Positions 1 to 62,668 of a DNA stretch of 62,668 nt are shown here, piece by piece. The DNA is taken from assembly GCA_003140235.1 (NCBI GenBank), contig PLJN01000059.1, positions 10,115 to 72,782 on the forward strand, written 5' to 3'. Position numbers and translations under genes: made by a program. A model generated the notes under the pieces. The model did not search any database. It had not been told where the DNA came from and saw nothing but the letters and a program-made list of their open reading frames with translations. Each line of letters opens with the position of its first letter. Within the stretch, counting starts at the first letter, position 1. Source of the stretch: Acidobacteriaceae bacterium (lineage in GTDB: Bacteria; Acidobacteriota; Terriglobia; Terriglobales; Acidobacteriaceae).

Positions 1-82
1 ATCTCCTTTCACAGCGTTCTAAGAGGGCCGCCCAGTAACCAATCGTGCGCCATCATTGACCATCGACTTACCAATCATTGAA

Positions 83-100
83 CGACGCCGCTCGGCGTCG
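83..100. terminator. Perfect hairpin upstream of selA
   Basis: The sequence shows an 8-bp perfect inverted repeat with a two-base loop, followed by a pyrimidine-rich stretch (CTCCTTTCTC). It lies between the left window edge and selA, so it could end transcription of an unseen upstream gene or sit in the selA leader. There is no true T-tract, so a terminator role is only an inference. Confidence 0.3.
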
Positions 101-178
101 CTCCTTTCTCTAGCAATGCCGCACTCCCCCGCCTCGGTTGCTCGCGCCACGCGCCTGTGCTGAAATAACTGTCACAAG

Positions 179-1663
179 ATGGCGCCACTCCCCCAACGAT
201 CCGATCGACCCGGCGGTAACCCCGTCGCTCCCACCGATCCCCTCGCCGACGAGCGCGGCACCGCGCTGCGACAGCTTCCTTCGGTGGACGAGATCGTGAC
301 CTCGCCGCGCCTGCAGACGCTTGCGCGCCGCCTGGACCACGCATTTCTCGTGGATGCCGCGCGCGCCGTCCTGGCACGCACGCGCGATGCCCTCCGCACA
401 AACCACCCCGCACCGCCCTCCTTCGCCCTCGATTCCCTGCTCGACGCGGTCGCCGCCGAAATCAATCATTTGCTTGCGCCTTCGTTGCGTCCGGTCATCA
501 ATGCCACTGGCGTCATCCTGCACACCAACCTGGGCCGCGCTCCTCTTCCACCCACCGCGCTCGAGCGCATTCAAGCCACGGCCGGCGGCTACACCAATCT
601 CGAATACGATCTCGCATCCGGCACCCGCGGCCGCCGCGACGTGCACACTTCCGCGCTCCTCTCCCGCCTCACGGGCGCGGAATCGGCTGTCCTCGTCAAT
701 AACAATGCCGCCGCGGTTTTTTTGGTTCTGGCCACTCTCGCCCGCGGAGGCGAAGTCCTCGTTTCGCGCGGCGAGTTGATCGAGATCGGCGAATCGTTCC
801 GCATTCCCGAAATCATGGCGGAAAGCGGCGCGGTACTCCGCGAAGTGGGCACCACCAATCGCACCACGCTCGCCGATTACGAACGCGCGCTCTCCGACCG
901 TACGCGCCTGTTGCTGCGCGTGCATCGCTCGAATTTCCGCATCACGGGATTCACCGCGCAGCCTGCGCTCGCCGAGCTCGTAGAACTCGGCCGCCGCGCC
1001 GCCGTCCCCGTCTTTGAAGACCTCGGCTCCGGCAGCTTGACCGATCTTTCCCGCTTCGGCGTATCCGAACCGCTCGTGCGCGCCAGTGTCGCCGCCGGGC
1101 TCGACGTGGTCTCCTTCAGCGGCGACAAGCTTCTTGGCGGTCCGCAGGCAGGACTAATCGTAGGCCGGCGCGAACCCCTCGCCCGCGTCCGCAAGCATCC
1201 GTTGTTCCGCGCATTGCGTGCGGATAAATTAGCCATCGGCGCGCTGCAAGCGACGCTTGCCGCCTACCTGCAAAATGACGCAGAAGCTGTCCCCGTGCTG
1301 GCGATGCTTCGCATGACGCCGCAGGAAATCGCGCTGCGCACCGCAAAGCTTCTGGAAGCTTTGCGCCCTCTGGTCCCCGAGCAACAGGCGACATTTGAGA
1401 TCACCGATGGCCAGTCGGTTATCGGCGGCGGCTCTACGCCCGACCAGAGCCTGCCCACGCATCTGCTGCAGGTCGCCAGCCACGGCCAGCCGCTGACGCA
1501 GCTTGAAGCACGACTCCGCCTCCCGTTCGCCGGCGTTCCCGTCCTCGCCCGCATTGTTCACGACCGCGCCATAGCGCACTTGGCACTCGATCTTCGTACG
1601 GTATTTCCCAGCGAGGAGCCCGCCCTCATCGCCGCGCTAGCAGCCGCGCTCGCCCCCAGTTAA
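179..1663 (+). CDS. selA: L-seryl-tRNA(Sec) selenium transferase (SelA)
   Basis: SelA is a PLP enzyme that converts seryl-tRNA(Sec) to selenocysteinyl-tRNA(Sec) using selenophosphate, in the cytoplasm. The 494-residue product has the SelA hallmark INATGVILHTNLGRAPL around residue 107 and the PLP-lysine context SGDKLLGGPQAG (Lys about 317). The length is close to the usual 460-470 plus an N-terminal extension of about 25 residues. The ATG at 179 is used because the typical SelA start (here around LRQLPSVDEIV) has no better in-frame ATG. No selB, selD or tRNA-Sec is visible nearby, so they must lie elsewhere if the pathway works. No in-frame TGA selenoprotein was recognised in the window. Confidence 0.95.
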   Translation: MAPLPQRSDRPGGNPVAPTDPLADERGTALRQLPSVDEIVTSPRLQTLARRLDHAFLVDAARAVLARTRDALRTNHPAPPSFALDSLLDAVAAEINHLLAPSLRPVINATGVILHTNLGRAPLPPTALERIQATAGGYTNLEYDLASGTRGRRDVHTSALLSRLTGAESAVLVNNNAAAVFLVLATLARGGEVLVSRGELIEIGESFRIPEIMAESGAVLREVGTTNRTTLADYERALSDRTRLLLRVHRSNFRITGFTAQPALAELVELGRRAAVPVFEDLGSGSLTDLSRFGVSEPLVRASVAAGLDVVSFSGDKLLGGPQAGLIVGRREPLARVRKHPLFRALRADKLAIGALQATLAAYLQNDAEAVPVLAMLRMTPQEIALRTAKLLEALRPLVPEQQATFEITDGQSVIGGGSTPDQSLPTHLLQVASHGQPLTQLEARLRLPFAGVPVLARIVHDRAIAHLALDLRTVFPSEEPALIAALAAALAPS

Positions 1664-1730
1664 GTCGAAAGTTAAATCGCGGTCTCAGATCGCGGAGGTC
1701 CTGCGGAAAAGCGCCCTCACTCACCAACCA

Positions 1731-3314
1731 TCACTCGCCGGGAGTCGGTGGTGGCGGCCCCATTGGCACGGTGGATTGCGGCGGAACCGATGGCGGCCGC
1801 ACCGGCGGCGTCGAAGGAGCCGTCACAGGCGCGCCCGGCGACGCGGGCCTCTCCTGCTTAGGCTCCGGATGGGACACCGGATCGGCCTGTATTGGGCTCG
1901 CCATCAGCGCTTCAATTTCCGCGACGGTGCGCGGCAGCCGCGCCGTCAATAATTTGTATCCCGTGGGCGTGATCAGCACGTCATCCTCGATCCTCACGCC
2001 GATTTTTTCCTCCGGCAGATACAGTCCCGGCTCGTCGGTAACCACCATTCCCGCCTCGAGCGGCCGGTTGGGATCCCCCGCGTCATGAACGTCCAATCCG
2101 ATGTGGTGGCCCAGCCCATGAATGAAATAACGTCCGAGCGGCCGCCCTTCCCGGTCAGCCCCGTGCGTGTTCATATAATTGAAGGCAATCTGAAACAAGC
2201 TGTTCGGCCCGCCACGCCCCAGCGTCATGCCCGGCTTCATGGCCGCGAGCACGGCGTTCTGCGCGCCCAGAACGATTTCGTAAATTTCCCGCTGCCGCGC
2301 GGTGAAATGGCCGTTGGCGGGCAGCGTCCGCGTGATGTCCGCCGTATATCCCGCGTATTGCGCGCCCACATCGAGCAGCACTACGTCGCCATCCTGAATC
2401 TGTGCGTTCAGCTCGTTAAAGTGCAGCACCGTCGAATCCAGGCCCGTGCCCACGATCGGAGCATACGCTTCCGCTTCCGAGCCTCCATAGGCGTGAATTT
2501 CCACCATTTTCGCAGCCACTTGATATTCGTAGAGCCCCGGATGTACCAGGTGCATAGCGGCCAGATGCGCGTCCACGGAAAGCTCGATGGCCTTGGTGAG
2601 CAGCGCGATTTCGCCGGGCGACTTTATTTGCCGCATCGCGCCGATAGCCGCTGCGGCGTCATGCTGCTTCAGGCCGGGCGCGGCCTGCCGCACCCAATCC
2701 GACCACTCGCGTGCGTGCGGATACCCGGTGTCTTCCTTCTGGGGCAACACCGTGTACACATCACCATAATTTTTGGCTAGGTCGGCGAGGCGCCCCTTTA
2801 GCGCCTCAAACGGTTGAACCGCCGCGAACCCCGTGCGCGCCGCGATTCCCGGGTCGGTCGGCCCCATCCGCGGCCCATTCCAGCGCTCCTCCGCCAAGTC
2901 GCGCGGCGGCAAGAACAAAATCTCCGCCGGCCCTTTCCATCCTTTTGCTGCGGCCCCTGGCGGCAGCACCAGCAGCGCCGCGCCCTCTTCATTGTGTCCG
3001 GTCAAATAGTAAAAATTCTCTTCCTGATTGAACACATAGGAAGGCGACGAATTTTCCTTCCCCGTATATCCAAACAGCACCACCGGCCCATTGAGCTGGG
3101 CCGCCAGCCGCGCGCGCCGTTCGGCGAACACGGCATTAGGCTCGCGCTCCCGCGCGAAAAGCATCGCCGGCGTCGCCACCGCCATCGCAATAACGACCAG
3201 CAGCAAGCTCACAGCGCAGGCCGCCCGCACCAAGCGCACCCACCCGGTACGCCCGCTCAGCGCAGCGCGCACCGTTGTCGCAGCACGCTCGCCGCAGCGC
3301 CGCTGCCGCAGCAT
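1731..3314 (-). CDS. Secreted Xaa-Pro aminopeptidase (M24B family)
   Basis: M24B peptidases remove N-terminal residues preceding proline. An AMP_N-like domain (ERRARLAAQLNGPVVLFGYTG) is followed by the creatinase/pita-bread domain. The dinuclear metal ligands are visible in LLDVGAQYAGYTADITRT (the two Asp), HGLGHHIGLDVHD (His), TDEPGLYLPE (Glu) and GVRIEDD (Glu). A hydrophobic stretch (AVSLLLVVIAMAVATPAMLFA) before the catalytic part suggests export. The C-terminal tail is Pro-rich. The open frame runs back to a TTG at 3494, but that extension is Cys/Arg-rich low-complexity sequence and is probably not translated. The ATG at 3314 is chosen; GTG at 3239 is an equally good alternative and would give a tighter signal peptide. 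Confidence 0.88.
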   Translation of the reverse strand: MLRQRRCGERAATTVRAALSGRTGWVRLVRAACAVSLLLVVIAMAVATPAMLFAREREPNAVFAERRARLAAQLNGPVVLFGYTGKENSSPSYVFNQEENFYYLTGHNEEGAALLVLPPGAAAKGWKGPAEILFLPPRDLAEERWNGPRMGPTDPGIAARTGFAAVQPFEALKGRLADLAKNYGDVYTVLPQKEDTGYPHAREWSDWVRQAAPGLKQHDAAAAIGAMRQIKSPGEIALLTKAIELSVDAHLAAMHLVHPGLYEYQVAAKMVEIHAYGGSEAEAYAPIVGTGLDSTVLHFNELNAQIQDGDVVLLDVGAQYAGYTADITRTLPANGHFTARQREIYEIVLGAQNAVLAAMKPGMTLGRGGPNSLFQIAFNYMNTHGADREGRPLGRYFIHGLGHHIGLDVHDAGDPNRPLEAGMVVTDEPGLYLPEEKIGVRIEDDVLITPTGYKLLTARLPRTVAEIEALMASPIQADPVSHPEPKQERPASPGAPVTAPSTPPVRPPSVPPQSTVPMGPPPPTPGE

Positions 3315-3410
3315 AGCCGCACTATTCTCGCAGCAGCGCCGCAGCGCAACCGCAACATTGCCGCCGCAGCCGCGCTGCCGCAGCGCCAATGCCACATCAC
3401 CTCCAGTAGC
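3290..3410. repeat. GC-rich low-complexity tract of GCAGC/GCCGC units
   Basis: Many irregular copies of short GCCGCAGC/GCAGCGCC words occur here, upstream of and overlapping the possible start of the Xaa-Pro aminopeptidase. They create long spurious open frames on both strands. The tract makes the true start of that gene uncertain. Confidence 0.6.
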
Positions 3411-3610
3411 ACAGCCATTCCTGGCTGTGCATCCGCACCTAATGCGCCGCTCACAAATCATCTTCGCCTCAAGCTGCCGCCACGAATCCGCCAATCGTTC
3501 ATCTGTCCGCTAATGTGCATCGTGATGATCTTCGCCTTCGCCGCTGACTCATAGTCACTGTGGTAGCCGTCGCCTTGCGTGTCGCGGTCGCGTTAGCCGT
3601 GGCCCCAAGT

Positions 3611-3745
3611 TGTCATTCTGAGAGGCTGTGACTTTTTTGATTTTTTGCGAAAAGTGATGCTGAAAACAATTGCCTTACACGCGAAAGAATCGCCTTTTCG
3701 CAATTTAGTCACACCCTCTGAGCGAAGCGAAGAATCTCTCGGCAT
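3611..3745. repeat. Dispersed short repeat (TGTCATTCTGAGCGAAGCGA type), split copy
   Basis: TGTCATTCTGA occurs at about 3612 and CTGAGCGAAGCGAAGAATCTC at about 3718. Together they form a separated copy of a motif that recurs at 4794 and 4868. The insert between the halves is unrelated sequence. Such motifs are common intergenic repeats in several Acidobacteriota genomes (recollection, not checked). The copy lies in the leader of etfA and produces a false N-terminal extension of its reading frame. Confidence 0.6.
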
Positions 3746-3794
3746 TCGTGCTGATTTCCGCCGCCCCGATTCCTCCGCCGGTGGTTTACCGGCC

Positions 3795-4772
3795 ATGAAC
3801 ATCCTGCTCATCCCCGAGCAACGCGAAGCGAAGTGGAATCCCGTCAGCTTTGAAACTCTCGGCGCCGCGCAGCAAATCGCCGCGCAGACCCAGAGCCGTC
3901 TCTCCGCCGTCCTCCTCGGCAAAGGAATGCGCCCGCTCGCCGAAGATCTCGCGCCCTACAAACTCGACGAAGTCCTCCTCGCCGAGCATGACTTGCTCGA
4001 GCGCTACACCCCCGACGGTTTCACCCTCGCCCTTCGCCAGATAATCGACCGCGTCAAGCCCGATCTGGTGCTGCTGCCGCACACCTACCAGGTTCGCGAT
4101 TTCGCGCCCCAGCTCGCCGCCTCGCTCGGCAAAGGCATGATCGGCGACTGCGTCGGCTACCGCCACGAAAACGGCCGGCTCGTCTTCGTGCGCCAGATGT
4201 TTCAGGGAAAAACCGCCGCAGACGTCACCTTCGTGGGCGCCCCGCCCTGGTTTGCCTCTTTCCAAGCCGGCGCTTTCCGTGGCGATCAGGCGGAGAAAGC
4301 CGCGGCGTCCGCCCCCATAACGCCGGTTGAAATCACCTTGCAGCCCGCGCAGATTCGCACCACCCCGCTCGAGCTTTTCCGCGAAGCCAAACAAGCCGTA
4401 GACCTGACGCAAGCTCCCATCATCGTAGCCATCGGCCGCGGCATCAAGGCTCCGGAAAACATCCCCATGGCCGAAAAGCTCGCCAAACTCTTCGGAGGCG
4501 AACTCGCCGCCTCGCGTCCCATCTGCGATGAAGGCTGGCTCCCCATGGATCGCCAGGTCGGCAGCTCGGGCCAGACCGTAGCGCCCAAGCTCTATCTGGC
4601 GCTCGGCATCAGCGGCGCCATCCAGCACGTAGTCGGCATGAAAGGCGCGCGCACCATCGCCGCCATCAACAAAGATCCCCACGCCCCCATCTTCGAAGTC
4701 GCCGACTACGGCATCGTAGGCGACATCTTCGAACTAATCCCCGCCCTAACCGAAGCCCTCGAAAAAAAGTAA
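3795..4772 (+). CDS. etfA: Electron transfer flavoprotein alpha subunit
   Basis: EtfA binds FAD and, with EtfB, passes electrons from acyl-CoA and related dehydrogenases to the quinone pool. The 325-residue frame begins MNILLIPEQ, the expected start of the adenine-nucleotide-alpha-hydrolase-like domain. It ends with the classic FAD domain: [20 protein letters not shown], then [12 protein letters not shown] and [22 protein letters not shown]. The open frame extends upstream to 3645, but those 50 codons read through a dispersed repeat, so the ATG at 3795 is preferred. EtfB is usually directly upstream of etfA; here it is absent, so this copy is unpaired within the window. Confidence 0.92.
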
Positions 4773-4793
4773 TGGCGCTGTTCTGCGCCTTAC

Positions 4794-4832
4794 ATTGTCA
4801 TTCCGACAAAGCGAACCCGAATGCGGGACTCC
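4794..4832. repeat. Dispersed short repeat, copy 2
   Basis: This contains TTGTCATTCCGACAAAGCGA followed by sequence resembling the other copies. It lies just after etfA. Compare the copies at 3611-3745 and 4868-4911. Confidence 0.55.
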
Positions 4833-4867
4833 ACTGTGAATTGGCAGAGAATGCGTCTGGCTTTACG

Positions 4868-4911
4868 TTGTCATTCCGACAGAGCGAAGCGACGAGGAAT
4901 CCCTCATTCTC
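4868..4911. repeat. Dispersed short repeat, copy 3 (most complete)
   Basis: TTGTCATTCCGACAGAGCGA is followed directly by AGCGACGAGGAATCCCTC, giving the fullest version of the motif in the window. The copies at 4794 and 4868 are tandem, in the same orientation, about 74 bp apart. Confidence 0.6.
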
Positions 4912-4974
4912 CTGTATCGGCAAGAGCGCGCCACAACCTCCAGCACGAACAACAGCGTGCAGTTTGCTCCTACT

Positions 4975-5190
4975 TCACTGCGCGACCTTATAACTCCCCG
5001 CGCTAAACAGCACGTTTCCTTCGTCGCAATAAACCGACACCGGATTCAGCGTCGCCCCATTCTTATGCGCCACCATCAACGCCTCATTCACGGAAGGATA
5101 ATCCCCAATCAAGCGGTGCTCCAGCGCGCTCTCCAATCGGTCCACCCCGATCACCCGAAACTTTCCCTTGGGCGCTTGCTTTTCAATCAT
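4975..5190 (-). CDS. Small conserved-looking hypothetical protein (71 aa)
   Basis: The family is not recognised. The product begins MIEKQAPKGKFRVIGVDRLE and continues with LIGDYPSVNEALMVAHKN, NPVSVYCDEGNVLFSAG. It is soluble with mixed alpha/beta character and a normal residue composition, unlike the shadow frames around it. It is convergent with etfA and divergent from the deaminase gene at 5334. No signal peptide or membrane segment is seen. Confidence 0.6.
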   Translation of the reverse strand: MIEKQAPKGKFRVIGVDRLESALEHRLIGDYPSVNEALMVAHKNGATLNPVSVYCDEGNVLFSAGSYKVAQ

Positions 5191-5333
5191 CCCGGCCCCC
5201 CTATGTTCGTTTGCTGACTATTAAATGCTGTTCACCTCAGTGCCGTTTCGAAGCTGGAAACTGCCCTGCCATTACCCGTGGCGCAAGGGTGCATAATATC
5301 TGTATCGTGGCACCACGGCAACGCTCATAAAAA

Positions 5334-5837
5334 ATGATCCCTCCCACTTACAAACCCAAGAAACAATTCATGCAGCTCGCCATCGAGGAGGCCATCCGCG
5401 CGAGCGACCGCGGCGATTATCCCATCGGTGCCGTCATCACTCGCGTCCTGGGCAAGCGGGAGGTGGTCATCGCCGCCGCCGGCAACCGCGTCAAAACTTC
5501 CGGCTCCTCCATCAAGCACGTCGAGCTCGAAACCTTGAAATACGTCTCCTCCGGCTATGGCCGTTATCTCCCCGATTTCGTCTTGTACTCCACCCACGAA
5601 CCCTGCGCCATGTGCGCCGGCGCCTGCGTCTGGTCCAAAATCGGCGCCATCGTCTACGGCGTCTCCCAGGAAGACATCGCCGCCTACGGCAAAAAACACG
5701 GCACCGACGAATTCAAATGGCGCGCCTGCCTCATCTCCTGCAAACACGTCCTCCAAAAGGGAGGCCGCGACATCCCCATCTTCGGCCATTTCCTAAGGCC
5801 GCAATGCCAAAAGCTATTCTCCTACCACGGCGCCTGA
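5334..5837 (+). CDS. Zinc-dependent nucleoside/tRNA adenosine deaminase family protein
   Basis: This is a cytidine/deoxycytidylate-deaminase-fold enzyme of 167 residues. The catalytic zinc site is visible as HVE (His62, Glu64; HAE in most relatives) and PCAMC (Cys91, Cys94), and the family opening FMQLAIEEAIRA...YPIGAVI is present. Candidate reactions are deamination of the tRNA wobble adenosine, guanine, or a small nucleoside. The sequence does not decide among these, although the context is TadA/guanine-deaminase-like. The gene stands alone between the 71-residue hypothetical gene and the convergent TonB-dependent receptor. Confidence 0.85.
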   Translation: MIPPTYKPKKQFMQLAIEEAIRASDRGDYPIGAVITRVLGKREVVIAAAGNRVKTSGSSIKHVELETLKYVSSGYGRYLPDFVLYSTHEPCAMCAGACVWSKIGAIVYGVSQEDIAAYGKKHGTDEFKWRACLISCKHVLQKGGRDIPIFGHFLRPQCQKLFSYHGA

Positions 5838-5866
5838 TGTGCTGCGATACGGACAGCCTCCCTAAC

Positions 5867-8812
5867 CTAAAATTCGTAATCGAGTGAAAACTCGATTCGC
5901 CGCCCGCCCGTTCCCTCGATCGGCTGGCCGAAGCTGCCCGTCGGCGCAAGACTCGATCCAAAAACCGGATTGATCGCCGAGATATTCGGGTGGTTGAAAA
6001 GATTGAAGAATTCCGCCACCACGTCCAGGTGCGCCGTTTTCCCGAAGGGGAAATACTTGAGCACGCGAAAATCCGCGTTTGCAAGCCACGGCGTTCTTAC
6101 CGAGTTCCTCCCCAAGGCCAGCGGCCTCGACGAAAGTGGAAATGCCTGGCTCCTATTCGAGTCCACGCCGGTCAGAGGATTTGCCACCCGCCCGCTGCCC
6201 ACCGTGACGATGGGTGCCAGCTCGATGTGCCCGAACACGCGCACCGGCCAGCTCGGCGGCCCAGCCTTTTTCTGCGGGCTATCCTCATCCTCGCCGACCG
6301 GTAATTCCCAAAGCCCGTTGAACACCAGCATATGTCGCTGGTCCTGCCGGGAAAAACCGCGCTCGGCCGCCAGGTCAAAAGGGTTTTGTGGCTCTTCGTC
6401 AAAATCGGAAGCATCGTCTGTAGCTTTCGATAAGGTGTAGCTGGCGGAAAATTCCAACTCGTCGTACATGCGCCGGTTAAGCGTCAGCGCGAGCCCGTTA
6501 TACGATGAGCTGGCCGAATCTTCGAGCTCGTAGATGTCGGCGAATTGCGGATTGCGGCGTCCGGAAGAAAACACAGGCCTGCCGATCTGCTGCGGCGCTG
6601 GATTGGTTACTCCGAGGCTCGCCGCGTTAGCGGCCGTCAGCGGCACCGGCGGCAGTAAATTAACGTTAACCGTGCGGGCCAAATGAAGGCCGCGCACAAA
6701 AAGATAATCCGCGCGCGCCGTCAGGTTCGTAGAGAGCTGCACCTCCGCCCCGGCGCTGGCTTGCTGGCTGTAAGGCGTCGCCAAATGCGCCCCCGCGCCA
6801 GAGCCCGCGCGAAAACCAACTCGAAAAATTGACGGCGCAATTCCCGCCGCGGGAGTCTCCAATGCACCGCCGCCCGCCGCCGCAAATAGACTTGCCGCCG
6901 CGTTGCCGTCCGCAACTTGCTCGAACCCTTGCACGCCATTTTTTTTCACCGCGCGCGCGAGATTGGCCACGACGTACCGGTCAAAGAAAATTCCGTAGCC
7001 CGTCCGCAACACCCACCTTGCCGACGGGCTCCACGCCAGCCCCATTCGCGGGCTGAAGTTGTGCGTCGCCTGCCCAAATCCCGATGGCAAATGCTCGAAG
7101 TCGTACCGCACCCCCAGGTCCAGAGTGACTTGCCGCGTTACCGACCAGTGATCCTGCGCGAATGCCCCAACACTCGTTACCGGAAAATCCACCGCCGCAT
7201 GGCCAAAGGCCTGGCGAAACTGATCGGGCGCGCCTGCCAGGAAATCGGCGAGCGTCGCGAACACGTACACGCCCCCAAAGCCGTCAGGAGCGGCCGCCTT
7301 GATCCGCACGCGGTTCACGCTTGCCCCAGCTTTCCACACGTGCCTGCCCCGCGTCCGCGTATACGTGTAAGTTCCCTGGTACTGGTGTTCGTGGCGTTCG
7401 TTTATCCCGCCGTACGGACGTCCAAAGTCCGCCACACCCGCAATATCGATTTCCGGCCCCATCGCATCGTTACTCCGCAATACTGTGTGCGACGTGGCCG
7501 CCTGCATTCGCAAGTCTCCGACGGCCTGCGAGCCGTACACGGTCGTAAGCGAGCCGGAAATTGCCGAATCGCTCGTAAATGTGCTGCCGCGGGCGCTTGC
7601 GTCCGCCAGCCCGCTGGTGTTAAACGCATCGCCGGCTTCGCGATTGTTCGCGAACGCATACCGCGCCATCAGCGAAGTATTTTTCGTTAGCTGGTGATTG
7701 AGTTTCCCGGCCGCCTCGGTCTCCGCGCGAGCGATCGGGAAAAATCCGGTGGCGATCTGCCGCGTCGCCAGCCGCGGATCGGCTCCCATGGCCAGCAAGG
7801 TATTAATCGCCGACGCCGCTCGCGGGTCGATATCCGAGCCACTCTGCCCGCGATTGCTTTCCTGCTCGATCGCCGCGTAATAGAACGTGCGGCCCTTCAC
7901 GATCGGGCCGCCCAGCGCTGCGCCCGCACGATAACGCCGGAACGCCGGCTTCGCGGGATCGCTCTCGAACGGATCGCGCGCGTTCAGTGCGCTGTCCTGC
8001 ACGAAAATGAACGCGTCCCCGTGGATCGCGTTTGCGCCTGAACGCGTGATCACATTGATCGAGCCTCCGGACGCGCCCCCCGATTCCGCCGAGAGCCCGT
8101 TGTTCACCACCTGAAACTCCTGCACGATTTCGGGGGACAGCTCGATGCGGCTCGATCCCGTGTACTCGTCATTGTTGTCGAGCCCGTCGATCGAAATATT
8201 GTTGCTTCTTGCGCGCATCCCGCCAAACGTGAATCCGCTCCCTGCGAGCGGCGTGGCCCCGCTCCCCGGTGTGGCCGCCGGTGCATTAACGACGCCCGGC
8301 GCCAGCAGCACGAAATCCAGATAGTTGCGGCTATGCACCGGCAGCTCTTCGATTCTTTCCCCATCCACCGTGGAGACCACTGACGTCTGCGAGACGTCCA
8401 CGCTCGCCGGCTGCGCCGTCACCGTGATTTGCGTTGCCGACGAGGCCGGCGCTAGCACAATCCCGAGGCGCACGCTCTCGCCCAGCGCCAGTTCCACGCC
8501 CGTATGCCGGTAAGGCGCGAATCCCTCACGCTCCACCGTGACTTCATAAATCCCAGCCGAAAGTTCCGGCGCATGGAACGAACCACCCTCGTCGGTGACG
8601 AGCGTGCGTCCCTGATCGGTGGCTGTGTTGCGCACCGTGACCGCCGCGCCCGCAACCGCACCTCCGCTGCTGTCTTTCACCGTGCCATCGAGCGTTGCTC
8701 CCACCTTCGACGCCTGCGCATGGGCGCCCGTCGCCTGCAAAAGTCCCACCAATACGAACACTACAATCGCGCCCACCCGCGGCTCGAAAAAATGACTTCG
8801 CCTCATGCGCAT
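5867..8812 (-). CDS. Oar-type TonB-dependent receptor with carboxypeptidase-regulatory domain
   Basis: This is a 981-residue outer-membrane protein of the family greatly expanded in Acidobacteriota. In order it has a signal peptide (VGAIVVFVLVGLLQATGAHAQ), a carboxypeptidase-D regulatory-like beta-sandwich (GATLDGTVKDSSGGAVAGAA...), a TonB plug (RIEELPVHSRNYLDFVLLAPG... NISIDGLDNNDEY), and a 22-strand-type barrel ending in the aromatic FSLDYEF. The substrate cannot be read from the sequence; relatives are proposed to take up glycans or large ligands. The ATG at 8812 (or 8806, two codons later) precedes the signal peptide. The frame is open to 8980 but that part lacks signal-peptide character. 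Confidence 0.93.
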   Translation of the reverse strand: MRMRRSHFFEPRVGAIVVFVLVGLLQATGAHAQASKVGATLDGTVKDSSGGAVAGAAVTVRNTATDQGRTLVTDEGGSFHAPELSAGIYEVTVEREGFAPYRHTGVELALGESVRLGIVLAPASSATQITVTAQPASVDVSQTSVVSTVDGERIEELPVHSRNYLDFVLLAPGVVNAPAATPGSGATPLAGSGFTFGGMRARSNNISIDGLDNNDEYTGSSRIELSPEIVQEFQVVNNGLSAESGGASGGSINVITRSGANAIHGDAFIFVQDSALNARDPFESDPAKPAFRRYRAGAALGGPIVKGRTFYYAAIEQESNRGQSGSDIDPRAASAINTLLAMGADPRLATRQIATGFFPIARAETEAAGKLNHQLTKNTSLMARYAFANNREAGDAFNTSGLADASARGSTFTSDSAISGSLTTVYGSQAVGDLRMQAATSHTVLRSNDAMGPEIDIAGVADFGRPYGGINERHEHQYQGTYTYTRTRGRHVWKAGASVNRVRIKAAAPDGFGGVYVFATLADFLAGAPDQFRQAFGHAAVDFPVTSVGAFAQDHWSVTRQVTLDLGVRYDFEHLPSGFGQATHNFSPRMGLAWSPSARWVLRTGYGIFFDRYVVANLARAVKKNGVQGFEQVADGNAAASLFAAAGGGALETPAAGIAPSIFRVGFRAGSGAGAHLATPYSQQASAGAEVQLSTNLTARADYLFVRGLHLARTVNVNLLPPVPLTAANAASLGVTNPAPQQIGRPVFSSGRRNPQFADIYELEDSASSSYNGLALTLNRRMYDELEFSASYTLSKATDDASDFDEEPQNPFDLAAERGFSRQDQRHMLVFNGLWELPVGEDEDSPQKKAGPPSWPVRVFGHIELAPIVTVGSGRVANPLTGVDSNRSQAFPLSSRPLALGRNSVRTPWLANADFRVLKYFPFGKTAHLDVVAEFFNLFNHPNISAINPVFGSSLAPTGSFGQPIEGTGGRRIEFSLDYEF

Positions 8813-9010
8813 CCCTTCATAGGTCGTAATATCTCCGTTCGTTCTCGCTGCGCCATTTTCAAACTCTGCATGTCCGGTCGAGCTGCGCGCTGGGTTTCTC
8901 GCCGCGTGGTCGTGCCGTGCGGCGGCACAATGCCGCGTCGCGTTCGCAAATATGCAAACGTCGGGCGAACGCACCTTCAATTAGCGCTGATCAGTCGAAT
9001 GGGGAAACTT

Positions 9011-9322
9011 CTAGACGCGCAGCGGGACGCCGGGAGGGCTGATCGGAATGCGAATCTCCGAGAAAGGAACCGCTTCACGTTCGCGGGAAGCCGAACGCCT
9101 CAACGCATACAGGAAACCAACCGCTGACGGTAGACGCCCATGGAACGCAAACGCAAATAAGTACAGCACTCCTAGGCACAATACCAAAACAACGAACGTG
9201 TACTCGGTGTCATTCCCGTTTTGCAGTGTTTGGTCCCACCGGTCAAACACCTCGACCAGCGGACACACGATGCAGGTAACCAAAACAGTTACCGCCATCA
9301 GGCGGGAGAGCATCAGCCGCAT
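9011..9322 (-). CDS. Small two-helix membrane protein
   Basis: The 103-residue product starts at the ATG at 9322, just before the first hydrophobic helix (LMAVTVLVTCIVCPLVEVF). A short polar segment, DRWDQTLQNGNDTEY, separates it from a second helix (FVVLVLCLGVLYLFAFAF). The C-terminus is a polar tail. The DxWDxTxQxGxDTEY segment resembles small membrane proteins I associate with Acidobacteriota genomes (recollection). Function is unknown. The frame is open back to 9463, but the additional residues lack membrane or signal character. Confidence 0.55.
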   Translation of the reverse strand: MRLMLSRLMAVTVLVTCIVCPLVEVFDRWDQTLQNGNDTEYTFVVLVLCLGVLYLFAFAFHGRLPSAVGFLYALRRSASREREAVPFSEIRIPISPPGVPLRV

Positions 9323-9614
9323 GCTGCGCAGTCTAACAAGAAAGCGTCCGCGAAAATAGCCACGGTCCTCAGGTGCCGAAGCGCGTGCACTCTGGTGCAC
9401 ACCGGCTTGGCAGACCGTTGAGATTCGAACGCGGGCCTTATTTACTCTTGAAATACTATACAAATTACGTTAACATGTCGTGCAAAGCCCACCTGCATCG
9501 CTTTGCGCCATCTAATTTCCGGCACTCGGGTCTATTTTGCTTTTGAAAGGTGTTGCCAGTGGCGTTGGGAGGAAAAACCATCTTGTAACTGCCGTAGAAT
9601 GATATCCTTGCGAA

Positions 9615-9639
9615 GGCAATAAATCACTTGACTCGCCCA
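9615..9639. repeat. Left terminal inverted repeat of the IS1595 element
   Basis: It begins GGCAATAAATCACTTGACTC. Read inward, it matches the reverse complement of 12553-12577 at 21 of 25 positions. It lies 24 bp before the transposase start. Confidence 0.8.
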
Positions 9640-9662
9640 CGCCTTTAAGGTACATTCGGAGC

Positions 9663-10634
9663 GTGGAGAACAAGACAATGAGCGAGCCAAGAAGCCTTCA
9701 GCAAGCGATTCTTTACTTCTCTAACCCAGACAATTGCACTCAATACATTGCGGTGCGCCGCTGGCCTGATGGCGTAACCTGCCCCGGCTGCGGGTCGGAT
9801 CATGTGAGCTATAACGCCACTCGCCGCACATGGAAGTGCTCCACTCACCATCCTAAGCGAGAGTTTTCGGTCAAGGTCGGCACCATTTTCGAGGATTCCC
9901 CTATCCCGCTCGACAAGTGGCTCGCAGCGACTTGGATGGTCACCAACTGCAAAAACGGAATCAGTTCTTACGAAGTGGGGCGCGGTCTGAAAGTCACTCA
10001 GCGGACCGCATGGTTCATGCTTCACCGTATCCGGCTTGCGTTGCAGGGCAACCCGATGATGAAACTTGGTGGACCGGGGAGCGAAGTTGAAGTAGACGAA
10101 ACCTTCATCGGCGGCAAGGCCCGCAACATGCACGCCAGCAGTGCACGGCGTCGGCGCTTGGATGCCACTGGCGTTAAAGGAAAGACTCCAGTAGTCGGAA
10201 TCCTTGAGCGTGACGGCGAAGTTCGCGCCGGAGTTATTCCTACTCGCCGTCGAGGAGTGCTCTAGGGCGAGATTGGCAAACATGTAGCGGCAGGCACCGC
10301 TGTCTATACTGACAATTTTATGTCGTACGTCGGACTGTCCTCTGACTACGATCACAAGGTTATCGACCACGCGGAACGGTATGTTGATGGCAAAGTGCAC
10401 ACCAACGGCCTTGAGAACTTCTGGTCGCTGTTGAAGCGCGGCATTTCTGGAACGTATGTGAGTGTTGAGCCGTTTCATCTTTACCGTTACCTTGACGAAC
10501 AAATGTTTCGTTACAACAACCGCAAAAACCTTGACGATGCTGACCGTTTCAACTTGGCGATTTCACAGATCGTAGGCAAGCGCCTTACATTCGCCGAACT
10601 CACCGGGAAGACCGGAGGAGAAAAGGTCAATTAA
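9663..10634 (+). pseudogene. IS1595/ISXO2-family transposase interrupted by an amber codon
   Basis: The N-terminal zinc ribbon (CPGCGSDHV...WKCSTHH) and the helix-turn-helix region (FEDSPIPLDKWLAATWMV...SSYEVGRGLKVTQRTAWFML) lead into the DDE/N catalytic domain. This has EVDETFIGGK (first Asp), YTDNF (second Asp) and HTNGLENFWSLLKR (third acidic/Asn position). The frame is interrupted at 10263-10265 by TAG, in context CTC-TAG-GGC; the two halves (9663-10265 and 10320-10634) are in the same frame. Relatives usually have Gln here, so one C-to-T transition explains the stop. Restored length is 323 residues. The start is GTG at 9663 or ATG at 9678. It is probably inactive unless the amber is suppressed. 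Confidence 0.88.
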
Positions 10635-10654
10635 TCCGATGCGCGGCAAGCGTG

Positions 10655-10680
10655 GGCCTAAGGCAAAGCTTGCTTAGGCC
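10655..10680. terminator. Hairpin between convergent transposase and passenger genes
   Basis: The arms GGCCTAAG(G)CAA and TTGCTTAGGCC enclose a three-base loop, giving an 11-bp stem with a single bulge. It lies 20 bp after the transposase stop and covers the last codons and stop of the small minus-strand gene. That is where a bidirectional terminator would be expected. There is no long T-tract. Confidence 0.45.
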
Positions 10681-10864
10681 TTCGCTTCGGCTTTGGTCCT
10701 GGCCGATTCGGATTATTCAAAGACCGCTTCCGGTAAGCTTGCTCTCGTCGTACAAGCGTCGAGTGTGGCACCGCAAGAATCTGTTTCATGATGTCGTCGA
10801 ATTTACGAAATGCTTCGGAGCCTTCGACGCATTCTGGCAGTGGATGCTCACGCTTTCCCTTCAT
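10658..10864 (-). CDS. 68-residue basic protein coupled to the AIPR gene
   Basis: The domain is not one I can name. Features seen are PLPECVEGSEAFRKFDDIMK, ILAVPHSTLVRREQAYRK and a Lys/Arg/Pro tail (NPNRPGPKPKRRPKQALP). The ATG at 10864 overlaps the AIPR stop codon (ATGA), which implies translational coupling; an open frame runs 11 codons further upstream inside the AIPR gene. The product is small, charged and soluble. A regulator, antitoxin-like or nucleic-acid-binding role is possible but unproven. It may be cargo paired with AIPR or a small accessory of the IS1595 element itself. Confidence 0.68.
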   Translation of the reverse strand: MKGKREHPLPECVEGSEAFRKFDDIMKQILAVPHSTLVRREQAYRKRSLNNPNRPGPKPKRRPKQALP

Positions 10865-12516
10865 GACGCTCCCATCTTTTTGGCAAGGTCTTTGCATTTC
10901 GTGAGATTCTTAAACAAGTTACTCGGATACGAACTGTCGTAATGTTTTTTCTGAGCATATATCAAGGTGCTCAGGATTTTTTCGACAGCCGCAGGGAGGA
11001 CTTTGTTTACGGCTTCAAACTTACTATCCGCCGGAACGGACATGGTTTGGAAGAACATGTAAAGGACAAAGCGGTTACCGTGAGTGGCGATCAGTTTGGC
11101 CTTTCCTTCATTATTGGCCTGAAATATTTTTAATTCCGCTTCGACTGCTCGCAAAATTTCAATGTCTCGCCACATACGGACGGCTTGTGTGCCAACGTTG
11201 AACAGGATCGTATAGGGAGCCTTCGTGATGTCGTCCCACAATTTGCCAACCTCACGCTTGGCCTGAACGCAGTGGCTAATGTCGGAATGGGCGCAGGCGA
11301 GCGCAACAGCCGCCTCCTCAAACGTGCAGCCTTCATCTGGCGTTGGTGGCATATCCCCGCTGCGATAGACGTACCGTTTGTGGTGCTCCAAAAACAGGTC
11401 AGTCTGCAACCGAGCTTGCTGTGGATCCTGTGCCACAAAGTCTTTGCTCTCGATTCGGTTTTGCGTGTTAGCGGCCTTGGTGAGTTCCATGCCGAACCCT
11501 TCTGGGCAGCCGTCAAGCGAAATAACGCGCACCAAGACGCCAGCGTTCTGCAAGCCGTTAGCGCCTCCACTGACGGCGGCGACAATGCTCCCAACCGTTT
11601 GAGCGCCATTTACAACACTCGCACCGTCGCACTCGAAGACTCTGCTCGCTTGGGTGCCGCTGCCAAGCGGTTGCGGCGTAACCTTATCGGCAACCACAGT
11701 AATTCCGTTGTTGAAATACCAGAAATTTTGGGGATGGCTTTTGATTGTGGTCATGATGCCGTCATTAACATCCGTGTTTCCCTTGAAGCCACGAATATTC
11801 TTGGCGTACAGAAATTGGCCATATTTTCCCCAAGTCGCAATGTCCTTGAGATCAACCTGGCCGTAGTAGGCCATGTATGGCTCACGAACAGTACCCCATT
11901 CCTTCAGCATGATTTGGAGATTTACCGTTTCGCCAAGGGCTTGCTCGGCCACGATTCGATGCAGATCCTCTTGCTTCAATATTCTCAGTCCGACAAGTTC
12001 GGTCGGATCGTTGAGCGCCGCTACCAGTTCGTCCAATGGGTGCTGTGCATCACCAGATAAAGTCTGCTGCCCGGTGTACGCAACGATGAGTTTAAATGTG
12101 ACCTTGGAATCAGCAAGGACTTCTTCTATTAGTGGACGAAGCGCCTTCGTCTTTGGGCCAAATCGCTCAAGGTCTCCCTGGAAAAAGTCATGCACACCGC
12201 TTGTGAATTTTAAAATGGATCCCACGTCAACACTTCCGTTGCCGCTTTTGATCCATTTCGATTGCACTAAATAGCAGACCAATTCAAGCCGATCAAAATA
12301 CAAAGCGTCGATGCCGTTGTCTCGGGGACAATCTAAAACCGATGAGGCTGCAATATTATCTTCAGCTCCAGACAGCTCGGCTATCACAAACGCGGAAAGA
12401 CCGCGAGTCAGGAAACAATCCTCTTTTTCAGACTCTCTCACATCGGATACGTCTATTAATGAACCAAAACGCTTTTCGATGGCGGCCTGTACGTGGCCCA
12501 CATGCAGTATGCTCAT
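10861..12516 (-). CDS. AIPR (abortive infection phage resistance) family protein
   Basis: The 551-residue product carries the AIPR core: NFWYFNNGITVVADKV and, further on, ASVVNGAQTVGSIV, followed by AANTQNRIESKDF. The N-terminal 90 residues hold a PD-(D/E)xK-like nuclease motif, DNGIDALYF then VCYLVQSKW (Asp70 ... Gln85-x-Lys87), as in many predicted Mrr-like nucleases. Known AIPR members include AbiR-type phage-resistance proteins. The gene lies inside IS1595-family inverted repeats with its promoter side at the right terminus (start 36 bp from the repeat). It is more A+T-rich than the neighbours. A DNA-targeting abortive-infection role is inferred. Confidence 0.86.
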   Translation of the reverse strand: MSILHVGHVQAAIEKRFGSLIDVSDVRESEKEDCFLTRGLSAFVIAELSGAEDNIAASSVLDCPRDNGIDALYFDRLELVCYLVQSKWIKSGNGSVDVGSILKFTSGVHDFFQGDLERFGPKTKALRPLIEEVLADSKVTFKLIVAYTGQQTLSGDAQHPLDELVAALNDPTELVGLRILKQEDLHRIVAEQALGETVNLQIMLKEWGTVREPYMAYYGQVDLKDIATWGKYGQFLYAKNIRGFKGNTDVNDGIMTTIKSHPQNFWYFNNGITVVADKVTPQPLGSGTQASRVFECDGASVVNGAQTVGSIVAAVSGGANGLQNAGVLVRVISLDGCPEGFGMELTKAANTQNRIESKDFVAQDPQQARLQTDLFLEHHKRYVYRSGDMPPTPDEGCTFEEAAVALACAHSDISHCVQAKREVGKLWDDITKAPYTILFNVGTQAVRMWRDIEILRAVEAELKIFQANNEGKAKLIATHGNRFVLYMFFQTMSVPADSKFEAVNKVLPAAVEKILSTLIYAQKKHYDSSYPSNLFKNLTKCKDLAKKMGAS

Positions 12517-12552
12517 TGCTTCTCAGGATCCTCAATATTATGGTAACACCTA

Positions 12553-12577
12553 TGGGTGAGCCAAGTAAATTATTGCC
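12553..12577. repeat. Right terminal inverted repeat of the IS1595 element
   Basis: The reverse complement begins GGCAATAATTTACTTGGCTC and mirrors 9615-9639 at 21 of 25 positions. The outermost base (12577) touches the stop codon of the DUF2252 gene. Confidence 0.8.
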
Positions 12578-13987
12578 CTAAATAGGGTCTGGAAGGTCTT
12601 GAGTGTCTTTCTCGGAAGTATCTTTTTTGGAAGTATCTTTTTTGGATGCCGCAGGCGCGGAAGCTATTCCCGAGTGCTTCAGTCGCCCCTGCCTCAGGGC
12701 CTTGCCAAACGTGGCGTAGTCCTTCTCCACCTGGTCGGCGTAGGACACCGCAAACCGCAGAAGCGCCTTCTGCGCTTTGTCGGAGCCGCCCACGTATGCG
12801 GAAATTGCCACCGGATGTCCGGAACGCGCATGGCCCTTGGCCAGTAGTTCGGCACAGACGCGGCTGTATTCGGCGAGACGTCTACCCAAAAGTTCTTCGG
12901 GCTCAACCGAGCTTTTGTGGTCACTGAGCTGGCGCACCAAATAGTCGCGTCTATCAATCGTGCACCACCCCAGCAGAAGATCAGACGACACTTGCAACGC
13001 CCGTTGCCCCTCTACCACGCGCTGCCCCTGGTGCATGGCAGGGCCGGTATCTTTCAAATAGGGCGCGTACGCCGAAGGCGGCTCTTCCTTAATCTGCAGG
13101 AACAGTGGGTCCGCGTCGCTCCGTCCGAACAGCAGCACAACGTAATCCCGTGTGCCCACACTGCCTGTGCCCACCACTTTGAATCCAACATCCACGGCAT
13201 GATAGCGATCAAAAAGCTGCTGGTAGTGCGGAGCCAGGGTGCCACGATACGCAGGCAGCGCGCGCAGCACGGCTTTCCTGGTTTTGCCTTCGACCTCCCA
13301 TGTAGTGTTGGGGTGGAAGATAAAACGATAATCCTTGCCCTTTTTACGCGTGAGCTTCGCCATGTTGGAGAGCGGAGTGGACCGCTCAGCCTTTTTCAAG
13401 GCATCGCGGATAAACGGGTCGCGGAAGTTCCGCACCGTGCTGTGGCGCGCCACGTCAATCGTGGGCATTGCGGCAAAACGCCGCAGCCACTCGCAGTACT
13501 GCCTGATAAAGACGTCGGTCGCAGCCTTGCAGCGCGCTTCTTTATCGCCTGCCACCCTTCCTCCCAGCATAATGCTCGTAGCCATGCGCTTTACGTCCCA
13601 TTCCCACGGCCCGCGAATAGTCTCGTCGAAGTCGTTGATGTCGAGCACGATTTCCGAACTGGGCGTGGCGTAAAAACCAAAATTCTTAAGATGAGCATCG
13701 CCGCAAAGCTGGACACCAATGCGCGTGTTCCGGGCCGCGCCAAAATCGGCGGCCATGATCTCCACCGAGCCGCGAAAGAATGCGAACGGAGAAGTACTCA
13801 TCAGCCGGAACTTAAGCGGCAGCAGACGGGGAACGCGTCCGACACAGGATTGCCGGAAAACGTCTATAGGATCAAAATGGCGCGGCTTCAATTCTCCCAG
13901 CGCCGCACGGCCTAAATGCGCTCGTTGCGCCAGGCCGTACTCTTCGGAATCGGGACGCTTTGGCATCGGTAACTCCTTGGTGGGCAA
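12578..13987 (-). CDS. DUF2252 family (kinase-like fold) protein
   Basis: The 469-residue protein matches the DUF2252 pattern: FFRGSVEIMAADFG, then GDAHLKNFGFYATP (residues 96-109) and VLDINDFDETIRGPWEWDVKR (residues 115-134). The HGDxHxxN-like GDAHLKN plus the later DINDFD resemble the catalytic and metal-binding loops of aminoglycoside-phosphotransferase-like kinases, suggesting phosphotransfer. The substrate is unknown. The C-terminus has KKDTS-KKDTS-EKDT tandem units encoded by 15-bp repeats. The stop codon abuts the right end of the IS1595 element, so the native 3' end may have been altered by the insertion. Confidence 0.85.
   Translation of the reverse strand: MPTKELPMPKRPDSEEYGLAQRAHLGRAALGELKPRHFDPIDVFRQSCVGRVPRLLPLKFRLMSTSPFAFFRGSVEIMAADFGAARNTRIGVQLCGDAHLKNFGFYATPSSEIVLDINDFDETIRGPWEWDVKRMATSIMLGGRVAGDKEARCKAATDVFIRQYCEWLRRFAAMPTIDVARHSTVRNFRDPFIRDALKKAERSTPLSNMAKLTRKKGKDYRFIFHPNTTWEVEGKTRKAVLRALPAYRGTLAPHYQQLFDRYHAVDVGFKVVGTGSVGTRDYVVLLFGRSDADPLFLQIKEEPPSAYAPYLKDTGPAMHQGQRVVEGQRALQVSSDLLLGWCTIDRRDYLVRQLSDHKSSVEPEELLGRRLAEYSRVCAELLAKGHARSGHPVAISAYVGGSDKAQKALLRFAVSYADQVEKDYATFGKALRQGRLKHSGIASAPAASKKDTSKKDTSEKDTQDLPDPI
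12614..12643. repeat. Two tandem 15-bp units in the DUF2252 3' end
   Basis: Two identical copies of GGAAGTATCTTTTTT encode KKDTS repeats in the C-terminal tail of the DUF2252 protein. Unit gain or loss would stay in frame and alter only tail length. Confidence 0.75.
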
Positions 13988-14178
13988 GCGTAAAGAAGGG
14001 GCGAGGAGACGTCAAGGGAAGAGAGCAGAACCAGGCGGTGATGGGGTCAGTTTCCGGTTGGCCCGTGATTCGGGAGTAACCGTAGCTTCCCACAAGCCGA
14101 CTTCACAGGACTAATTCCTCGAAGCCGTTTGGTGACAATTTCTGGTTCGCCCACCCTTCGAATAAAACGAAGCCGACA

Positions 14179-14796
14179 CTATCTCGGAAAGGGTAATAGG
14201 GCAGGAATGTTCGATCCTACTGCACCGGGCGTTCGCGCCACATTCATAATCCAGCACACCATGACGAAGTAGCCGACCAAAGCAGTGAGTTCAACGACTC
14301 CAGCTTCTCCCAAATGAGATACCACTTCGACGTATGTCTGGTCGCAGACGCCGTGACGCGACATCAATTCCTTGACGAAATCAACTACGCACGCTTGTTC
14401 TGATTCAAGCCCGCCTGGACGGCGGCCCTCTCCTAGGCCGTCAATAGCGATCCCGGGAACGCCCGCCTGAATGGCTAGTGGAGCGTGCGTTTGCCATTCG
14501 AACTGGTTCCCTGTCTCTCTCGCGACAATGCATATGACAAGTTCACGGACGTGGTTCGGCAGCGTGCCTTGAAATCGGAGAGTTTCGCCAACCTTCCCGA
14601 CGTGCTCCAACAGCACCGGAGTCTGTAGTAAGGGAACGAACGGGCCGAAGATCGCCTTGCGGGGGCCATTGATGATCGCGTCGGCCGCCGCGCGCTGGGC
14701 ACCGTTCATCGCGCTCCGTTCGGGGCAAGGCAGACGTTCTGTCTTCGTATTGCCGAAGCCCTGCGGGGTAGCGTCGGCATCAACCCTCTTTTCCAT
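14179..14796 (-). CDS. Carboxymuconolactone decarboxylase (AhpD-fold) family protein
   Basis: The 205-residue product has the family core TPVLLEHVGKVGETLRFQG, LPNHVRELVICIVARE and then FEWQTHAPLAIQAGVP, which holds the conserved Glu-x3-His. No AhpD-type CxxC is present, so this is closer to the gamma-carboxymuconolactone decarboxylase branch than to peroxiredoxin reductases. The start is set at the ATG 14796, one base after the stop of the upstream MFS gene. The two genes almost certainly form an operon divergent from the LysR regulator. A role in aromatic or xenobiotic metabolism is inferred. Confidence 0.82.
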   Translation of the reverse strand: MEKRVDADATPQGFGNTKTERLPCPERSAMNGAQRAAADAIINGPRKAIFGPFVPLLQTPVLLEHVGKVGETLRFQGTLPNHVRELVICIVARETGNQFEWQTHAPLAIQAGVPGIAIDGLGEGRRPGGLESEQACVVDFVKELMSRHGVCDQTYVEVVSHLGEAGVVELTALVGYFVMVCWIMNVARTPGAVGSNIPALLPFPR

Positions 14797-14797
14797 C

Positions 14798-16033
14798 TCA
14801 ATGCTCCTTGATCCGATTTCGCTCACGATTTTCGTACGACAGATACATCGCACTGGCTATCAAACTCGCGGCCGCTAACAGCATCGCGTAGTTCAGCGCA
14901 AACGAAGCATCAGCGGTGATTCGACCAAGAGCCGCGGACACCACCGGTCCAGCCAATTGTCCGAACGCAAAACCTGCGGTCATTTTCGCCAGGATAACGG
15001 TGGCGTTATCCTCGGCACGGGCCCGCGCCTCCTGCATCCCAACCATGGTAATGACCATGAAAGTGCCGCCGACAAGCAACGCCGCAACCACAATACTTAT
15101 GATCGATCGCCAGAGGGTTGGCAGAAGCACGCCGGCTGCCATCAGCACGCTTGATGCGGTCCATACCTGGACACGACTGAATCGTTGCAGTCCCCACGAT
15201 GTGATCACGGTAGACAGGGCCGCGGCGATTCCGAAAATCGGCCAAGCCCAACCAAATACCCTGGGATCGTCCACCAGTTGGCGGGCAAGCGCGGGCAGAT
15301 AGGTTGCCGGAAGAATATATCCAAACCCGAAGATGCTGTAGCATACGACTAAGCCAGTGGTTCGCGAACGCCAGGCGTCCTCCGTAGTGTGAATGTCTAC
15401 GCTGTGATCGTTGCCGCTGGTCTGGGGACCGATTCGGCTCACGATTAGCGGTAACAACGCTGCGGCGCATGCCAGCACCGCAAGTTCAACCCACAACCTT
15501 TCAGCAGGCACACCGGGGCGAGCCGCAATCAGGCAGAACACTCCAGCCCCGGCAATGCCGACGCCAACGCCTGCGAACACTGTGCCTGCCAAGTTGGCGC
15601 GACCGAGCCTGCCTAACCATGCAAGGGTCCATGCTGTCGTCGCCACGAGCGACCATGCGCTTAGTACACCAGCAAGGAATCGCAGCAGCGCCCAGGCCAA
15701 GACGGAAGATGTCCAGCCAACCGCCGCGGTGACAAGCACGATCCCGATGAGACCCAGCCTTAACAGCGACGTCGCACCCATCCGTAGACGAGCAGCCAAC
15801 GTCGCGCCCACCAGGTACCCAAGATAATTGCTGGTTGCAAGCAGTGCGCCGGTGTCGCTTGTGAGCAGTCCATCCCGGACCATGAGCGGAAACAGCGGAG
15901 TAAAGGCGAATCGTCCCACTCCCATGGCGACTGCTAGAGAGATCATGCCGGCGGCAGAGATCGCCACGGGTGACGCCGATGCCCGCTCCGTCAACGCCGA
16001 CCGAATCGAAAACACGCTCAACAACCTCACCAA
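14798..16033 (-). CDS. MFS transporter, YbfB/YjiJ family
   Basis: The 411-residue protein has about 12 hydrophobic segments. The N-terminal AISAAGMISLAVAMGVGRFAF is typical of YbfB/YjiJ transporters (MGVGRFAFTPLFPLMVRDG). The central polar loop (RIGPQTSGNDHSVDIHTTEDAWRSRT) separates two six-helix halves. The substrate cannot be read. It is the first gene of a two-gene operon with the carboxymuconolactone decarboxylase-like gene, and it diverges from a LysR regulator only 61 bp away. That arrangement is typical of an inducible efflux or uptake unit. Confidence 0.86.
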   Translation of the reverse strand: MVRLLSVFSIRSALTERASASPVAISAAGMISLAVAMGVGRFAFTPLFPLMVRDGLLTSDTGALLATSNYLGYLVGATLAARLRMGATSLLRLGLIGIVLVTAAVGWTSSVLAWALLRFLAGVLSAWSLVATTAWTLAWLGRLGRANLAGTVFAGVGVGIAGAGVFCLIAARPGVPAERLWVELAVLACAAALLPLIVSRIGPQTSGNDHSVDIHTTEDAWRSRTTGLVVCYSIFGFGYILPATYLPALARQLVDDPRVFGWAWPIFGIAAALSTVITSWGLQRFSRVQVWTASSVLMAAGVLLPTLWRSIISIVVAALLVGGTFMVITMVGMQEARARAEDNATVILAKMTAGFAFGQLAGPVVSAALGRITADASFALNYAMLLAAASLIASAMYLSYENRERNRIKEH

Positions 16034-16052
16034 ACATTAGACTGGAAGACAA

Positions 16053-16069
16053 TCATTTCTGACAAATGA
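16053..16069. promoter_or_regulatory. Candidate LysR operator in the divergent promoter
   Basis: The inverted repeat TCATTT-CTGAC-AAATGA (6-bp arms, 5-bp spacer) contains the general LysR-type ATTTN5AAAT pattern. It sits in the 61-bp gap between the MFS/decarboxylase operon and the lysR gene, the expected site for a regulator of both. Confidence 0.55.
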
Positions 16070-16094
16070 ATTGTTATGAACTATTATTCTCTTT

Positions 16095-16988
16095 ATGGAA
16101 ACTATCAATTTGGAGTCGGTGGCCATTTTCAAAGCCGTGGTGGAAGAAGGCGGGGTGGTCCGTGCGGCAGCCAAGCTGCACTGCGTGCCTTCGAATGTGA
16201 CTAAGCGGATCCGCCAACTCGAGGAGTATCTCGGCGTTCGGCTTTTCAGAAGACAAGGCCGGACCCTCAACCTCTCTGCGGAAGGTCGCACGCTCCACAA
16301 CTACTCTTTGCGCCTGCTGCGCCTTGCGGATGAGGCGGTACACGAACTTCGCACGGGAAAAGCCCAGGGCACATTCCGCCTTGGTGCTCTGGAAAGCACC
16401 GCCGGAACCCGGTTGGCGCCGATTCTATCCCGGTACCATGCCGAGTTTCCAGGCGTAGTGGTGGAACTGGTTACGGGGACAACGGGGGCTCTAATTCATC
16501 GCGTAATGAACTTCGACATCGAAGCCGCGTTTGTCTCCGAGCCGTTCACCTCGTCAGAGCTCAAATCTGCTGCGGTATTCAGGGAGGAATTGGTACTGAT
16601 CACGTCGAAGCAGACGGCAAACGTTCAAAAGGCGAGAGACCTCGGGCGAAGCACGATAATTGCATTCGCCCATGGCTGTTCGTATCGCAAACGCCTTGAA
16701 GAATGGTTGGGCAGTGAAAATGTATTGCCGGAGCGAGCGCTTGAGTTTGCGTCTTATCAAGGCATGATTGCCTGCGTAGCTGCCGGCACGGGTTTTGCCA
16801 TTGTGCCCAAGTCCGTGCTGACTACGTTAAATGCAGCGGAGAAAGTCAAACAGCACACCCTGCCGCCACACGTTTCCGCGAATCGTACTCATCTGGTCTG
16901 GCGAGGTGAACCTTCGCTAGCGTTGAAAGGTCTGATTACGCTGCTGCAAACAGTTAAAAAAGGACATATTCGTGCGCGCAGGCGTTAA
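16095..16988 (+). CDS. LysR family transcriptional regulator
   Basis: The 297-residue product has an N-terminal winged HTH (LESVAIFKAVVEEGGVVRAAAKLHCVPSNVTKRIRQLEEYLGVRLFRRQGRTLNLS, roughly residues 4-60; quoted as a position guide) and a type-2 periplasmic-binding-like effector domain (FRLGALESTAGTRLAPIL...). Its closest described style is the YbhD/PtxR-like group, which often neighbours YbfB-type transporters. It diverges from the MFS/decarboxylase operon and probably controls it. The inducer is unknown. Confidence 0.88.
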   Translation: METINLESVAIFKAVVEEGGVVRAAAKLHCVPSNVTKRIRQLEEYLGVRLFRRQGRTLNLSAEGRTLHNYSLRLLRLADEAVHELRTGKAQGTFRLGALESTAGTRLAPILSRYHAEFPGVVVELVTGTTGALIHRVMNFDIEAAFVSEPFTSSELKSAAVFREELVLITSKQTANVQKARDLGRSTIIAFAHGCSYRKRLEEWLGSENVLPERALEFASYQGMIACVAAGTGFAIVPKSVLTTLNAAEKVKQHTLPPHVSANRTHLVWRGEPSLALKGLITLLQTVKKGHIRARRR

Positions 16989-17473
16989 CTCGGTGGTAGG
17001 GTGTCCTGTTAGTAAAAGCAAGCGGTCTACTACTTCGAAAATAACAGCTGGTCGAACCCACGCACCAGGCCCCGAATCCGCATGACTTCCTGTCTAGCGA
17101 GTAATGTGCCTGCCACATATGGCTGCGCACCAGAACCGGAAACATGCCGAATGGTAAGCCGCTCGTCCGGCAGGCCAAAGATCGGCTAAACAAGATTACA
17201 AGACTCGGCAGGCGAAGTGCTGGCATCATGCCGCCAAGTGTCTACTTGATAGCATGGGTTGGTAAAGCGGCCGGATAATGTCGTCGCCTTCCGGGAGATC
17301 TGGTCGGATTAGTACTGAGAAACGCGCTTATCGTCAGTTGTTGCCGGATGGCCGGCCACTCGGAAGCAAGCGACTTGGCCGTAAAGTCGCCCATGCCGGA
17401 AATTTAACCCTCTGCCAAACGGCTACCTGATAGTCAGACACGCGTCCACCCTTCGGTGTATCCTGAAATCACG
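16989..17473. other. Intergenic stretch without a recognised gene
   Basis: About 485 bp after the LysR gene. It has only short, mutually incompatible open frames (for example a minus-strand 91-codon frame with Cys/Ser/Arg-rich shadow composition). I see no RNA gene, repeat or terminator that I can support. It may hold decayed sequence, given the short antitoxin-like frame that follows. Confidence 0.5.
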
Positions 17474-17635
17474 ATGTCTTCGAGCACAACAAAACGCGGC
17501 ACTCCGGATCAGACTGCGCGAGAGTCCGCAAATTCCTGGGAAGCCTTCTTCGATCTCATGGAAACGATTGAGGTCCCAGACGATTTCCTGTCGAACCGCC
17601 AGGACTCACCACCGCAAGAACGTCCTGAATTGTGA
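17474..17635 (+). CDS. 53-residue antitoxin-tail-like protein
   Basis: The C-terminal half, SWEAFFDLMETIEVPDDFLS followed by NRQDSPPQERPEL, resembles the toxin-binding tail of VapB/VagC-type antitoxins (a Trp-x2-Phe-Phe ... PDDFL ... R-x5-PPQER pattern). The N-terminal AbrB-like DNA-binding part of those proteins is missing; instead there is a polar SSSTTKRGTPDQTARES segment. No vapC-like toxin gene follows. It could be a truncated remnant or a stand-alone small protein; the resemblance is from memory. Confidence 0.35.
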   Translation: MSSSTTKRGTPDQTARESANSWEAFFDLMETIEVPDDFLSNRQDSPPQERPEL

Positions 17636-17752
17636 ATATCCGATTAAAATCCCAGATGCATCAAGGAAATCAACAGACTACGGCCCTAATTTTGCCGAAC
17701 TTTCACGCCTCTTTATTCTTCCCTTAATACCCGGCTGCTACAAAAGTAGTGC

Positions 17753-18565
17753 ATGGCAGCAGATTTTCAGGACACGGTAATCATCTCCGACCTGCACCTT
17801 GGGTCTGAAGTAAGCCGGGCGGGCGAAGCATTGCAGTTCCTGCAATCGATTCAATTCAAGCGCCTGATTCTGCTGGGCGACATTTTTAGCGACCTCAACT
17901 TCCGCCGCCTGACCAAAGAGCACTGGAAGTTCCTCAGCTACATTCGCAAGCTCTCGAACCCCCGCCATGGCGTCGAAGTTGTCTGGGTAGAAGGCAATCA
18001 CGATCACGGCCTGGCGCAGCTCATGTCGCATCTGGTTGGTGTGCCGGTTTATCAGCAATATGTCTGGGAGCATGCCGGCAAGCGGCACCTGGCCATCCAC
18101 GGACATCAGTTTGACCGCTTTGCCATCAACAACTTTGTGCTGAGCGAAATCGGCCAGCTTCTGTATCTCTACCTGCAAAAATTTGACTTGAAGAATAAAC
18201 GTTTCGCCCGCTACCTGGACCGTCTCAATACAAGATGGCTCCGGCTGTCCGCGAAGGTGGCAGACGGGGCGCTCAGCTACGCAAAACAAGGCAAAGCTGA
18301 GCGCATTTTTTGTGGACACACCCATGTCCCATTGCACCTGGAGCGCGATGGGGTTGACTACTACAACTCCGGCGCCTGGGTCGACGCACAGTGCACCTAC
18401 ATTGCCATCAATCAAGAAGGAGTGGCCATCCATGAATACGTCTTCGAGTCCACTGACGATCGTGATCCCGGCCAAGAACGAATCGAAACTATTGCCGAAT
18501 CTGTTGGAGTCCTTGTCCCAGCAGGACTACCCGCAGATGCGGCATACCAAAGTATTCGTTGCTGA
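17753..18565 (+). CDS. Calcineurin-like metallophosphoesterase (LpxH-like)
   Basis: This 270-residue enzyme is in the UDP-2,3-diacylglucosamine pyrophosphohydrolase-like group. Metal-binding motifs appear in order: SDLHLGS (Asp13, His15), LGDIFSD (Asp43), EGNHDHG (81-86), HGHQFD (116-121) and CGHTHVP (187-193). In true LpxH the product is lipid X for lipid A synthesis; the overlap with a glycosyltransferase supports an envelope-lipid or glycan role, but the substrate is not proven. The frame runs 134 bp into the next gene; residues after about 230 (ESTDDRDPGQ...) look like read-through rather than a conserved domain. Confidence 0.85.
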   Translation: MAADFQDTVIISDLHLGSEVSRAGEALQFLQSIQFKRLILLGDIFSDLNFRRLTKEHWKFLSYIRKLSNPRHGVEVVWVEGNHDHGLAQLMSHLVGVPVYQQYVWEHAGKRHLAIHGHQFDRFAINNFVLSEIGQLLYLYLQKFDLKNKRFARYLDRLNTRWLRLSAKVADGALSYAKQGKAERIFCGHTHVPLHLERDGVDYYNSGAWVDAQCTYIAINQEGVAIHEYVFESTDDRDPGQERIETIAESVGVLVPAGLPADAAYQSIRC

Positions 18566-19160
18566 CGCCGGTTCCACCGATGGCACGCAAGAACTGGCCC
18601 TGAGCTTCCGCGGACGGATGGATGTGGAAGTCATTTCCGGCGGACTGCCGTCCGTCGGACGCAATGCCGGTGCTCGCAAAGCCACCACGCCGTTTGTTCT
18701 TTTTATTGACGCGGACATGGAACTGAAAGACCGCACCCTGGTCCGGCGGGCCATCGACTTGGCGGAGCGGCGCAACCTGCACTGCGTTACCACCAACGTG
18801 TGGTGCGATCGCGGCAACGTGGGCGATAAGCTGCTCTATTTCGGCAGCAACCTCATGCAGTACGGCTCCCTGCTGTGCAGGCCTTTCAGCACCGGCATGT
18901 TCATGCTGTTCGCGAAGGCCAGATTCGACCGGCTGGGCGGATTCAACGAAGGCGCGCTCTACGCCGAGGACTATCTGCTCAGCAAGAAAGTAGCAAACTG
19001 GAAGTTTGGGATCGTTTCCGGAAAAATCAACACTACGAACCGCCGTTTTTGCAATATGGGACACTCCCGGATCATCCTGTTGTTCTTTAAGACCATGCTG
19101 AACACCTTTAATGAAGACTACTTTCTCCATGATCAGGGCTACTGGCATCAAAAGGTCTAA
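18432..19160 (+). CDS. Glycosyltransferase family 2
   Basis: The 242-residue GT-A enzyme starts NTSSSPLTIVIPAKNESKLL and shows the nucleotide-sugar motifs VADAGSTDGTQ and FIDADMEL (DxD-type), with an acceptor/catalytic region LGGFNEGALYAEDYLLSKKV. The hydrophobic C-terminal stretch (ILLFFKTML) may be membrane-associated. The ATG at 18432 is chosen because the GT2 fold starts there; the longer frame from 18312 is a shadow of the upstream gene. It overlaps the LpxH-like gene by 134 bp in another frame. Sugar donor and acceptor are unknown. Confidence 0.86.
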   Translation: MNTSSSPLTIVIPAKNESKLLPNLLESLSQQDYPQMRHTKVFVADAGSTDGTQELALSFRGRMDVEVISGGLPSVGRNAGARKATTPFVLFIDADMELKDRTLVRRAIDLAERRNLHCVTTNVWCDRGNVGDKLLYFGSNLMQYGSLLCRPFSTGMFMLFAKARFDRLGGFNEGALYAEDYLLSKKVANWKFGIVSGKINTTNRRFCNMGHSRIILLFFKTMLNTFNEDYFLHDQGYWHQKV

Positions 19161-19184
19161 CCCGCGGCTAGTACAATACGGTTG

Positions 19185-20534
19185 ATGGATAAAGGACCGA
19201 CCGACAAGCACTCGCGCGAGTTCCCTGCCGGCTTTGCCTGGGGCGTATCGACTTCCTCCCATCAGGTTGAGGGAAACAATTCCAACAATCAATGGTCCGC
19301 ATGGGAAAAGGCAGGAAGAATCAAATCCCGTGACCAGGTGGGACTGGCCTGCGATTGGTGGACCAACGCCGAACAGGATTTTGACCTCGCCAAGACTCTG
19401 GGGATCAACGCGTTGCGCCTCTCAGTTGAATGGAGCCGCATTGAGCCGAGTGAAAATATCTGGGACAATGAAGCGCTTCAGCGCTATCGCGCCATGCTTG
19501 TGGCCCTGCACGCTCGCGGCCTGCGGCCATTCGTAACGCTCCATCATTTTACGAATCCACTTTGGTTTGAAGCCAAAGGAGCATTCGCTTCGCCAGAATC
19601 TGTCCCGCTGTTCGAGCGGTTTACGCGCCGCGTGGTCGAAGCGCTCGGCGACCTTTGCTGTGACTGGAGCACCTTCAACGAGCCGAACGTCTACGTGTCT
19701 CTTGGATATTTTCTCGGCGAGTTCCCTCCTGGCAAAAAGGGACGCTTCATTCAAGCCGCTCGCGTCACCGAGAACCTTTGCCGGGCACATGCCGCCGCTT
19801 ATCGCGCCATCCACGAATTTCAACCCAACGCGCAAGTCGGATGGGCGCAGCATTACGTTGTATTCAAACCCCGCAACAAAGAATCAGCCATCGATCGCTG
19901 GATGACCCGCTTTATTGACCGGCGCTTCAACGACAATTTTGCCGACTGCATTCGTACCGGCCGCGCGCCATTTCCTTTGGACTTGCTCGGGCACAGCCTG
20001 CCCGAAGTAAAAGACACCTGCGATTACGTGGGCATCAACTATTACATACGCCTGCGTGTGGGATTCAGCCTGCGCGCCCGCAAGACGATGTATTTTGAGT
20101 TCACGGTGCCACCGCATAAACCTCAAGGAGATCCGGGCATCGAAATCCCGTATGGCGAGGCATTCCCTAAGGGTCTGCGGCATGCCGTGCGCCGTTTCCT
20201 GCCCTTTAATAAGCCGCTCTACATTCTCGAAAACGGTGTGCCCGACCGGGCCGATCGGCTGCGTCCGTGGCTGCTCGAATCCACGTTCCAGCAGATGCAC
20301 CGCCTGCTGTCGGAAGGCGCGGACCTGCGCGGCTACTTCCATTGGACGCTGGCTGACAATTTTGAATGGAACGAAGGCTGGCATCTCCGCTTCGGCTTGT
20401 TTGAACTTGATCCTGAAACGCAGACCCGCCGTCCCCGGCCCAGTGCGGACGTTTACGCAAGACTGATCCGCGAGACAACGGTCGCGGTTGCTCTGAATCA
20501 AGACTTGCCGCTGGTACACGCTGAAGAACGCTGA
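19185..20534 (+). CDS. Glycoside hydrolase family 1 (beta-glycosidase)
   Basis: The 449-residue product has the GH1 (beta/alpha)8 signatures: FAWGVSTSSHQVEG near the N-terminus, STFNEPNVYV (acid/base Glu about 166) and YILENGVPD (nucleophile Glu about 349), plus the C-terminal YFHWTLADNFEWNEGW. It lacks a signal peptide, so it is probably cytoplasmic. The substrate is likely a beta-glucoside or beta-galactoside but the specificity is not readable. The ATG at 19185 is preferred over the preceding TTG. It sits 24 bp after the GT2 gene, in the same direction. Confidence 0.92.
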   Translation: MDKGPTDKHSREFPAGFAWGVSTSSHQVEGNNSNNQWSAWEKAGRIKSRDQVGLACDWWTNAEQDFDLAKTLGINALRLSVEWSRIEPSENIWDNEALQRYRAMLVALHARGLRPFVTLHHFTNPLWFEAKGAFASPESVPLFERFTRRVVEALGDLCCDWSTFNEPNVYVSLGYFLGEFPPGKKGRFIQAARVTENLCRAHAAAYRAIHEFQPNAQVGWAQHYVVFKPRNKESAIDRWMTRFIDRRFNDNFADCIRTGRAPFPLDLLGHSLPEVKDTCDYVGINYYIRLRVGFSLRARKTMYFEFTVPPHKPQGDPGIEIPYGEAFPKGLRHAVRRFLPFNKPLYILENGVPDRADRLRPWLLESTFQQMHRLLSEGADLRGYFHWTLADNFEWNEGWHLRFGLFELDPETQTRRPRPSADVYARLIRETTVAVALNQDLPLVHAEER

Positions 20535-20604
20535 TCGACCTGGCTCATTGCCAATTGCTATTTGCCAACTGCTCTCCAGTACAATGGCCACGGAGACAAT
20601 CATC

Positions 20605-21615
20605 ATGAGCACAATCAATCATCAGTTTCGGCTGGCAGCGCGGCCGGTGGGAATGCCTAAACCAAGTGACTGGAATTACACCGAGGAACCAGTACGCGAA
20701 CTGGCCAACGGCGAAGTCCTGATCAAAGTGCTTTATCTCTCTCTTGATCCCGCCATGCGCGGCTGGATGAACGAAGGCCGCTCCTACATTGCGCCGGTAG
20801 GCATCGGCGAAGTCATGCGCGCCGGCGGCGCCGGACGCGTGGTGGAATCCAAAAACCCTGGATTTGCAGTTGGTGATTTGGTCACGGGCATATTTGGCAT
20901 TCAGGAATACGCCACTTCGAATGGCCAGGGACTAAATAAAGTAAATACTAAGTTCGCGCCGCTTCCCGTCTATCTGAGCACGCTGGGCATGCCGGGCATG
21001 ACCGCTTATTTTGGCTTGCTCGATACCGGAGAGCTCAAGCCCGGCGAGACCGTCGTGGTTTCCGGCGCTGCCGGGGCCGTGGGCGCCGTCGTGGGACAGA
21101 TTGCCAAAATCAAAGGCTGCCCTGTTGTCGGAATTGCCGGCGGGCCGGACAAGTGTAAATATCTGGTGGAAGAGCTGGGCTTTGACGCGGCCATTGATTA
21201 CAAGTCCGCGGACGTCCGCAAGGCGTTGCAGCAACATTGCCCCAACGGAATCGATGTCTACTTTGACAACGTGGGTGGCGACATTCTGGACGCGGTGCTC
21301 ACCCAGATCAAGCGCGGGACGCGCATCGTGATTTGCGGCGCAATTTCCCAATACAACAACACTACGCCGGTGAAGGGACCGTCGAACTATCTCTCGTTGC
21401 TGGTCAATCGGGCCAGTATGAAGGGCATGGTAGTTTTTGATTTCGCGGCGCGCTATGGCGAGGCCGCCAAGGAAATGGCCGGATGGATGGCCGCCGGTAA
21501 ACTGAAATCGCGCGAAGACATTGTCACCGGCCTGCAGACTTTCCCGGACACACTGTTAAAACTGTTTCGCGGAGAGAATTTCGGAAAGCTGGTCTTGAAA
21601 GTGGCGGACGAGTAG
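20605..21615 (+). CDS. NADP-dependent MDR-family oxidoreductase (CurA/leukotriene-B4-dehydrogenase-like)
   Basis: The 336-residue zinc-independent medium-chain dehydrogenase/reductase starts MSTINHQFRLAARPVGMP and carries EPVRELANGEVLIKVLYLSL..DPAMRGWM, the typical opening of prostaglandin/alkenal reductases. The cofactor fold is VVSGAAGAVGAVVGQIAKIKG (about residues 148-168). The family reduces alpha,beta-unsaturated aldehydes or ketones with NADPH. The ATG at 20605 has GGAGAC upstream. The longer frame from 20548 reads through intergenic sequence. Confidence 0.9.
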   Translation: MSTINHQFRLAARPVGMPKPSDWNYTEEPVRELANGEVLIKVLYLSLDPAMRGWMNEGRSYIAPVGIGEVMRAGGAGRVVESKNPGFAVGDLVTGIFGIQEYATSNGQGLNKVNTKFAPLPVYLSTLGMPGMTAYFGLLDTGELKPGETVVVSGAAGAVGAVVGQIAKIKGCPVVGIAGGPDKCKYLVEELGFDAAIDYKSADVRKALQQHCPNGIDVYFDNVGGDILDAVLTQIKRGTRIVICGAISQYNNTTPVKGPSNYLSLLVNRASMKGMVVFDFAARYGEAAKEMAGWMAAGKLKSREDIVTGLQTFPDTLLKLFRGENFGKLVLKVADE

Positions 21616-21640
21616 ACCGGAGGGCGGAAATAAAAAGCGC

Positions 21641-21817
21641 TTAGGATTGATCTGCAGCATCGTTCAGCAACGTGGTGATTCTTTGCACAGCGAGTTCTAT
21701 CTCGGCACAGTTGTCCCGGGACCTGGTGTCCCCGACCTGACAGCCCAGGAGTTCGGCCCGTCCCATGACTACTGCCAGTTGATTGTTGATCCGGTGAAGA
21801 ACTTCTTCCTGCAACAT
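21641..21817 (-). CDS. 58-residue stand-alone HisKA/DHp-like protein
   Basis: This short minus-strand frame reads MLQEEVLHRINNQLAVVMGR then AELLGCQVGD and AVQRITTLLNDAADQS. The HRINNQLAVVMGRAELL segment matches the helix carrying the phospho-acceptor His in HisKA dimerisation domains (usually HEINNPL..V.G.AELL). No ATP-binding domain follows, and the protein is too short for a kinase. AGG precedes the ATG by a normal spacing, and a perfect inverted repeat lies 85 bp upstream. It may be a mini phospho-acceptor protein, an interfering fragment, or a remnant. Confidence 0.5.
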   Translation of the reverse strand: MLQEEVLHRINNQLAVVMGRAELLGCQVGDTRSRDNCAEIELAVQRITTLLNDAADQS

Positions 21818-21901
21818 AATCGTACCTCGTGGGCAACACTGGAAACTCGCTGCCAGATGACATTGTCAGTCCGGGAAAGGAAATCCCAACATTCTTCGCT
21901 G

Positions 21902-21925
21902 TTTTGTTCCGAAAACGGAACAAAA
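21902..21925. promoter_or_regulatory. Perfect operator-like palindrome TTTTGTTCCG-AAAA-CGGAACAAAA
   Basis: The 10-bp arms are perfect with a four-base A spacer; the core GTTCCGAAAACGGAAC resembles XRE-type repressor sites. It lies between the divergent 58-residue gene (start 21817) and the GH47 gene (start 22067), so it could control either. An intrinsic terminator for the minus-strand gene is less likely because it lies upstream of it. Confidence 0.6.
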
Positions 21926-22066
21926 TACAGAGCAGGGTCGGATTAGCCGCGGAGATGTCCACCATACTTAACCTAGGCAAAAATGACAAAACCCGTAGAA
22001 ACCAAGCGGCCGCCTTTCATTTCACGAACAAAGCAGGTGTTCTTGTCGCTTAAGAAGGGTACTTTC

Positions 22067-23434
22067 ATGCGCACCGTTTCTTTCGTGGTCCTGTTACTTT
22101 TGTTTGCCGCCACGGCTACCCAGTTCGTTGCGGCGCAAGGCGTTTCAAAAGCACTGGTATCAGACAAGAATGAAGCCGAGCAGGTCCGGCAGGAGTTTCT
22201 GCATTCCTGGAAGGCCTATAAGCGCTACGCCTGGGGACACGATGAACTCAAGCCTCTCAGTAAAGGCCGCCGCGACTGGCACGCCTTATCTTTATATATG
22301 ACGCCGGTGGACGCGCTGGACACCATGATCCTGATGGGCCTCACCCATGAAGCGGACCAGACCCGCGAGCTGATCGTGCACCATCTCTCTTTTGATCAAG
22401 ATATCGAGGTCAAGAATTTCGAGATTACCATCCGCCTGCTGGGTGGCCTGCTCAGCAGCTATCAACTCACGCACGACGAACGCCTTCTACACCTGGCAGA
22501 CGATCTGGGCACGCGTCTGTTACCCGCGTTCAACTCCCCAACCGGCATGCCGTACATGTATGTGAATCTCAAAACCGGAAAGACGCGCGGCGCTGAAAGC
22601 AACCCCGCCGAAATCGGCACGCTGCTGATCGAGTTCGGCACGCTCAGCAAACTCACCGGAAAACCTGTCTATTACGACAAGGCCAAGCACGCTCTGGTGG
22701 AACTGTACAACCGGCGGTCACCGCTGGGGCTGGTGGGCTCGGTCATCAACGTGGAAACCGGCAAGTGGATTGATACCACCAGCCACATCAGCGGCGGCAT
22801 TGACTCCTACTACGAATATCTTCTGAAATCCTGGCTGCTGTTCGACGACAAAGATTGCGAGCAGATGTGGAAGACCAGCATTGCCGCCGTCAACAAATAC
22901 CTTGCCGACGACACGCCCACCGGACTCTGGTACAGCCAAGTTGACATGAATACCGGCCAGCGGATCTCCACGCGATACGGCGCACTGGATGCATTCTTCC
23001 CCGCCGTGCTCGCACGCTCGGGTGACCTTGACCGCGCACGCCGGTTGCAGGAGTCGTCGTACAAGATGTGGACCACCTTCGGCATTGAGCCCGAGGAACT
23101 GGATTACTCCACCATGAAAATAACTTCACCCGGCTACCAGTTGCGTCCGGAGATCATGGAGTCGGCCTATTATCTGCATTTCTACACCCAGGACCGGCAC
23201 TACCAGGAAATGGGACGGACATTGTTTTCTGACCTGGTCCGTCATTGCAGAACGGAAGCGGGCTATGCTGCGCTGAGCAATGTTGCAACCAAAGAAAAAG
23301 CCGACCGCATGGAAAGCTATTTTCTTGCGGAGACGTTGAAATATCTGTACCTGCTTTTCGCCCCGCGTGAGAAGCTCGATTTGAGCGCAGTGGTCTTCAA
23401 CACCGAGGCCCATCCGATTCGCAGGACCTGGTAG
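22067..23434 (+). CDS. Secreted glycoside hydrolase family 47 (alpha-mannosidase-like)
   Basis: GH47 enzymes are inverting, calcium-dependent alpha-1,2-mannosidases. The 455-residue product starts with a signal peptide (MRTVSFVVLLLLFAATATQF VAAQ, split here) and shows HSWKAYKRYAWGHDELKPLS, LSLYMTPVDALDTMILMGL, FEITIRLLGGLLSSY, and SHISGGIDSYYEYLLKSW. The later LRPEIMESAYYLH and the C-terminal region complete the (alpha/alpha)7 barrel. Bacterial GH47 proteins are uncommon compared with eukaryotic ones. The ATG at 22067 has AAGAAGGG upstream; a longer frame from 21983 lacks signal-peptide character. Confidence 0.87.
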   Translation: MRTVSFVVLLLLFAATATQFVAAQGVSKALVSDKNEAEQVRQEFLHSWKAYKRYAWGHDELKPLSKGRRDWHALSLYMTPVDALDTMILMGLTHEADQTRELIVHHLSFDQDIEVKNFEITIRLLGGLLSSYQLTHDERLLHLADDLGTRLLPAFNSPTGMPYMYVNLKTGKTRGAESNPAEIGTLLIEFGTLSKLTGKPVYYDKAKHALVELYNRRSPLGLVGSVINVETGKWIDTTSHISGGIDSYYEYLLKSWLLFDDKDCEQMWKTSIAAVNKYLADDTPTGLWYSQVDMNTGQRISTRYGALDAFFPAVLARSGDLDRARRLQESSYKMWTTFGIEPEELDYSTMKITSPGYQLRPEIMESAYYLHFYTQDRHYQEMGRTLFSDLVRHCRTEAGYAALSNVATKEKADRMESYFLAETLKYLYLLFAPREKLDLSAVVFNTEAHPIRRTW

Positions 23435-23491
23435 AAGAAGCCTTCTCACCCCGCAACCACAAACCATCCGGCGCATAAGTTTTTGTAACTC

Positions 23492-23539
23492 TATAAGTAA
23501 ACTTGATAACATAACAACAAATTATTAATTTTACTTATA
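23492..23539. promoter_or_regulatory. A+T-rich island with 10-bp inverted repeat
   Basis: TATAAGTAAA at 23492 and TTTACTTATA at 23530 are perfect reverse complements with a 28-bp spacer. The surrounding ~75 bp is strikingly A+T-rich within a G+C-rich genome and lies just upstream of the ilvB-like fragment. It could be a promoter/operator, or a curved or protein-bound site. Confidence 0.45.
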
Positions 23540-23618
23540 CATCATAGCCAGCGACTATGGGCGGACAAGAGGCCGCCATCCAACAACGATGACGGCCTTC
23601 GCGTTATTCGGAGAACCC

Positions 23619-24081
23619 ATGCAAGTTACGCTGGCGGAACAAAACGCGGGTCATCCCACCGGAGCAATGCCGCCGCAACCTATGCGCGGCGCCCGCATTC
23701 TGCTGGAAGCGCTGGTGCGGGAAGGCGTCGACACCATTTTCGGCTATCCCGGCGGTGCCGTGCTTCATATTTATGACGAGCTGGTCAAGATGGAACCGCG
23801 CCTGCATCACCGACGGCCGCTTTTCCGGTGGGACCTACGGAATGGTCGTAGGATACATTTCGCCCGAAGCCGCCGTGGGGGGCGCCATTGCTCTCGTAGC
23901 CGAGGGAGATCAGATCACTATCGACGCGCAAAAGCAGCTTCTTCATCTTCATTTAGACGACGTGGAATTGCAGCGCCGCAAAGCAAACTGGAAAGCGCCT
24001 GAACAGAAAGCCAAAACGGGCGTCCTGGCAAAATATGCGAGGGTGGTCTCCAGCAGCAGCGTTGGCGCTGTCACCGATTGA
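23619..24081 (+). pseudogene. ilvB'-'ilvD chimeric remnant (out of frame)
   Basis: The 5' part (23619 to about 23810) encodes the N-terminus of acetolactate synthase large subunit: [33 protein letters not shown]. Within CCTGCATCACC the sequence switches to the C-terminus of dihydroxy-acid dehydratase in another frame: [32 protein letters not shown], then [20 protein letters not shown] and a stop at 24081. Neither catalytic protein can be made. The junction joins an ilvB 5' end to an ilvD 3' end; it needs an ilvB-before-ilvD ancestor, a tandem duplication junction, or another rearrangement. Confidence 0.85.
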
Positions 24082-24209
24082 TTTCCCCGGTTCTGCTTTT
24101 TCTGAACTCCTCATCCAGCAAGTAAAAATGCTCAAACATAGGCTACGATAGTCGCGCGGATCGTGTCCCGGTCTACTTGGACGGCACGCGAGCCTGGCGA
24201 GGAATTACC

Positions 24210-24998
24210 ATGCCGGAAGAAACCAAGACAGTGCTTGTCGAACGCGATGGAGACGTGCTCATTGTCACCATCAATCGTCCGAGAGTCAGGAATGCCGTCA
24301 ACGCCGCCACAGCGCAGACCCTGGCTGAGTCATTCCAGCAATTCGAGCGCGATGACTCGCTGAACGTCGCCATTCTTACAGGCGCGGGCGGCGCATTTTG
24401 CGCCGGCGCCGACTTGCGTGAGATTTCCGCTGGCACACGAAAGCTTGTGAATGCTGAAGCCCAGGGCCCCATGGGCCCGACCTGGATGCTTCTCAGCAAG
24501 CCGGTTATCGCGGCAGTGGAAGGACATGCCGTTGCCGGAGGATTGGAACTTGCGCTATGGTGCGATCTTCGCGTAGCTGCGCACGATGCAGTATTTGGGG
24601 TGTTCAATCGCCGCTTCGGAGTTCCGCTCATCGATCTGGGGACAGTGCGCTTGCCGCGACTCATCGGACAAAGCCATGCGCTGGACCTTATTATTACCGG
24701 CCGCGGAGTATCTGGTGAAGAAGCACTGCAGATGGGTCTGGTCAATCGTCTGGTCGAGCCGGGCCGGGCCCTGGAACATGCGCTGCTGCTCGCTCATGCA
24801 ATCGGGGAATTTCCTCAACGCTGCCTGCGCGCTGACCGGCTTTCCGCATATGAACAATGGTCCATGCCCTGGGACGAAGGCCGCCGCAACGAGTTGCGCC
24901 ACGGTCTTGAAGTTTTGGCGTCAGGCGAGGCCGCGACTGGCGCAACCCGCTTTGCCGAAGGCGCTGGAAGGCACGGCGCACGCGCGGAGAAGGAATGA
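24210..24998 (+). CDS. Enoyl-CoA hydratase/isomerase (crotonase) family
   Basis: The 262-residue crotonase-fold protein shows VTINRPRVRNAVN, the first oxyanion-hole loop GAGGAFCAGADLREISAG, and the second, KPVIAAVEGHAVAGGLELALWCDLRVA (split: VEGHAVAGGLELAL, then DLRVAA). The general catalytic region FGVPLIDLGTVRLPRLIG shows Asp at the position where classical hydratases often have Glu, so the exact reaction is uncertain. The ATG at 24210 has GAGGAA upstream. The C-terminus is Ala/Gly/Arg-rich. It acts on acyl-CoA in the cytoplasm. Confidence 0.9.
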   Translation: MPEETKTVLVERDGDVLIVTINRPRVRNAVNAATAQTLAESFQQFERDDSLNVAILTGAGGAFCAGADLREISAGTRKLVNAEAQGPMGPTWMLLSKPVIAAVEGHAVAGGLELALWCDLRVAAHDAVFGVFNRRFGVPLIDLGTVRLPRLIGQSHALDLIITGRGVSGEEALQMGLVNRLVEPGRALEHALLLAHAIGEFPQRCLRADRLSAYEQWSMPWDEGRRNELRHGLEVLASGEAATGATRFAEGAGRHGARAEKE

Positions 24999-25143
24999 GT
25001 CCCCCAACTGCAACCCGCATGCCCGCTCCCGAAAAGACTTTTTTCGCCGGTAGGCAGCCGCCGTTCGCCGAAAAAGAGACGACCTCCATAGCCATAGCCG
25101 CTAGGCTTGCTCGTGTAGTGAGCAGTCAGCGGAAGGAAACAAT

Positions 25144-25413
25144 ATGGCGAACATCAATCATGGTTCGAGCGACCTGGACGCAAGTGCTTTGGTCACCGTG
25201 GCATGTGCCAGCCTGGCGATGCTGCAAGACAAAGTTGAAATGATTGCGGCGAAGCATTTCCCCGCATTGCACCTGCTGGCCCAGTGGTGGCCCGTGTTGC
25301 TCATCATTGCCGGACTGATCGTGTTGCTCACAAGTTGGAATGCGAAAGGTGACGGAATCGCATCAAGAACGCCCGTTTCGAAAATGCAAAGGGAGATGAC
25401 CCATGAACGTTGA
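25144..25413 (+). CDS. Small single-helix membrane protein
   Basis: The 89-residue product has one clear membrane segment, WPVLLIIAGLIVLLTSW (about residues 49-65), preceded by a short amphipathic half. It overlaps the start of the LiaF-like gene by 11 bp, so it is probably the first gene of the LiaF-LytS-LytTR operon. Its Trp-Pro-hydrophobic helix resembles the DUF5668-type helix that also begins the next protein. Function is unknown; a membrane-stress accessory is plausible. Confidence 0.7.
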   Translation: MANINHGSSDLDASALVTVACASLAMLQDKVEMIAAKHFPALHLLAQWWPVLLIIAGLIVLLTSWNAKGDGIASRTPVSKMQREMTHER

Positions 25414-26170
25414 TCCTAACTTGAATGCCCCCCGCAACAATGCCGGCCAGGACGCAGTCGCAAAGGCCCGTGCCGCGGTCCGCCGAGGCCCCTTGGTGAC
25501 GGCCATTGTCGTCATCATTGTTGGTGTCGTGCTGCTGCTCGACCAGCTTGGCTATGTAAGCGTCGATTTCTGGCCACTGGTATTCGGAGCTGCTGGCGTT
25601 GTCCTGCTGCTTTCCGGGAACTGCTGGTCGCAGCGTCTCTGGGGCTCGGGTCTTCTCCTGGCCGCTATCATGATTGCCCTCAATGAACGTGGGATTACTC
25701 ACATCCGTTTCTGGCAACTGTGGCCTCTGTACATCATTGTGGCTGGCGTAGGATTGCTATGGAATGCCATGACTGGCAGCAGGACTTCGAAATTCTCGTC
25801 ATCCTCCAGCGGGAAATCTCCGTCATCACCGCGATTCAACTCGGTCTATGTTTTTTCCGGCACGGACCGCAAGATCACCACTAAAGATTTCGAAGGCGGA
25901 AGGATTTCCGCGATCTTTGGCGGGTTCAAGATCGACCTTAGCCGCGCGGATATCGCCGGCGACGTAGCGGTGATTGAAGTCAACGCCGTCTTTGGCGGCG
26001 GCGAAATCATTGTGCCCGAACAATGGGTTGTGGTTGTAGAGGGCGGTGGTGTGTTCGGCGCATTTGAGGACAAGACGCGGCACATCCAATCCGACGCCTC
26101 TCAGCCCGATAAGACCTTGATCGTAAAAGGCTCCGCTATTTTTGGCGGAATCGTAGTCAAGAACTGGTAA
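25403..26170 (+). CDS. LiaF-like membrane protein
   Basis: The 255-residue protein has N-terminal hydrophobic hairpins (LVTAIVVIIVGVVLLLDQLG, FWPLVFGAAGVVLLLSG, LYIIVAGVGLLWNAM), a Ser-rich linker, and a C-terminal beta-helix-like LiaF/YvqF domain. This has repeated AIFGGFKIDLSRA, NAVFGGGEIIVPEQW, GVFGAFED, SAIFGGIVVKNW. Relatives modulate envelope-stress two-component systems. The next genes here are a LytS-like kinase and a LytTR regulator, which supports that role. The start ATG at 25403 overlaps the preceding gene. Confidence 0.85.
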   Translation: MNVDPNLNAPRNNAGQDAVAKARAAVRRGPLVTAIVVIIVGVVLLLDQLGYVSVDFWPLVFGAAGVVLLLSGNCWSQRLWGSGLLLAAIMIALNERGITHIRFWQLWPLYIIVAGVGLLWNAMTGSRTSKFSSSSSGKSPSSPRFNSVYVFSGTDRKITTKDFEGGRISAIFGGFKIDLSRADIAGDVAVIEVNAVFGGGEIIVPEQWVVVVEGGGVFGAFEDKTRHIQSDASQPDKTLIVKGSAIFGGIVVKNW

Positions 26171-26179
26171 TGCCTTCGT

Positions 26180-27250
26180 ATGCACCCGATTCTCAGCCAG
26201 ATCCGGCGCCTTACTCTCTATCTTCTTGCCTGGATTCCCCTCGCAGGAATTCTGGAGTACCTGCTGGCCTACCCGGGAGGCTTGACCTGGACCAAGGCCC
26301 TGGCCATGGTTGTTCCTTTGTGCGTGATCTACGCCTTTGGCTGCCTCTTCGCCTGGTATCCGTGCCGCACTACGCCTCTGGAGACGTCGGGCTTTTCGCG
26401 TTTGGCGCTGACGCATCTTACGGCAGCCGTCGTGATGAGTCTGCTTTGGGTCCTGACTGCCAAGGGCATTGCGCTGGCACTTGCAAGCTTCGCGCTGTTC
26501 CAGTCTCTCGATCAGCAGATTGTCCACGACTATCCATTGCTGTTCGGAAGCGGCGTATTGATTTACCTGCTGTCGGTCGCTCTCCATTATGTATTGCTCG
26601 CGTCCGAAACTTCGCGCGAAGCCGAGCGGCGTGAAATGCAGGCCCGCGTGCTGGCCCGCGACTCGGAACTGAAAGCGCTGAAGGCACAAGTGAATCCGCA
26701 CTTTATCTTTAACAGTCTTCATTCCATCAGCGCCTTGACTTCGATTGACGCCGCCAAAGCGCGGGAAATGTGCATTGTGCTTGCAGACTTTCTCCGCGCC
26801 ACGCTCGGACTGGGAGAGAAAACTTCCATCACGCTAGCTGATGAACTTTCTCTTGTACATTCCTTTCTGTCCGTGGAAAAGGTTCGGCTCGGCTCACGCC
26901 TGAATCTGGAAGAGAAGATCGCGCCGGAGACTTTGCAGTGCCTCGTTCCGCCGCTTCTTCTGCAGCCATTGGTGGAGAACGCGGTATCGCACGGCATCGC
27001 CAATCTGACCGACGGAGGCTCTGTGCGCCTGGAGATCGGTCAGAACGCCAGTGGAGATATTTACATCCTGGTGGAAAACAATTTTGATCCCGACATGCCG
27101 CCGCGCCGCGGCACCGGCTCTGGATTACGAAACGTCCGCAAGCGTTTAGACACGCGCTATGGGACCCGCGCAACATTTGATGTCCGCACAGAAGGCGATC
27201 GTTTCCGCGTGACACTTAGTTTTCCGGCCGAGAGGAGTGCATCCGCATGA
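26180..27250 (+). CDS. LytS/YehU-type sensor histidine kinase
   Basis: The 356-residue kinase has four or more N-terminal membrane segments, then the His_kinase motif NPHFIFNSLHSISALTSID (phospho-acceptor His about 178) and an HATPase domain containing PLVENAVSHGI and GSGLRNVRKRL. It lacks an HAMP or PAS domain. The stop overlaps the response-regulator start by ATGA. It probably senses envelope state, given the upstream LiaF-like gene. Confidence 0.92.
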   Translation: MHPILSQIRRLTLYLLAWIPLAGILEYLLAYPGGLTWTKALAMVVPLCVIYAFGCLFAWYPCRTTPLETSGFSRLALTHLTAAVVMSLLWVLTAKGIALALASFALFQSLDQQIVHDYPLLFGSGVLIYLLSVALHYVLLASETSREAERREMQARVLARDSELKALKAQVNPHFIFNSLHSISALTSIDAAKAREMCIVLADFLRATLGLGEKTSITLADELSLVHSFLSVEKVRLGSRLNLEEKIAPETLQCLVPPLLLQPLVENAVSHGIANLTDGGSVRLEIGQNASGDIYILVENNFDPDMPPRRGTGSGLRNVRKRLDTRYGTRATFDVRTEGDRFRVTLSFPAERSASA

Positions 27251-28008
27251 GTGAACAACTCAATAAAAGGATCCGCGCGGTCATCGTCGAGGACGAAGAG
27301 CTGGCACGCCAGATTCTTCGCGAGATGCTCGCATCGCATCCGGAAATCGAAGTCGTTGCCGAATGCCTGGATGGCTTTTCCGCAGTCAAGATGGTGCCAG
27401 AATTGAAGCCGGACCTGCTTTTCCTGGATATTCAAATGCCCAAGCTCGATGGCTTCGAGGTCCTGGAACTCATTGGCAACGATTTGGCGATTGTCTTTGT
27501 AACGGCTTACGACCAGCACGCGTTGCGGGCCTTTGAAGTCCACGCCGTGGACTATTTATTGAAGCCCTTCTCTGCCGAACGTTTTGAAGCGGCGCTCGAC
27601 CGCGCCAAGTCGCGAATCGGCCAGAAGAACCTGCCTGATCCCGCAGAATTTGCCGCCGCAGCCCGTGAGACTGGACACTTCGCCGAACGGATCGTAGTGA
27701 AAGACGGACCGCACGTGCAGATCATTCCCGTTGCCAAACTCGATTACGCGGAAGCACAAGATGACTATATTTCATTGGCTAGCCTGGGCAAGAAGCACCT
27801 GAAGCAGCAGACCATCTCCAGCCTCGAGGCGTGCCTCGATCCCAAACATTTTCTTCGCATTCACCGCTCGTATATCGTGAACCTGGAACGCGTGGCCAAA
27901 CTCGAGCCTTACGGCAAAGACAGCCATGTGGTAACTCTGAACGACGGCACTCGGCTTCCCGTGAGCCGCACTGGATACGGGCGCTTGCGGTCTTTGCTCG
28001 ATCAATGA
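27247..28008 (+). CDS. LytTR-family response regulator
   Basis: The 253-residue regulator has a receiver domain (VIVEDEELARQILREML; LLFLDIQMPKLDGFEVLE with phospho-acceptor Asp about 60; VTAYDQHALRAFEVHAVDYLLKPF) and a C-terminal LytTR DNA-binding domain (KDGPHVQIIPVAKLDYAEAQ; HFLRIHRSYIVNLERV). It overlaps the LytS-like gene by 4 bp. Targets are unknown; autoregulation of the operon starting at 25144 is plausible. Confidence 0.94.
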   Translation: MSEQLNKRIRAVIVEDEELARQILREMLASHPEIEVVAECLDGFSAVKMVPELKPDLLFLDIQMPKLDGFEVLELIGNDLAIVFVTAYDQHALRAFEVHAVDYLLKPFSAERFEAALDRAKSRIGQKNLPDPAEFAAAARETGHFAERIVVKDGPHVQIIPVAKLDYAEAQDDYISLASLGKKHLKQQTISSLEACLDPKHFLRIHRSYIVNLERVAKLEPYGKDSHVVTLNDGTRLPVSRTGYGRLRSLLDQ

Positions 28009-28884
28009 TTACAACAAATGCTTCTCCCGTAGGAACGCGGCCACGACCTGCTTGAGGTCGCGATGCTCGCCGTCAATGGCGTAGTTCAGGCGCTGCATGT
28101 CTGCGGCGCTGATTTTTCCAGCCAGGTCAGCGAGTGCCGCGCGCACGGCCGGAAAGCGCGCCAGCGTATCCTGACGGACCAGCGGAACGGCATCGTACGG
28201 CGGAAAATAGTGCCGGTCGTCTTCGAGCACTACTAGATCGTGCGCCTGAATCAAACCGTCTGTTGCGGAACCAACGATTATGTCCACTTGCTTTTCATCC
28301 AGCGCGCGATACAGCAGTCCAAGGTCCATCACTCTGGGCGGTCCGGCAAAGTGCAGGTTGTAGGCTTTTGCCAGTCCCGGGAAACCGTCCGGTCGTTCCA
28401 GAAATTCGTAGCCTACGCCCATGCGCCATTGCGGCGCATACTTTTCAGCTTCGGAAAGAGTGTGGATGTGCAGCTGCCGGGCGTCCCCACCGCGAATGAC
28501 CAGCGCGAAGCTGTTATTGAATCCCAGTGGCGCGGTCACGTCAACATGGAACCTGCTGGCATATTCGTCTTTCACCTTGCGGTAGACTTCGTCCGATGTT
28601 CCTGAAGGCTTTTCCTTCAGGATCGCTGTGAGCGCGGTGCCGGTATATTCCGGATAAAGATCAATGCGGTCAGCGAGCAACGACTGGTGACAGATGTAAC
28701 TGCCTGCCAGATAAAAACGCCGCTCAACAGGAAGCCCGGTTTTTTGCTCGATGTATTGCGCCAGAATTTCGCCGAGCACGGCCTGTTCGGTGAAATTCTT
28801 GGATCCCACAATGATGTTGTGGCGCTGCGGATTACAACCGACAAGCAGCAGAAGCAGAATGATGAAGCAAGTTCCTCTGCGCAT
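28009..28884 (-). CDS. OpuC/OsmF-type ABC transporter substrate-binding lipoprotein
   Basis: The 291-residue protein has a lipoprotein signal (FIILLLLLVGC, lipobox Cys17), then IIVGSKNFTEQAVLGEILAQYIE and DLYPEYTGTALTAIL, the OpuAC/choline-glycine betaine-binding pattern. The substrate is probably a quaternary amine or similar osmoprotectant, but is not certain. The start overlaps the permease stop by one base (TGATG). The gene is the last of a three-gene minus-strand operon, facing the LytTR gene tail to tail with no gap. Confidence 0.9.
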   Translation of the reverse strand: MRRGTCFIILLLLLVGCNPQRHNIIVGSKNFTEQAVLGEILAQYIEQKTGLPVERRFYLAGSYICHQSLLADRIDLYPEYTGTALTAILKEKPSGTSDEVYRKVKDEYASRFHVDVTAPLGFNNSFALVIRGGDARQLHIHTLSEAEKYAPQWRMGVGYEFLERPDGFPGLAKAYNLHFAGPPRVMDLGLLYRALDEKQVDIIVGSATDGLIQAHDLVVLEDDRHYFPPYDAVPLVRQDTLARFPAVRAALADLAGKISAADMQRLNYAIDGEHRDLKQVVAAFLREKHLL

Positions 28885-29519
28885 CAGCGGTTCCTCTGCA
28901 AGCGCTTTTGCACCCAGCCCAGGCCAACGTCTGCCGTGAGTGCCAGTACCGCAGCGGGAATTGCGCCAGCGAGAATCAATTGGCTATCCACCATGGCCAC
29001 ACCGCGAAAAACAAATTGGCCGAGCCCACCCGCGCCCACGGCTGCAGCGATTGTCGCTACGCCGATGGTAATCACCGTAGCCACGCGGATTCCCGCCATA
29101 ATCGTTCCCATGGCCAGCGGAAGGTCCACTTTGGAGAGCAATTGCCAGTCCGTCATGCCCATGGCTTTCCCGATTTCCCGCACTGCGGGATCAACTCCGG
29201 TGATTCCGGCGTATGTATTACGAATGACCGGCAGCAACGCATACAGCACCAACGCGGTGATGGCCACTCGTTCCGAGCGTACAGCCAGCCACGGCAGTGG
29301 CAGCAGAAAACCGAACAGCGCAAGACTGGGAATCGTCTGGACGATGTTGCTCACTCCCAGTATCGGCACTCGCAACTTGCTGAAGCGCGTGACCAGAACA
29401 CCCAGCGGTACGCCGATGGCAATCGCCAACGCCATGGCAATGCCGACCATGCTCATGTGCTCCCACATGGACCTGAGAATCTCAGCCCGATGCTCGGCAA
29501 AAAAACTAAACAGACTCAT
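28884..29519 (-). CDS. ABC transporter permease (OpuC type)
   Basis: The 211-residue integral membrane protein has a binding-protein-dependent transport domain: SMVGIAMALAIAIGVPLGVL, NIVQTIPSLALFGFLLPL, the EAA-like loop DPAVREIGKAMGMTDWQLLSKVDLPLAM (split as a position cue), and GVATIAAAVGAGGLGQFVF. It starts three bases after the ATPase stop and ends one base into the substrate-binding protein gene, so the three are translationally linked. Confidence 0.92.
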   Translation of the reverse strand: MSLFSFFAEHRAEILRSMWEHMSMVGIAMALAIAIGVPLGVLVTRFSKLRVPILGVSNIVQTIPSLALFGFLLPLPWLAVRSERVAITALVLYALLPVIRNTYAGITGVDPAVREIGKAMGMTDWQLLSKVDLPLAMGTIMAGIRVATVITIGVATIAAAVGAGGLGQFVFRGVAMVDSQLILAGAIPAAVLALTADVGLGWVQKRLQRNR

Positions 29520-29522
29520 AAG

Positions 29523-30305
29523 CTACTTTTCCTGGCGATTATCTGCAGGCCGCGCAAACTCCGCAGCGGACTGCAAGACCGCCGCGTACTCCGATACAAC
29601 CGGCGCCTTGGATTGCAGGAACTCTGCAGGCGAATAAACTCCGAGCAATTCTCCTGCCTCCATGACCGCGATTCGTGTGGCCAGCAACAGAGCTTCCTGA
29701 ACATCGTGGGTCACAAAGACAACCGTCTTGTGCAAACGCTGTTGCAGTGACTTGAATTCCCGCTGGATAACGACGCGCGTCAGAGGATCCAGAGCGCCGA
29801 AGGGTTCATCCATCAGCATGATGGCCGGGTCGGCGGCCAGCGCCCGGGCCAGCCCCACGCGCTGCCGCTGTCCGCCAGAAAGTTGGTGCGGGTAACGCTG
29901 CAAGTACTGCGCCGCCGGCAGGCCAACGAGCTCGAGCAATTCTTCCACCCGCGCGCGAATCTTTACCGATGGCCATTGCTCCAATTGCGGGACCAAGCCA
30001 ACGTTTCGCTCCACCGTCATATGCGGAAAGAGTCCGACATCCTGAATTGCGTAGCCAATGCTACGGCGCAAGCGAATGGGGTCCCACTCGGCGGTGGACT
30101 TGCCTTCGACCACGACCTTGCCTTCCTGGCAAATCAAAAGACGGTTGATGAGCTTGAGCGCCGTCGTCTTGCCGGAGCCGCTGCGTCCGAGCAGGACTAA
30201 GGTTTCGCCGGCGGCCACGCGGAGATCAACATTTGTGATCAGCGCGCGGCCTTCCTGTGTGCGGTAGGTCACGCGCGAAAACTCGATGGTGGGCTGAGCG
30301 TCCAT
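29523..30305 (-). CDS. ABC transporter ATPase (OpuC type)
   Basis: The 260-residue ATPase has Walker A LLGRSGSGKTTALKLINRLL, Q-loop AIQDVGLFPHMTV, signature LSGGQRQRVGLARALA, Walker B IMLMDEPFGALDP and H-loop VVFVTHDVQEA. It powers import by the adjoining permease. There are no CBS domains, unlike some OpuA ATPases. The ATG at 30305 is chosen because the ABC fold begins at IEFSRVTYR; the longer frame from 30392 is not family-like. Confidence 0.93.
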   Translation of the reverse strand: MDAQPTIEFSRVTYRTQEGRALITNVDLRVAAGETLVLLGRSGSGKTTALKLINRLLICQEGKVVVEGKSTAEWDPIRLRRSIGYAIQDVGLFPHMTVERNVGLVPQLEQWPSVKIRARVEELLELVGLPAAQYLQRYPHQLSGGQRQRVGLARALAADPAIMLMDEPFGALDPLTRVVIQREFKSLQQRLHKTVVFVTHDVQEALLLATRIAVMEAGELLGVYSPAEFLQSKAPVVSEYAAVLQSAAEFARPADNRQEK

Positions 30306-30449
30306 GGCAGTTCCAGCCGAAAATCGTGGCTGGTAGGGATAGTACCTTTGGTTCGGCCGGTTCGCAACGAGAGACACGCTTGCAGCCCGCAACGCATGTA
30401 AGATGGAAAATTAAGTCTGGATCAAATAAATCACTGGTCGGGGGAGAAC

Positions 30450-31412
30450 ATGAACTTTCGCAGGCTGGGTCACGCAGGATTTCAGGTGTCTGAAGTCTCC
30501 CATGGACTCTGGGGTATGGGCAGTTGGCCTGACTCCAACGACGAACAGTCACGCGTCGCGCTGCAACTCTCCGCGGACCTGGGGTGCAATTTCTACGACT
30601 CCGCCTGGGCCTACGGCGACGGAAAAAGCGATGGGATGCTGGGAGACCTGATTCGCAGCAATAAGAGCAAGCGCCTGTTTGCTGCGTCCAAGGTGCCGCC
30701 GCTGAATCGCAAGTGGCCGGCCTCACCCAAAGACGCATACGCTGACGTTTTTCCGGCGGAACATGTCTACCAATATGCGGACATGCTGCGGCGCAAGCTT
30801 CAAGTCAGCTGTATTGATTTGCTGCAGTTTCATGTTTGGGACGATAGCTGGACGCGCGCCACAGAATTTCAGTCCACGATTACCCAGCTCAAACGGGATC
30901 GCATCATTCGCGCTTTCGGAATCAGCCTGAACCGCTGGGAGCCGCAGAACGGCATTCGTGCGCTCCGCACCGGGGCCGTGGACGTGGTGCAGGTCATCTA
31001 CAACATTTTCGAGCAAGCTCCCGAAGATGAGCTCTTCCCTGTCTGCGAGGAACTGAACATCGGCGTGATTGCGCGAGTGCCGCTTGACGAAGGAAGCCTG
31101 GGCGGCAGACTAACGCTGGACACGAAGTTTCCTGAAGGCGACTGGCGCGCCGGATACTTCAATCCGGACAATCTGCGCGAGACCGTGGAACGTGTCGAAC
31201 GGCTGAGAAAAGTTGTCCCCCGAAATATGACTATGTCGCAAATGGCGCTACGATTTGTTCTTTCGCATCCCGCCGTAACCACGGTGATTGTGGGCATGAG
31301 GAACCCGGAACATGTCCGCAAGAATCTGGCCGTGAGCGACGCTGGTCCGCTAGATCCTGAATTGCTGGCCGCCTTGAAACAACACCGCTGGGACCGTAAA
31401 CCCGCGCCGTAG
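30450..31412 (+). CDS. Aldo/keto reductase
   Basis: The 320-residue TIM-barrel oxidoreductase starts MNFRRLGHAGFQVSEVSHGL. The catalytic tetrad can be seen as FYDSAWAYGDGKSD (Asp and Tyr), LFAASKVPP (Lys) and LQFHVWDDSW (His). The C-terminal NADP(H)-binding region is VTTVIVGMRNPEHVRKNL. The substrate is not readable. It stands between the ABC operon (divergent) and the sodium:solute symporter (convergent). Confidence 0.92.
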   Translation: MNFRRLGHAGFQVSEVSHGLWGMGSWPDSNDEQSRVALQLSADLGCNFYDSAWAYGDGKSDGMLGDLIRSNKSKRLFAASKVPPLNRKWPASPKDAYADVFPAEHVYQYADMLRRKLQVSCIDLLQFHVWDDSWTRATEFQSTITQLKRDRIIRAFGISLNRWEPQNGIRALRTGAVDVVQVIYNIFEQAPEDELFPVCEELNIGVIARVPLDEGSLGGRLTLDTKFPEGDWRAGYFNPDNLRETVERVERLRKVVPRNMTMSQMALRFVLSHPAVTTVIVGMRNPEHVRKNLAVSDAGPLDPELLAALKQHRWDRKPAP

Positions 31413-31422
31413 TCGAACTATG

Positions 31423-33366
31423 TCACACGCCGGAATTCTTGTGCTGCGCAGGGGCCGCAGTTCCGGAATATGCCTGCCAACCACGCCGGGAAAGGTCCCA
31501 GAAAATCAGGTAGCCCGCCACTGCGGCAACGCCGAGCAATACGAAACCTGCAATCCAATCCTGAAAAATGAGTTTGCCGATGCCGAACAGCGAACAGTAG
31601 ACCAGCACGCAGCCCATGAGCCAGTCGAAAGCATTGCCGCCGACATCACGGACTTCGGAAAGTTCCGGCGCCAACTTGGCGATGCGGCGCCAGCCGTACA
31701 CAGTGGGATGGACACGCCGGTAGAACGCAACTAGTTTCTCGTCCGGCTCCGGCGGGGTTAGGAACGTAGCAATCACCCAGGCAATCGTGGTGCATCCGGC
31801 GGTGATCAATGCCGACTTGGCAAATACAACAGCGTCGTTTCCAATGAATGTGACTTTATGTTTCAGGAGCAACGTCACGACAGCGGCGACGATCATCGCG
31901 GCGATCTCACTCCAGGCGTTAATGCGCGACCAGTACCACCGCAAGATGTAGACAGCGCCGGTACCGATCCCGAGCTGCAGAACAATCTGCCAGCCTTCGA
32001 TGATGGAACTCAATTGGCCCGCAATGTATCCGCTGGCCAGTACAAGGACGATCGTGATGATTCTGCCGATCCGCACGTAATGCTTCTCGGTCTTGCTACG
32101 GACGAGAAAGCGCCGATAAAAATCACTGACTAAATACGACGTGCCCCAATTCAATTGCGTTCCCAACGTGGACATGTAAGCCGCGAGAAAGGCGGCGATC
32201 ATCACGCCACGCAATGCCGGCGGCAGATAGTCGCGCAGTACCATGACATAACCCTGCTGCGGATTGTGCGCGAACGCGGCGCTGGGATGGATGCCGCCAT
32301 TCGGAGAATAGACGGCCAGCGCCACCAGGCCGGTGATGATCCACGGCCACGGACGTAACGCATAATGCGCTATGTTGAACCAGAGCGTGGCGCCCAGCGA
32401 GTGTTTTTCATTCTTCGCGCTGAACATGCGCTGCGCAACATAGCCGCCGCCACCAGGCTCCGCGCCCGGATACCACGCTGACCACCACTGCACGCCCAAA
32501 TACATGATGAAGGTGATCACGGGCAGCGTCCAAAGCGCGTCTGAGGTCCAGCCCATGTGGAAGTCCGGAAAAAATGACAGCGGATTGGACGTTTGCGTTC
32601 CCGTCTGCTGCATTGCGTGTCCAACAACTTGCAACTGCAACTTCAAGGCCTGCATGCCGCCGATCTTCACGACCGCGACCCAAGCCAGCACAATCACCAT
32701 GGTCATTTTCAAAATGAACTGGAACAAGTCGGTGACCAGCACTCCCCACAGCCCGCCAACCGCGGTATATATCCCAGTAAACGGAATCAAGACAAAAACG
32801 CAGATCAGCAGGGCCGTATGACTGGGATCTCCGAGTGTGTAATGAAGCAGACTGTGGCCGCCGAGCGAAAGCTCGATCACGCGCCCTGCGGGAATCATGG
32901 GCTCCAGCAGCACGCGAATCACGCTGACCATGGCATTGGTCACCCAGCCCAGAATCAGGCAGTTCATGATCAGGCCGAGGTACACAGCTTTGAATCCACG
33001 CAGAAACGCTGCTGGCTTTCCGCCGTAGCGAAGTTCTGTCAGCTCAACGTCGGTGAGGACCTCCGCGCGGCGCCAGTAGCGGGCAAAGAAAAACACCGTC
33101 AGCATTCCGCTCAGGCAGAAACTCCACCAAACCCAGTTGCCAGCGATTCCCTGCGTGGCCACCAAACCGGAGACCAGCAGCGGCGTGTCTGCCGCGAAAG
33201 TCGTGGCCACCATCGAAGTCCCGGCCAGCCACCAGGAAACGTTGCGCCCGGAGAGGAAGAATTCTTCCGTGTTGCCACTGGCGCGGCGGCGGTAGTAGAT
33301 GCCGATCAGGAGATTGATCAGCAGATATCCCACAATCACAATCCAATCAGTGGAGCTCAGTGGCAT
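31423..33366 (-). CDS. Sodium:solute symporter family protein
   Basis: The 647-residue protein has about 13-15 membrane segments, with the SSS opening DWIVIVGYLLINLLIGIYY and EEFFLSGRNVSWWLAGTSMV (unwound TM1 Na+-site region). Further on are TLGTQLNWGTSYLVSDFYRR, the family C-terminal motif, and a cytoplasmic C-terminal extension. The substrate is not readable (sugars, amino acids and vitamins are all family substrates). It is a single gene convergent with the aldo/keto reductase. Confidence 0.93.
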   Translation of the reverse strand: MPLSSTDWIVIVGYLLINLLIGIYYRRRASGNTEEFFLSGRNVSWWLAGTSMVATTFAADTPLLVSGLVATQGIAGNWVWWSFCLSGMLTVFFFARYWRRAEVLTDVELTELRYGGKPAAFLRGFKAVYLGLIMNCLILGWVTNAMVSVIRVLLEPMIPAGRVIELSLGGHSLLHYTLGDPSHTALLICVFVLIPFTGIYTAVGGLWGVLVTDLFQFILKMTMVIVLAWVAVVKIGGMQALKLQLQVVGHAMQQTGTQTSNPLSFFPDFHMGWTSDALWTLPVITFIMYLGVQWWSAWYPGAEPGGGGYVAQRMFSAKNEKHSLGATLWFNIAHYALRPWPWIITGLVALAVYSPNGGIHPSAAFAHNPQQGYVMVLRDYLPPALRGVMIAAFLAAYMSTLGTQLNWGTSYLVSDFYRRFLVRSKTEKHYVRIGRIITIVLVLASGYIAGQLSSIIEGWQIVLQLGIGTGAVYILRWYWSRINAWSEIAAMIVAAVVTLLLKHKVTFIGNDAVVFAKSALITAGCTTIAWVIATFLTPPEPDEKLVAFYRRVHPTVYGWRRIAKLAPELSEVRDVGGNAFDWLMGCVLVYCSLFGIGKLIFQDWIAGFVLLGVAAVAGYLIFWDLSRRGWQAYSGTAAPAQHKNSGV

Positions 33367-33430
33367 AGATTCTCCCGGCTTGTGATTAATAACAGACTTT
33401 CTGGCTGGATGAAATCAAAAAGGCAGGATG

Positions 33431-35953
33431 CTACTTTGGCGACGCGGGCGCCTGATCACCGAAGTTGAAGAAATGGTCGATATTGTTAACGAAATCGCGA
33501 ATCTGCTGGCGCTTCTGTGCGCGAACATCCGACGAGACTGAACTCACAGAAATGCGGCCCTTGTCGGTCCACTCATAGAGCGCGTCTTTGTATTCCACGC
33601 CGTCCACCACGTAGAGCGAGTGGCCGCCATCGCTCAGAATGCCGTAGACCGGCGCATAACTGGAAGCGAGTAAATACGAACTGCGAACGTATGGCAACGC
33701 TTCTTCCGGAGTCGCCGTGAAAAGCGGCCGGCCAAATACCTCATTCTGCGCAATAGGCTTATGCCCGAGCAAATAGTAGAGGCTGGGCGTAATGTCGTTC
33801 ACAAACGCCGGCGGCCCCTGGCTCGCGGAGAGCGAACGCATCGCCGCAGGCAGATGAATAATGATCGGGACGCGAGCCGTTTCGGGGACCAGATTGTACG
33901 CGTGTCCCCACAGTCCGCGTTCGCCCAGCGAGTCACCGTGGTCGGCGGTAAGGACAACGATGCTGTTGTCGTAGATCCCGGTACTCTTCAAAAACTGGAT
34001 GAAGTCGCCAAAGCAACGGTCCATGACCTTCACGCGCGAAGCATAGGCGTCGTCAAAACCGGAATAGCTTTCTCCGTCGAGCACCGAGCGGTGTTCTTTA
34101 TTAATCACCGAGACGTGAATGTCCTGCGGCTGCATGTAGGAAAAAATCGGACGTCCCGACGCCCTGGCTCCACTGATCTTCTGCTGCAGTTCAGTGAGCG
34201 CCGGACAGAGCTTCAGGTTCATCGTGGTCTGCTCGGAATCCATGTCGGTAACGGAGCGCGACGGCCCCATAATGGCTTTTAGAATTTCGTCGCGGGCAAT
34301 GATCTGCTGGTAACCCTCAGCCTCCAGCAGTTTTTGCAGCGAATTCATTGGGTAGTACGGGGTCACGTACTGCTTGTGCAGTTGCATGGTCCCGGTCCAG
34401 ATCGAAGGCTCGGACAGTCCGGTGCCGGTATAGCGGGTGAATCCATTCTGGAACGCCACGCTCTCGCGGGCAAAGGCGTCGATCGCGGGAGTAAAGCTGA
34501 CATTGGAATTGTAGGGCGAGAGATAGTCGCGCCGCAGGCTATCAATCACCACAATGAAAATGTTGGGCTTGGGACCGGCCGTCGGAGTGAGTTCGCCGTC
34601 GAGCTTGATGTTGACCGGTTCCGTATGCGCGGATTGAGGAATGTTGGTGTTGCTCACCAGGAACGTGTAGAGCGAGTCATCTTCCGGGGCCGCTGCTGGC
34701 GGAGGCGCCAGGATGCTTTGCGACAGACGAAAGCCCACATCGTAATTGCCATACTCATCCAGAAAAGCAAAGCCTTGCGGCGACAACGCCGTGCTGGCGG
34801 AAGCCCAGCGTGGCTGCAGCACAACCGCGCCCATGAACAAGCAAAGCACAACGGCTGCGGTAACAATGAGCCCGCCACCGTCCGGTTTCTCGGAGGGCTC
34901 GGCGATGATGTAAAAGAAAGCCACAATCGCCGCCCACGCCGCCACGATAATCAGCTTTTGCAGCAGGTACTGCCAGTCATTGGTTCGGATGGCGATCAGC
35001 ACGAAGCCGACAGCCACCGAAACCACGATCAGCAACAGCACCTGCACGGCCCGCGGAGTCTCCTGCAGGAACCGTATGGGGCTCAGTAAAAGCTCAAGAG
35101 GAGAAGCGACGGCGCCATCTTCAGAATGATAAAGCCGGGCGCTGATGCCGCTGCCAAAGAGCATCAGGCTGAAGGCGATCGCGAGAGCGGTCCAGGTCGC
35201 CAGAGACCCTGAGAATGAGATTGGCGCAAACACGACGAACTTGAGCACCAGAGCGAACATCACGGTAGCGGCCAGCACGTAGAAGAACGATCGCGCCGCG
35301 AGATTGCTGGCCATGCGGCCCAGGGCGGCAAACAAATTCAGTACGAGAAAAATGGAAAAGAAAACGATGATATGGAAAATCAGGCTCAAGCCAAGCGCCA
35401 CGCCCCATTGACTGGTCCCGAATCCGGCATTGGTAACGATGGCGTAGCGCACGATCACAATCACGGATGACAACAGCCACGCATACAAGGCACCCCACAA
35501 GCATGCCCGGAACAGCCTGCGGACCTCAGATCCCTCGGGTTCCTCCCAATCGAAGTTGCCGCGCTGCGCCAGCCAGTCGAGCAACGCCATCCATACCAGA
35601 GGGGTCAGCGCCACCAAACACCAATACAGGCTCTGAATATTGTTGTCTAAACCTGTCAGAAGCGGCTTGAAGAACAGCCAGACTCCAACTGCTCCGTACA
35701 CACACAGAAAAGCCGCCGTAAGGAACCGGACGCCTTCCTGACGAAGGCTGGGGACGGTGAGCGCCGCGGCCAGAAACGCCGGCCAATATAAATAAGGATG
35801 ATACTTGGCGAACGCAGTGACCCACCCGAGCAGGCCACCCAGGTGGATTTGATGATAGGTAAAAGGAATGTAAGCCAGCAGGCAATAAAACGCCGTCAGC
35901 ACCACGAAGGTGACCACCAGGAGCCGGGCGAGAATGAATGCGAGACGCGCCAT
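33431..35953 (-). CDS. Membrane-bound alkaline-phosphatase-superfamily enzyme (sulfatase/phosphotransferase-like)
   Basis: The 840-residue protein has about ten N-terminal membrane helices followed by a periplasmic catalytic domain of about 400 residues. The metal-site motifs are IVVIDSLRRDYLSPYNSN, VVLTADHGDSLGERGLWGHA (Asp-His and His) and the nucleophile region RYTGTGLSEPSIWTG. The sulfatase formylglycine CxPxR motif is absent; a Thr/Ser lies there instead, as in phosphoglycerol/phosphoethanolamine transferases. It is the last gene of the five-gene operon, 2 bp after the TPR gene, and could decorate the polymer. The substrate is unknown. Confidence 0.83.
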   Translation of the reverse strand: MARLAFILARLLVVTFVVLTAFYCLLAYIPFTYHQIHLGGLLGWVTAFAKYHPYLYWPAFLAAALTVPSLRQEGVRFLTAAFLCVYGAVGVWLFFKPLLTGLDNNIQSLYWCLVALTPLVWMALLDWLAQRGNFDWEEPEGSEVRRLFRACLWGALYAWLLSSVIVIVRYAIVTNAGFGTSQWGVALGLSLIFHIIVFFSIFLVLNLFAALGRMASNLAARSFFYVLAATVMFALVLKFVVFAPISFSGSLATWTALAIAFSLMLFGSGISARLYHSEDGAVASPLELLLSPIRFLQETPRAVQVLLLIVVSVAVGFVLIAIRTNDWQYLLQKLIIVAAWAAIVAFFYIIAEPSEKPDGGGLIVTAAVVLCLFMGAVVLQPRWASASTALSPQGFAFLDEYGNYDVGFRLSQSILAPPPAAAPEDDSLYTFLVSNTNIPQSAHTEPVNIKLDGELTPTAGPKPNIFIVVIDSLRRDYLSPYNSNVSFTPAIDAFARESVAFQNGFTRYTGTGLSEPSIWTGTMQLHKQYVTPYYPMNSLQKLLEAEGYQQIIARDEILKAIMGPSRSVTDMDSEQTTMNLKLCPALTELQQKISGARASGRPIFSYMQPQDIHVSVINKEHRSVLDGESYSGFDDAYASRVKVMDRCFGDFIQFLKSTGIYDNSIVVLTADHGDSLGERGLWGHAYNLVPETARVPIIIHLPAAMRSLSASQGPPAFVNDITPSLYYLLGHKPIAQNEVFGRPLFTATPEEALPYVRSSYLLASSYAPVYGILSDGGHSLYVVDGVEYKDALYEWTDKGRISVSSVSSDVRAQKRQQIRDFVNNIDHFFNFGDQAPASPK

Positions 35954-35955
35954 GA

Positions 35956-36846
35956 TTAGTGTTTCCTCGCCAGCGCATCGCGTTTGGCGCGTGTGCTTTG
36001 GTCATCCGGATGATCCTGCAGGATCCTGTCGTATTGGCGGATTGCCTCGGGATAATTCCGTTCCCGTTCGGCAATATTTTCCAGGGCAAAATGAAGGTCC
36101 GCATATCCGTCGGAGAGTTTGACTCCCCGTTCCAGGTATTCCTTGGCCTTGGGCAGATTTCCTTCGCGTGAATAAATGAGGGCCGCCAGCAGCAGCCCAT
36201 CCACGTCGTTCGGGAATTTTTCGAGGTGCTCCAGTACCGGTCCTTTGGCTTCTTCCGGCTTGCCCTGGCGCAGTCGGACACGGGCCAGACCCATCACCAG
36301 GTCCGAGTTGATGGGAGAAATCTTGATGCCGCGCTGGTAGAGTTCGCCGGCACGATTCATGTCACCGGCCATTTCCTGTGCATGCGCCAGATGATAGATG
36401 TAGTCCGGATTATCCGGGTCGCGCGCCAAGCAACGTTCAAAGGCGGAGATTTCTTCCTTCTCCTTGTCCTGTTTGTCGTAGATCTCACCCAGGCGCGGAC
36501 AAGCCGCATGCGGGTCAGGAGCGCGGTCCAGGTACATCTCCCAAAATTGCGCTTCCTCCGGCAGACGGCCGAGGTGGCGATAAATATTCGCCGCCATCTC
36601 CAGATAGATGTGATTGCCGGGAAACCTCTCATGCAGCAGGAGGACGCCGGGCAGTGCGTCCTGATACTTACCTTCTTCGAAAAGAGATTTCGTATCCTTC
36701 CACAAGCTACCCGCCTCATCTGCGGTCATTCCTGTGGAGGAGTGCGCCACCGGATGGGACCAGGGCTTAAAAAACAAGACCACGTACACCAACGCGACGC
36801 ACAGTGGCGCCGCGATGGAGAGGAACGTGGTCTTGCCGGTCTGCAT
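35956..36846 (-). CDS. Membrane-anchored TPR protein
   Basis: The 296-residue protein has an N-terminal uncleaved helix (TTFLSIAAPLCVALVYVVLFF) and about six TPR units (for example NPDYIYHLAHAQEMAGDMNRAGELYQRG, NDVDGLLLAALIYSREGNLPKAKEYLERG; both quoted as position cues, residues about 150-240). It is a likely scaffold. The start overlaps the YaiO-like stop by one base, so the two are translationally coupled. In the operon context it may organise synthesis or export of a cell-surface polymer. Confidence 0.85.
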   Translation of the reverse strand: MQTGKTTFLSIAAPLCVALVYVVLFFKPWSHPVAHSSTGMTADEAGSLWKDTKSLFEEGKYQDALPGVLLLHERFPGNHIYLEMAANIYRHLGRLPEEAQFWEMYLDRAPDPHAACPRLGEIYDKQDKEKEEISAFERCLARDPDNPDYIYHLAHAQEMAGDMNRAGELYQRGIKISPINSDLVMGLARVRLRQGKPEEAKGPVLEHLEKFPNDVDGLLLAALIYSREGNLPKAKEYLERGVKLSDGYADLHFALENIAERERNYPEAIRQYDRILQDHPDDQSTRAKRDALARKH

Positions 36847-38102
36847 CAGAATTTAAAGTAAAGCGATCCTGATAGAGTGTACTGCCAAAGGTTGGGAAGT
36901 GTGCCAACCTGCTCAGAACGGCCCGCGCCGCCGCTGAATTGGAAAGCCCATCTCTTGGCCAGACGCTTGTCGAACACCAGGGTCCAGGAGTCTGCCGCCA
37001 GCACCTGGATGTCCTGCGTGGTTTGTGCCAGCGCCGGAGAAGCGCCGTGACTATAGCGGGCTTCGATGTAGTCATGCAGGCCTTCCGACCCGAGGAAGTA
37101 GCGCGCCGAGAACTGGGCGGTGCCGGAAGTTCCCGGACTGCCGGGCACGACGTAGCCGCGTCCGGTGAACAGGAAGTTGTGATAGTACTTGCTGACCGCA
37201 AACGTGGCGATATTTACGCCGCCCGAGGTAAAGCCGAGATAGCGATAGCCGCCGGACAATTCAAATCCGTGGCCCACACTTTGAAACAAATCAGCACCCA
37301 CACGAAACTTGGGGTACAAATTGGTGTCGAACGAGTAACCGAAATTGAGGTATCCATAGGTGCCCGGGCGAATGCGCGGATAGAAATCGATTTCCGACTG
37401 GTAACTCTTAAGTCCGAAACGGTCGGCGCGGCTCTCGCGAGCAATGACCGAACCGTAGCGCGTGGGAGTGCTGATGCTGACGGAGGTCTCGTGCTGGGCG
37501 GAGCGACCGTCACTAAACCAATCGTAGGTATGGGTGATGGTGACTTCGGGCTCCGTGGCACCGCTCGCCGGGACCTCACGACGCATTTCCTTGGCGGTCT
37601 GATTGCCGTTATCCACGACCAGGATACGGTCGAGGACCCGGTTCGCATCGCGTTCGTGATGCATCTCTCGCAGGGCCTTGGCTTCCGCCAGCATCCACTG
37701 AACATTGTCCGGTTCCTTCGCCAAAGCTGTACGCGCAAGTTGATCGGCGTTTTCCGGATGTCCCGACCAGAATTCCACGTTGAGCGCGGCAGGAAGCGCA
37801 TCGCCGTGCGCGGGCGAGTTGGCCAGCACCATCCTGAGTTGGATGCGAGCTTCGTCGTAACGGCCCTGCCATGACAATATTGTGCCGTACAGCGTACGCG
37901 CATCGGCGTCGTCCTGTTTGTCCAGGTACGTCTTCAACATGGTGAGCGCCTGCTCGCGGTGCTCTTTACCGCTATACGCCAACTGCCGGGCCTGGGTCAC
38001 CACATCTTGATTGTCCTGCGCCATGACCGGCAAACACACTGATGCCAGCACAGCCAGCAGCACTACTACGTTCGCGATGAGTCGTCGATTTACGCGTTTC
38101 AA
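36846..38102 (-). CDS. TPR plus beta-barrel outer-membrane protein (YaiO/PgaA-like)
   Basis: The 418-residue protein has a signal peptide (IANVVVLLAVLASVCLPVMAQ), a TPR-like N-terminal half (QARQLAYSGKEHREQALTML, ARTLYGTILSWQGRYDEARI), and a C-terminal barrel with alternating strands from ITHTYDWFSDGRSAQHETSV onward (for example YGYLNFGYSFDTN, FELSGGYRYLGF), ending in the aromatic YFKF. This matches YaiO-family barrels and, in architecture, the PgaA exopolysaccharide porin. It is the third gene of the operon and probably the export channel. Confidence in the family is good; the transported polymer is unknown. Confidence 0.84.
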   Translation of the reverse strand: MKRVNRRLIANVVVLLAVLASVCLPVMAQDNQDVVTQARQLAYSGKEHREQALTMLKTYLDKQDDADARTLYGTILSWQGRYDEARIQLRMVLANSPAHGDALPAALNVEFWSGHPENADQLARTALAKEPDNVQWMLAEAKALREMHHERDANRVLDRILVVDNGNQTAKEMRREVPASGATEPEVTITHTYDWFSDGRSAQHETSVSISTPTRYGSVIARESRADRFGLKSYQSEIDFYPRIRPGTYGYLNFGYSFDTNLYPKFRVGADLFQSVGHGFELSGGYRYLGFTSGGVNIATFAVSKYYHNFLFTGRGYVVPGSPGTSGTAQFSARYFLGSEGLHDYIEARYSHGASPALAQTTQDIQVLAADSWTLVFDKRLAKRWAFQFSGGAGRSEQVGTLPNLWQYTLSGSLYFKF

Positions 38103-38150
38103 CTTCTACCTCCCTGAGTCCTGAATCTGTTCTTTCCCAACCACGGAACT

Positions 38151-39608
38151 CTATCTCGAAGACGCCTCTACGGGACGAGCAGGCGCCTGATGAAGATTGA
38201 GTCCGGTGTGTTCGATGTGCTCCCACTTTTGTTTGCGGCGGCCGCGAAGCGATTGCAGGACACCGTACGCTCTGAAGAACGTTAAAATCTGCCGGTAGCC
38301 GAGGTTCTCGATGACGGCGTAGGCCATCAGGACGCCAACGTGCTTTAACCGGGGATAGCGCCGCAGCGTAACTTCTTCCAGCACCACTGAGCCCATGGAT
38401 AACAACGTGCCGTAGCCAATGGAAAGCAGCAGAAAGAGGAAAACGATCCACCAGGGCGTGTGAATCACAATGAGGGAAATGGGGAGGATGAGAAGTAATC
38501 CCGTCGCTTCCACCACGCATCCGACGACTTCAATGAGCAGGTGAAAGGGCATGCTCAACATGCCGGCGGTACCGTACTTGGGGTTGAAAATCATGTCGCG
38601 GTTCTTCCACAGAGTCTGGGTCATTCCCAGCTGCCAGCGTCGCCGCTGGCGGGCCAGCATTCCCATGGTCCGGGGGGCTTCCGTCCAACAAATCGGATCA
38701 GAAGTAAAGACTACACGAAACTGTTTTTTCTCAGAGACCATATAACGGCGAATGGCCGCGATCACGTCAATGTCCTCGGTGACGGTATCGTCGCCGAAAC
38801 CGCCGGCGCCAATGACCGCTTCACGCTGCAGAAGACAGAAGCAGCCCGAGGCAATGAACGTTGCATTCAACATGCTCCAGCCCGGACGGCCGAACAGGAA
38901 CGTGCGAATGTATTCCACGATCTGGCACCTCTCCAGCCATGAGGAGGGCAGAGACATTCCTTCCAAACGTCCATTGCGCAACGTGCATCCATTGGCAATG
39001 CGGACGATGCCGCCGCTGACCACCACGTTGTCCGTGGCATGGATCACCGGGGCCATCAAACGCAGCAAAGCATCGCTCTCGATGATGGAATCAGCGTCCA
39101 CGGTGCAGAAGTAAGGACTGCGCGCCATATTGATGCCGGAGTTCAGCGCGTGGGATTTGCCGCCGTGTTCCACCTTGATCACAAAGAGCTCAGGGAACGT
39201 TGGGTTGTGGTAATAGGCCAGCGGGTGGCCGGTCTGCAGCCTCTCGCGGTAGATCAGGTCCATGCGCTGTAACCGGAAACGCTCGATCAAGCGGTCCACG
39301 GTACTGTCGGTGGACCCGTCGTCGACAACGATGACTTCTTTTTCCTGATAATTCAAGTCAAGCATCGATAGGACCGTCTGCACAATGGTCTCTTCCTCAT
39401 TGTACGCAGCGATGATCAACGCAACGGGTGGCGTGACGGGGGAATCAGCCATGTCACTATACGGTTTACGCGACGCATAGGTTGCGTGCAGCGACACTGA
39501 ATACAGCGACAGCGTCATAAGAATGGTGTACCCCAAATTGGCCAGCACGAAATACGCGATGAGCACGTAGTTGGAATACCACACAAGCTGGATCAGAAAA
39601 TGGTGCAT
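38151..39608 (-). CDS. Processive membrane glycosyltransferase family 2
   Basis: The 485-residue PgaC/cellulose-synthase-like enzyme has an N-terminal helix, a GT2 core, and C-terminal helices (LLLILPISLIVIHTPWWIVFL...). Catalytic motifs: VVDDGSTDSTVDRLI, FCTVDADSIIES, TEDIDVIAAI and the processivity motif RQRRRWQLGM. It should polymerise and extrude a glycan through the inner membrane. It starts 5 bp after the HEAT gene and precedes the TPR/beta-barrel gene, fitting an exopolysaccharide synthase. The sugar is not readable. Confidence 0.92.
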   Translation of the reverse strand: MHHFLIQLVWYSNYVLIAYFVLANLGYTILMTLSLYSVSLHATYASRKPYSDMADSPVTPPVALIIAAYNEEETIVQTVLSMLDLNYQEKEVIVVDDGSTDSTVDRLIERFRLQRMDLIYRERLQTGHPLAYYHNPTFPELFVIKVEHGGKSHALNSGINMARSPYFCTVDADSIIESDALLRLMAPVIHATDNVVVSGGIVRIANGCTLRNGRLEGMSLPSSWLERCQIVEYIRTFLFGRPGWSMLNATFIASGCFCLLQREAVIGAGGFGDDTVTEDIDVIAAIRRYMVSEKKQFRVVFTSDPICWTEAPRTMGMLARQRRRWQLGMTQTLWKNRDMIFNPKYGTAGMLSMPFHLLIEVVGCVVEATGLLLILPISLIVIHTPWWIVFLFLLLSIGYGTLLSMGSVVLEEVTLRRYPRLKHVGVLMAYAVIENLGYRQILTFFRAYGVLQSLRGRRKQKWEHIEHTGLNLHQAPARPVEASSR

Positions 39609-39613
39609 GAGAT

Positions 39614-41185
39614 TTATGCTCCCCCGGTTTCTACGGCAGTGGACTTATTGGCCTCAATGCCGGACTGCAGAATCGTTTGTGCTTTGCCTTTTAAGTGGTC
39701 GCGGTCACGCCGCGCCAGTGATTGCACAGTCTCCATGAGCTGCGGCGTGGGCGACATGGCCAGCACGTCCAGCAACTGGGTGCGTGCTTTCTGCGCCGTC
39801 TCCATGGCCGCGATCTGGGCTGCGGAGGGAGCGTCGCCCAGACGGCTCATGCGGATTTCGCGGGACAGAAGCTCCGTCAGCAACGAAGTCTTGCCCATGC
39901 GTACCATCTTGGAACAAACCTTCATCACCACCCAGGACTCAGGGCCGTCGGAGCCCAGCCCGGGAAGCAGATCGCCGATGATTCCGCCGCGCTGCATCTC
40001 GTCCACAATCTGTTCGCTGGCATATTGGTCCGGTGTGGACAGGAAATAATTCGCCAGTTGCGTCCGGCCCTCGATGCCAAAGGTGGACAGGGTCTTGACC
40101 GCAGCTTCGCGGACACGCCACTTGGCGTCGCCAATACGCTGTACCACGTCCGGAACAAGGTCCGTGTAGTAAGGGTCAGCGCAGGACCGCACGGCATGCA
40201 GCCGCACAAACTCATTATCGTCCTGCATGAGCGTCCGCAAGCCCAGGACTGCGCCCGTGTCATGGAAGTGGCGGATCACGCGCGCGCTACGTGCACGCAC
40301 ATCCACCGAGCTGTCATGCTTGGCCTGGTCCAGGAACCAGCGATAGAGGTCGGGCGGAAAATCCTGCGTACTGAGCGTAAGGTTGGTGTTGTCGCAAATC
40401 TCGCGAATGCTGTCGACCACCAGATACCGAAACTTCTCATTGGGATCGCTCAAGCAATGTGTGAATTGCGCCAGCTCCGTCAAGGGATAGCGCACCAGCG
40501 CCGTTTTCACAGACAGTACCGAAAGACCGTTGACGCCTTCTGCTGCCTGCCGCAACAGTTCCAGCAGTACCGAAACCGCGAACGATTCCCGGTTCTGGCC
40601 CATGGCCGCCACGTTGGCCCGGCCCACATAGGGCGAGGGATCGTGCTGCGCTTCATCCATAAATGCCTGCGCATAGTCTCCGTCCAACTGGCCCAGGAGT
40701 GCGACCGAGCGGGCGCGCTTTACGCAGAACAGACGCATGGAGCGGATTCCTTGAAATGACTTCTTTCCCTGTGGCGGCAAAGAGGCCCCATTCGCTACGT
40801 GATTAATCAGTTGCCGTGCGCGGCGCGCACCAAAGGCTTCCTTGGCCCAGATGGCCACCAGGCCCAGGCGCATGAGGACTTCGGTCACGGCGCGGCGATT
40901 ATTGGAGCCAATGCCGTCCAGCAACATGTCCTGGACCGCTTCCCGCGCCGGCGGGCTTTTGGCCGAGCGCAGCGCCTCCGTGGCTTCATCGACGCCGATG
41001 TCCCCAGCCAGGAAATTGCGCACCGTACTGGAAAGCTGTCTTCGGGTGGCGTCCTTCCGCTGGAAGAAGCGGTTGCGGCTCAAGCGACGGTGGAAAATGT
41101 AGATCACCAGAACGATGTCGACGAGGAGCACCACAACCGCGAGTATCAAAACAACCAGGACCAATTTATCAATGTTATAAAACAC
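39614..41185 (-). CDS. Membrane-anchored HEAT-repeat protein
   Basis: The 523-residue protein has one N-terminal helix (LVLVVLILAVVVLLVDIVLVIYIF) followed by a long alpha-solenoid of HEAT-like units (for example QDDNEFVRLHAVRSCADP, IGDAKWRVREAAVKTLS). No catalytic domain is seen. As the first gene of the operon it may scaffold the synthase or transmit a signal to it. Its role in polymer export is inferred from position. Confidence 0.85.
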   Translation of the reverse strand: MFYNIDKLVLVVLILAVVVLLVDIVLVIYIFHRRLSRNRFFQRKDATRRQLSSTVRNFLAGDIGVDEATEALRSAKSPPAREAVQDMLLDGIGSNNRRAVTEVLMRLGLVAIWAKEAFGARRARQLINHVANGASLPPQGKKSFQGIRSMRLFCVKRARSVALLGQLDGDYAQAFMDEAQHDPSPYVGRANVAAMGQNRESFAVSVLLELLRQAAEGVNGLSVLSVKTALVRYPLTELAQFTHCLSDPNEKFRYLVVDSIREICDNTNLTLSTQDFPPDLYRWFLDQAKHDSSVDVRARSARVIRHFHDTGAVLGLRTLMQDDNEFVRLHAVRSCADPYYTDLVPDVVQRIGDAKWRVREAAVKTLSTFGIEGRTQLANYFLSTPDQYASEQIVDEMQRGGIIGDLLPGLGSDGPESWVVMKVCSKMVRMGKTSLLTELLSREIRMSRLGDAPSAAQIAAMETAQKARTQLLDVLAMSPTPQLMETVQSLARRDRDHLKGKAQTILQSGIEANKSTAVETGGA

Positions 41186-42001
41186 GGACTACCTCAATTT
41201 CCGAGTCCAAAAGACTCATTGCAGGTCGGGGGAAGTACTTTCAGTGCAACAAAAATCGCCTGGACAAAAAAAGAAGGCGGCTGAGTGGAACAGCATTTCC
41301 GGCCTTGCCGCAGACACACGATGTCCCGGCTGGCCTTGAAGAACTGTGGCCCCCCAAAGAGAAAATTCAGGCTTGAAAACCTTTGCTCCATTGCCTTCTC
41401 GATTCAGATAGGTCGCTCCACGAACTCACGCTCGGGAAATACACCATCCGATCGTCCTGAAAATAATGCTTACGCAAGGAGATGGGGGATCACCTTGCAT
41501 CGCTTGCTGTCTTACATGGCTGGCGCCGTCTGATTACTCATACGGCCGCCTCTGCGTACACACATACTCACTGCACAATCGCAGTCACTTGGGGCTGGTG
41601 ACAAATTAAAGTAGGGGAGAACTGCTCAACAACCCTGTCCGCCTGGACCTGAGTTTTGCTCTTAAATCCTGCAAACCCTAGTGTCCTAATTGGTGTACAA
41701 GGAATCCTAATATCAAGTAGGATACACACCAATCCCCACAGTCTGCAAGCTTAAAATTCACTTTTTAACTGAAAACCTCAGGTGGCCACAGGTGGCCCAA
41801 ACCACTCAAAACGCTTGACTTCCCTCTTGAGGAACCTTTCTTGACAATACCCTGGGTGGTTCCTGGATCAGGGCAAGGTGGCTTGAGCACCGTGCGGCTA
41901 CCGGAATTATTTCCAACCGATTGATAATAAACAGGTTACTTCAGTAACCACGGTAAAACCACCAACGGATCCGCGTATTTTGAAAGAAGACCGTAAAAAA
42001 T
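41186..42001. other. 816-bp intergenic region, no gene recognised
   Basis: The upstream region of the HEAT-GT2 operon and downstream side of tRNA-Ala. Open frames here (for example 41285-41533 on the plus strand) have basic shadow-like composition. It holds a nested inverted repeat at 41689-41733 and several AGGTGGCC-type direct repeats near 41780-41800. Its size and structure suggest a long leader or regulatory region for the operon, but no known riboswitch was recognised. Confidence 0.5.
41689..41733. promoter_or_regulatory. Nested stem-loop of unknown function
   Basis: The outer arms ATTGGTGT (41689-41696) and ACACCAAT (41726-41733) are perfect complements. Inside them ATCCTA (41704-41709) and TAGGAT (41718-41723) pair around an 8-base loop. 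A structured RNA element or a protein-binding site upstream of the HEAT-GT2 operon is possible; transcription across it was not shown. Confidence 0.45.
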
Positions 42002-42077
42002 TGGTGGAGCTAGTCGGGATCGAACCGACGACCTCATCGTTGCGAACGATGCGCTCTCCCAGCTGAGCTATAGCCCC
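42002..42077 (-). tRNA. tRNA-Ala (anticodon CGC)
   Basis: The complement begins GGGGCTATAGCTCAGCTGGG and ends with encoded CCA (76 nt including CCA). The acceptor stem GGGGCTA pairs with TAGCTCC (one G-U). The anticodon stem CATCG/CGATG holds the loop TTCGCAA, giving anticodon CGC with U33 and A37. The T arm GTCGG-TTCGATC-CCGAC is standard. It reads GCG codons. Confidence 0.97.
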
Positions 42078-42167
42078 ACGTTGCGGCAAAAGCGCCGAAT
42101 CCGATTTTATCAGCGCTGGCGCATTCCTCAAAACCGAAGGGAAATTAAGCGCCGGACCCAACACGAA

Positions 42168-42947
42168 TCATTTGCCCGCGGGTTCGTCGCCAGCCATAAT
42201 GATCCGCCTCACTTGTTTGCGGTCCAACGTTTGCTTCACTCCGTTCACCGTGACTACTACATCCGTCTGCGACACAGAATCCACACTACCGGTTAACACA
42301 GTTCCGTCGCGCAGCATGACCGTGTCCTCCCGTGATCTCGCAAGCTCATAGCGCACGGTGCGAGAGGAAGAGTCCTGGGGCGCGACTTCAACCGTCACGC
42401 TCCCGCTGCTGAACCCCGGCTTGGCGAACTCAAGAAGGTGCTTTCCCGGTGGAACTCGAATGACCTTGGGCGTTACACCTGCGGCGTCTCCATCCACCTT
42501 GAGGTCAGCCCCTTCGGGCAACGAGTGTACCGCCACAGAAACCGGTTTTGTGGGCAGGTCTGGGTTCAACTCCAGCGGAACGGATTTTGCCACCAGCTCA
42601 AATGAAGCCGGCACGCCCGAAGCCTGGATGTGGGTTTGAAACTTTGTCAGCTGTCCGGGAGCAAGATCAGTCAAAGAAATGAAGCTTTGTCCGATGCGTA
42701 CTTTGTCTTTATCAAAAACATAGAGGTAAAAAGTGGCTTGCGGGATGGTCTTGCTCCACATGTTTTCCGCGCTCATGTCCGACGTGTAACTGCGCTGGTG
42801 GTCCCGATTTGCGGTTTCCCGGAATTTGCTCATACTGAAGCGCAAGACTGGTGGACCGGATTGCGGCCAGACAACGACTTCGTCTTTCGCGTAGGCAGCC
42901 AGACAGGCGCCCAAAAGGGACGCAAAAAGAAGCTTGTTTATCTTCAT
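42168..42947 (-). CDS. Secreted PEGA-domain protein
   Basis: The 259-residue protein starts with a signal peptide (MKINKLLFASLLGACLAAYA). A beta-rich N-terminal region follows, then a PEGA-type module (VAVHSLPEGADLKVDGDAAG ... VPPGKHLLEFAKPGFSS), and a final SM-like stretch (DTVMLRDGTVLTGSVDSVSQ). Its function is unknown; PEGA modules are usually on surface-layer or peptidoglycan-associated proteins. The ATG at 42947 precedes the signal peptide better than the one at 42959. Confidence 0.8.
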   Translation of the reverse strand: MKINKLLFASLLGACLAAYAKDEVVVWPQSGPPVLRFSMSKFRETANRDHQRSYTSDMSAENMWSKTIPQATFYLYVFDKDKVRIGQSFISLTDLAPGQLTKFQTHIQASGVPASFELVAKSVPLELNPDLPTKPVSVAVHSLPEGADLKVDGDAAGVTPKVIRVPPGKHLLEFAKPGFSSGSVTVEVAPQDSSSRTVRYELARSREDTVMLRDGTVLTGSVDSVSQTDVVVTVNGVKQTLDRKQVRRIIMAGDEPAGK

Positions 42948-42974
42948 GAGTGCCTCCATGTCAATGCCATCATC

Positions 42975-44375
42975 CTACTTTTCAGCCGCAATTTCCAGAG
43001 TAGCCGTATACAGGAACTCCACAAATTTTCCAAAGCCGGCGATCTGCACGCGCTCGTCATTACCGTGGATGCGCTTGATGTCTTCCGAGGTCAGTATCGG
43101 CTCGATGCCGTATGCCTGAACGCCCTTCGCGCGAAGTTCGGAAGAGTCGGTCGCGCCGGCTTGCATGATGGGAATGGTGAGTGCGCCGGGAAACACTTTC
43201 TGCTGCGCGCGTTCCAGAGCGTGAAAAGCGTCTGTCTCCAGACCGGAGGGCGGAGTGGCGGGCCGCAGATTGTTCGGCGCGGACGTGATCTGGACCGCTG
43301 GATCGTTGATCAGCCTGGCCAACTCAGCTTTCAGCGCTTCCATGTTTTCATCGGGAAGAGCGCGGACGTCGATTTGCGCTTCCGCGTCCGCGGGAATCAC
43401 GTTGATGCGGAACCCGCCTTTAATAATGGTCGGGACCAGCGACGTGCGCACCATCGAGTAGTATGCTGGCTCAGTTTCACGCAGTTTCTGCTGGACGGCA
43501 GGGTCTTCCACATGGGCGTAAAGACGGGCCTTATCCGGCGGGCTGATTTTGGCCAGTTGCTGGAAGAAGCGCCGCGTCGTTTCATTCAGACGCATGGGCG
43601 CCTCCCACATGCCGATTTTGGCCACCGCCGCGGAGAGATGGATGATGGCGTTGTCCATGCGCGGCACGGAGCCGTGTCCGCTGGTGCCGCGGGCCGTGAC
43701 GATCAGCCCGCGCGGGACTTTCTCTGTGGTGGAAACACCAACATACCGTACCTTGCCATTTTCTTCCGGTGTGTCTCCGCCCTCATTAAGGGCAAACTCG
43801 CAGGCAATCTCCTCCCAATGTTTCTCGATCATGAAGTCAATTCCAAACTGCGGAGTTCCCTCTTCACCCGCTTCGGCCAGCAAAATCACATCGCGATCAA
43901 GCGGGACCTTGAGCCGGTGCAGCAGGAGAAATACTTCAAGATTGGCGGCGTCCATGGCTTTGTCGTCGGTCGAGCCTCGGCCGTAGAGGTAGCCGTCTTT
44001 AATCAGCGCCGCGAATGGATCCACAGTCCACTTGTTGCGCTCGACGCCGACGACATCCAGATGTCCCATCAGCAGCAACGGCTTCTTCTTGCCGCTGCCT
44101 TTGAGACGCGCCACCACGTTTCCACGCCCCGGTGCGGATTCGTAGATCTGCGCGGGAATGCCTTCCGCCTCGAGCACACTCTTTATGTATTCAGCAGCCC
44201 GCGTCTCATTCCCCGGAGGATTGCTGGTGTCGATCTTGACCAGTTGGGAAAGAAATTTGACGGCTTCGGTTTGGGCCCGGCTGAAATCCGGCGTGGCCTG
44301 CTGGGCCATCGAAAAAGACAACAGGCTGGTGACGAGTAGAACGACTGGCGCAACACGCTTGAATAACGAAGGCAT
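42975..44375 (-). CDS. Secreted M20-family metallopeptidase
   Basis: The 466-residue protein has a signal peptide (VVLLVTSLLSFSMAQQ) and the M20 dizinc site: LLMGHLDVVG (His, Asp), GRGSTDDKAMDAANLEVF (Asp), LAEAGEEGTPQFG (catalytic Glu, ligand Glu) and a later TDSSELR/HGNDERV region. The dimerisation domain lies between (RGTSGHGSVPRMDNAI). It probably removes residues from peptides in the periplasm. It lies between the PEGA gene and the alanyl-tRNA editing gene, all on the minus strand. Confidence 0.92.
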   Translation of the reverse strand: MPSLFKRVAPVVLLVTSLLSFSMAQQATPDFSRAQTEAVKFLSQLVKIDTSNPPGNETRAAEYIKSVLEAEGIPAQIYESAPGRGNVVARLKGSGKKKPLLLMGHLDVVGVERNKWTVDPFAALIKDGYLYGRGSTDDKAMDAANLEVFLLLHRLKVPLDRDVILLAEAGEEGTPQFGIDFMIEKHWEEIACEFALNEGGDTPEENGKVRYVGVSTTEKVPRGLIVTARGTSGHGSVPRMDNAIIHLSAAVAKIGMWEAPMRLNETTRRFFQQLAKISPPDKARLYAHVEDPAVQQKLRETEPAYYSMVRTSLVPTIIKGGFRINVIPADAEAQIDVRALPDENMEALKAELARLINDPAVQITSAPNNLRPATPPSGLETDAFHALERAQQKVFPGALTIPIMQAGATDSSELRAKGVQAYGIEPILTSEDIKRIHGNDERVQIAGFGKFVEFLYTATLEIAAEK

Positions 44376-44403
44376 TTATCTGGCTCCTGGTGAATGGAGC
44401 AGC

Positions 44404-45627
44404 TTAGAGCTTGGAGGCCACTTCCTGCAAGACTGTTTGAATGCGCGCCAAGTCAAAGCTGCCCGTCAGTCCACCTTGCGCGAGATCAGCGGCGCCACCG
44501 CCGCGCCCGCCGAGTTGTCCCATGACTTCTTTCATCATCTGGCCCATGTTTGATTTCTGGCCGGGACTTTGGGCGAAAACCAGAGTCAACTGTTCCGTCC
44601 CCGAGGCCAGCAACGCGACTACGTCTGGCCGAGTTGCCGCGAGCTTCAGCGCCAGCAGCTTAAGGAAGACCGCGTCGCGTTCCGGAAAAACAGCGATGAT
44701 GGTCCGCGGCGAAGAATTGCTTCCCGCCAGCAGCTTTTCTGCCTGCAGTTCGGCAATCTCTTCCAGCAACTTGTGCTGCGCTTTGCCTGAGGCCTTGGAT
44801 TCTTCGAGAGACTTCTGAATCTGCTGCGGCAGATCGTGAATGTGCGCCGAGTAGAGTCCCGCGGCTTCTACAAGCGCGGCGTAATCCTTGCGGGCGGTGT
44901 TGACGGCACGCCGGCCGCAAACAAATTCCACGCGAACTCCTTGTTTCACTTTCTCTACTTTGCGCAAAAGGATGGAGCCAATCTGTCCCGTAGAGCGGGC
45001 GTGGGTGCCACCGCAGGCAGTCAGGTCAAAGTCCGTGATATCGATGAGCCGGAGTTCGCCGGTCTGTTTGGGAGGCAGTTTGCGTACGCCAAGTCGCTGC
45101 GCCTGTTCGATCTCGGCAAAGCGAATGCGCACCGCACGGTCTTCGGTAATGACGTCATTGGCCAGCCGCTCCGCTGTCTCGATCTGCGCGGCCGAAAGTG
45201 AACTTGTCTCAAGATCGATCGTGCAACTTTCCACTCCCATATGGAAGCTGGCCGTCGGAATATCAAAGAGCCGTACAAACGCGGCCGACAAAATGTGCTG
45301 GCCCGTGTGCTGCTGCATGTGGTCGTGACGGCGCGGCGCGTCTATGCTGGCATAAACGGTTGTCCCTTTAGGCACTACGGGATGCGACGTAAAGTGATGG
45401 ATGGTCCCGTCTTCGCCCTCCGCCACATCGAGCACCAATATTCGGCTTGCTCTTCCCTCTCCGAAGGCAAGGATCCCCACATCATGGACCTGTCCGCCGC
45501 TGGTGGGATAAAAAGCAGTACGGTCCAGCACCACCAGGTTCTTCCCGCCACGCTCCGCGGACTCCAGCACGTGGGCCTGAAAGTCGTAGAGAAAAGAATC
45601 GCGATAATAGAGGCGGACAGTGCTCAT
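44404..45627 (-). CDS. Alanyl-tRNA editing protein (AlaX-like) with DHHA1 domain
   Basis: The 407-residue trans-editing hydrolase removes mischarged Ser or Gly from tRNA-Ala. The AlaX motifs are HDHMQQHTGQHILSAAF (two metal His) and DLTACGGTHARSTGQIG (Cys and His). A coiled helical linker and the C-terminal DHHA1 domain (GRGGGAADLAQGGLTG) follow, as in the AlaX-L group. The ATG at 45627 is chosen because the fold begins at VRLYYRDS; the frame from 45654 adds nine non-family residues. It is encoded about 2.3 kb from a tRNA-Ala gene, probably by chance. Confidence 0.92.
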   Translation of the reverse strand: MSTVRLYYRDSFLYDFQAHVLESAERGGKNLVVLDRTAFYPTSGGQVHDVGILAFGEGRASRILVLDVAEGEDGTIHHFTSHPVVPKGTTVYASIDAPRRHDHMQQHTGQHILSAAFVRLFDIPTASFHMGVESCTIDLETSSLSAAQIETAERLANDVITEDRAVRIRFAEIEQAQRLGVRKLPPKQTGELRLIDITDFDLTACGGTHARSTGQIGSILLRKVEKVKQGVRVEFVCGRRAVNTARKDYAALVEAAGLYSAHIHDLPQQIQKSLEESKASGKAQHKLLEEIAELQAEKLLAGSNSSPRTIIAVFPERDAVFLKLLALKLAATRPDVVALLASGTEQLTLVFAQSPGQKSNMGQMMKEVMGQLGGRGGGAADLAQGGLTGSFDLARIQTVLQEVASKL

Positions 45628-45744
45628 ATTTTTCCGATGTCCCGGTCCCGCCAAGCGGGAGAGGGAACCCTATAGCTACGAAATTACCACCACGAGCGCC
45701 TCGCGGTGATAGGGCTCCCTCGCTACGCTCGGGATGTGAGTACG

Positions 45745-46971
45745 CTAAACCGGCTGAATGATCCCACCGATGTTTCTCGCCGCCGGGGCCGCCATGTGCG
45801 ACTTCGGTTGCTCCGCGCTGATCTTCAGAGCGTCGGCGATCACATCAATATACTTCAGGCCTGAGCCGGTGTTGAACAGAACAACTTTGTCCGAGGGCTT
45901 CAGGAATTTCTGCGCCAACAATACCTTGTAAGCCGCGAGCGACGCCGCGCCTTCCGGCGCAGCAAACACGCCGTCTGTGCTGGCCCACTCCCGCAGTGCA
46001 ACGAACATTTGGTCGTCGGAAACAGCAATCGCGGTACCGCTGCTCTTTTTCAGGATGTCGAGAATAATATAGTCGGCATACGGTTTGGGTACGCGCAATC
46101 CTGCAGCGGCGGTGTGTGCGTTCTGGCACATTTCCGCGACCGGCTTGTGTTCGTTCCACGCCTTTACCACCGGAGCGCAACCGGCGGCCTGTACGGAAAC
46201 CATCTTCGGACGCTTACTCCCGATCCATCCCAGATATTCCATTTCTTCAAAAGCTTTCCACATGCCAATCAGGCCAACGCCGCCGCCTGTGGGATAGAAA
46301 ATTGCATCGGGCAATTCCCAGTTAAGCTGTTCGGCGACTTCGTATCCCATGGTCTTTTTTCCTTCCACGCGGAAAGGCTCTTTCAGCGTGGAAATCTCAA
46401 ACCAGCCTTCGGCCTCCTTGCGCGCATTCACCATCTTGGCACAATCGGAAATCAGGCCATCCACCAGCGTGACGTGCGCGCCATAGGCTTCACACTCCAC
46501 CAGATTTGCGGTGGGCACGTCCTTGGGCATAAAGATGTGGGCTTCAATTCCCGCAGCGGCGCAGTAAGCAGCCAGCGCGCTGGCCGCGTTGCCGGCGGAC
46601 GGAATCGCCAGCTTCTTCTGTCCATACTGCCGGGCCATGGTGACAGCGGCGCAGAGTCCGCGCGCTTTGAAGGACCCGGTGGGGTTGAGTCCTTCATCCT
46701 TTATATATACGTTGGGATTGTCCCGGCTGGGCAGCATCGGCGTAAAGCCTTCGCCCAGGGTCACCGGTTTGTCGCCCGGCAGGACCTCGTGATAACGCCA
46801 CATGGTAGCTTCGCGTCCGCGCAAAGATTCGCGCGTGAATTTTCCCTTGAGTGATTCCAGATCATAGCGGACATACAACGACCCGCCGTCCTTGGGACAG
46901 ATCGTCTGCGGCTGCTCTCCGCTGATGTGTTCGCCGCACTTGGTGCATTCCAGATACGCAATTTTGGCCAT
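45745..46971 (-). CDS. thrC: Threonine synthase
   Basis: The 408-residue PLP enzyme converts O-phosphohomoserine to threonine. An N-terminal zinc ribbon (LECTKCGEHIS...TICPKDGG) precedes the fold-type-II core: GFTPMLPSRDNPNVYIKDEG, the PLP lysine in PTGSFKARGLCAAV, and the phosphate loop PTGGGVGLIGMWKA. The start is the ATG before KIAYLECTKCG. No other amino-acid genes are adjacent, and an untranslated hairpin-bearing region lies upstream. Confidence 0.93.
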   Translation of the reverse strand: MAKIAYLECTKCGEHISGEQPQTICPKDGGSLYVRYDLESLKGKFTRESLRGREATMWRYHEVLPGDKPVTLGEGFTPMLPSRDNPNVYIKDEGLNPTGSFKARGLCAAVTMARQYGQKKLAIPSAGNAASALAAYCAAAGIEAHIFMPKDVPTANLVECEAYGAHVTLVDGLISDCAKMVNARKEAEGWFEISTLKEPFRVEGKKTMGYEVAEQLNWELPDAIFYPTGGGVGLIGMWKAFEEMEYLGWIGSKRPKMVSVQAAGCAPVVKAWNEHKPVAEMCQNAHTAAAGLRVPKPYADYIILDILKKSSGTAIAVSDDQMFVALREWASTDGVFAAPEGAASLAAYKVLLAQKFLKPSDKVVLFNTGSGLKYIDVIADALKISAEQPKSHMAAPAARNIGGIIQPV

Positions 46972-47059
46972 GCAGAAGAGTGTAGCAAAACAAGCTCTTA
47001 GTACTTAGGGTAGCCGTTAGCGCGCAAGGCACGTCGTAACGGCGCTCGCGCAATAAGAG

Positions 47060-47086
47060 GCCGGCTGCTCGCGGCAAGCAGCCGGC
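47060..47086. terminator. 10-bp perfect GC hairpin after the SYLF gene
   Basis: GCCGGCTGCT (47060-47069) and AGCAGCCGGC (47077-47086) form a perfect stem with a 7-base loop. It lies 29 bp past the SYLF stop on the minus strand, upstream of threonine synthase. It may end SYLF transcription, though no strong T-tract follows. Confidence 0.5.
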
Positions 47087-47114
47087 GTGAAAACTAAATA
47101 CTAAATACCAAGTA

Positions 47115-47798
47115 CTACTTCCTCCGCGGCGACGCCCTCTCCAACGCCGAAACCAGCAGTCGCCCGGCCTCCGGAGTTTTTACTTTGTCTTCGCGGACAA
47201 TTTCTCTCGCGCTGATTTCGCGGCCGTAGACTTTTTGATTGGCGCTGCCATCGGGGCGCAGCGTTGAGCCATCGAGCGACACGCCGGCAAAGAGGCCTCT
47301 CGCTCGCGAATACGTCAGGATCTCCGCGCGCAACGTGACGTCGGTCGCTGCTTGCGCTTCTCGTCCTTTAGGCCCGGCGGCGGCAGACGCGTCTCCACCC
47401 AGCTTGACTTTGCTTCCGAGCAGCGCGTCCACGCCGTGCCCGTTCATGACCAGCAGCACAAAATCCGTGGCCTCTCCGCCCAGCTGAAATCCGACACTGA
47501 TGCTTTCCAGCGCATACATGGCCGGCGCTCCCCACGGTCCGGTAAAATCCTTGCCCGTGCGGCAAGTCATGGCGCCGCGGCCCACGCTTCCGCCAATTCC
47601 AATCGCGCCTTTTTTGACCGAAGGCAGCACAATCACGCAGTGCGCTTTGTCCAATACAGTTTTGGGGAGATTGTCAGGAATATTCAGAATTTCCCGCAGG
47701 ACCGACCCGGAAGTCCGCAGACGTTCCATTTCATGTTCCTGCGCCTGAAGAGTGACGCAAGCAAATACAACAGCCAGCAAAATTGAAATCTTTTTCAT
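47115..47798 (-). CDS. Secreted SYLF (YSC84) domain protein
   Basis: The 227-residue protein has a signal peptide (SILLAVVFACVTLQAQ) and the SYLF domain, a lipid-binding fold in eukaryotic SH3YL1/YSC84. Recognisable segments are AHCVIVLPSVKKGAIGIGGS, GRGAMTCRTGKDFTGPW, FQLGGEATDFVLLVMN and ILTYSRARGLFAGVSLDGS. The domain occupies about residues 50-210. The function in bacteria is unclear. It is a single gene followed by a GC hairpin. Confidence 0.87.
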   Translation of the reverse strand: MKKISILLAVVFACVTLQAQEHEMERLRTSGSVLREILNIPDNLPKTVLDKAHCVIVLPSVKKGAIGIGGSVGRGAMTCRTGKDFTGPWGAPAMYALESISVGFQLGGEATDFVLLVMNGHGVDALLGSKVKLGGDASAAAGPKGREAQAATDVTLRAEILTYSRARGLFAGVSLDGSTLRPDGSANQKVYGREISAREIVREDKVKTPEAGRLLVSALERASPRRK

Positions 47799-47876
47799 GG
47801 TTTTCCTTGCGCTTTTTTATATCACTTCAGGCGAAGGTTTGGGGAGGGGGCGTGGATCAATCGTCGCGATCGCTGA

Positions 47877-48770
47877 TCAATAGCGGGGCCGCACAGCGGT
47901 TGCAATCCTCGTCTTCGCAGTGCTGTCACACAGCAGAAGATCGGGGTAGTCAAATGAATGCGCTTTTTTCGGGCCAAGTCGGCTCAGTCCAGACTGGCTA
48001 AGCCTCACACGCCAACTGAAATCCTCGACGCGAACCCCGGGCGGTATGGCGACTGTAACCGCATATCCTGTGCCGGTTGTACTCAACCAGAAATTCCATT
48101 CAACCTGCCACTCCGCCTGTTTTTTCTTTCTTGAAATGTCGAGACCACCATAGTTACCTCCTGTCGCTTCCGCCTGCTGCATGTCCCAGTGATTACCACC
48201 CAGGATAAACAGTCGAGTACCTTCTTCCAGGAAATGTTGCACATCTGCGGGATAGCCTCCGCCTTCGCCAATTAACACCACAGAATCACCGGGCTGCGGT
48301 TGCCCAAAAAAGTTGAGGACTTCATCCATACCGGGCCGAGCAGGAATCCGAGTGGTAGCGCCTGAGATCAATTTCTGCAAGCCGCTTCGCAACTCCTGGG
48401 TATCGGAAGTAAAACCGTCAGAAAAAGCAGTTTCTCCTGACGACGTAGCAGCATACGCCACTCTGATATTTGCTGGAATGGCATCGATGGCCGCGAGCCT
48501 GGTCGTTAGCTGTTTGAGGTTCTTGTCTTTGCTCAACCTGCTGAAATCTTCCGCGATCAGAATCAATACTCTGCTGCTGCGGATCGGCTCGACCTTGGTG
48601 ACGGTCAACGTCTGCTTCCCCAACGTCGCGTCAATGTCGCCGGGTTGAAGGGAAACTGCAGCTGGAGCAAAGGGGGCGCCGACCGTAAAAGTGCGCTGGC
48701 ACGCCTGCCCCAGCGCGCCAGTCACTGTCAGCGCCATCATCAATAAGCAAAACAGTATCGGTTTCATCAT
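47877..48770 (-). CDS. Secreted VWA-like paralog 1 of a tandem triplet
   Basis: The 297-residue protein has a signal peptide (FCLLMMALTVTGALGQA) and a compact beta-alpha core: LGKQTLTVTKVEPIRSSRVL, ILIAEDFSRLSKD, then TRLAAIDAIPANIRVAYAAT and NFFGQPQPGDSVVLIG. The layout resembles Acidobacterial VWFA-related proteins, but the metal-binding DxSxS of a functional VWA site is missing (EDFSR in its place). The C-terminal part (GYAVTVAIPPGVRVEDFSW) is shared by all three copies. No function can be assigned. Confidence 0.8.
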   Translation of the reverse strand: MMKPILFCLLMMALTVTGALGQACQRTFTVGAPFAPAAVSLQPGDIDATLGKQTLTVTKVEPIRSSRVLILIAEDFSRLSKDKNLKQLTTRLAAIDAIPANIRVAYAATSSGETAFSDGFTSDTQELRSGLQKLISGATTRIPARPGMDEVLNFFGQPQPGDSVVLIGEGGGYPADVQHFLEEGTRLFILGGNHWDMQQAEATGGNYGGLDISRKKKQAEWQVEWNFWLSTTGTGYAVTVAIPPGVRVEDFSWRVRLSQSGLSRLGPKKAHSFDYPDLLLCDSTAKTRIATAVRPRY

Positions 48771-48812
48771 GATGGTCTCCGTCGTCCGGTTCGAACGTCT
48801 TTGATTTCGCCG

Positions 48813-49760
48813 CTAAAAGGGCCGCGCAGCGGTGGCAATTCTGTTTCCGGGTCTATCGTTCTTTTTTGCCTTGTTGTCACAGCGCAGGAGATCGGGATAC
48901 TCTATGCCCAAGACGGACTTGCGGACGCTTACATTCCAACCTGATGGCTCAAATCGGGCTCCATCCGGTATCGCAACGGTAACCATATAGCCTCTCGGGA
49001 TTCCATGCATCCAGAAATTCAGCTCATTTTGCCAACTCTGCTGTTCGCGCTGTTCGCTCGACCTGTCGAGAGAACTGTAATGACCACCCAAGGCTGCCGC
49101 AATTTTCATGGGACCGTCTGTGAAGTAAGCAGGTGCCGTGAAGTCTTGAAGGGGGAAGTCCCCAGGCTTAAAGTTGAAAGACAAAAAGAACAGTCTAATA
49201 CTCTTCTCCAGAAAAAATTCTCTCCACGCATACACGTTCGACCAGACCGGTACGAGTGCGACCACGGTGTCGCCGGGCTGAGGCGGCCCAAAAAACTCCA
49301 CCGCCACACGCATGCCAGCGGGACCGGAAGATCGCTTGACAGAACCTGAAACCAATTTCTGCCAGCCGCTTCGCAACTCCTGGGGATCAGAGGTAAAAGG
49401 ACCGGAAAAAGCGACCTTCCCGTTCCACCGGATTCCGTAGGCCATTGCCACATTTGCCGGAATGGCATCTATGGCCGCGAGCCTGTTCGACAGCCGTTCG
49501 AGACTCTTGTCCTTGCGCAACCTGCTGAAGTCCGCCACGATAAAGATCAATATCCTGCTGCTGCGGATCGGTTCGACCCTGGTAATAGTCAATGTCTGCT
49601 TACCTAACGTCGCCTCAATGTCGCCGGCTTGAATGACCGATGGAACAAAGCTACCGCTGACCGTGAACGTGCGCTCGCACGTCTGTGCCAGTAGGCCAGT
49701 CACTGTCAGCGTCATCGTCAATACGCAAAGTAGTATCGGTTTCATCGTCATGGTCTTCAT
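48813..49760 (-). CDS. Secreted VWA-like paralog 2 of a tandem triplet
   Basis: The 315-residue protein closely matches its neighbours: a signal peptide (LLCVLTMTLTVTGLLAQT), EATLGKQTLTITRVEPIRSS, LIFIVADFSRLRKD, NRLAAIDAIPANVAMAYG, and the C-terminal GYMVTVAIPDGARFEPSGWN. The middle region is divergent (EFFLEKSIRLFFLSFNF). It lies 42 bp from paralog 1 and 30 bp from paralog 3, all minus strand. The initiation codon may be the internal Met6. Confidence 0.8.
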   Translation of the reverse strand: MKTMTMKPILLCVLTMTLTVTGLLAQTCERTFTVSGSFVPSVIQAGDIEATLGKQTLTITRVEPIRSSRILIFIVADFSRLRKDKSLERLSNRLAAIDAIPANVAMAYGIRWNGKVAFSGPFTSDPQELRSGWQKLVSGSVKRSSGPAGMRVAVEFFGPPQPGDTVVALVPVWSNVYAWREFFLEKSIRLFFLSFNFKPGDFPLQDFTAPAYFTDGPMKIAAALGGHYSSLDRSSEQREQQSWQNELNFWMHGIPRGYMVTVAIPDGARFEPSGWNVSVRKSVLGIEYPDLLRCDNKAKKNDRPGNRIATAARPF

Positions 49761-49790
49761 CTTCGAGTTCGAACCTCTGCAAATCCGCCG

Positions 49791-50717
49791 TCAATAGCGG
49801 GGCTGCACTGCGGTGGCAACTCTGTCTTTGTCTTTTGTCGTGTTATCACACAGCAGGAGATCTGGGTACGGCAGCACTCCCCACTTGGTCTTCACGCGCC
49901 AGCTAAATTCTTTCGCTCGAGTTCCGTCCGGTATCGCAACTGTAACCAGATAACCCGTGGGGATGCTGTGCAACCAGAAGTTTCGCTGGCCTAGCCAACT
50001 TGCCTCTTCCTCCTTCTTGGTCGTCCCGGTCCTGCCCAGAAACATCATCCACCCTCCTGTGCCCTCCGCCAGGTAAGAGCCCGGAATATTGTAGAGTTCC
50101 AAATCCGGATTGTAGATAAGCAGAACAAACAGCCGGAGCCCACTTTCGAGAAAACGCAGCTTTAGCCATGCGCCCTGACCTCCCGATCCGTTGCTATAAG
50201 AAATCAAAATGACGGCATCACCTGGTCGAGGTTGCTGGAAGAATTCGAATGCTTGCCCCATTAAAGAGTTTGCCCTGGTACTCTTGCCAAGTGCGCCTGT
50301 TTTCGCTTGCCTGACTAGCTCATCCAAGCTGGCACGCAGTTCCTTGGGATCAGAAGTGAAACGGCCGGAAAGAACCATCTTCTCTGCATACAGACCGTAA
50401 GCCAGCGATACGTTCGCGGGTATCGCGTCGATGCTCCCGAGCCGGTCAATCAGACGTTCAAAGTCTGCTTGACGCCCTAAGCGGAAGGAATTGGCCGCGA
50501 CCAGTACTAATATCCTGCTGCTGCGAATCGGTTCGACCTTGGTGATTGTCAATATCTGTTTACCCAAGGTCGCCTCAAAGTCGCCGGCTCCGAGTCCTGT
50601 GCCACCGCCAGTGATTGTCAAAGTACGCTCACACGCCTGCCCCAGAGCGCCAGTCCCTACCAGCGCCATCGTCAATACGCAAAGCAATATCGGTTTCACC
50701 ATCATGATGACGACCAT
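49791..50717 (-). CDS. Secreted VWA-like paralog 3 of a tandem triplet
   Basis: The 308-residue protein, first of the three in transcription order, has a signal peptide (LLCVLTMALVGTGALGQA), FEATLGKQILTITKVEPIRS, LVLVAANSFRLGRQ and C-terminal GYLVTVAIPDGTRAKEFSWR. The segment that would carry a VWA metal site has changed again (VAANSF). Divergence in the middle third and conservation at both ends suggest diversified ligand-facing regions. Confidence 0.8.
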   Translation of the reverse strand: MVVIMMVKPILLCVLTMALVGTGALGQACERTLTITGGGTGLGAGDFEATLGKQILTITKVEPIRSSRILVLVAANSFRLGRQADFERLIDRLGSIDAIPANVSLAYGLYAEKMVLSGRFTSDPKELRASLDELVRQAKTGALGKSTRANSLMGQAFEFFQQPRPGDAVILISYSNGSGGQGAWLKLRFLESGLRLFVLLIYNPDLELYNIPGSYLAEGTGGWMMFLGRTGTTKKEEEASWLGQRNFWLHSIPTGYLVTVAIPDGTRAKEFSWRVKTKWGVLPYPDLLLCDNTTKDKDRVATAVQPRY

Positions 50718-50833
50718 CGTACTGCTGGTATTCCGATTTTGAGTCTCAAGATTTGTAGTGATTTGTGGGGAATTGTTTTGAGCAACCAGTTGTCAAAACC
50801 GGGCGCGTCTGACACAGTGAAGTAGAGGTAACT

Positions 50834-51052
50834 ATGACTACGAAAAAATCCAGTTCACGGAAGAAATCCGGAAGCCGCAAATATGGCAAAGCCGCTGGCA
50901 AGTGGGTCAAGAGCGCTATGCACCGCAAGAAAAAGGGCACGTTACGCTCCGGCAGCGGCGCCAAGGTAAAGAGCCGTGAGCAGGCCGTTGCTATCGGTCT
51001 CTCTGAAGCCCGGGCGAAGGGCGCCAAGGTCCCCAAGAAACCCGCAATGTAA
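50834..51052 (+). CDS. Small basic DUF6496-type protein
   Basis: The 72-residue protein is rich in Lys/Arg/Ser, with GKWVKSAMHRKKKGTLRSGS and KVKSREQAVAIGLSEARAKG, the pattern of DUF6496 (histone-like, ssDNA/RNA-binding style tails). The start ATG follows GAGGTAACT. It is convergent with the ADOP gene. A nucleic-acid-binding role is plausible from charge only. Confidence 0.8.
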   Translation: MTTKKSSSRKKSGSRKYGKAAGKWVKSAMHRKKKGTLRSGSGAKVKSREQAVAIGLSEARAKGAKVPKKPAM

Positions 51053-51063
51053 AAAAGCCAGCT

Positions 51064-53841
51064 TCACTCGTGCCGTAGGGCGATCATCGGATCAATTCGT
51101 GACGCCTTCCGCGCGGGCAAGTAGCCGGCGAGCAGAGCGGCGCTGAGCAGGGTCGCAACGGCCAGCGTCATCGCCAGCGGATCATTGGGCTTCATGCCGA
51201 AAAGAAAAGACTCGACAAGCTTTGACGTTAAGAACGCCGCCGGCACACTGATCGCCAGCCCCACGGCCGCCAATATCAGGACCTCCCGCAGCACCATCCA
51301 GATCACAGTGCCACGCTGCGCACCGAGGGCCATGCGAATGCCGATCTCGCCGGTGCGCCGCGCGACGTTGTAGGACATAGTCCCGTAGAGACCCACGGCA
51401 GCAATCATCAGCGCGAGGACGGCAAACGCCGTACAAAGTCTTGCAAAAATAATTTCCTGATTGATGGTCTGATCAATTTCCGCGGCCTGGGTCCTTACCT
51501 GGTCAACGGGCACGCGAGCGTCCGCCCGGTGGACAATTTCACGCACTGTGTTCACATACGCGAGCGGGTCGCCGGCGGTACGCAATGTGTAGGTCATCTC
51601 GTCTACGGGCATCGGATTCTGGTTATACGCAACATACACAACCGGAGGAGTGTCATGCTTCAGGTCGCCATAACGCGCATTCCTGGTCACGCCGACGATT
51701 TCCATGTCGCGCGCCGGAATGCTGCTACCGCCTCCTCCAAACGTGAGGTGATGTCCCACAGGATTTTCGTTGCCAAAGCTGGTCTTGGCAAACAGTTCAC
51801 TGACTACCACCACGGCCGGTGAGCCGGGCTGATCGCGTTCGCCGATTCCACGGCCTAGCACTATGGGAATCTGCATGGTCGTAAAGAATTCAGGTCCGAC
51901 AGTTAGAAACACGGTGCGCGGGACCGGTTTGTCGGACACGCTGATATTCGTGCCCCAATGGCCCCAGCCGATCAGGGGATAATTCGCGAGACTCACGTTA
52001 CGAACTCCCGGCACTGTGCGGAATCGTTCCTGCAGATCTTTGTAGAACGAGATAATCTCCGTTTCCCTGTGTCCGGCCTGCCGGGCATTCAAGTGGAACA
52101 GCAAAACGTTTTCGCGATTGAATCCTGTCTCGACAGACTGCAGGTTGGAGAGCGTCCGCCCAAAAAGTCCGGCGGCTACCAGCATCAGCAGCGACAACGC
52201 AATTTGCAACACCACCAGCACGCGGCTCAGACTCAGACGGACGCGTGACCGTGATTCACTGGCCCGAAGTTTCTTGAGGGCCGGCACAACGTCCACCCGG
52301 GTTGACTGCAGCGCCGGAGCCAGACCAAACAGCACTCCGGTCGAAATGGAAAGCGCTGCTGCCACACCGAGTACATGCCAGTTCAAATTCGCATGCAAGG
52401 TGAAATCAGTCTGGCCGTTGGCCAACAACAGAGTCAGCAGGCGGATGCCCCAGACCGCGAACAAGATTCCCAGCAATCCACCGAAGGAGGCCAGCATAAC
52501 GCTCTCCGTCAGCAGTTGCCGCACCAGCCGGAGCCGGCCTGCGCCCAGACTCAGGCGTAACGCCATTTCGCCTCGCCGCGCAGTGGCGCGTGCCAACAAC
52601 AGGTTGGCGATATTGGCGCAAGCAATGGCCAGAATCAGTCCTACCAGCGTCATCAGGAAGTACAGCGGCTTCGAGTACTGGCGGCGCAGAGACTCCAATC
52701 CGCCCCCGCCTTGCTGGACGAGAAGCGTGGGAAGATTCGCCCGCTCGATGTCGTTGCTTGCGGTGCTGTCCACCCATTGGTGAAACTGCGGCGCTAGAGC
52801 AGCTTGCGCTTGCGTTATGCTGACGCCGGGACGCAAGCGGGCCATCATCTCGATCCAGTACTCATTCTGGGCGAGATACGTGTTGGCCCGTGTGCCGAAT
52901 GGATTAGCGGCTTCCAGTAACACGTTGCTATGCAGCGGAAGATATAGGTCCGGAGCTGCTGCGGGATCAATGCCGAAAAATTCAGGCGGCGTAACTCCCA
53001 CCACCGTAAGCGGGACATTGTTGATCAGAATTGTTTGCCCCGCAGCGTTCGCAGCGGACCCGAAACGCTTTTGACTGAACTTCATGCTGACGACCGCGAC
53101 CGCCGGCGATTCAACTCGATCGTCGTCTAGGATAATCAGCCGTCCTGCTGCGGGAGCAATCTGAAGACCGCGAAAGTAATCGCCAGACACGTATTCGCCC
53201 TGGGTAATGTCCGCTTGCCCTTTGACCATCACGTTGAGATCTCGGGCCGGGCGGTAGGCAAACACGCTCGATAATACTGAGTCGTTCTTCTGGAGAACTT
53301 CGAAAGCGGGAAACGGGAAAATGGGCGCGACAAGTCCCAACTTGGGATCGGCATCAGCGGAGCCATTCATGGAGTGCATGACGTGAGCGGGTTTCCCTTC
53401 TGTTCCCTCGTTTGGGTCGGGAGCCCTGCTGTGCCACTTCAACACGACCAGAGAAGCAGGATCGGAAACCGGAAGCGAGCGCAGCAGGATCGAATCCATA
53501 AAGCTATAGATCGCAGTGTTGGCCCCAATGCCCAGCGCGAGTGACAGAACCGCAAGAGTGCTAAAGGTTTTGTTGCCCGCCATCATGCGTACGGCGTAGC
53601 GAACGTCTTGCACCAAATGTTCCCAAAATGTCCAAATCCAAACGGCACGGACATTCTCTTGCAAGAGAGTGGTATTCCCGAGGTCGCGATGCGCTGCCCA
53701 TTTCGCCTGCTCCTGGGCCAACCCGGCTTCTTTGCCCTCCTCTGCTTCCGCATCCAGATGGAACTCAAGCTCTTCGCGGAGTTCAGCTTCCTTGCGGCCG
53801 CATTGCAGCAACCAGTTCAATTTGCGGAAAAACGAACTCAT
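51064..53841 (-). CDS. ADOP-family ABC transporter permease (MacB/FtsX type)
   Basis: The 925-residue protein has the acidobacterial duplicated-permease layout: a helical N-terminal piece (RKLNWLLQCGRKEAELREEL), then two halves each with a MacB-like periplasmic domain and FtsX-like membrane segments (FSTLAVLSLALGIGANTAIY; IANLLLARATARRGEMALRL; GEIGIRMALGAQRG near the C-terminus). No ATPase is adjacent. The start is set at the ATG 53841, which overlaps the PadR stop by one base (TGATG), so the permease is translationally coupled to its likely regulator. The substrate is unknown (peptides, antimicrobials or lipids). Confidence 0.93.
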   Translation of the reverse strand: MSSFFRKLNWLLQCGRKEAELREELEFHLDAEAEEGKEAGLAQEQAKWAAHRDLGNTTLLQENVRAVWIWTFWEHLVQDVRYAVRMMAGNKTFSTLAVLSLALGIGANTAIYSFMDSILLRSLPVSDPASLVVLKWHSRAPDPNEGTEGKPAHVMHSMNGSADADPKLGLVAPIFPFPAFEVLQKNDSVLSSVFAYRPARDLNVMVKGQADITQGEYVSGDYFRGLQIAPAAGRLIILDDDRVESPAVAVVSMKFSQKRFGSAANAAGQTILINNVPLTVVGVTPPEFFGIDPAAAPDLYLPLHSNVLLEAANPFGTRANTYLAQNEYWIEMMARLRPGVSITQAQAALAPQFHQWVDSTASNDIERANLPTLLVQQGGGGLESLRRQYSKPLYFLMTLVGLILAIACANIANLLLARATARRGEMALRLSLGAGRLRLVRQLLTESVMLASFGGLLGILFAVWGIRLLTLLLANGQTDFTLHANLNWHVLGVAAALSISTGVLFGLAPALQSTRVDVVPALKKLRASESRSRVRLSLSRVLVVLQIALSLLMLVAAGLFGRTLSNLQSVETGFNRENVLLFHLNARQAGHRETEIISFYKDLQERFRTVPGVRNVSLANYPLIGWGHWGTNISVSDKPVPRTVFLTVGPEFFTTMQIPIVLGRGIGERDQPGSPAVVVVSELFAKTSFGNENPVGHHLTFGGGGSSIPARDMEIVGVTRNARYGDLKHDTPPVVYVAYNQNPMPVDEMTYTLRTAGDPLAYVNTVREIVHRADARVPVDQVRTQAAEIDQTINQEIIFARLCTAFAVLALMIAAVGLYGTMSYNVARRTGEIGIRMALGAQRGTVIWMVLREVLILAAVGLAISVPAAFLTSKLVESFLFGMKPNDPLAMTLAVATLLSAALLAGYLPARKASRIDPMIALRHE

Positions 53842-54194
53842 CACGCCTCCTGGTCTCCCGGATTCAAGATCAGCCCCATGGCGCGGGCGAACGCGTCCCA
53901 TTTCGAATGTTCGCTGGCCAGGTGCTTCCGCCCCTGCGGAGTGAGGTGATAATATTTAGCCCGCTTCCCTTTGTCGGAAAGTTCCCACGAAGCCGCAATC
54001 CATCCCTTGGCTTCCAGCCGGTGGAGCGCCGGATACAACGAGCCGGTCTCAACCTGGAGCAGGTCTTCCGACGTTCGCTGAATGTGTTTGGCAATTGCGT
54101 GGCCGTGGGTTGGTCCGGTCAGCAGCGTCCGGAGGATCAGGACGTCCAGCGTCCCTTGCAGAAGCTCTACGCGCGGCGGTGATTTTCGGCTCAT
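53841..54194 (-). CDS. PadR-family transcriptional regulator
   Basis: The 117-residue regulator has the PadR winged helix: LLQGTLDVLILRTLLTGPTH, GHAIAKHIQ, VETGSLYPALHRLEAKGWIA and AKYYHLTPQGRKHLASE. It precedes the ADOP permease with one-base overlap. A strong inverted repeat immediately before the start is the likely binding site, implying autoregulation. PadR regulators of ADOP genes are a common acidobacterial arrangement (recollection). Confidence 0.94.
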   Translation of the reverse strand: MSRKSPPRVELLQGTLDVLILRTLLTGPTHGHAIAKHIQRTSEDLLQVETGSLYPALHRLEAKGWIAASWELSDKGKRAKYYHLTPQGRKHLASEHSKWDAFARAMGLILNPGDQEA

Positions 54195-54198
54195 TGTG

Positions 54199-54232
54199 TA
54201 GACACACTACCACATGTTGTGTAGCGTGTCTA
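54199..54232. promoter_or_regulatory. Probable PadR operator
   Basis: TAGACACACTAC (54199-54210) and GTAGCGTGTCTA (54221-54232) are inverted repeats with 11 of 12 positions matching and a 10-bp spacer. It lies 5-38 bp before the padR start codon, overlapping the expected promoter of the padR-ADOP operon. Confidence 0.7.
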
Positions 54233-54366
54233 CTAAAAAATGTGGAGGAAGCCTCGGGTGGAAGAACGGCCTTTTAAAAGCTGTGACGAGAAACGCAATC
54301 ACTTGGTTTTGGCTTTAGCCATGGTCCTCTGATCGTGTCGAACATAGACCAAAGCATATCCAAATG

Positions 54367-54478
54367 CACCGAGCGCCAGAGGCGCGACAAAAGGTTAGCC
54401 CAGGGTGGAGCCGCGACGGCGGCGTACCCTGGGAACCGTTATCCCAAAATTCCGAGCGCCATAGGCGCGACACAGGCT
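54367..54478. repeat. ~110-bp dispersed repeat, left copy
   Basis: The copy starts CACCGAGCGCCAGAGGCGCG and ends near CCATAGGCGCGACACAG. It contains short inverted pairs (AGCGCC...GGCGCG) and a GCCGC...GCGGC stem. It matches the reverse complement of 58772-58887, so the two copies face opposite directions around the TIR region. Confidence 0.7.
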
Positions 54479-54479
54479 C

Positions 54480-55522
54480 TTACGTAGGTGGCTCGCTCTT
54501 TTCGCCTTGCAGATCGCGCAGCAAACGCTGAAACGCCTTCTGATACGAGTCGTGGTCGTGCCAGCGCGTGAAGTCCCCCATATGACGCTTGCGGCGAATG
54601 TCTGCGGCCCACGCCTGGCTGGTCTGCATCACCGCGTCGTCAAGGCGAATGGGAAACAATACAACCCCGCCATCGGGTCTGCGTTCCCGTTCCAACGCTG
54701 CTTCCACTTCGCTCTCCACCCAGGTACTCGCCACGGATGTCTCCGAAAGCACCACCAGCAGTTTGTCATACCGGCGAATGGCATCATCAATGCGCTGACG
54801 GAATGGGTCGCCAATTTTCAGGTCCTCGGGCGCAAACCAGCAGCGCACTCCCTTGGCCTGCAGGTCAGCGTAGAGACGGTCGGCGAAGTCCTGGTCTTCG
54901 GTCGAATAACTGATGAAGCAGGAATAGAACTCGATGGGTGACATGGCCGCCACCAGCGACTTCATATTGACGATGAACGGCTCGGGAACGCCGGCGCCTC
55001 GCAAGAAGATCTCTGGGATGTTGCCTTGGGAGCGATAGACGGTATCGATTCCGATTAGGGAGGGGCCGTGATGCTTTATCGTTTCGATTCCCTTTACGGT
55101 GCTCAGGTCCACATTTCCGAAATTCGTGTAACCCACTGTCGCTTCACTGAAGTCTGCTTTACTGAGAGTTGCCTCGCTGAGATCCGCATCGCCGAGGTTT
55201 GCCCCGCGAAGGCTGGCCCCAATAAGAAATGCCCCATTGAAATGAGCCCCAATAAGATTCGCACTGAGATGCGCCCCTTGAAGGAACGCCCCCAGAAGTC
55301 GACTGATCTGAGATCCGCACCATTGAAGTTCGCCTCGCTAAGCGTTGCGCCATCGAAACTCGCCCCGCCGAGCTGCGCCCCCCTGAAGTCCGCCCGTACG
55401 AGATACACCCCTATGAGGCGCGCCCATGTGAGATCAGGAGCCACCTCGGGGCTTCTCGCGCGCCAGTTGTTCCAATCTGCGATGCCCTGCTTGAGTATTC
55501 TGAGATGCTCTTCGTTAGCCAT
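54480..55522 (-). pseudogene. Pentapeptide-repeat-TIR protein, frameshifted
   Basis: The first frame (55522 to about 55289) starts MANEEHLRILKQGIADWNNW and enters pentapeptide repeats (GASFDGATLSEANFNGADL). At the GGGGG run (plus strand CCCCC, 55289-55293) it loses register; the other frame continues pentapeptides (GAFLQGAHLSANLIGAHFNG, GANLGDADLSEATLSKADF) and then the TIR domain from about 54940 (FYSCFISYSTEDQDFADRLY, WFAPEDLKIGD, STWVESEVEAALE with the candidate NADase Glu). Adding one G gives an uninterrupted 347-codon protein, collinear with the intact neighbour. Sequencing error, decay or phase variation are all possible. Confidence 0.85.
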
Positions 55523-55541
55523 GCTGATAATCCTTCTCTCG

Positions 55542-56633
55542 CTAGGACAGGGTCGCGGTTCCCTTCTTCAAATCCCGCAGCAATTTGTCGAACTCCTTCT
55601 GATATTGGTCGTGGTCCTTCCACTGGGTGAAATCCGGGATGTAGTACTCGCGGATTTCGCGGGCTGAGTCCTTGCCGCGGTCGGCGTCGAAGCATTCCCA
55701 CTCCTCAAGTTCCTTGAAAGAAATATTCAGACGAATGGGAAACAGGACCCGTTTGCCCTCTTTGATCTCACGTTTGCGCGCTTTGGCGATCTCGGTCTTC
55801 ACCCACTCGCTGTTAATGCTGTCCGGTGAAAGGATCAACAGCAGGCGCTCATGCAGGCGAATGGCAGTATCGATCTGTTCGTGGAGCTTTTTACCTCCCT
55901 GGACGTTATGAGGCGCGAACCAGCAACGAACGCCCTTGGCCTGGAGGTCAGCGTACAACCGATCAGCGAATTCCTGGTTCTTGGTCGAATAGCTGATGAA
56001 GCAGGAGTAAAAGTCGAAGGCTGTTCCAACCAGCGAGCTCATGAACTCGATAAAGTTGTCGGGAACGCCAGCGCCACGCAGGAATTGGACTGGAATCTTG
56101 CCTCCGGAGCGATAGATCGTGCTAATGCTTATTTCCGAAGGGCCTTCGTGCCTAACTGCTTCAAGCCCCTGAACGCAACTTAAGTCAACATCTGCCAAAA
56201 TGGTACGGCTAAGGACGGCGCCGCTAATCTTTGCCCCGCGTAGAAATACTCGACTAAGGATAGTCCCAACGAGATTTGTCTGTATTAGGTTTGCCTCGTT
56301 AAGGGCCGTCTCGTTGAGGTACGCTGAATTGAGGACCGCCCCACCGAGATTTGCATGCATAAGGTTTGCCAGCCCGAGTGTCACCCTACTGAGGTTCGCC
56401 CTGCTGAGGTTTGCCCAGTTGAGATTCGTACAGATGAGATTCGCCTCGTTAAGGTCCGCATCGCCGAGATTCACTCCGCACAGATCCGTCCAAGCTAGGT
56501 TCGCCCCTCCTAAGCTCGCCCTTCCTAAGTCCGCCCGACTGAGATCCGGAAGCGTTTCGGGGTCTTCTCCTCGCCACTTATTCCAAGCCTCGACGCCCTG
56601 CTTGAGTATCTTGAGGTGCTCTTGGTTCGCCAT
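55542..56633 (-). CDS. Pentapeptide-repeat-TIR domain protein (intact)
   Basis: The 363-residue protein has a short N-terminal helix (HLKILKQGVEAWNKWR), pentapeptide repeats from about residue 30 to 150 (for example LSRADLGRASLGGANLAWTD), a linker (HEGPSEISISTIYRSGGKIP), and a C-terminal TIR domain from about 205 (FYSCFISYSTKNQEFADRLY; CWFAPHNVQGGKKL; SINSEWVKTEI with candidate catalytic Glu281). TIR domains in bacteria often cleave NAD+ or make signals in anti-phage systems. It lies 19 bp upstream of its frameshifted paralog, in the same direction; they are a tandem duplication. Confidence 0.9.
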   Translation of the reverse strand: MANQEHLKILKQGVEAWNKWRGEDPETLPDLSRADLGRASLGGANLAWTDLCGVNLGDADLNEANLICTNLNWANLSRANLSRVTLGLANLMHANLGGAVLNSAYLNETALNEANLIQTNLVGTILSRVFLRGAKISGAVLSRTILADVDLSCVQGLEAVRHEGPSEISISTIYRSGGKIPVQFLRGAGVPDNFIEFMSSLVGTAFDFYSCFISYSTKNQEFADRLYADLQAKGVRCWFAPHNVQGGKKLHEQIDTAIRLHERLLLILSPDSINSEWVKTEIAKARKREIKEGKRVLFPIRLNISFKELEEWECFDADRGKDSAREIREYYIPDFTQWKDHDQYQKEFDKLLRDLKKGTATLS

Positions 56634-56928
56634 GCCGGGTGGGTCCTTTCTTACTGAAACAAGCCATGATGCCGGAAGACGGGGAAAAAAGGAACAGCAA
56701 ATAGATTGGCTGATTTACAGTTTGTTTTCCGAATACGCTTGTATCAGGCTTGGAGCGCTTGGTTGTTGTACATTAAAAAGAGGCCTTCAGGAATGGGCAA
56801 GGCTATAACTGGATTGCTACTTTGCGGATTTTGGTCAAGGACTCACTATTGTTTGTGAGCGGCAACAGAAAAACACACGTTGTGATATCGACGATTTGAC
56901 GCAACATTTAACGAGAGGTGGGCTGCCG

Positions 56929-57309
56929 ATGAACAATGAAAAACAATGGGCATCGGCTTGGGCGCGGTTTCAGGCCTACCGCAAAAATTTACCCAGCTTT
57001 TTCGACGAAGAAAAGATCAAAGACTACCACTCACTTGTCCAAGACCTCGCAGTTGCATCTGGAGAATTTCTAAACGACTTCCGCATTCCGCCTGACAAGA
57101 TCAAGCCCAAGGTTATCAGTGTTCGTCCTAGGCCATACGGTGGCGATTCCGGAGATGTCCAATACAGCAGCACGAAGTATTGCGACACTGAATTCGCCAG
57201 ACAGCAAATCGAAGCGCTCTCGAGTTATCTCACCGATTGGGAGCGACGCCGAAACAGAACATCATGGAGCTGCTGGCCGATCCGTTCACGCTGGCCGGTC
57301 AGGCCATGA
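56929..57309 (+). CDS. Small hypothetical protein, C-terminus replaced
   Basis: About the first 100 residues (MNNEKQWASAWARFQAYRKN ... KIKPKVISVRPRPYGGDSGD ... TKYCDTEFARQQIEAL) look like a coherent protein of a family I have seen as a short hypothetical protein. From about 57240 the frame turns into Arg/Trp/Pro-rich read-through (RRRNRTSWSCWPIRSRWPVRP), because an unrelated gene tail occupies another frame there. It probably lost its own 3' end in a recombination. The ATG at 56929 has GAGAGGTGG upstream. No function known. Confidence 0.5.
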   Translation: MNNEKQWASAWARFQAYRKNLPSFFDEEKIKDYHSLVQDLAVASGEFLNDFRIPPDKIKPKVISVRPRPYGGDSGDVQYSSTKYCDTEFARQQIEALSSYLTDWERRRNRTSWSCWPIRSRWPVRP

Positions 57310-57392
57310 TCCGGCTGGTGTCGTTCGAGATGGCTGACACCAACCTGCGCTATGTCGCGGCGTTCAGCGTGATCAAGGACGCGCTGGCGTAA
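57264..57392 (+). pseudogene. Unidentified gene 3' fragment
   Basis: In a different frame from the preceding gene, MELLADPFTLAGQAMIRLVS then FEMADTNLRYVAAFSVIKDA and LA-stop read like a natural C-terminus (the open frame also extends about 9 codons upstream as LGATPKQNI). It is more G+C-rich than its surroundings. The origin is unknown; a phage or plasmid gene is possible. It ends 31 bp before the TIR-like gene. Confidence 0.4.
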
Positions 57393-57423
57393 GAGAGAAT
57401 TTTTGCAATTGAGAGGAAAAATC

Positions 57424-58722
57424 ATGGCCCCCAAAGACAAACCCCCGGTAAGCGTAAGAATCCTGGCTCATCCGGGAAACCCTGAACCAAAGAAGTCCGG
57501 TGTCCAGACTTCCTTAGGCGACAAGTTCCACGGTGAAATCGTGGAGTTGCCGGCGGATGAAGCCGAATTGCTGATCGGCCTGGGCCGCGCCGAGGAAGCC
57601 AAGTCGAATGAATCTGCCGTCGTTGCGGACAGCGAAAAGCAACGGTCCATAAAAGTTGTGACTCTAAGTGGCGAATGCTTCCAGCTTGTTTTTGAGCGGG
57701 AGGAGACCGCGCAAGAGCACAGCGGTGCGTATTATCTGTTTAAGCTTGATGATCTGGCAAAGAAAAGGGGTGAGCGCCTCGTAATGTTGTTCAGAGGCGG
57801 CCCGAAGACCGGCTATGATGAAAATTATGATTCGCGTCTTGACGTGGTCCTTTTAAACGTAATCCGACGTGCCCTTGATTCTGGGGCTTTTAGTTTCGAC
57901 GCACCCTTTGATGAAGCCAGATATAAGGAACTGCTCCTCAAGAAATCTGACTTCCAGCTGCAGCCACCAGCAAACGATGAACAAGCGCAGCAGTTCATCA
58001 TCAACCAAGCGTACTGGCTGGGATGCCGATTCAATGAGAATTTTCAACGCCACGTAGTGCGATTCGATCTCCCGCAGGATTTGGAATATTTGGGAGTCAC
58101 TGCTACGGATATAAGGCGTAACATTTGGCGATTTGCTCAGCAGGGTTTGCTCGACAAGACGAATGATGCTCCGGGAATAGGGCTACCCACGGACAAATTA
58201 GTTACGGAGTATGAATCAAGACGGAAAGCAGAATACGAGAGCGAGAAGGTAACGAGCGGAAACCTAAGCGGGGTACAAAGCATGAACTTACGTGCAGTAT
58301 TTGTCGTTCACGGCCACGATGAGGCGATGAAGCAATCTGTTGCGCGCTTTTTGGAGAAACTCGATCTGAAACCCATCATCTTGCACGAACAGGCAAACAA
58401 GGGACGCACCATTATCGAAAAATTTGAAGCTCACTCTAGTGAGGTCGGCTTTGCTGTCGTTCTTCTGTCACCTGATGACGTTGGCGGCCCGAAAGACGGA
58501 GAAATGAAGCCTAGAGCAAGGCAAAATGTCGTCTTGGAACTTGGGTATTTCATAGGCAAGCTGGGCCGGGGAAAGGTCTGTGCACTGCACACTGGCGATG
58601 TCGAATTGCCGTCAGATTTGCACGGAGTGCTGTGGTTATCTTACGAGGGTGATTGGCGGCTAAAACTTGCGAAGGAGATTAAGGAAGCAGATATTGATGT
58701 GGATCTGAATAAAGCGAATTGA
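57424..58722 (+). CDS. TIR-like nucleotide-binding protein (PF10137 type)
   Basis: The C-terminal domain (residues about 287-432) has VFVVHGHDEAMKQSVARFLE, LHEQANKGRTIIEKFEAH, AVVLLSPDDVGG and ARQNVVLELGYFIGKLGRGK, the pattern of predicted TIR-like nucleotide-binding proteins, which also occur as effectors in some CBASS systems. The N-terminal 280 residues include a middle winged-helix-like stretch (FDLPQDLEYLGVTATDIRRN) but the first 65 residues (SLGDKFHGEIVELPADEAELLIGLGRAEEA; residues about 33-62) look unrelated and may be a fused foreign N-terminus. A defence or signalling effector role is inferred. Confidence 0.84.
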   Translation: MAPKDKPPVSVRILAHPGNPEPKKSGVQTSLGDKFHGEIVELPADEAELLIGLGRAEEAKSNESAVVADSEKQRSIKVVTLSGECFQLVFEREETAQEHSGAYYLFKLDDLAKKRGERLVMLFRGGPKTGYDENYDSRLDVVLLNVIRRALDSGAFSFDAPFDEARYKELLLKKSDFQLQPPANDEQAQQFIINQAYWLGCRFNENFQRHVVRFDLPQDLEYLGVTATDIRRNIWRFAQQGLLDKTNDAPGIGLPTDKLVTEYESRRKAEYESEKVTSGNLSGVQSMNLRAVFVVHGHDEAMKQSVARFLEKLDLKPIILHEQANKGRTIIEKFEAHSSEVGFAVVLLSPDDVGGPKDGEMKPRARQNVVLELGYFIGKLGRGKVCALHTGDVELPSDLHGVLWLSYEGDWRLKLAKEIKEADIDVDLNKAN

Positions 58723-58771
58723 CAGGTCATCGCGGATGCCTCATCCCTGCTGTGGCCGCGCGGTGAAGACC

Positions 58772-58887
58772 AGCTCTGTGTCGCGCCTACGGCGCTCTGA
58801 AATCTTTTCCATTCCATACCCACGGTTACGCCGCTAGGAGCGGCTCCACCGTGGTCTAACCTGTGGTCGCGCCGATGGCGCTTGGTG
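58772..58887. repeat. ~110-bp dispersed repeat, right copy (inverted)
   Basis: The reverse complement starts CACCAAGCGCCATCGGCGCG and follows the left copy (54367-54478) through AGGTTAG, GGTGGAGCCGC, GCGGCGTA and GCGCGACACAG with scattered mismatches. It lies 49 bp past the TIR-like gene. Confidence 0.7.
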
Positions 58888-59127
58888 CATGGAGATGATT
58901 GCTCTTGTCTCCGTCCTTTAAAAACAGCGTTAGCAATCCACGGCACGCCGGGACAGGTTAGCACTTAGCAATTAGCCGGGCCCAAAACCAGGAAAACCGG
59001 GCGGCCAAGCGGATTGCGGGGAATATCTGTGACCCTCAGCATGCGCGGCATTTGGGGCACTTGCACCCTCGGCCTGCATTTTGCGGTATGATTCGCGGTT
59101 GGATATTTGATTCCTGGGAGCTGTTTT

Positions 59128-62100
59128 ATGAAAACACTGTTGAAACTGATGTCCATTTTAGTGGTTATGGCCTTTATGGCAACCTCAGCGCTTACCGCGC
59201 AAGAGCAAAAAACCGATGACACCAAGGGGAAAGACCCTTTGGAGAACATGAAGTTCCGCAACCTTGGTCCCGCTGTAGGCGGTGGACGCATCACGTCCGT
59301 GGTTGGAATTCCCAGCAAGCCCGGCATCTATTACGCCGGCGCGGCGGGCGGCGGTGTGTTCATGACACAAGACGGCGGACTATCCTGGAAAGCCATTTTT
59401 GAAAAAGAGTCGACTGCTTCCATAGGCGCGATTGCCTTGGCTCCTTCGAATCCCAACCTGGTTTGGGTGGGGACCGGGGAAAAGAATATTCGCAACGATG
59501 TGGTTACCGGCAAAGGCGTCTACTTCTCTCCCGACGCCGGCACCACATGGAAGTTTATGGGGCTGCGCGATGCGGGACAGATTTCGAACATCGTGATTGA
59601 TCCCCATGATCCCAATACGGTTTTTGTCGCTGTCCAGGGACACGCCTGGGGACCGAACGCCGACCGCGGCGTCTTCCGCACCACCGATGGCGGCGCCAGC
59701 TGGAAGAAAGTCCTGTTTGTGGACGAAGAGACCGGCGCAAGCTCACTGGTGATGGAGCCGGGCAATTCTCTGGTGCTGTTTGCCGGAATGTGGCGCATTC
59801 GCCGCTATCCGTGGGCGCTCGAAAGCGGCGGAACCACCGGCGGCATTTTCCGCTCCGTGGACGGCGGCAATACCTGGAAGAAACTTACTGAAGGCCTACC
59901 GGATGGCGCGACCGGGCGCATTGGCCTGGGCGCGGCACCGAGCAATCCGCGGCACATTTATGCGCTGGTGGAGAACAAGAAAGGCACGCTCTACGATACC
60001 ACCGACCTGGGCGACCACTGGAAGATGGTGAGCAACAATCACAATCTTGCGGCGCGTGGTTTTTACTTCAGTGAGTTGGTGGTTGCTCCCCGAGAAGAAA
60101 ATAAAATCTATTTTCTCTCGTTCAACATCATGGTCTCGGACGACGGTGGCAAGACGGCGCGCAACACTTCGGCGCGCGTCCACGTTGATCACCACGCGAT
60201 GTGGATTGATCCGGAAGATCCCAACCGGATCATCAACGGCAACGACGGCGGCGTCTACATCAGCGCGGACGCGGGCCGCACCTGGCGCTATCTCGACAAC
60301 CTGCCGATTGAGCAGTTCTACTCCGTTGCCCAGGACGATGAGAGCCCGTACAACCTGTGCGGCGGACTCCAGGACAACAATGGCTGGTGCGGACCTTCGA
60401 ACAGCCTGAGCCGCGGCGGCATTACCGGGTTTGACTGGTACACCGTGACCGGCGGCGACGGCGAATATGTTGTACCGGCGCGCGGCAAAGGCACGCACGT
60501 GATCTATACCGATTCGCAAAATGGGTCGATCCAGCGGCTGAATAATGAAACGGGGATGTCCAATTCGATTCGCCCGTATTTGCAGGGCGTGCAGTCGATG
60601 AAGCCGTCGGACCTGAAGTATCGTTTCAACTGGACTTCGCCGATCGGCGTTTCCGCGACCGATCCCAACGAGGTTTATCTCGGCGGCAACGTGCTGTTCA
60701 AGTCCACGGACGGCGGCGCGCATTGGGCGCCGATCAGTCCTGACCTCACCCGCAACGACAAAACCAAACAGCAAAGCAGCGGCGGTCCGATCTGGCTGGA
60801 CCTGAGCGGCGCAGAGACCGTCGGCGCGATTCTTTCTTTCTCGATTTCTCCGCTTGATCCCAAAACCATTTGGGCTGGCACCGACGATGGCGTGATTCAA
60901 GTCACACGTGACGGCGGCCAGCACTGGGACAACGTTACAACGAACATTCCAAACCTGCCGCAGTGGGGACGCTTGCAGCAAATTGAAGCTTCGCCCAGCG
61001 ACGTGAACTCGGCTTACGCGGCCGTGGATTTCCACGAAGTTGAAAACAACAAACCGTATGTTTTCAAAACCCACGACGGCGGCAAGACTTGGACGTCAAT
61101 TAATCAAGGGCTGCCACAAGACGACCCGGCGCGTGTGATTCGTGAGAATCCCAACCACAAGGGCTTTCTGGTGTTGGGCACCGACACCGGTTTGTTCTAC
61201 TCAAGCGACGACGGCGCTCATTGGACAGCGCTGAAGAACAACTTCCCAACCGCGCCGGTCTATGACATCAAGTTCATCAAGAAAACTCATGATCTGGTCG
61301 TAGCTACGCACGGCCGCGGCCTATTCGTGCTGGATGACATCACGGCGCTCGAAGAAGCGTTTGCCAAGAGCGACTTTCATTTGTTCCCCAACCCGCCGGC
61401 GGTCAACTGGCATGCGTGGAACAAGCACGGCTTCGCTTCCGGCGGATACGTTGCTCCTAACCCGCTGAGCGGCGCTGCCATTACTTATTACCTGCCTACC
61501 GAAATCAAAGAGAACGCGGACCGTCCGGGGCGCCGCCGCGCAGCCGGTGAGACAGCGGTGAAGATCACCGTTGCCGACAGCACCGGCCAGGTAATTCGCA
61601 CCATGTACGGGCCGACCAAGTTCGGCATCAACCGCGTGGCCTGGAACCTGCGCTATGACGGTCCCAAGCGGCTGAACTTCCTGCCGGCGCCCGAACGCGG
61701 CGACGAAGAGGAAGTTTTCTTTGATCCCAGCACCGGACCTACCGCCCTACCCGGCACATACAAAGTGTCCGTGACCGTGCAAGGGAAAACCGAAACGCAG
61801 ACGGTGGAAGTTCAGACTGATCCGCGCTTCAAATTTGAATCCGAAGCCATGCGCGCGCAGTTGAAGCTCGGTCTTGAGCTGCGGGACGAAGTGTCCGCCT
61901 TGCACACGGCGCTGAACCGGCTGAACAGCTTGCACAAACAAATCACTACCATGCAGGAAGTGCTGGGCGCAGAGGAAACTCCAGATGGCACCACCAATGC
62001 TTCCTACAAGCCGATCATGGAAGAAGCGCGCGCGCTGGACAAGAAAATCACCGCGCTGCAGGAACCGCTTTACAACGGTGAAATTCAACCCGGCAGCCAG

Positions 62101-62424
62101 GACGATATTCATTATCTCCAGCGTTTCCAAAATCGTCTGCAAGGTGCGATGCGCGGCGTGATGGGCGGGTTTGGCGAAGCGCCGAAAGAAATACAGATCG
62201 AAGAAGCCGTGGCTGTCCGCAAACAACTGGAAGACACACTGCAGAGAATCAACGCGTTTTTGAACACAGACGTAGTGGCTTTCAACAAGAAGGCCGCGGA
62301 GCGCGGGTCCGTGACGCTGTTTGCCGGAGAACCCATTCAGATCAAGCCGGAAGGCGCTGCGGGTGCAGCGTCAGGAAACATGGACCAGGACACTGAAGAC
62401 GAGGATGATCCAGAGCAACCGTAA
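59128..62424 (+). CDS. Secreted Asp-box/VPS10-like glycosidase-related protein
   Basis: The 1098-residue protein has a signal peptide (LLKLMSILVVMAFMATSALTAQ) and many BNR/Asp-box repeats: TQDGGLSWK, SPDAGTTWK, TTDGGASWK, SVDGGNTWK, STDGGAHWA, THDGGKTWT. These build beta-propellers as in sortilin/VPS10 and sialidase-like proteins. The C-terminal third has an immunoglobulin-like part (EIKENADRPGRRRAAGETAV) and a helical tail. No catalytic residues are assignable; related acidobacterial proteins are annotated only by domain. The ATG at 59128 follows GGGAGC. Confidence 0.88.
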   Translation: MKTLLKLMSILVVMAFMATSALTAQEQKTDDTKGKDPLENMKFRNLGPAVGGGRITSVVGIPSKPGIYYAGAAGGGVFMTQDGGLSWKAIFEKESTASIGAIALAPSNPNLVWVGTGEKNIRNDVVTGKGVYFSPDAGTTWKFMGLRDAGQISNIVIDPHDPNTVFVAVQGHAWGPNADRGVFRTTDGGASWKKVLFVDEETGASSLVMEPGNSLVLFAGMWRIRRYPWALESGGTTGGIFRSVDGGNTWKKLTEGLPDGATGRIGLGAAPSNPRHIYALVENKKGTLYDTTDLGDHWKMVSNNHNLAARGFYFSELVVAPREENKIYFLSFNIMVSDDGGKTARNTSARVHVDHHAMWIDPEDPNRIINGNDGGVYISADAGRTWRYLDNLPIEQFYSVAQDDESPYNLCGGLQDNNGWCGPSNSLSRGGITGFDWYTVTGGDGEYVVPARGKGTHVIYTDSQNGSIQRLNNETGMSNSIRPYLQGVQSMKPSDLKYRFNWTSPIGVSATDPNEVYLGGNVLFKSTDGGAHWAPISPDLTRNDKTKQQSSGGPIWLDLSGAETVGAILSFSISPLDPKTIWAGTDDGVIQVTRDGGQHWDNVTTNIPNLPQWGRLQQIEASPSDVNSAYAAVDFHEVENNKPYVFKTHDGGKTWTSINQGLPQDDPARVIRENPNHKGFLVLGTDTGLFYSSDDGAHWTALKNNFPTAPVYDIKFIKKTHDLVVATHGRGLFVLDDITALEEAFAKSDFHLFPNPPAVNWHAWNKHGFASGGYVAPNPLSGAAITYYLPTEIKENADRPGRRRAAGETAVKITVADSTGQVIRTMYGPTKFGINRVAWNLRYDGPKRLNFLPAPERGDEEEVFFDPSTGPTALPGTYKVSVTVQGKTETQTVEVQTDPRFKFESEAMRAQLKLGLELRDEVSALHTALNRLNSLHKQITTMQEVLGAEETPDGTTNASYKPIMEEARALDKKITALQEPLYNGEIQPGSQDDIHYLQRFQNRLQGAMRGVMGGFGEAPKEIQIEEAVAVRKQLEDTLQRINAFLNTDVVAFNKKAAERGSVTLFAGEPIQIKPEGAAGAASGNMDQDTEDEDDPEQP

Positions 62425-62476
62425 GTTTTGAATGAATTGTGTGGGGACCTCACGCCGAGGCCCTCACGCTTTTCGT

Positions 62477-62668
<192 letters not shown>

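What the first reader, a model, noticed from the sequence alone, without database searches (positions are those of the whole stretch)
9615..12577. IS1595-family transposon carrying an AIPR anti-phage-like gene and a coupled small protein
Reading both strands shows matched 25-bp terminal repeats (21/25) around one interrupted IS1595 transposase and a convergent two-gene passenger operon: AIPR (N-terminal PD-(D/E)xK-like motif) and a 68-residue basic protein overlapping by ATGA. AIPR proteins are known phage-resistance candidates and IS1595 elements are known to host passengers, but I do not recognise this cargo pair. It suggests a mobile vehicle that disseminates an abortive-infection module.
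Basis: partly seen in the sequence, partly recalled or inferred. Interest (0 to 1): 0.85.

Follow-up and report, generated by a model that had tools for sequence, protein, structure and literature searches.

The report
Transposon carrying swappable single-gene cargo
The stretch is a worn copy of a small jumping gene of the IS1595 type that carries a probable anti-virus gene, and it belongs to a large group of such elements that keep the same jumping machinery and the same tiny companion protein while exchanging the gene they carry.

Summary
Window 9615-12577 has 25-bp terminal inverted repeats (21/25), an IS1595 transposase broken by one stop, an AIPR gene and an overlapping 68-aa gene. Two corrections. 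(1) The window copy has no target-site duplication of its own (CTTGCGAA / CTAAATAG). Its right flank matches the left flank of a sister element at the end of another contig, so it is a composite, by recombination or assembly. (2) The 68-aa protein is not an AIPR partner. A two-helix basic protein of this type sits in 51 of 58 delimited sister elements, whatever the cargo, with 0 hits in 543 kb of flanks. It belongs to the vehicle. Transposases close to this one occur in 45 of 120 genomes of the same family. Fifty-six of 91 loci are complete elements with 8-bp duplications, median 2.4 kb, all with cargo: DUF3800, AIPR/AbiU, CAP12-TIR, an Argonaute-like protein, type IIG restriction enzyme, RelA/SpoT, PIN, and many unknowns. 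Two elements with 95% identical transposases share 1.18 kb and the last 25 bp, with unrelated cargo between. AIPR recurs in IS1595 elements at least three more times. New variant of a known kind (IS1595 "transporter IS"). Phage defence by this AIPR is untested.

The parts
9607..9614 (.). left 8-bp flank CTTGCGAA (no match at the right end)
9615..9639 (+). left terminal inverted repeat GGCAATAAATCACTTGACTCGCCCA
   Evidence: same repeat type ends 58 sister elements
9678..10634 (+). IS1595-family transposase (zinc ribbon + DDE domain), interrupted by one in-frame TAG at 10263-10265; alternative GTG start at 9663
10655..10680 (.). 8-bp perfect stem (GGCCTAAG / CTTAGGCC) between transposase stop and small gene; possible terminator
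   Evidence: read directly from the sequence
10658..10864 (-). 68-aa basic two-helix protein; vehicle-encoded accessory gene (alternative start at 10897, 79 aa)
   Evidence: E 9.2e-9; E 1.4e-15
10861..12516 (-). cargo: AIPR-family protein, 551 aa (PADLOC AbiU); GIDA...QSK motif of PD-(D/E)xK type at residues 68-87
12553..12577 (-). right terminal inverted repeat (reverse complement GGCAATAATTTACTTGGCTCACCCA)
12578..12585 (.). right 8-bp flank CTAAATAG; identical to the left flank of the sister element at the end of contig C37; holds the stop of the DUF2252 gene
12578..13987 (-). DUF2252 gene, intact, ending at the element's edge (target, not part of the element)

Best explanation
Window 9615-12577 is a decayed, composite copy of a group of compact IS1595-family cargo transposons. 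The constant half of such an element is the left repeat, the transposase, a short spacer and a small two-helix basic protein. The variable half is usually one cargo gene, lying between the start of the small gene and a 25-bp right repeat. The transposase binds the repeats, moves everything between them and leaves an 8-bp duplication. Here the cargo is an AIPR protein with a predicted PD-(D/E)xK nuclease domain, most likely an anti-phage effector. Shown by sequence: the element group, ends, duplications, empty sites of sister elements, constant small protein and cargo replacement. Inferred: transposition by this transposase, the small protein as a transposition or cargo-expression accessory, and nuclease and defence activity of AIPR. 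The window copy itself is probably immobile unless an intact sister transposase acts on its ends.
For: Own genome: 16 transposase matches, sister elements with the same repeats and perfect 8-bp duplications. Census: 45/120 genomes; 56/91 loci with repeats and duplication, 54 perfect, sizes 1665-5899 bp, median 2394. Empty sites: two elements of one genome sit in copies of an intergenic repeat, and at least six uninterrupted copies span the junction. Small protein: 51/58 elements (36/43 excluding model seeds), 0 hits in 543 kb of flanks; found without reference to the transposase, 24/30 loci lie beside one; third-codon-position excess 0.55 against 0.35 and 0.30. Cargo replacement: L098/L099 share 1180 bp and the last 25 bp with unrelated cargo between. 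AIPR in other IS1595 elements. Cargo families.
Against: The window copy lacks its own duplication and its transposase has a stop. No empty site for this very insertion was found in relatives; neither the DUF2252 neighbourhood nor the proposed DUF2252-methyltransferase order is conserved. Defence enrichment of cargo over flanking genes is only suggestive (at least 9/67 against at most 3/67 with PADLOC E <= 1e-10, p = 0.06); most cargo is of unknown function. The AIPR model matched no solved structure, so the nuclease reading rests on motif and secondary-structure order.
Confidence: 0.8

Rival explanations
1. The AIPR gene and the 68-aa gene form a dedicated two-gene defence module (effector plus regulator or antitoxin) that an IS1595 element happens to carry.
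For: The genes overlap by ATGA and a small gene follows AIPR in three loci (window, L050, L049).
Against: The same small-protein family sits in 51/58 elements with unrelated cargos, and in several it lies on the strand opposite the cargo, beside the transposase. It is absent from the 8 AIPR loci without IS1595.
Confidence: 0.07
2. The window structure is an assembly chimera: the left end and part of the transposase come from one IS1595 insertion, and the AIPR half from another whose left end lies at the end of contig C37.
For: The flanks do not match. The right flank CTAAATAG equals the left flank of the C37 element. C37 ends inside its transposase at a 17-base stretch shared with the window. 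Joining C37 to the window's right side puts a methyltransferase start 3 bases after the DUF2252 stop.
Against: The two transposases are only about 76% identical in DNA and share just 17 bases at the contig end. Real recombination between sister elements gives the same picture. AIPR is inside an IS1595 element either way. Identical flanks arise at about 1e-4 per pair by position-specific composition, but several element ends were compared.
Confidence: 0.4
3. The elements are ordinary insertion sequences that happen to lie near defence genes (a defence-island effect), and the cargo is not moved by the transposase.
For: Some loci (33 of 91) have no repeat pair recognised.
Against: Repeats with 8-bp duplications enclose the cargo in 56 loci; paralogous empty sites lack transposase and cargo together; no cargo-free element of this group was among the 58 delimited.
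Confidence: 0.03

Closest known systems
IS1595-family 'transporter IS' (tIS; Siguier, Gagnevin and Chandler 2009, cited in PMC3129680)
   Same: IS1595 transposase with zinc ribbon, GG-starting inverted repeats, 8-bp duplications, passenger genes unrelated to transposition
   Different: A conserved small basic protein as part of the vehicle; nearly every copy has a different single-gene cargo, with several defence families. The 2009 paper is not held here, so its list of passengers was not checked.
AIPR / AbiU / MzaE abortive-infection proteins
   Same: PF10592 core, PADLOC AbiU match over residues 79-527, MzaE match over the core; GIDA...QSK motif
   Different: Solo cargo on a transposon rather than part of a restriction or MZA operon; NCBIfam MzaE score 47 against a cut-off of 1050
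Tn7-like transposons with defence cargo (PMC8649781)
   Same: Transposon that carries diverse defence genes as cargo
   Different: Different transposase; these elements are 1.7-5.9 kb with mostly one cargo gene
IS1016-type IS1595 elements such as ISApl4 (PMC12561309)
   Same: IS1595 family, 8-bp A/T-rich duplications
   Different: 712-bp cargo-free element; resistance genes move by two flanking copies, not inside one element

Membership tests
IS1595 family | DDE_Tnp_IS1595 domain | tested here: met
   PF12762 over cut-off in both pieces
IS1595 family | N-terminal zinc ribbon (all groups except IS1016; PMC8101967) | tested here: met
   PF12760 1.4e-8
IS1595 family | terminal inverted repeats starting GG | tested here: met
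   21/25 match
IS1595 family | 8-bp target duplication | tested here: not met
   window flanks differ; met in 56 sister elements, so this copy is composite, while the group fits the family
IS1595 family | intact transposase | tested here: not met
   in-frame TAG between the first and second catalytic motifs; open in most sisters
IS1595 family | assignment to one of the seven ISfinder groups | not tested
   ISfinder not available
transporter IS (tIS) | passenger gene inside the repeats of a single IS | tested here: met
   AIPR between IRL and IRR
AIPR (PF10592) | profile match over curated cut-off | tested here: met
   121 bits against 25
AbiU | PADLOC AbiU profile match | tested here: met
   4.2e-28, residues 79-527
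AbiU | phage resistance phenotype | not testable with these tools
   needs a bench test
MZA system (MzaE) | NCBIfam equivalog cut-off and mza neighbours | tested here: not met
   47 bits against 1050; no further system gene in the element
PD-(D/E)xK nuclease | conserved catalytic residues | tested here: met
   D66, D70, Q85, K87 invariant in 9 homologues
PD-(D/E)xK nuclease | fold match | tested here: inconclusive
   alpha/beta order fits, but no PDB match at E <= 0.001

The most novel reading that the evidence does not exclude
These elements are a dedicated single-gene exchange platform: a constant transposase, small protein and 25-bp right end into which unrelated, often defence-related genes are repeatedly swapped, with the small protein being a new kind of transposon accessory factor needed for capture, transposition or safe expression of the cargo.
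Probability: 0.35. Interest if true: 0.8.

Novelty: new variant of a known kind. Interest (0 to 1): 0.6.

Why it matters
It points to a common, overlooked carrier of single genes, several of them defence genes, in one bacterial group. Because cargo boundaries are sharp (small-gene start to 25-bp right repeat), the elements can be used to find new defence genes: most cargos have no known family. The constant small protein gives a concrete, testable unknown, and cargo replacement between near-identical vehicles makes the question of how simple insertion sequences acquire passengers approachable.

Tried and rejected
One search used a DNA string not taken from the window (my slip) and is void except for listing relatives. 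Empty site for the window insertion: DUF2252 neighbourhoods of four congeners share nothing with either flank; the methyltransferase next to the C37 element is not beside DUF2252 elsewhere. Empty site for the L050 element: only the lpxB side aligns in congeners. Known structured RNAs near DUF3800 cargos or in the window: none. PDB sequence and fold searches for AIPR and the small protein: no match. The small protein in plasmids: none. Considered and rejected: AIPR taken recently from a known plasmid or phage; best hits are 33% or less identical. Single capture of AIPR: the tree puts the window copy with AIPRs outside IS1595 and L050/L049 apart, suggesting two captures, though the branch is only moderately supported.

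Full report
What was checked. The two 25-bp ends at 9615-9639 and 12553-12577 match 21 of 25 when one is reverse-complemented. Between them lie an IS1595 transposase with zinc ribbon and DDE domain, broken by one TAG at 10263-10265, and on the other strand an AIPR gene (10861-12516) followed by a 68-aa gene (10658-10864) that overlaps it by ATGA.

The window copy is composite. IS1595 elements make 8-bp duplications (PMC8101967, PMC12561309). Here the flanks are CTTGCGAA and CTAAATAG. The second is identical to the left flank of a sister element at the end of contig C37 of the same genome, whose transposase is about 76% identical in DNA. Joining the C37 side to the window's right side gives a plausible gene order: the DUF2252 stop lies inside the duplication and a methyltransferase start follows after 3 bases. 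That order was not found in relatives, so it is a hypothesis. C37 ends inside its transposase at a 17-base stretch shared with the window, so either recombination between sisters or an assembly join is possible. AIPR is beside the right end in both cases.

The element group. The genome holds 16 matches to the transposase. Sister elements have ends of the same type (GGYAATAATATACTTGAC...) and perfect duplications, for example L037 GGAAGATC, L038 AAATTTTC, L039 CAAAAGAG, L041 CTCGGAAG. In the same bacterial family 45 of 120 genomes have close transposases; a sample of the phylum gave 19 of 297, including genomes outside the class. Of 91 loci analysed, 58 gave a repeat pair and 56 of these a duplication with at most one mismatch, 54 perfect. 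The 58 elements taken further (window included; three with imperfect duplications) run from 1665 to 5899 bp, median 2394, so all exceed the roughly 1.05 kb that ends plus transposase need. The duplications show a palindromic preference, roughly C T W N N W A G. In genome G008 two elements lie at the same position of an intergenic repeat, and at least six uninterrupted copies of that repeat span the junction: these are empty sites at base resolution for sister elements.

The small protein belongs to the vehicle. A profile of 15 small proteins finds a homologue in 51 of 58 elements (36 of 43 not used as seeds) and none in 543 kb of flanking DNA. Searched across 150 genomes without regard to the transposase, it occurs in 56; 24 of the 30 fetched loci have an IS1595 transposase within 1.5 kb, one more is the AIPR element L050, and several of the rest are cut by contig ends. 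Third codon positions differ more than first and second (0.55 against 0.35 and 0.30), as in a translated gene under selection. It usually sits tail to tail with the transposase and stays there when the cargo is on the other strand (L145, L168, L174); in elements such as L050, L146 and L154 it follows the cargo at the far end. The model is a two-helix hairpin (residues 17-50, pLDDT about 90) with a basic tail. No Pfam or PDB relative was found. Its function is unknown; an accessory role in transposition or cargo expression is my inference.

Cargo is exchanged. Elements L098 and L099, from two genera, have 95% identical transposases, share 84% DNA identity over the first 1180 bp and 100% over the last 25 bp, and carry unrelated genes between. 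The break lies at the start of the small gene on one side and the right repeat on the other. Of 76 pairs with transposases at least 65% identical only 2 share detectable cargo, no more than distant pairs (46 of 1342). Cargos include DUF3800 (11 of 67 proteins), AIPR/AbiU, RelA/SpoT, CAP12-type TIR, an Argonaute-like protein, a type IIG restriction-modification enzyme, an M78 (IrrE-like) peptidase, PIN, SocA/Panacea and Schlafen-AlbA domains, and many unknowns. Flanking control genes look like ordinary cellular genes with fewer PADLOC hits. The difference at E <= 1e-10, at least 9 against at most 3 of 67, is suggestive only (p = 0.06).

AIPR as cargo. AIPR lies in IS1595 elements at least three more times: G004:C35 (L050, about 42% identical, perfect duplication CTGAAAGG), G032:C486 (L049, 42%, beside a broken transposase, with the small protein, ends not recognised) and a C-terminal remnant in G160:C93 (L103, duplication with two mismatches). 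Eight further AIPR loci show no IS1595 transposase and no small protein in the stretch held; two sit in a helicase-AIPR-methylase operon and one beside a methylase, in line with the statement that AIPR is common in restriction operons (PMC2292703). The tree places the window AIPR with two non-IS1595 AIPRs and L050/L049 together elsewhere, which suggests at least two captures; support for the window branch is moderate.

How AIPR may work. Residues D66, D70, Q85 and K87 (GIDA...QSK) are invariant in nine homologues and fall on the strands expected for a PD-(D/E)xK nuclease. The full model matches no solved structure. A nuclease that acts on infection is the best reading, unproven.

Novelty. IS1595 elements with passenger genes are known as transporter IS (PMC3129680, citing Siguier 2009), and transposons with defence cargo are known (PMC8649781). 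I found no paper in the held library that describes defence cargo, the constant small protein or cargo replacement in IS1595 elements; the 2009 paper itself is not held. I call it a new variant of a known kind.

Noticed in passing
L120/L123 (G008), L149/L159 (G014), L153/L156 (G110): Pairs of cargo elements in one genome are inserted at the same position of near-identical intergenic sequence, so an intergenic repeat family is a recurrent target.
   Followed up: partly
L067:14684-15398 (G000:C37 end): Sister IS1595 element cut by the contig end; left flank CTAAATAG equals the window element's right flank; contains a run of N inside its transposase.
   Followed up: partly
L040:7471-10953 (G000:C34): Another element without matching duplication; its right flank read in reverse resembles the left flank, suggesting an inversion or palindromic target. 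Its transposase also has a TAG.
   Followed up: no
L121:1671-7569 (G161:C84): Largest element (5.9 kb) carries a 945-aa protein, most likely the MmeI-type restriction-modification enzyme of the cargo scan, and a second cargo gene.
   Followed up: no
L036:6632-8663 (G000:C51): CAP12/TIR-domain gene followed by a small basic protein, convergent with an intact IS1595 transposase, in the same genome; no repeat pair was recognised.
   Followed up: partly
L188, L189: Helicase, AIPR and DNA methylase genes in a row in two families of the same class; resembles a restriction or MZA-like defence operon.
   Followed up: no
window 12602-12646: Three 15-bp direct repeats in the 3' end of the DUF2252 gene, encoding a charged tail (SKKDT).
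   Followed up: no
elements L098, L099 (sequences, about element positions 1020-1075): Strong stem-loop between transposase and small gene (GCGGGC...GCCCGC followed by T-rich DNA), probably a terminator between convergent genes; conserved between the two.
   Followed up: no
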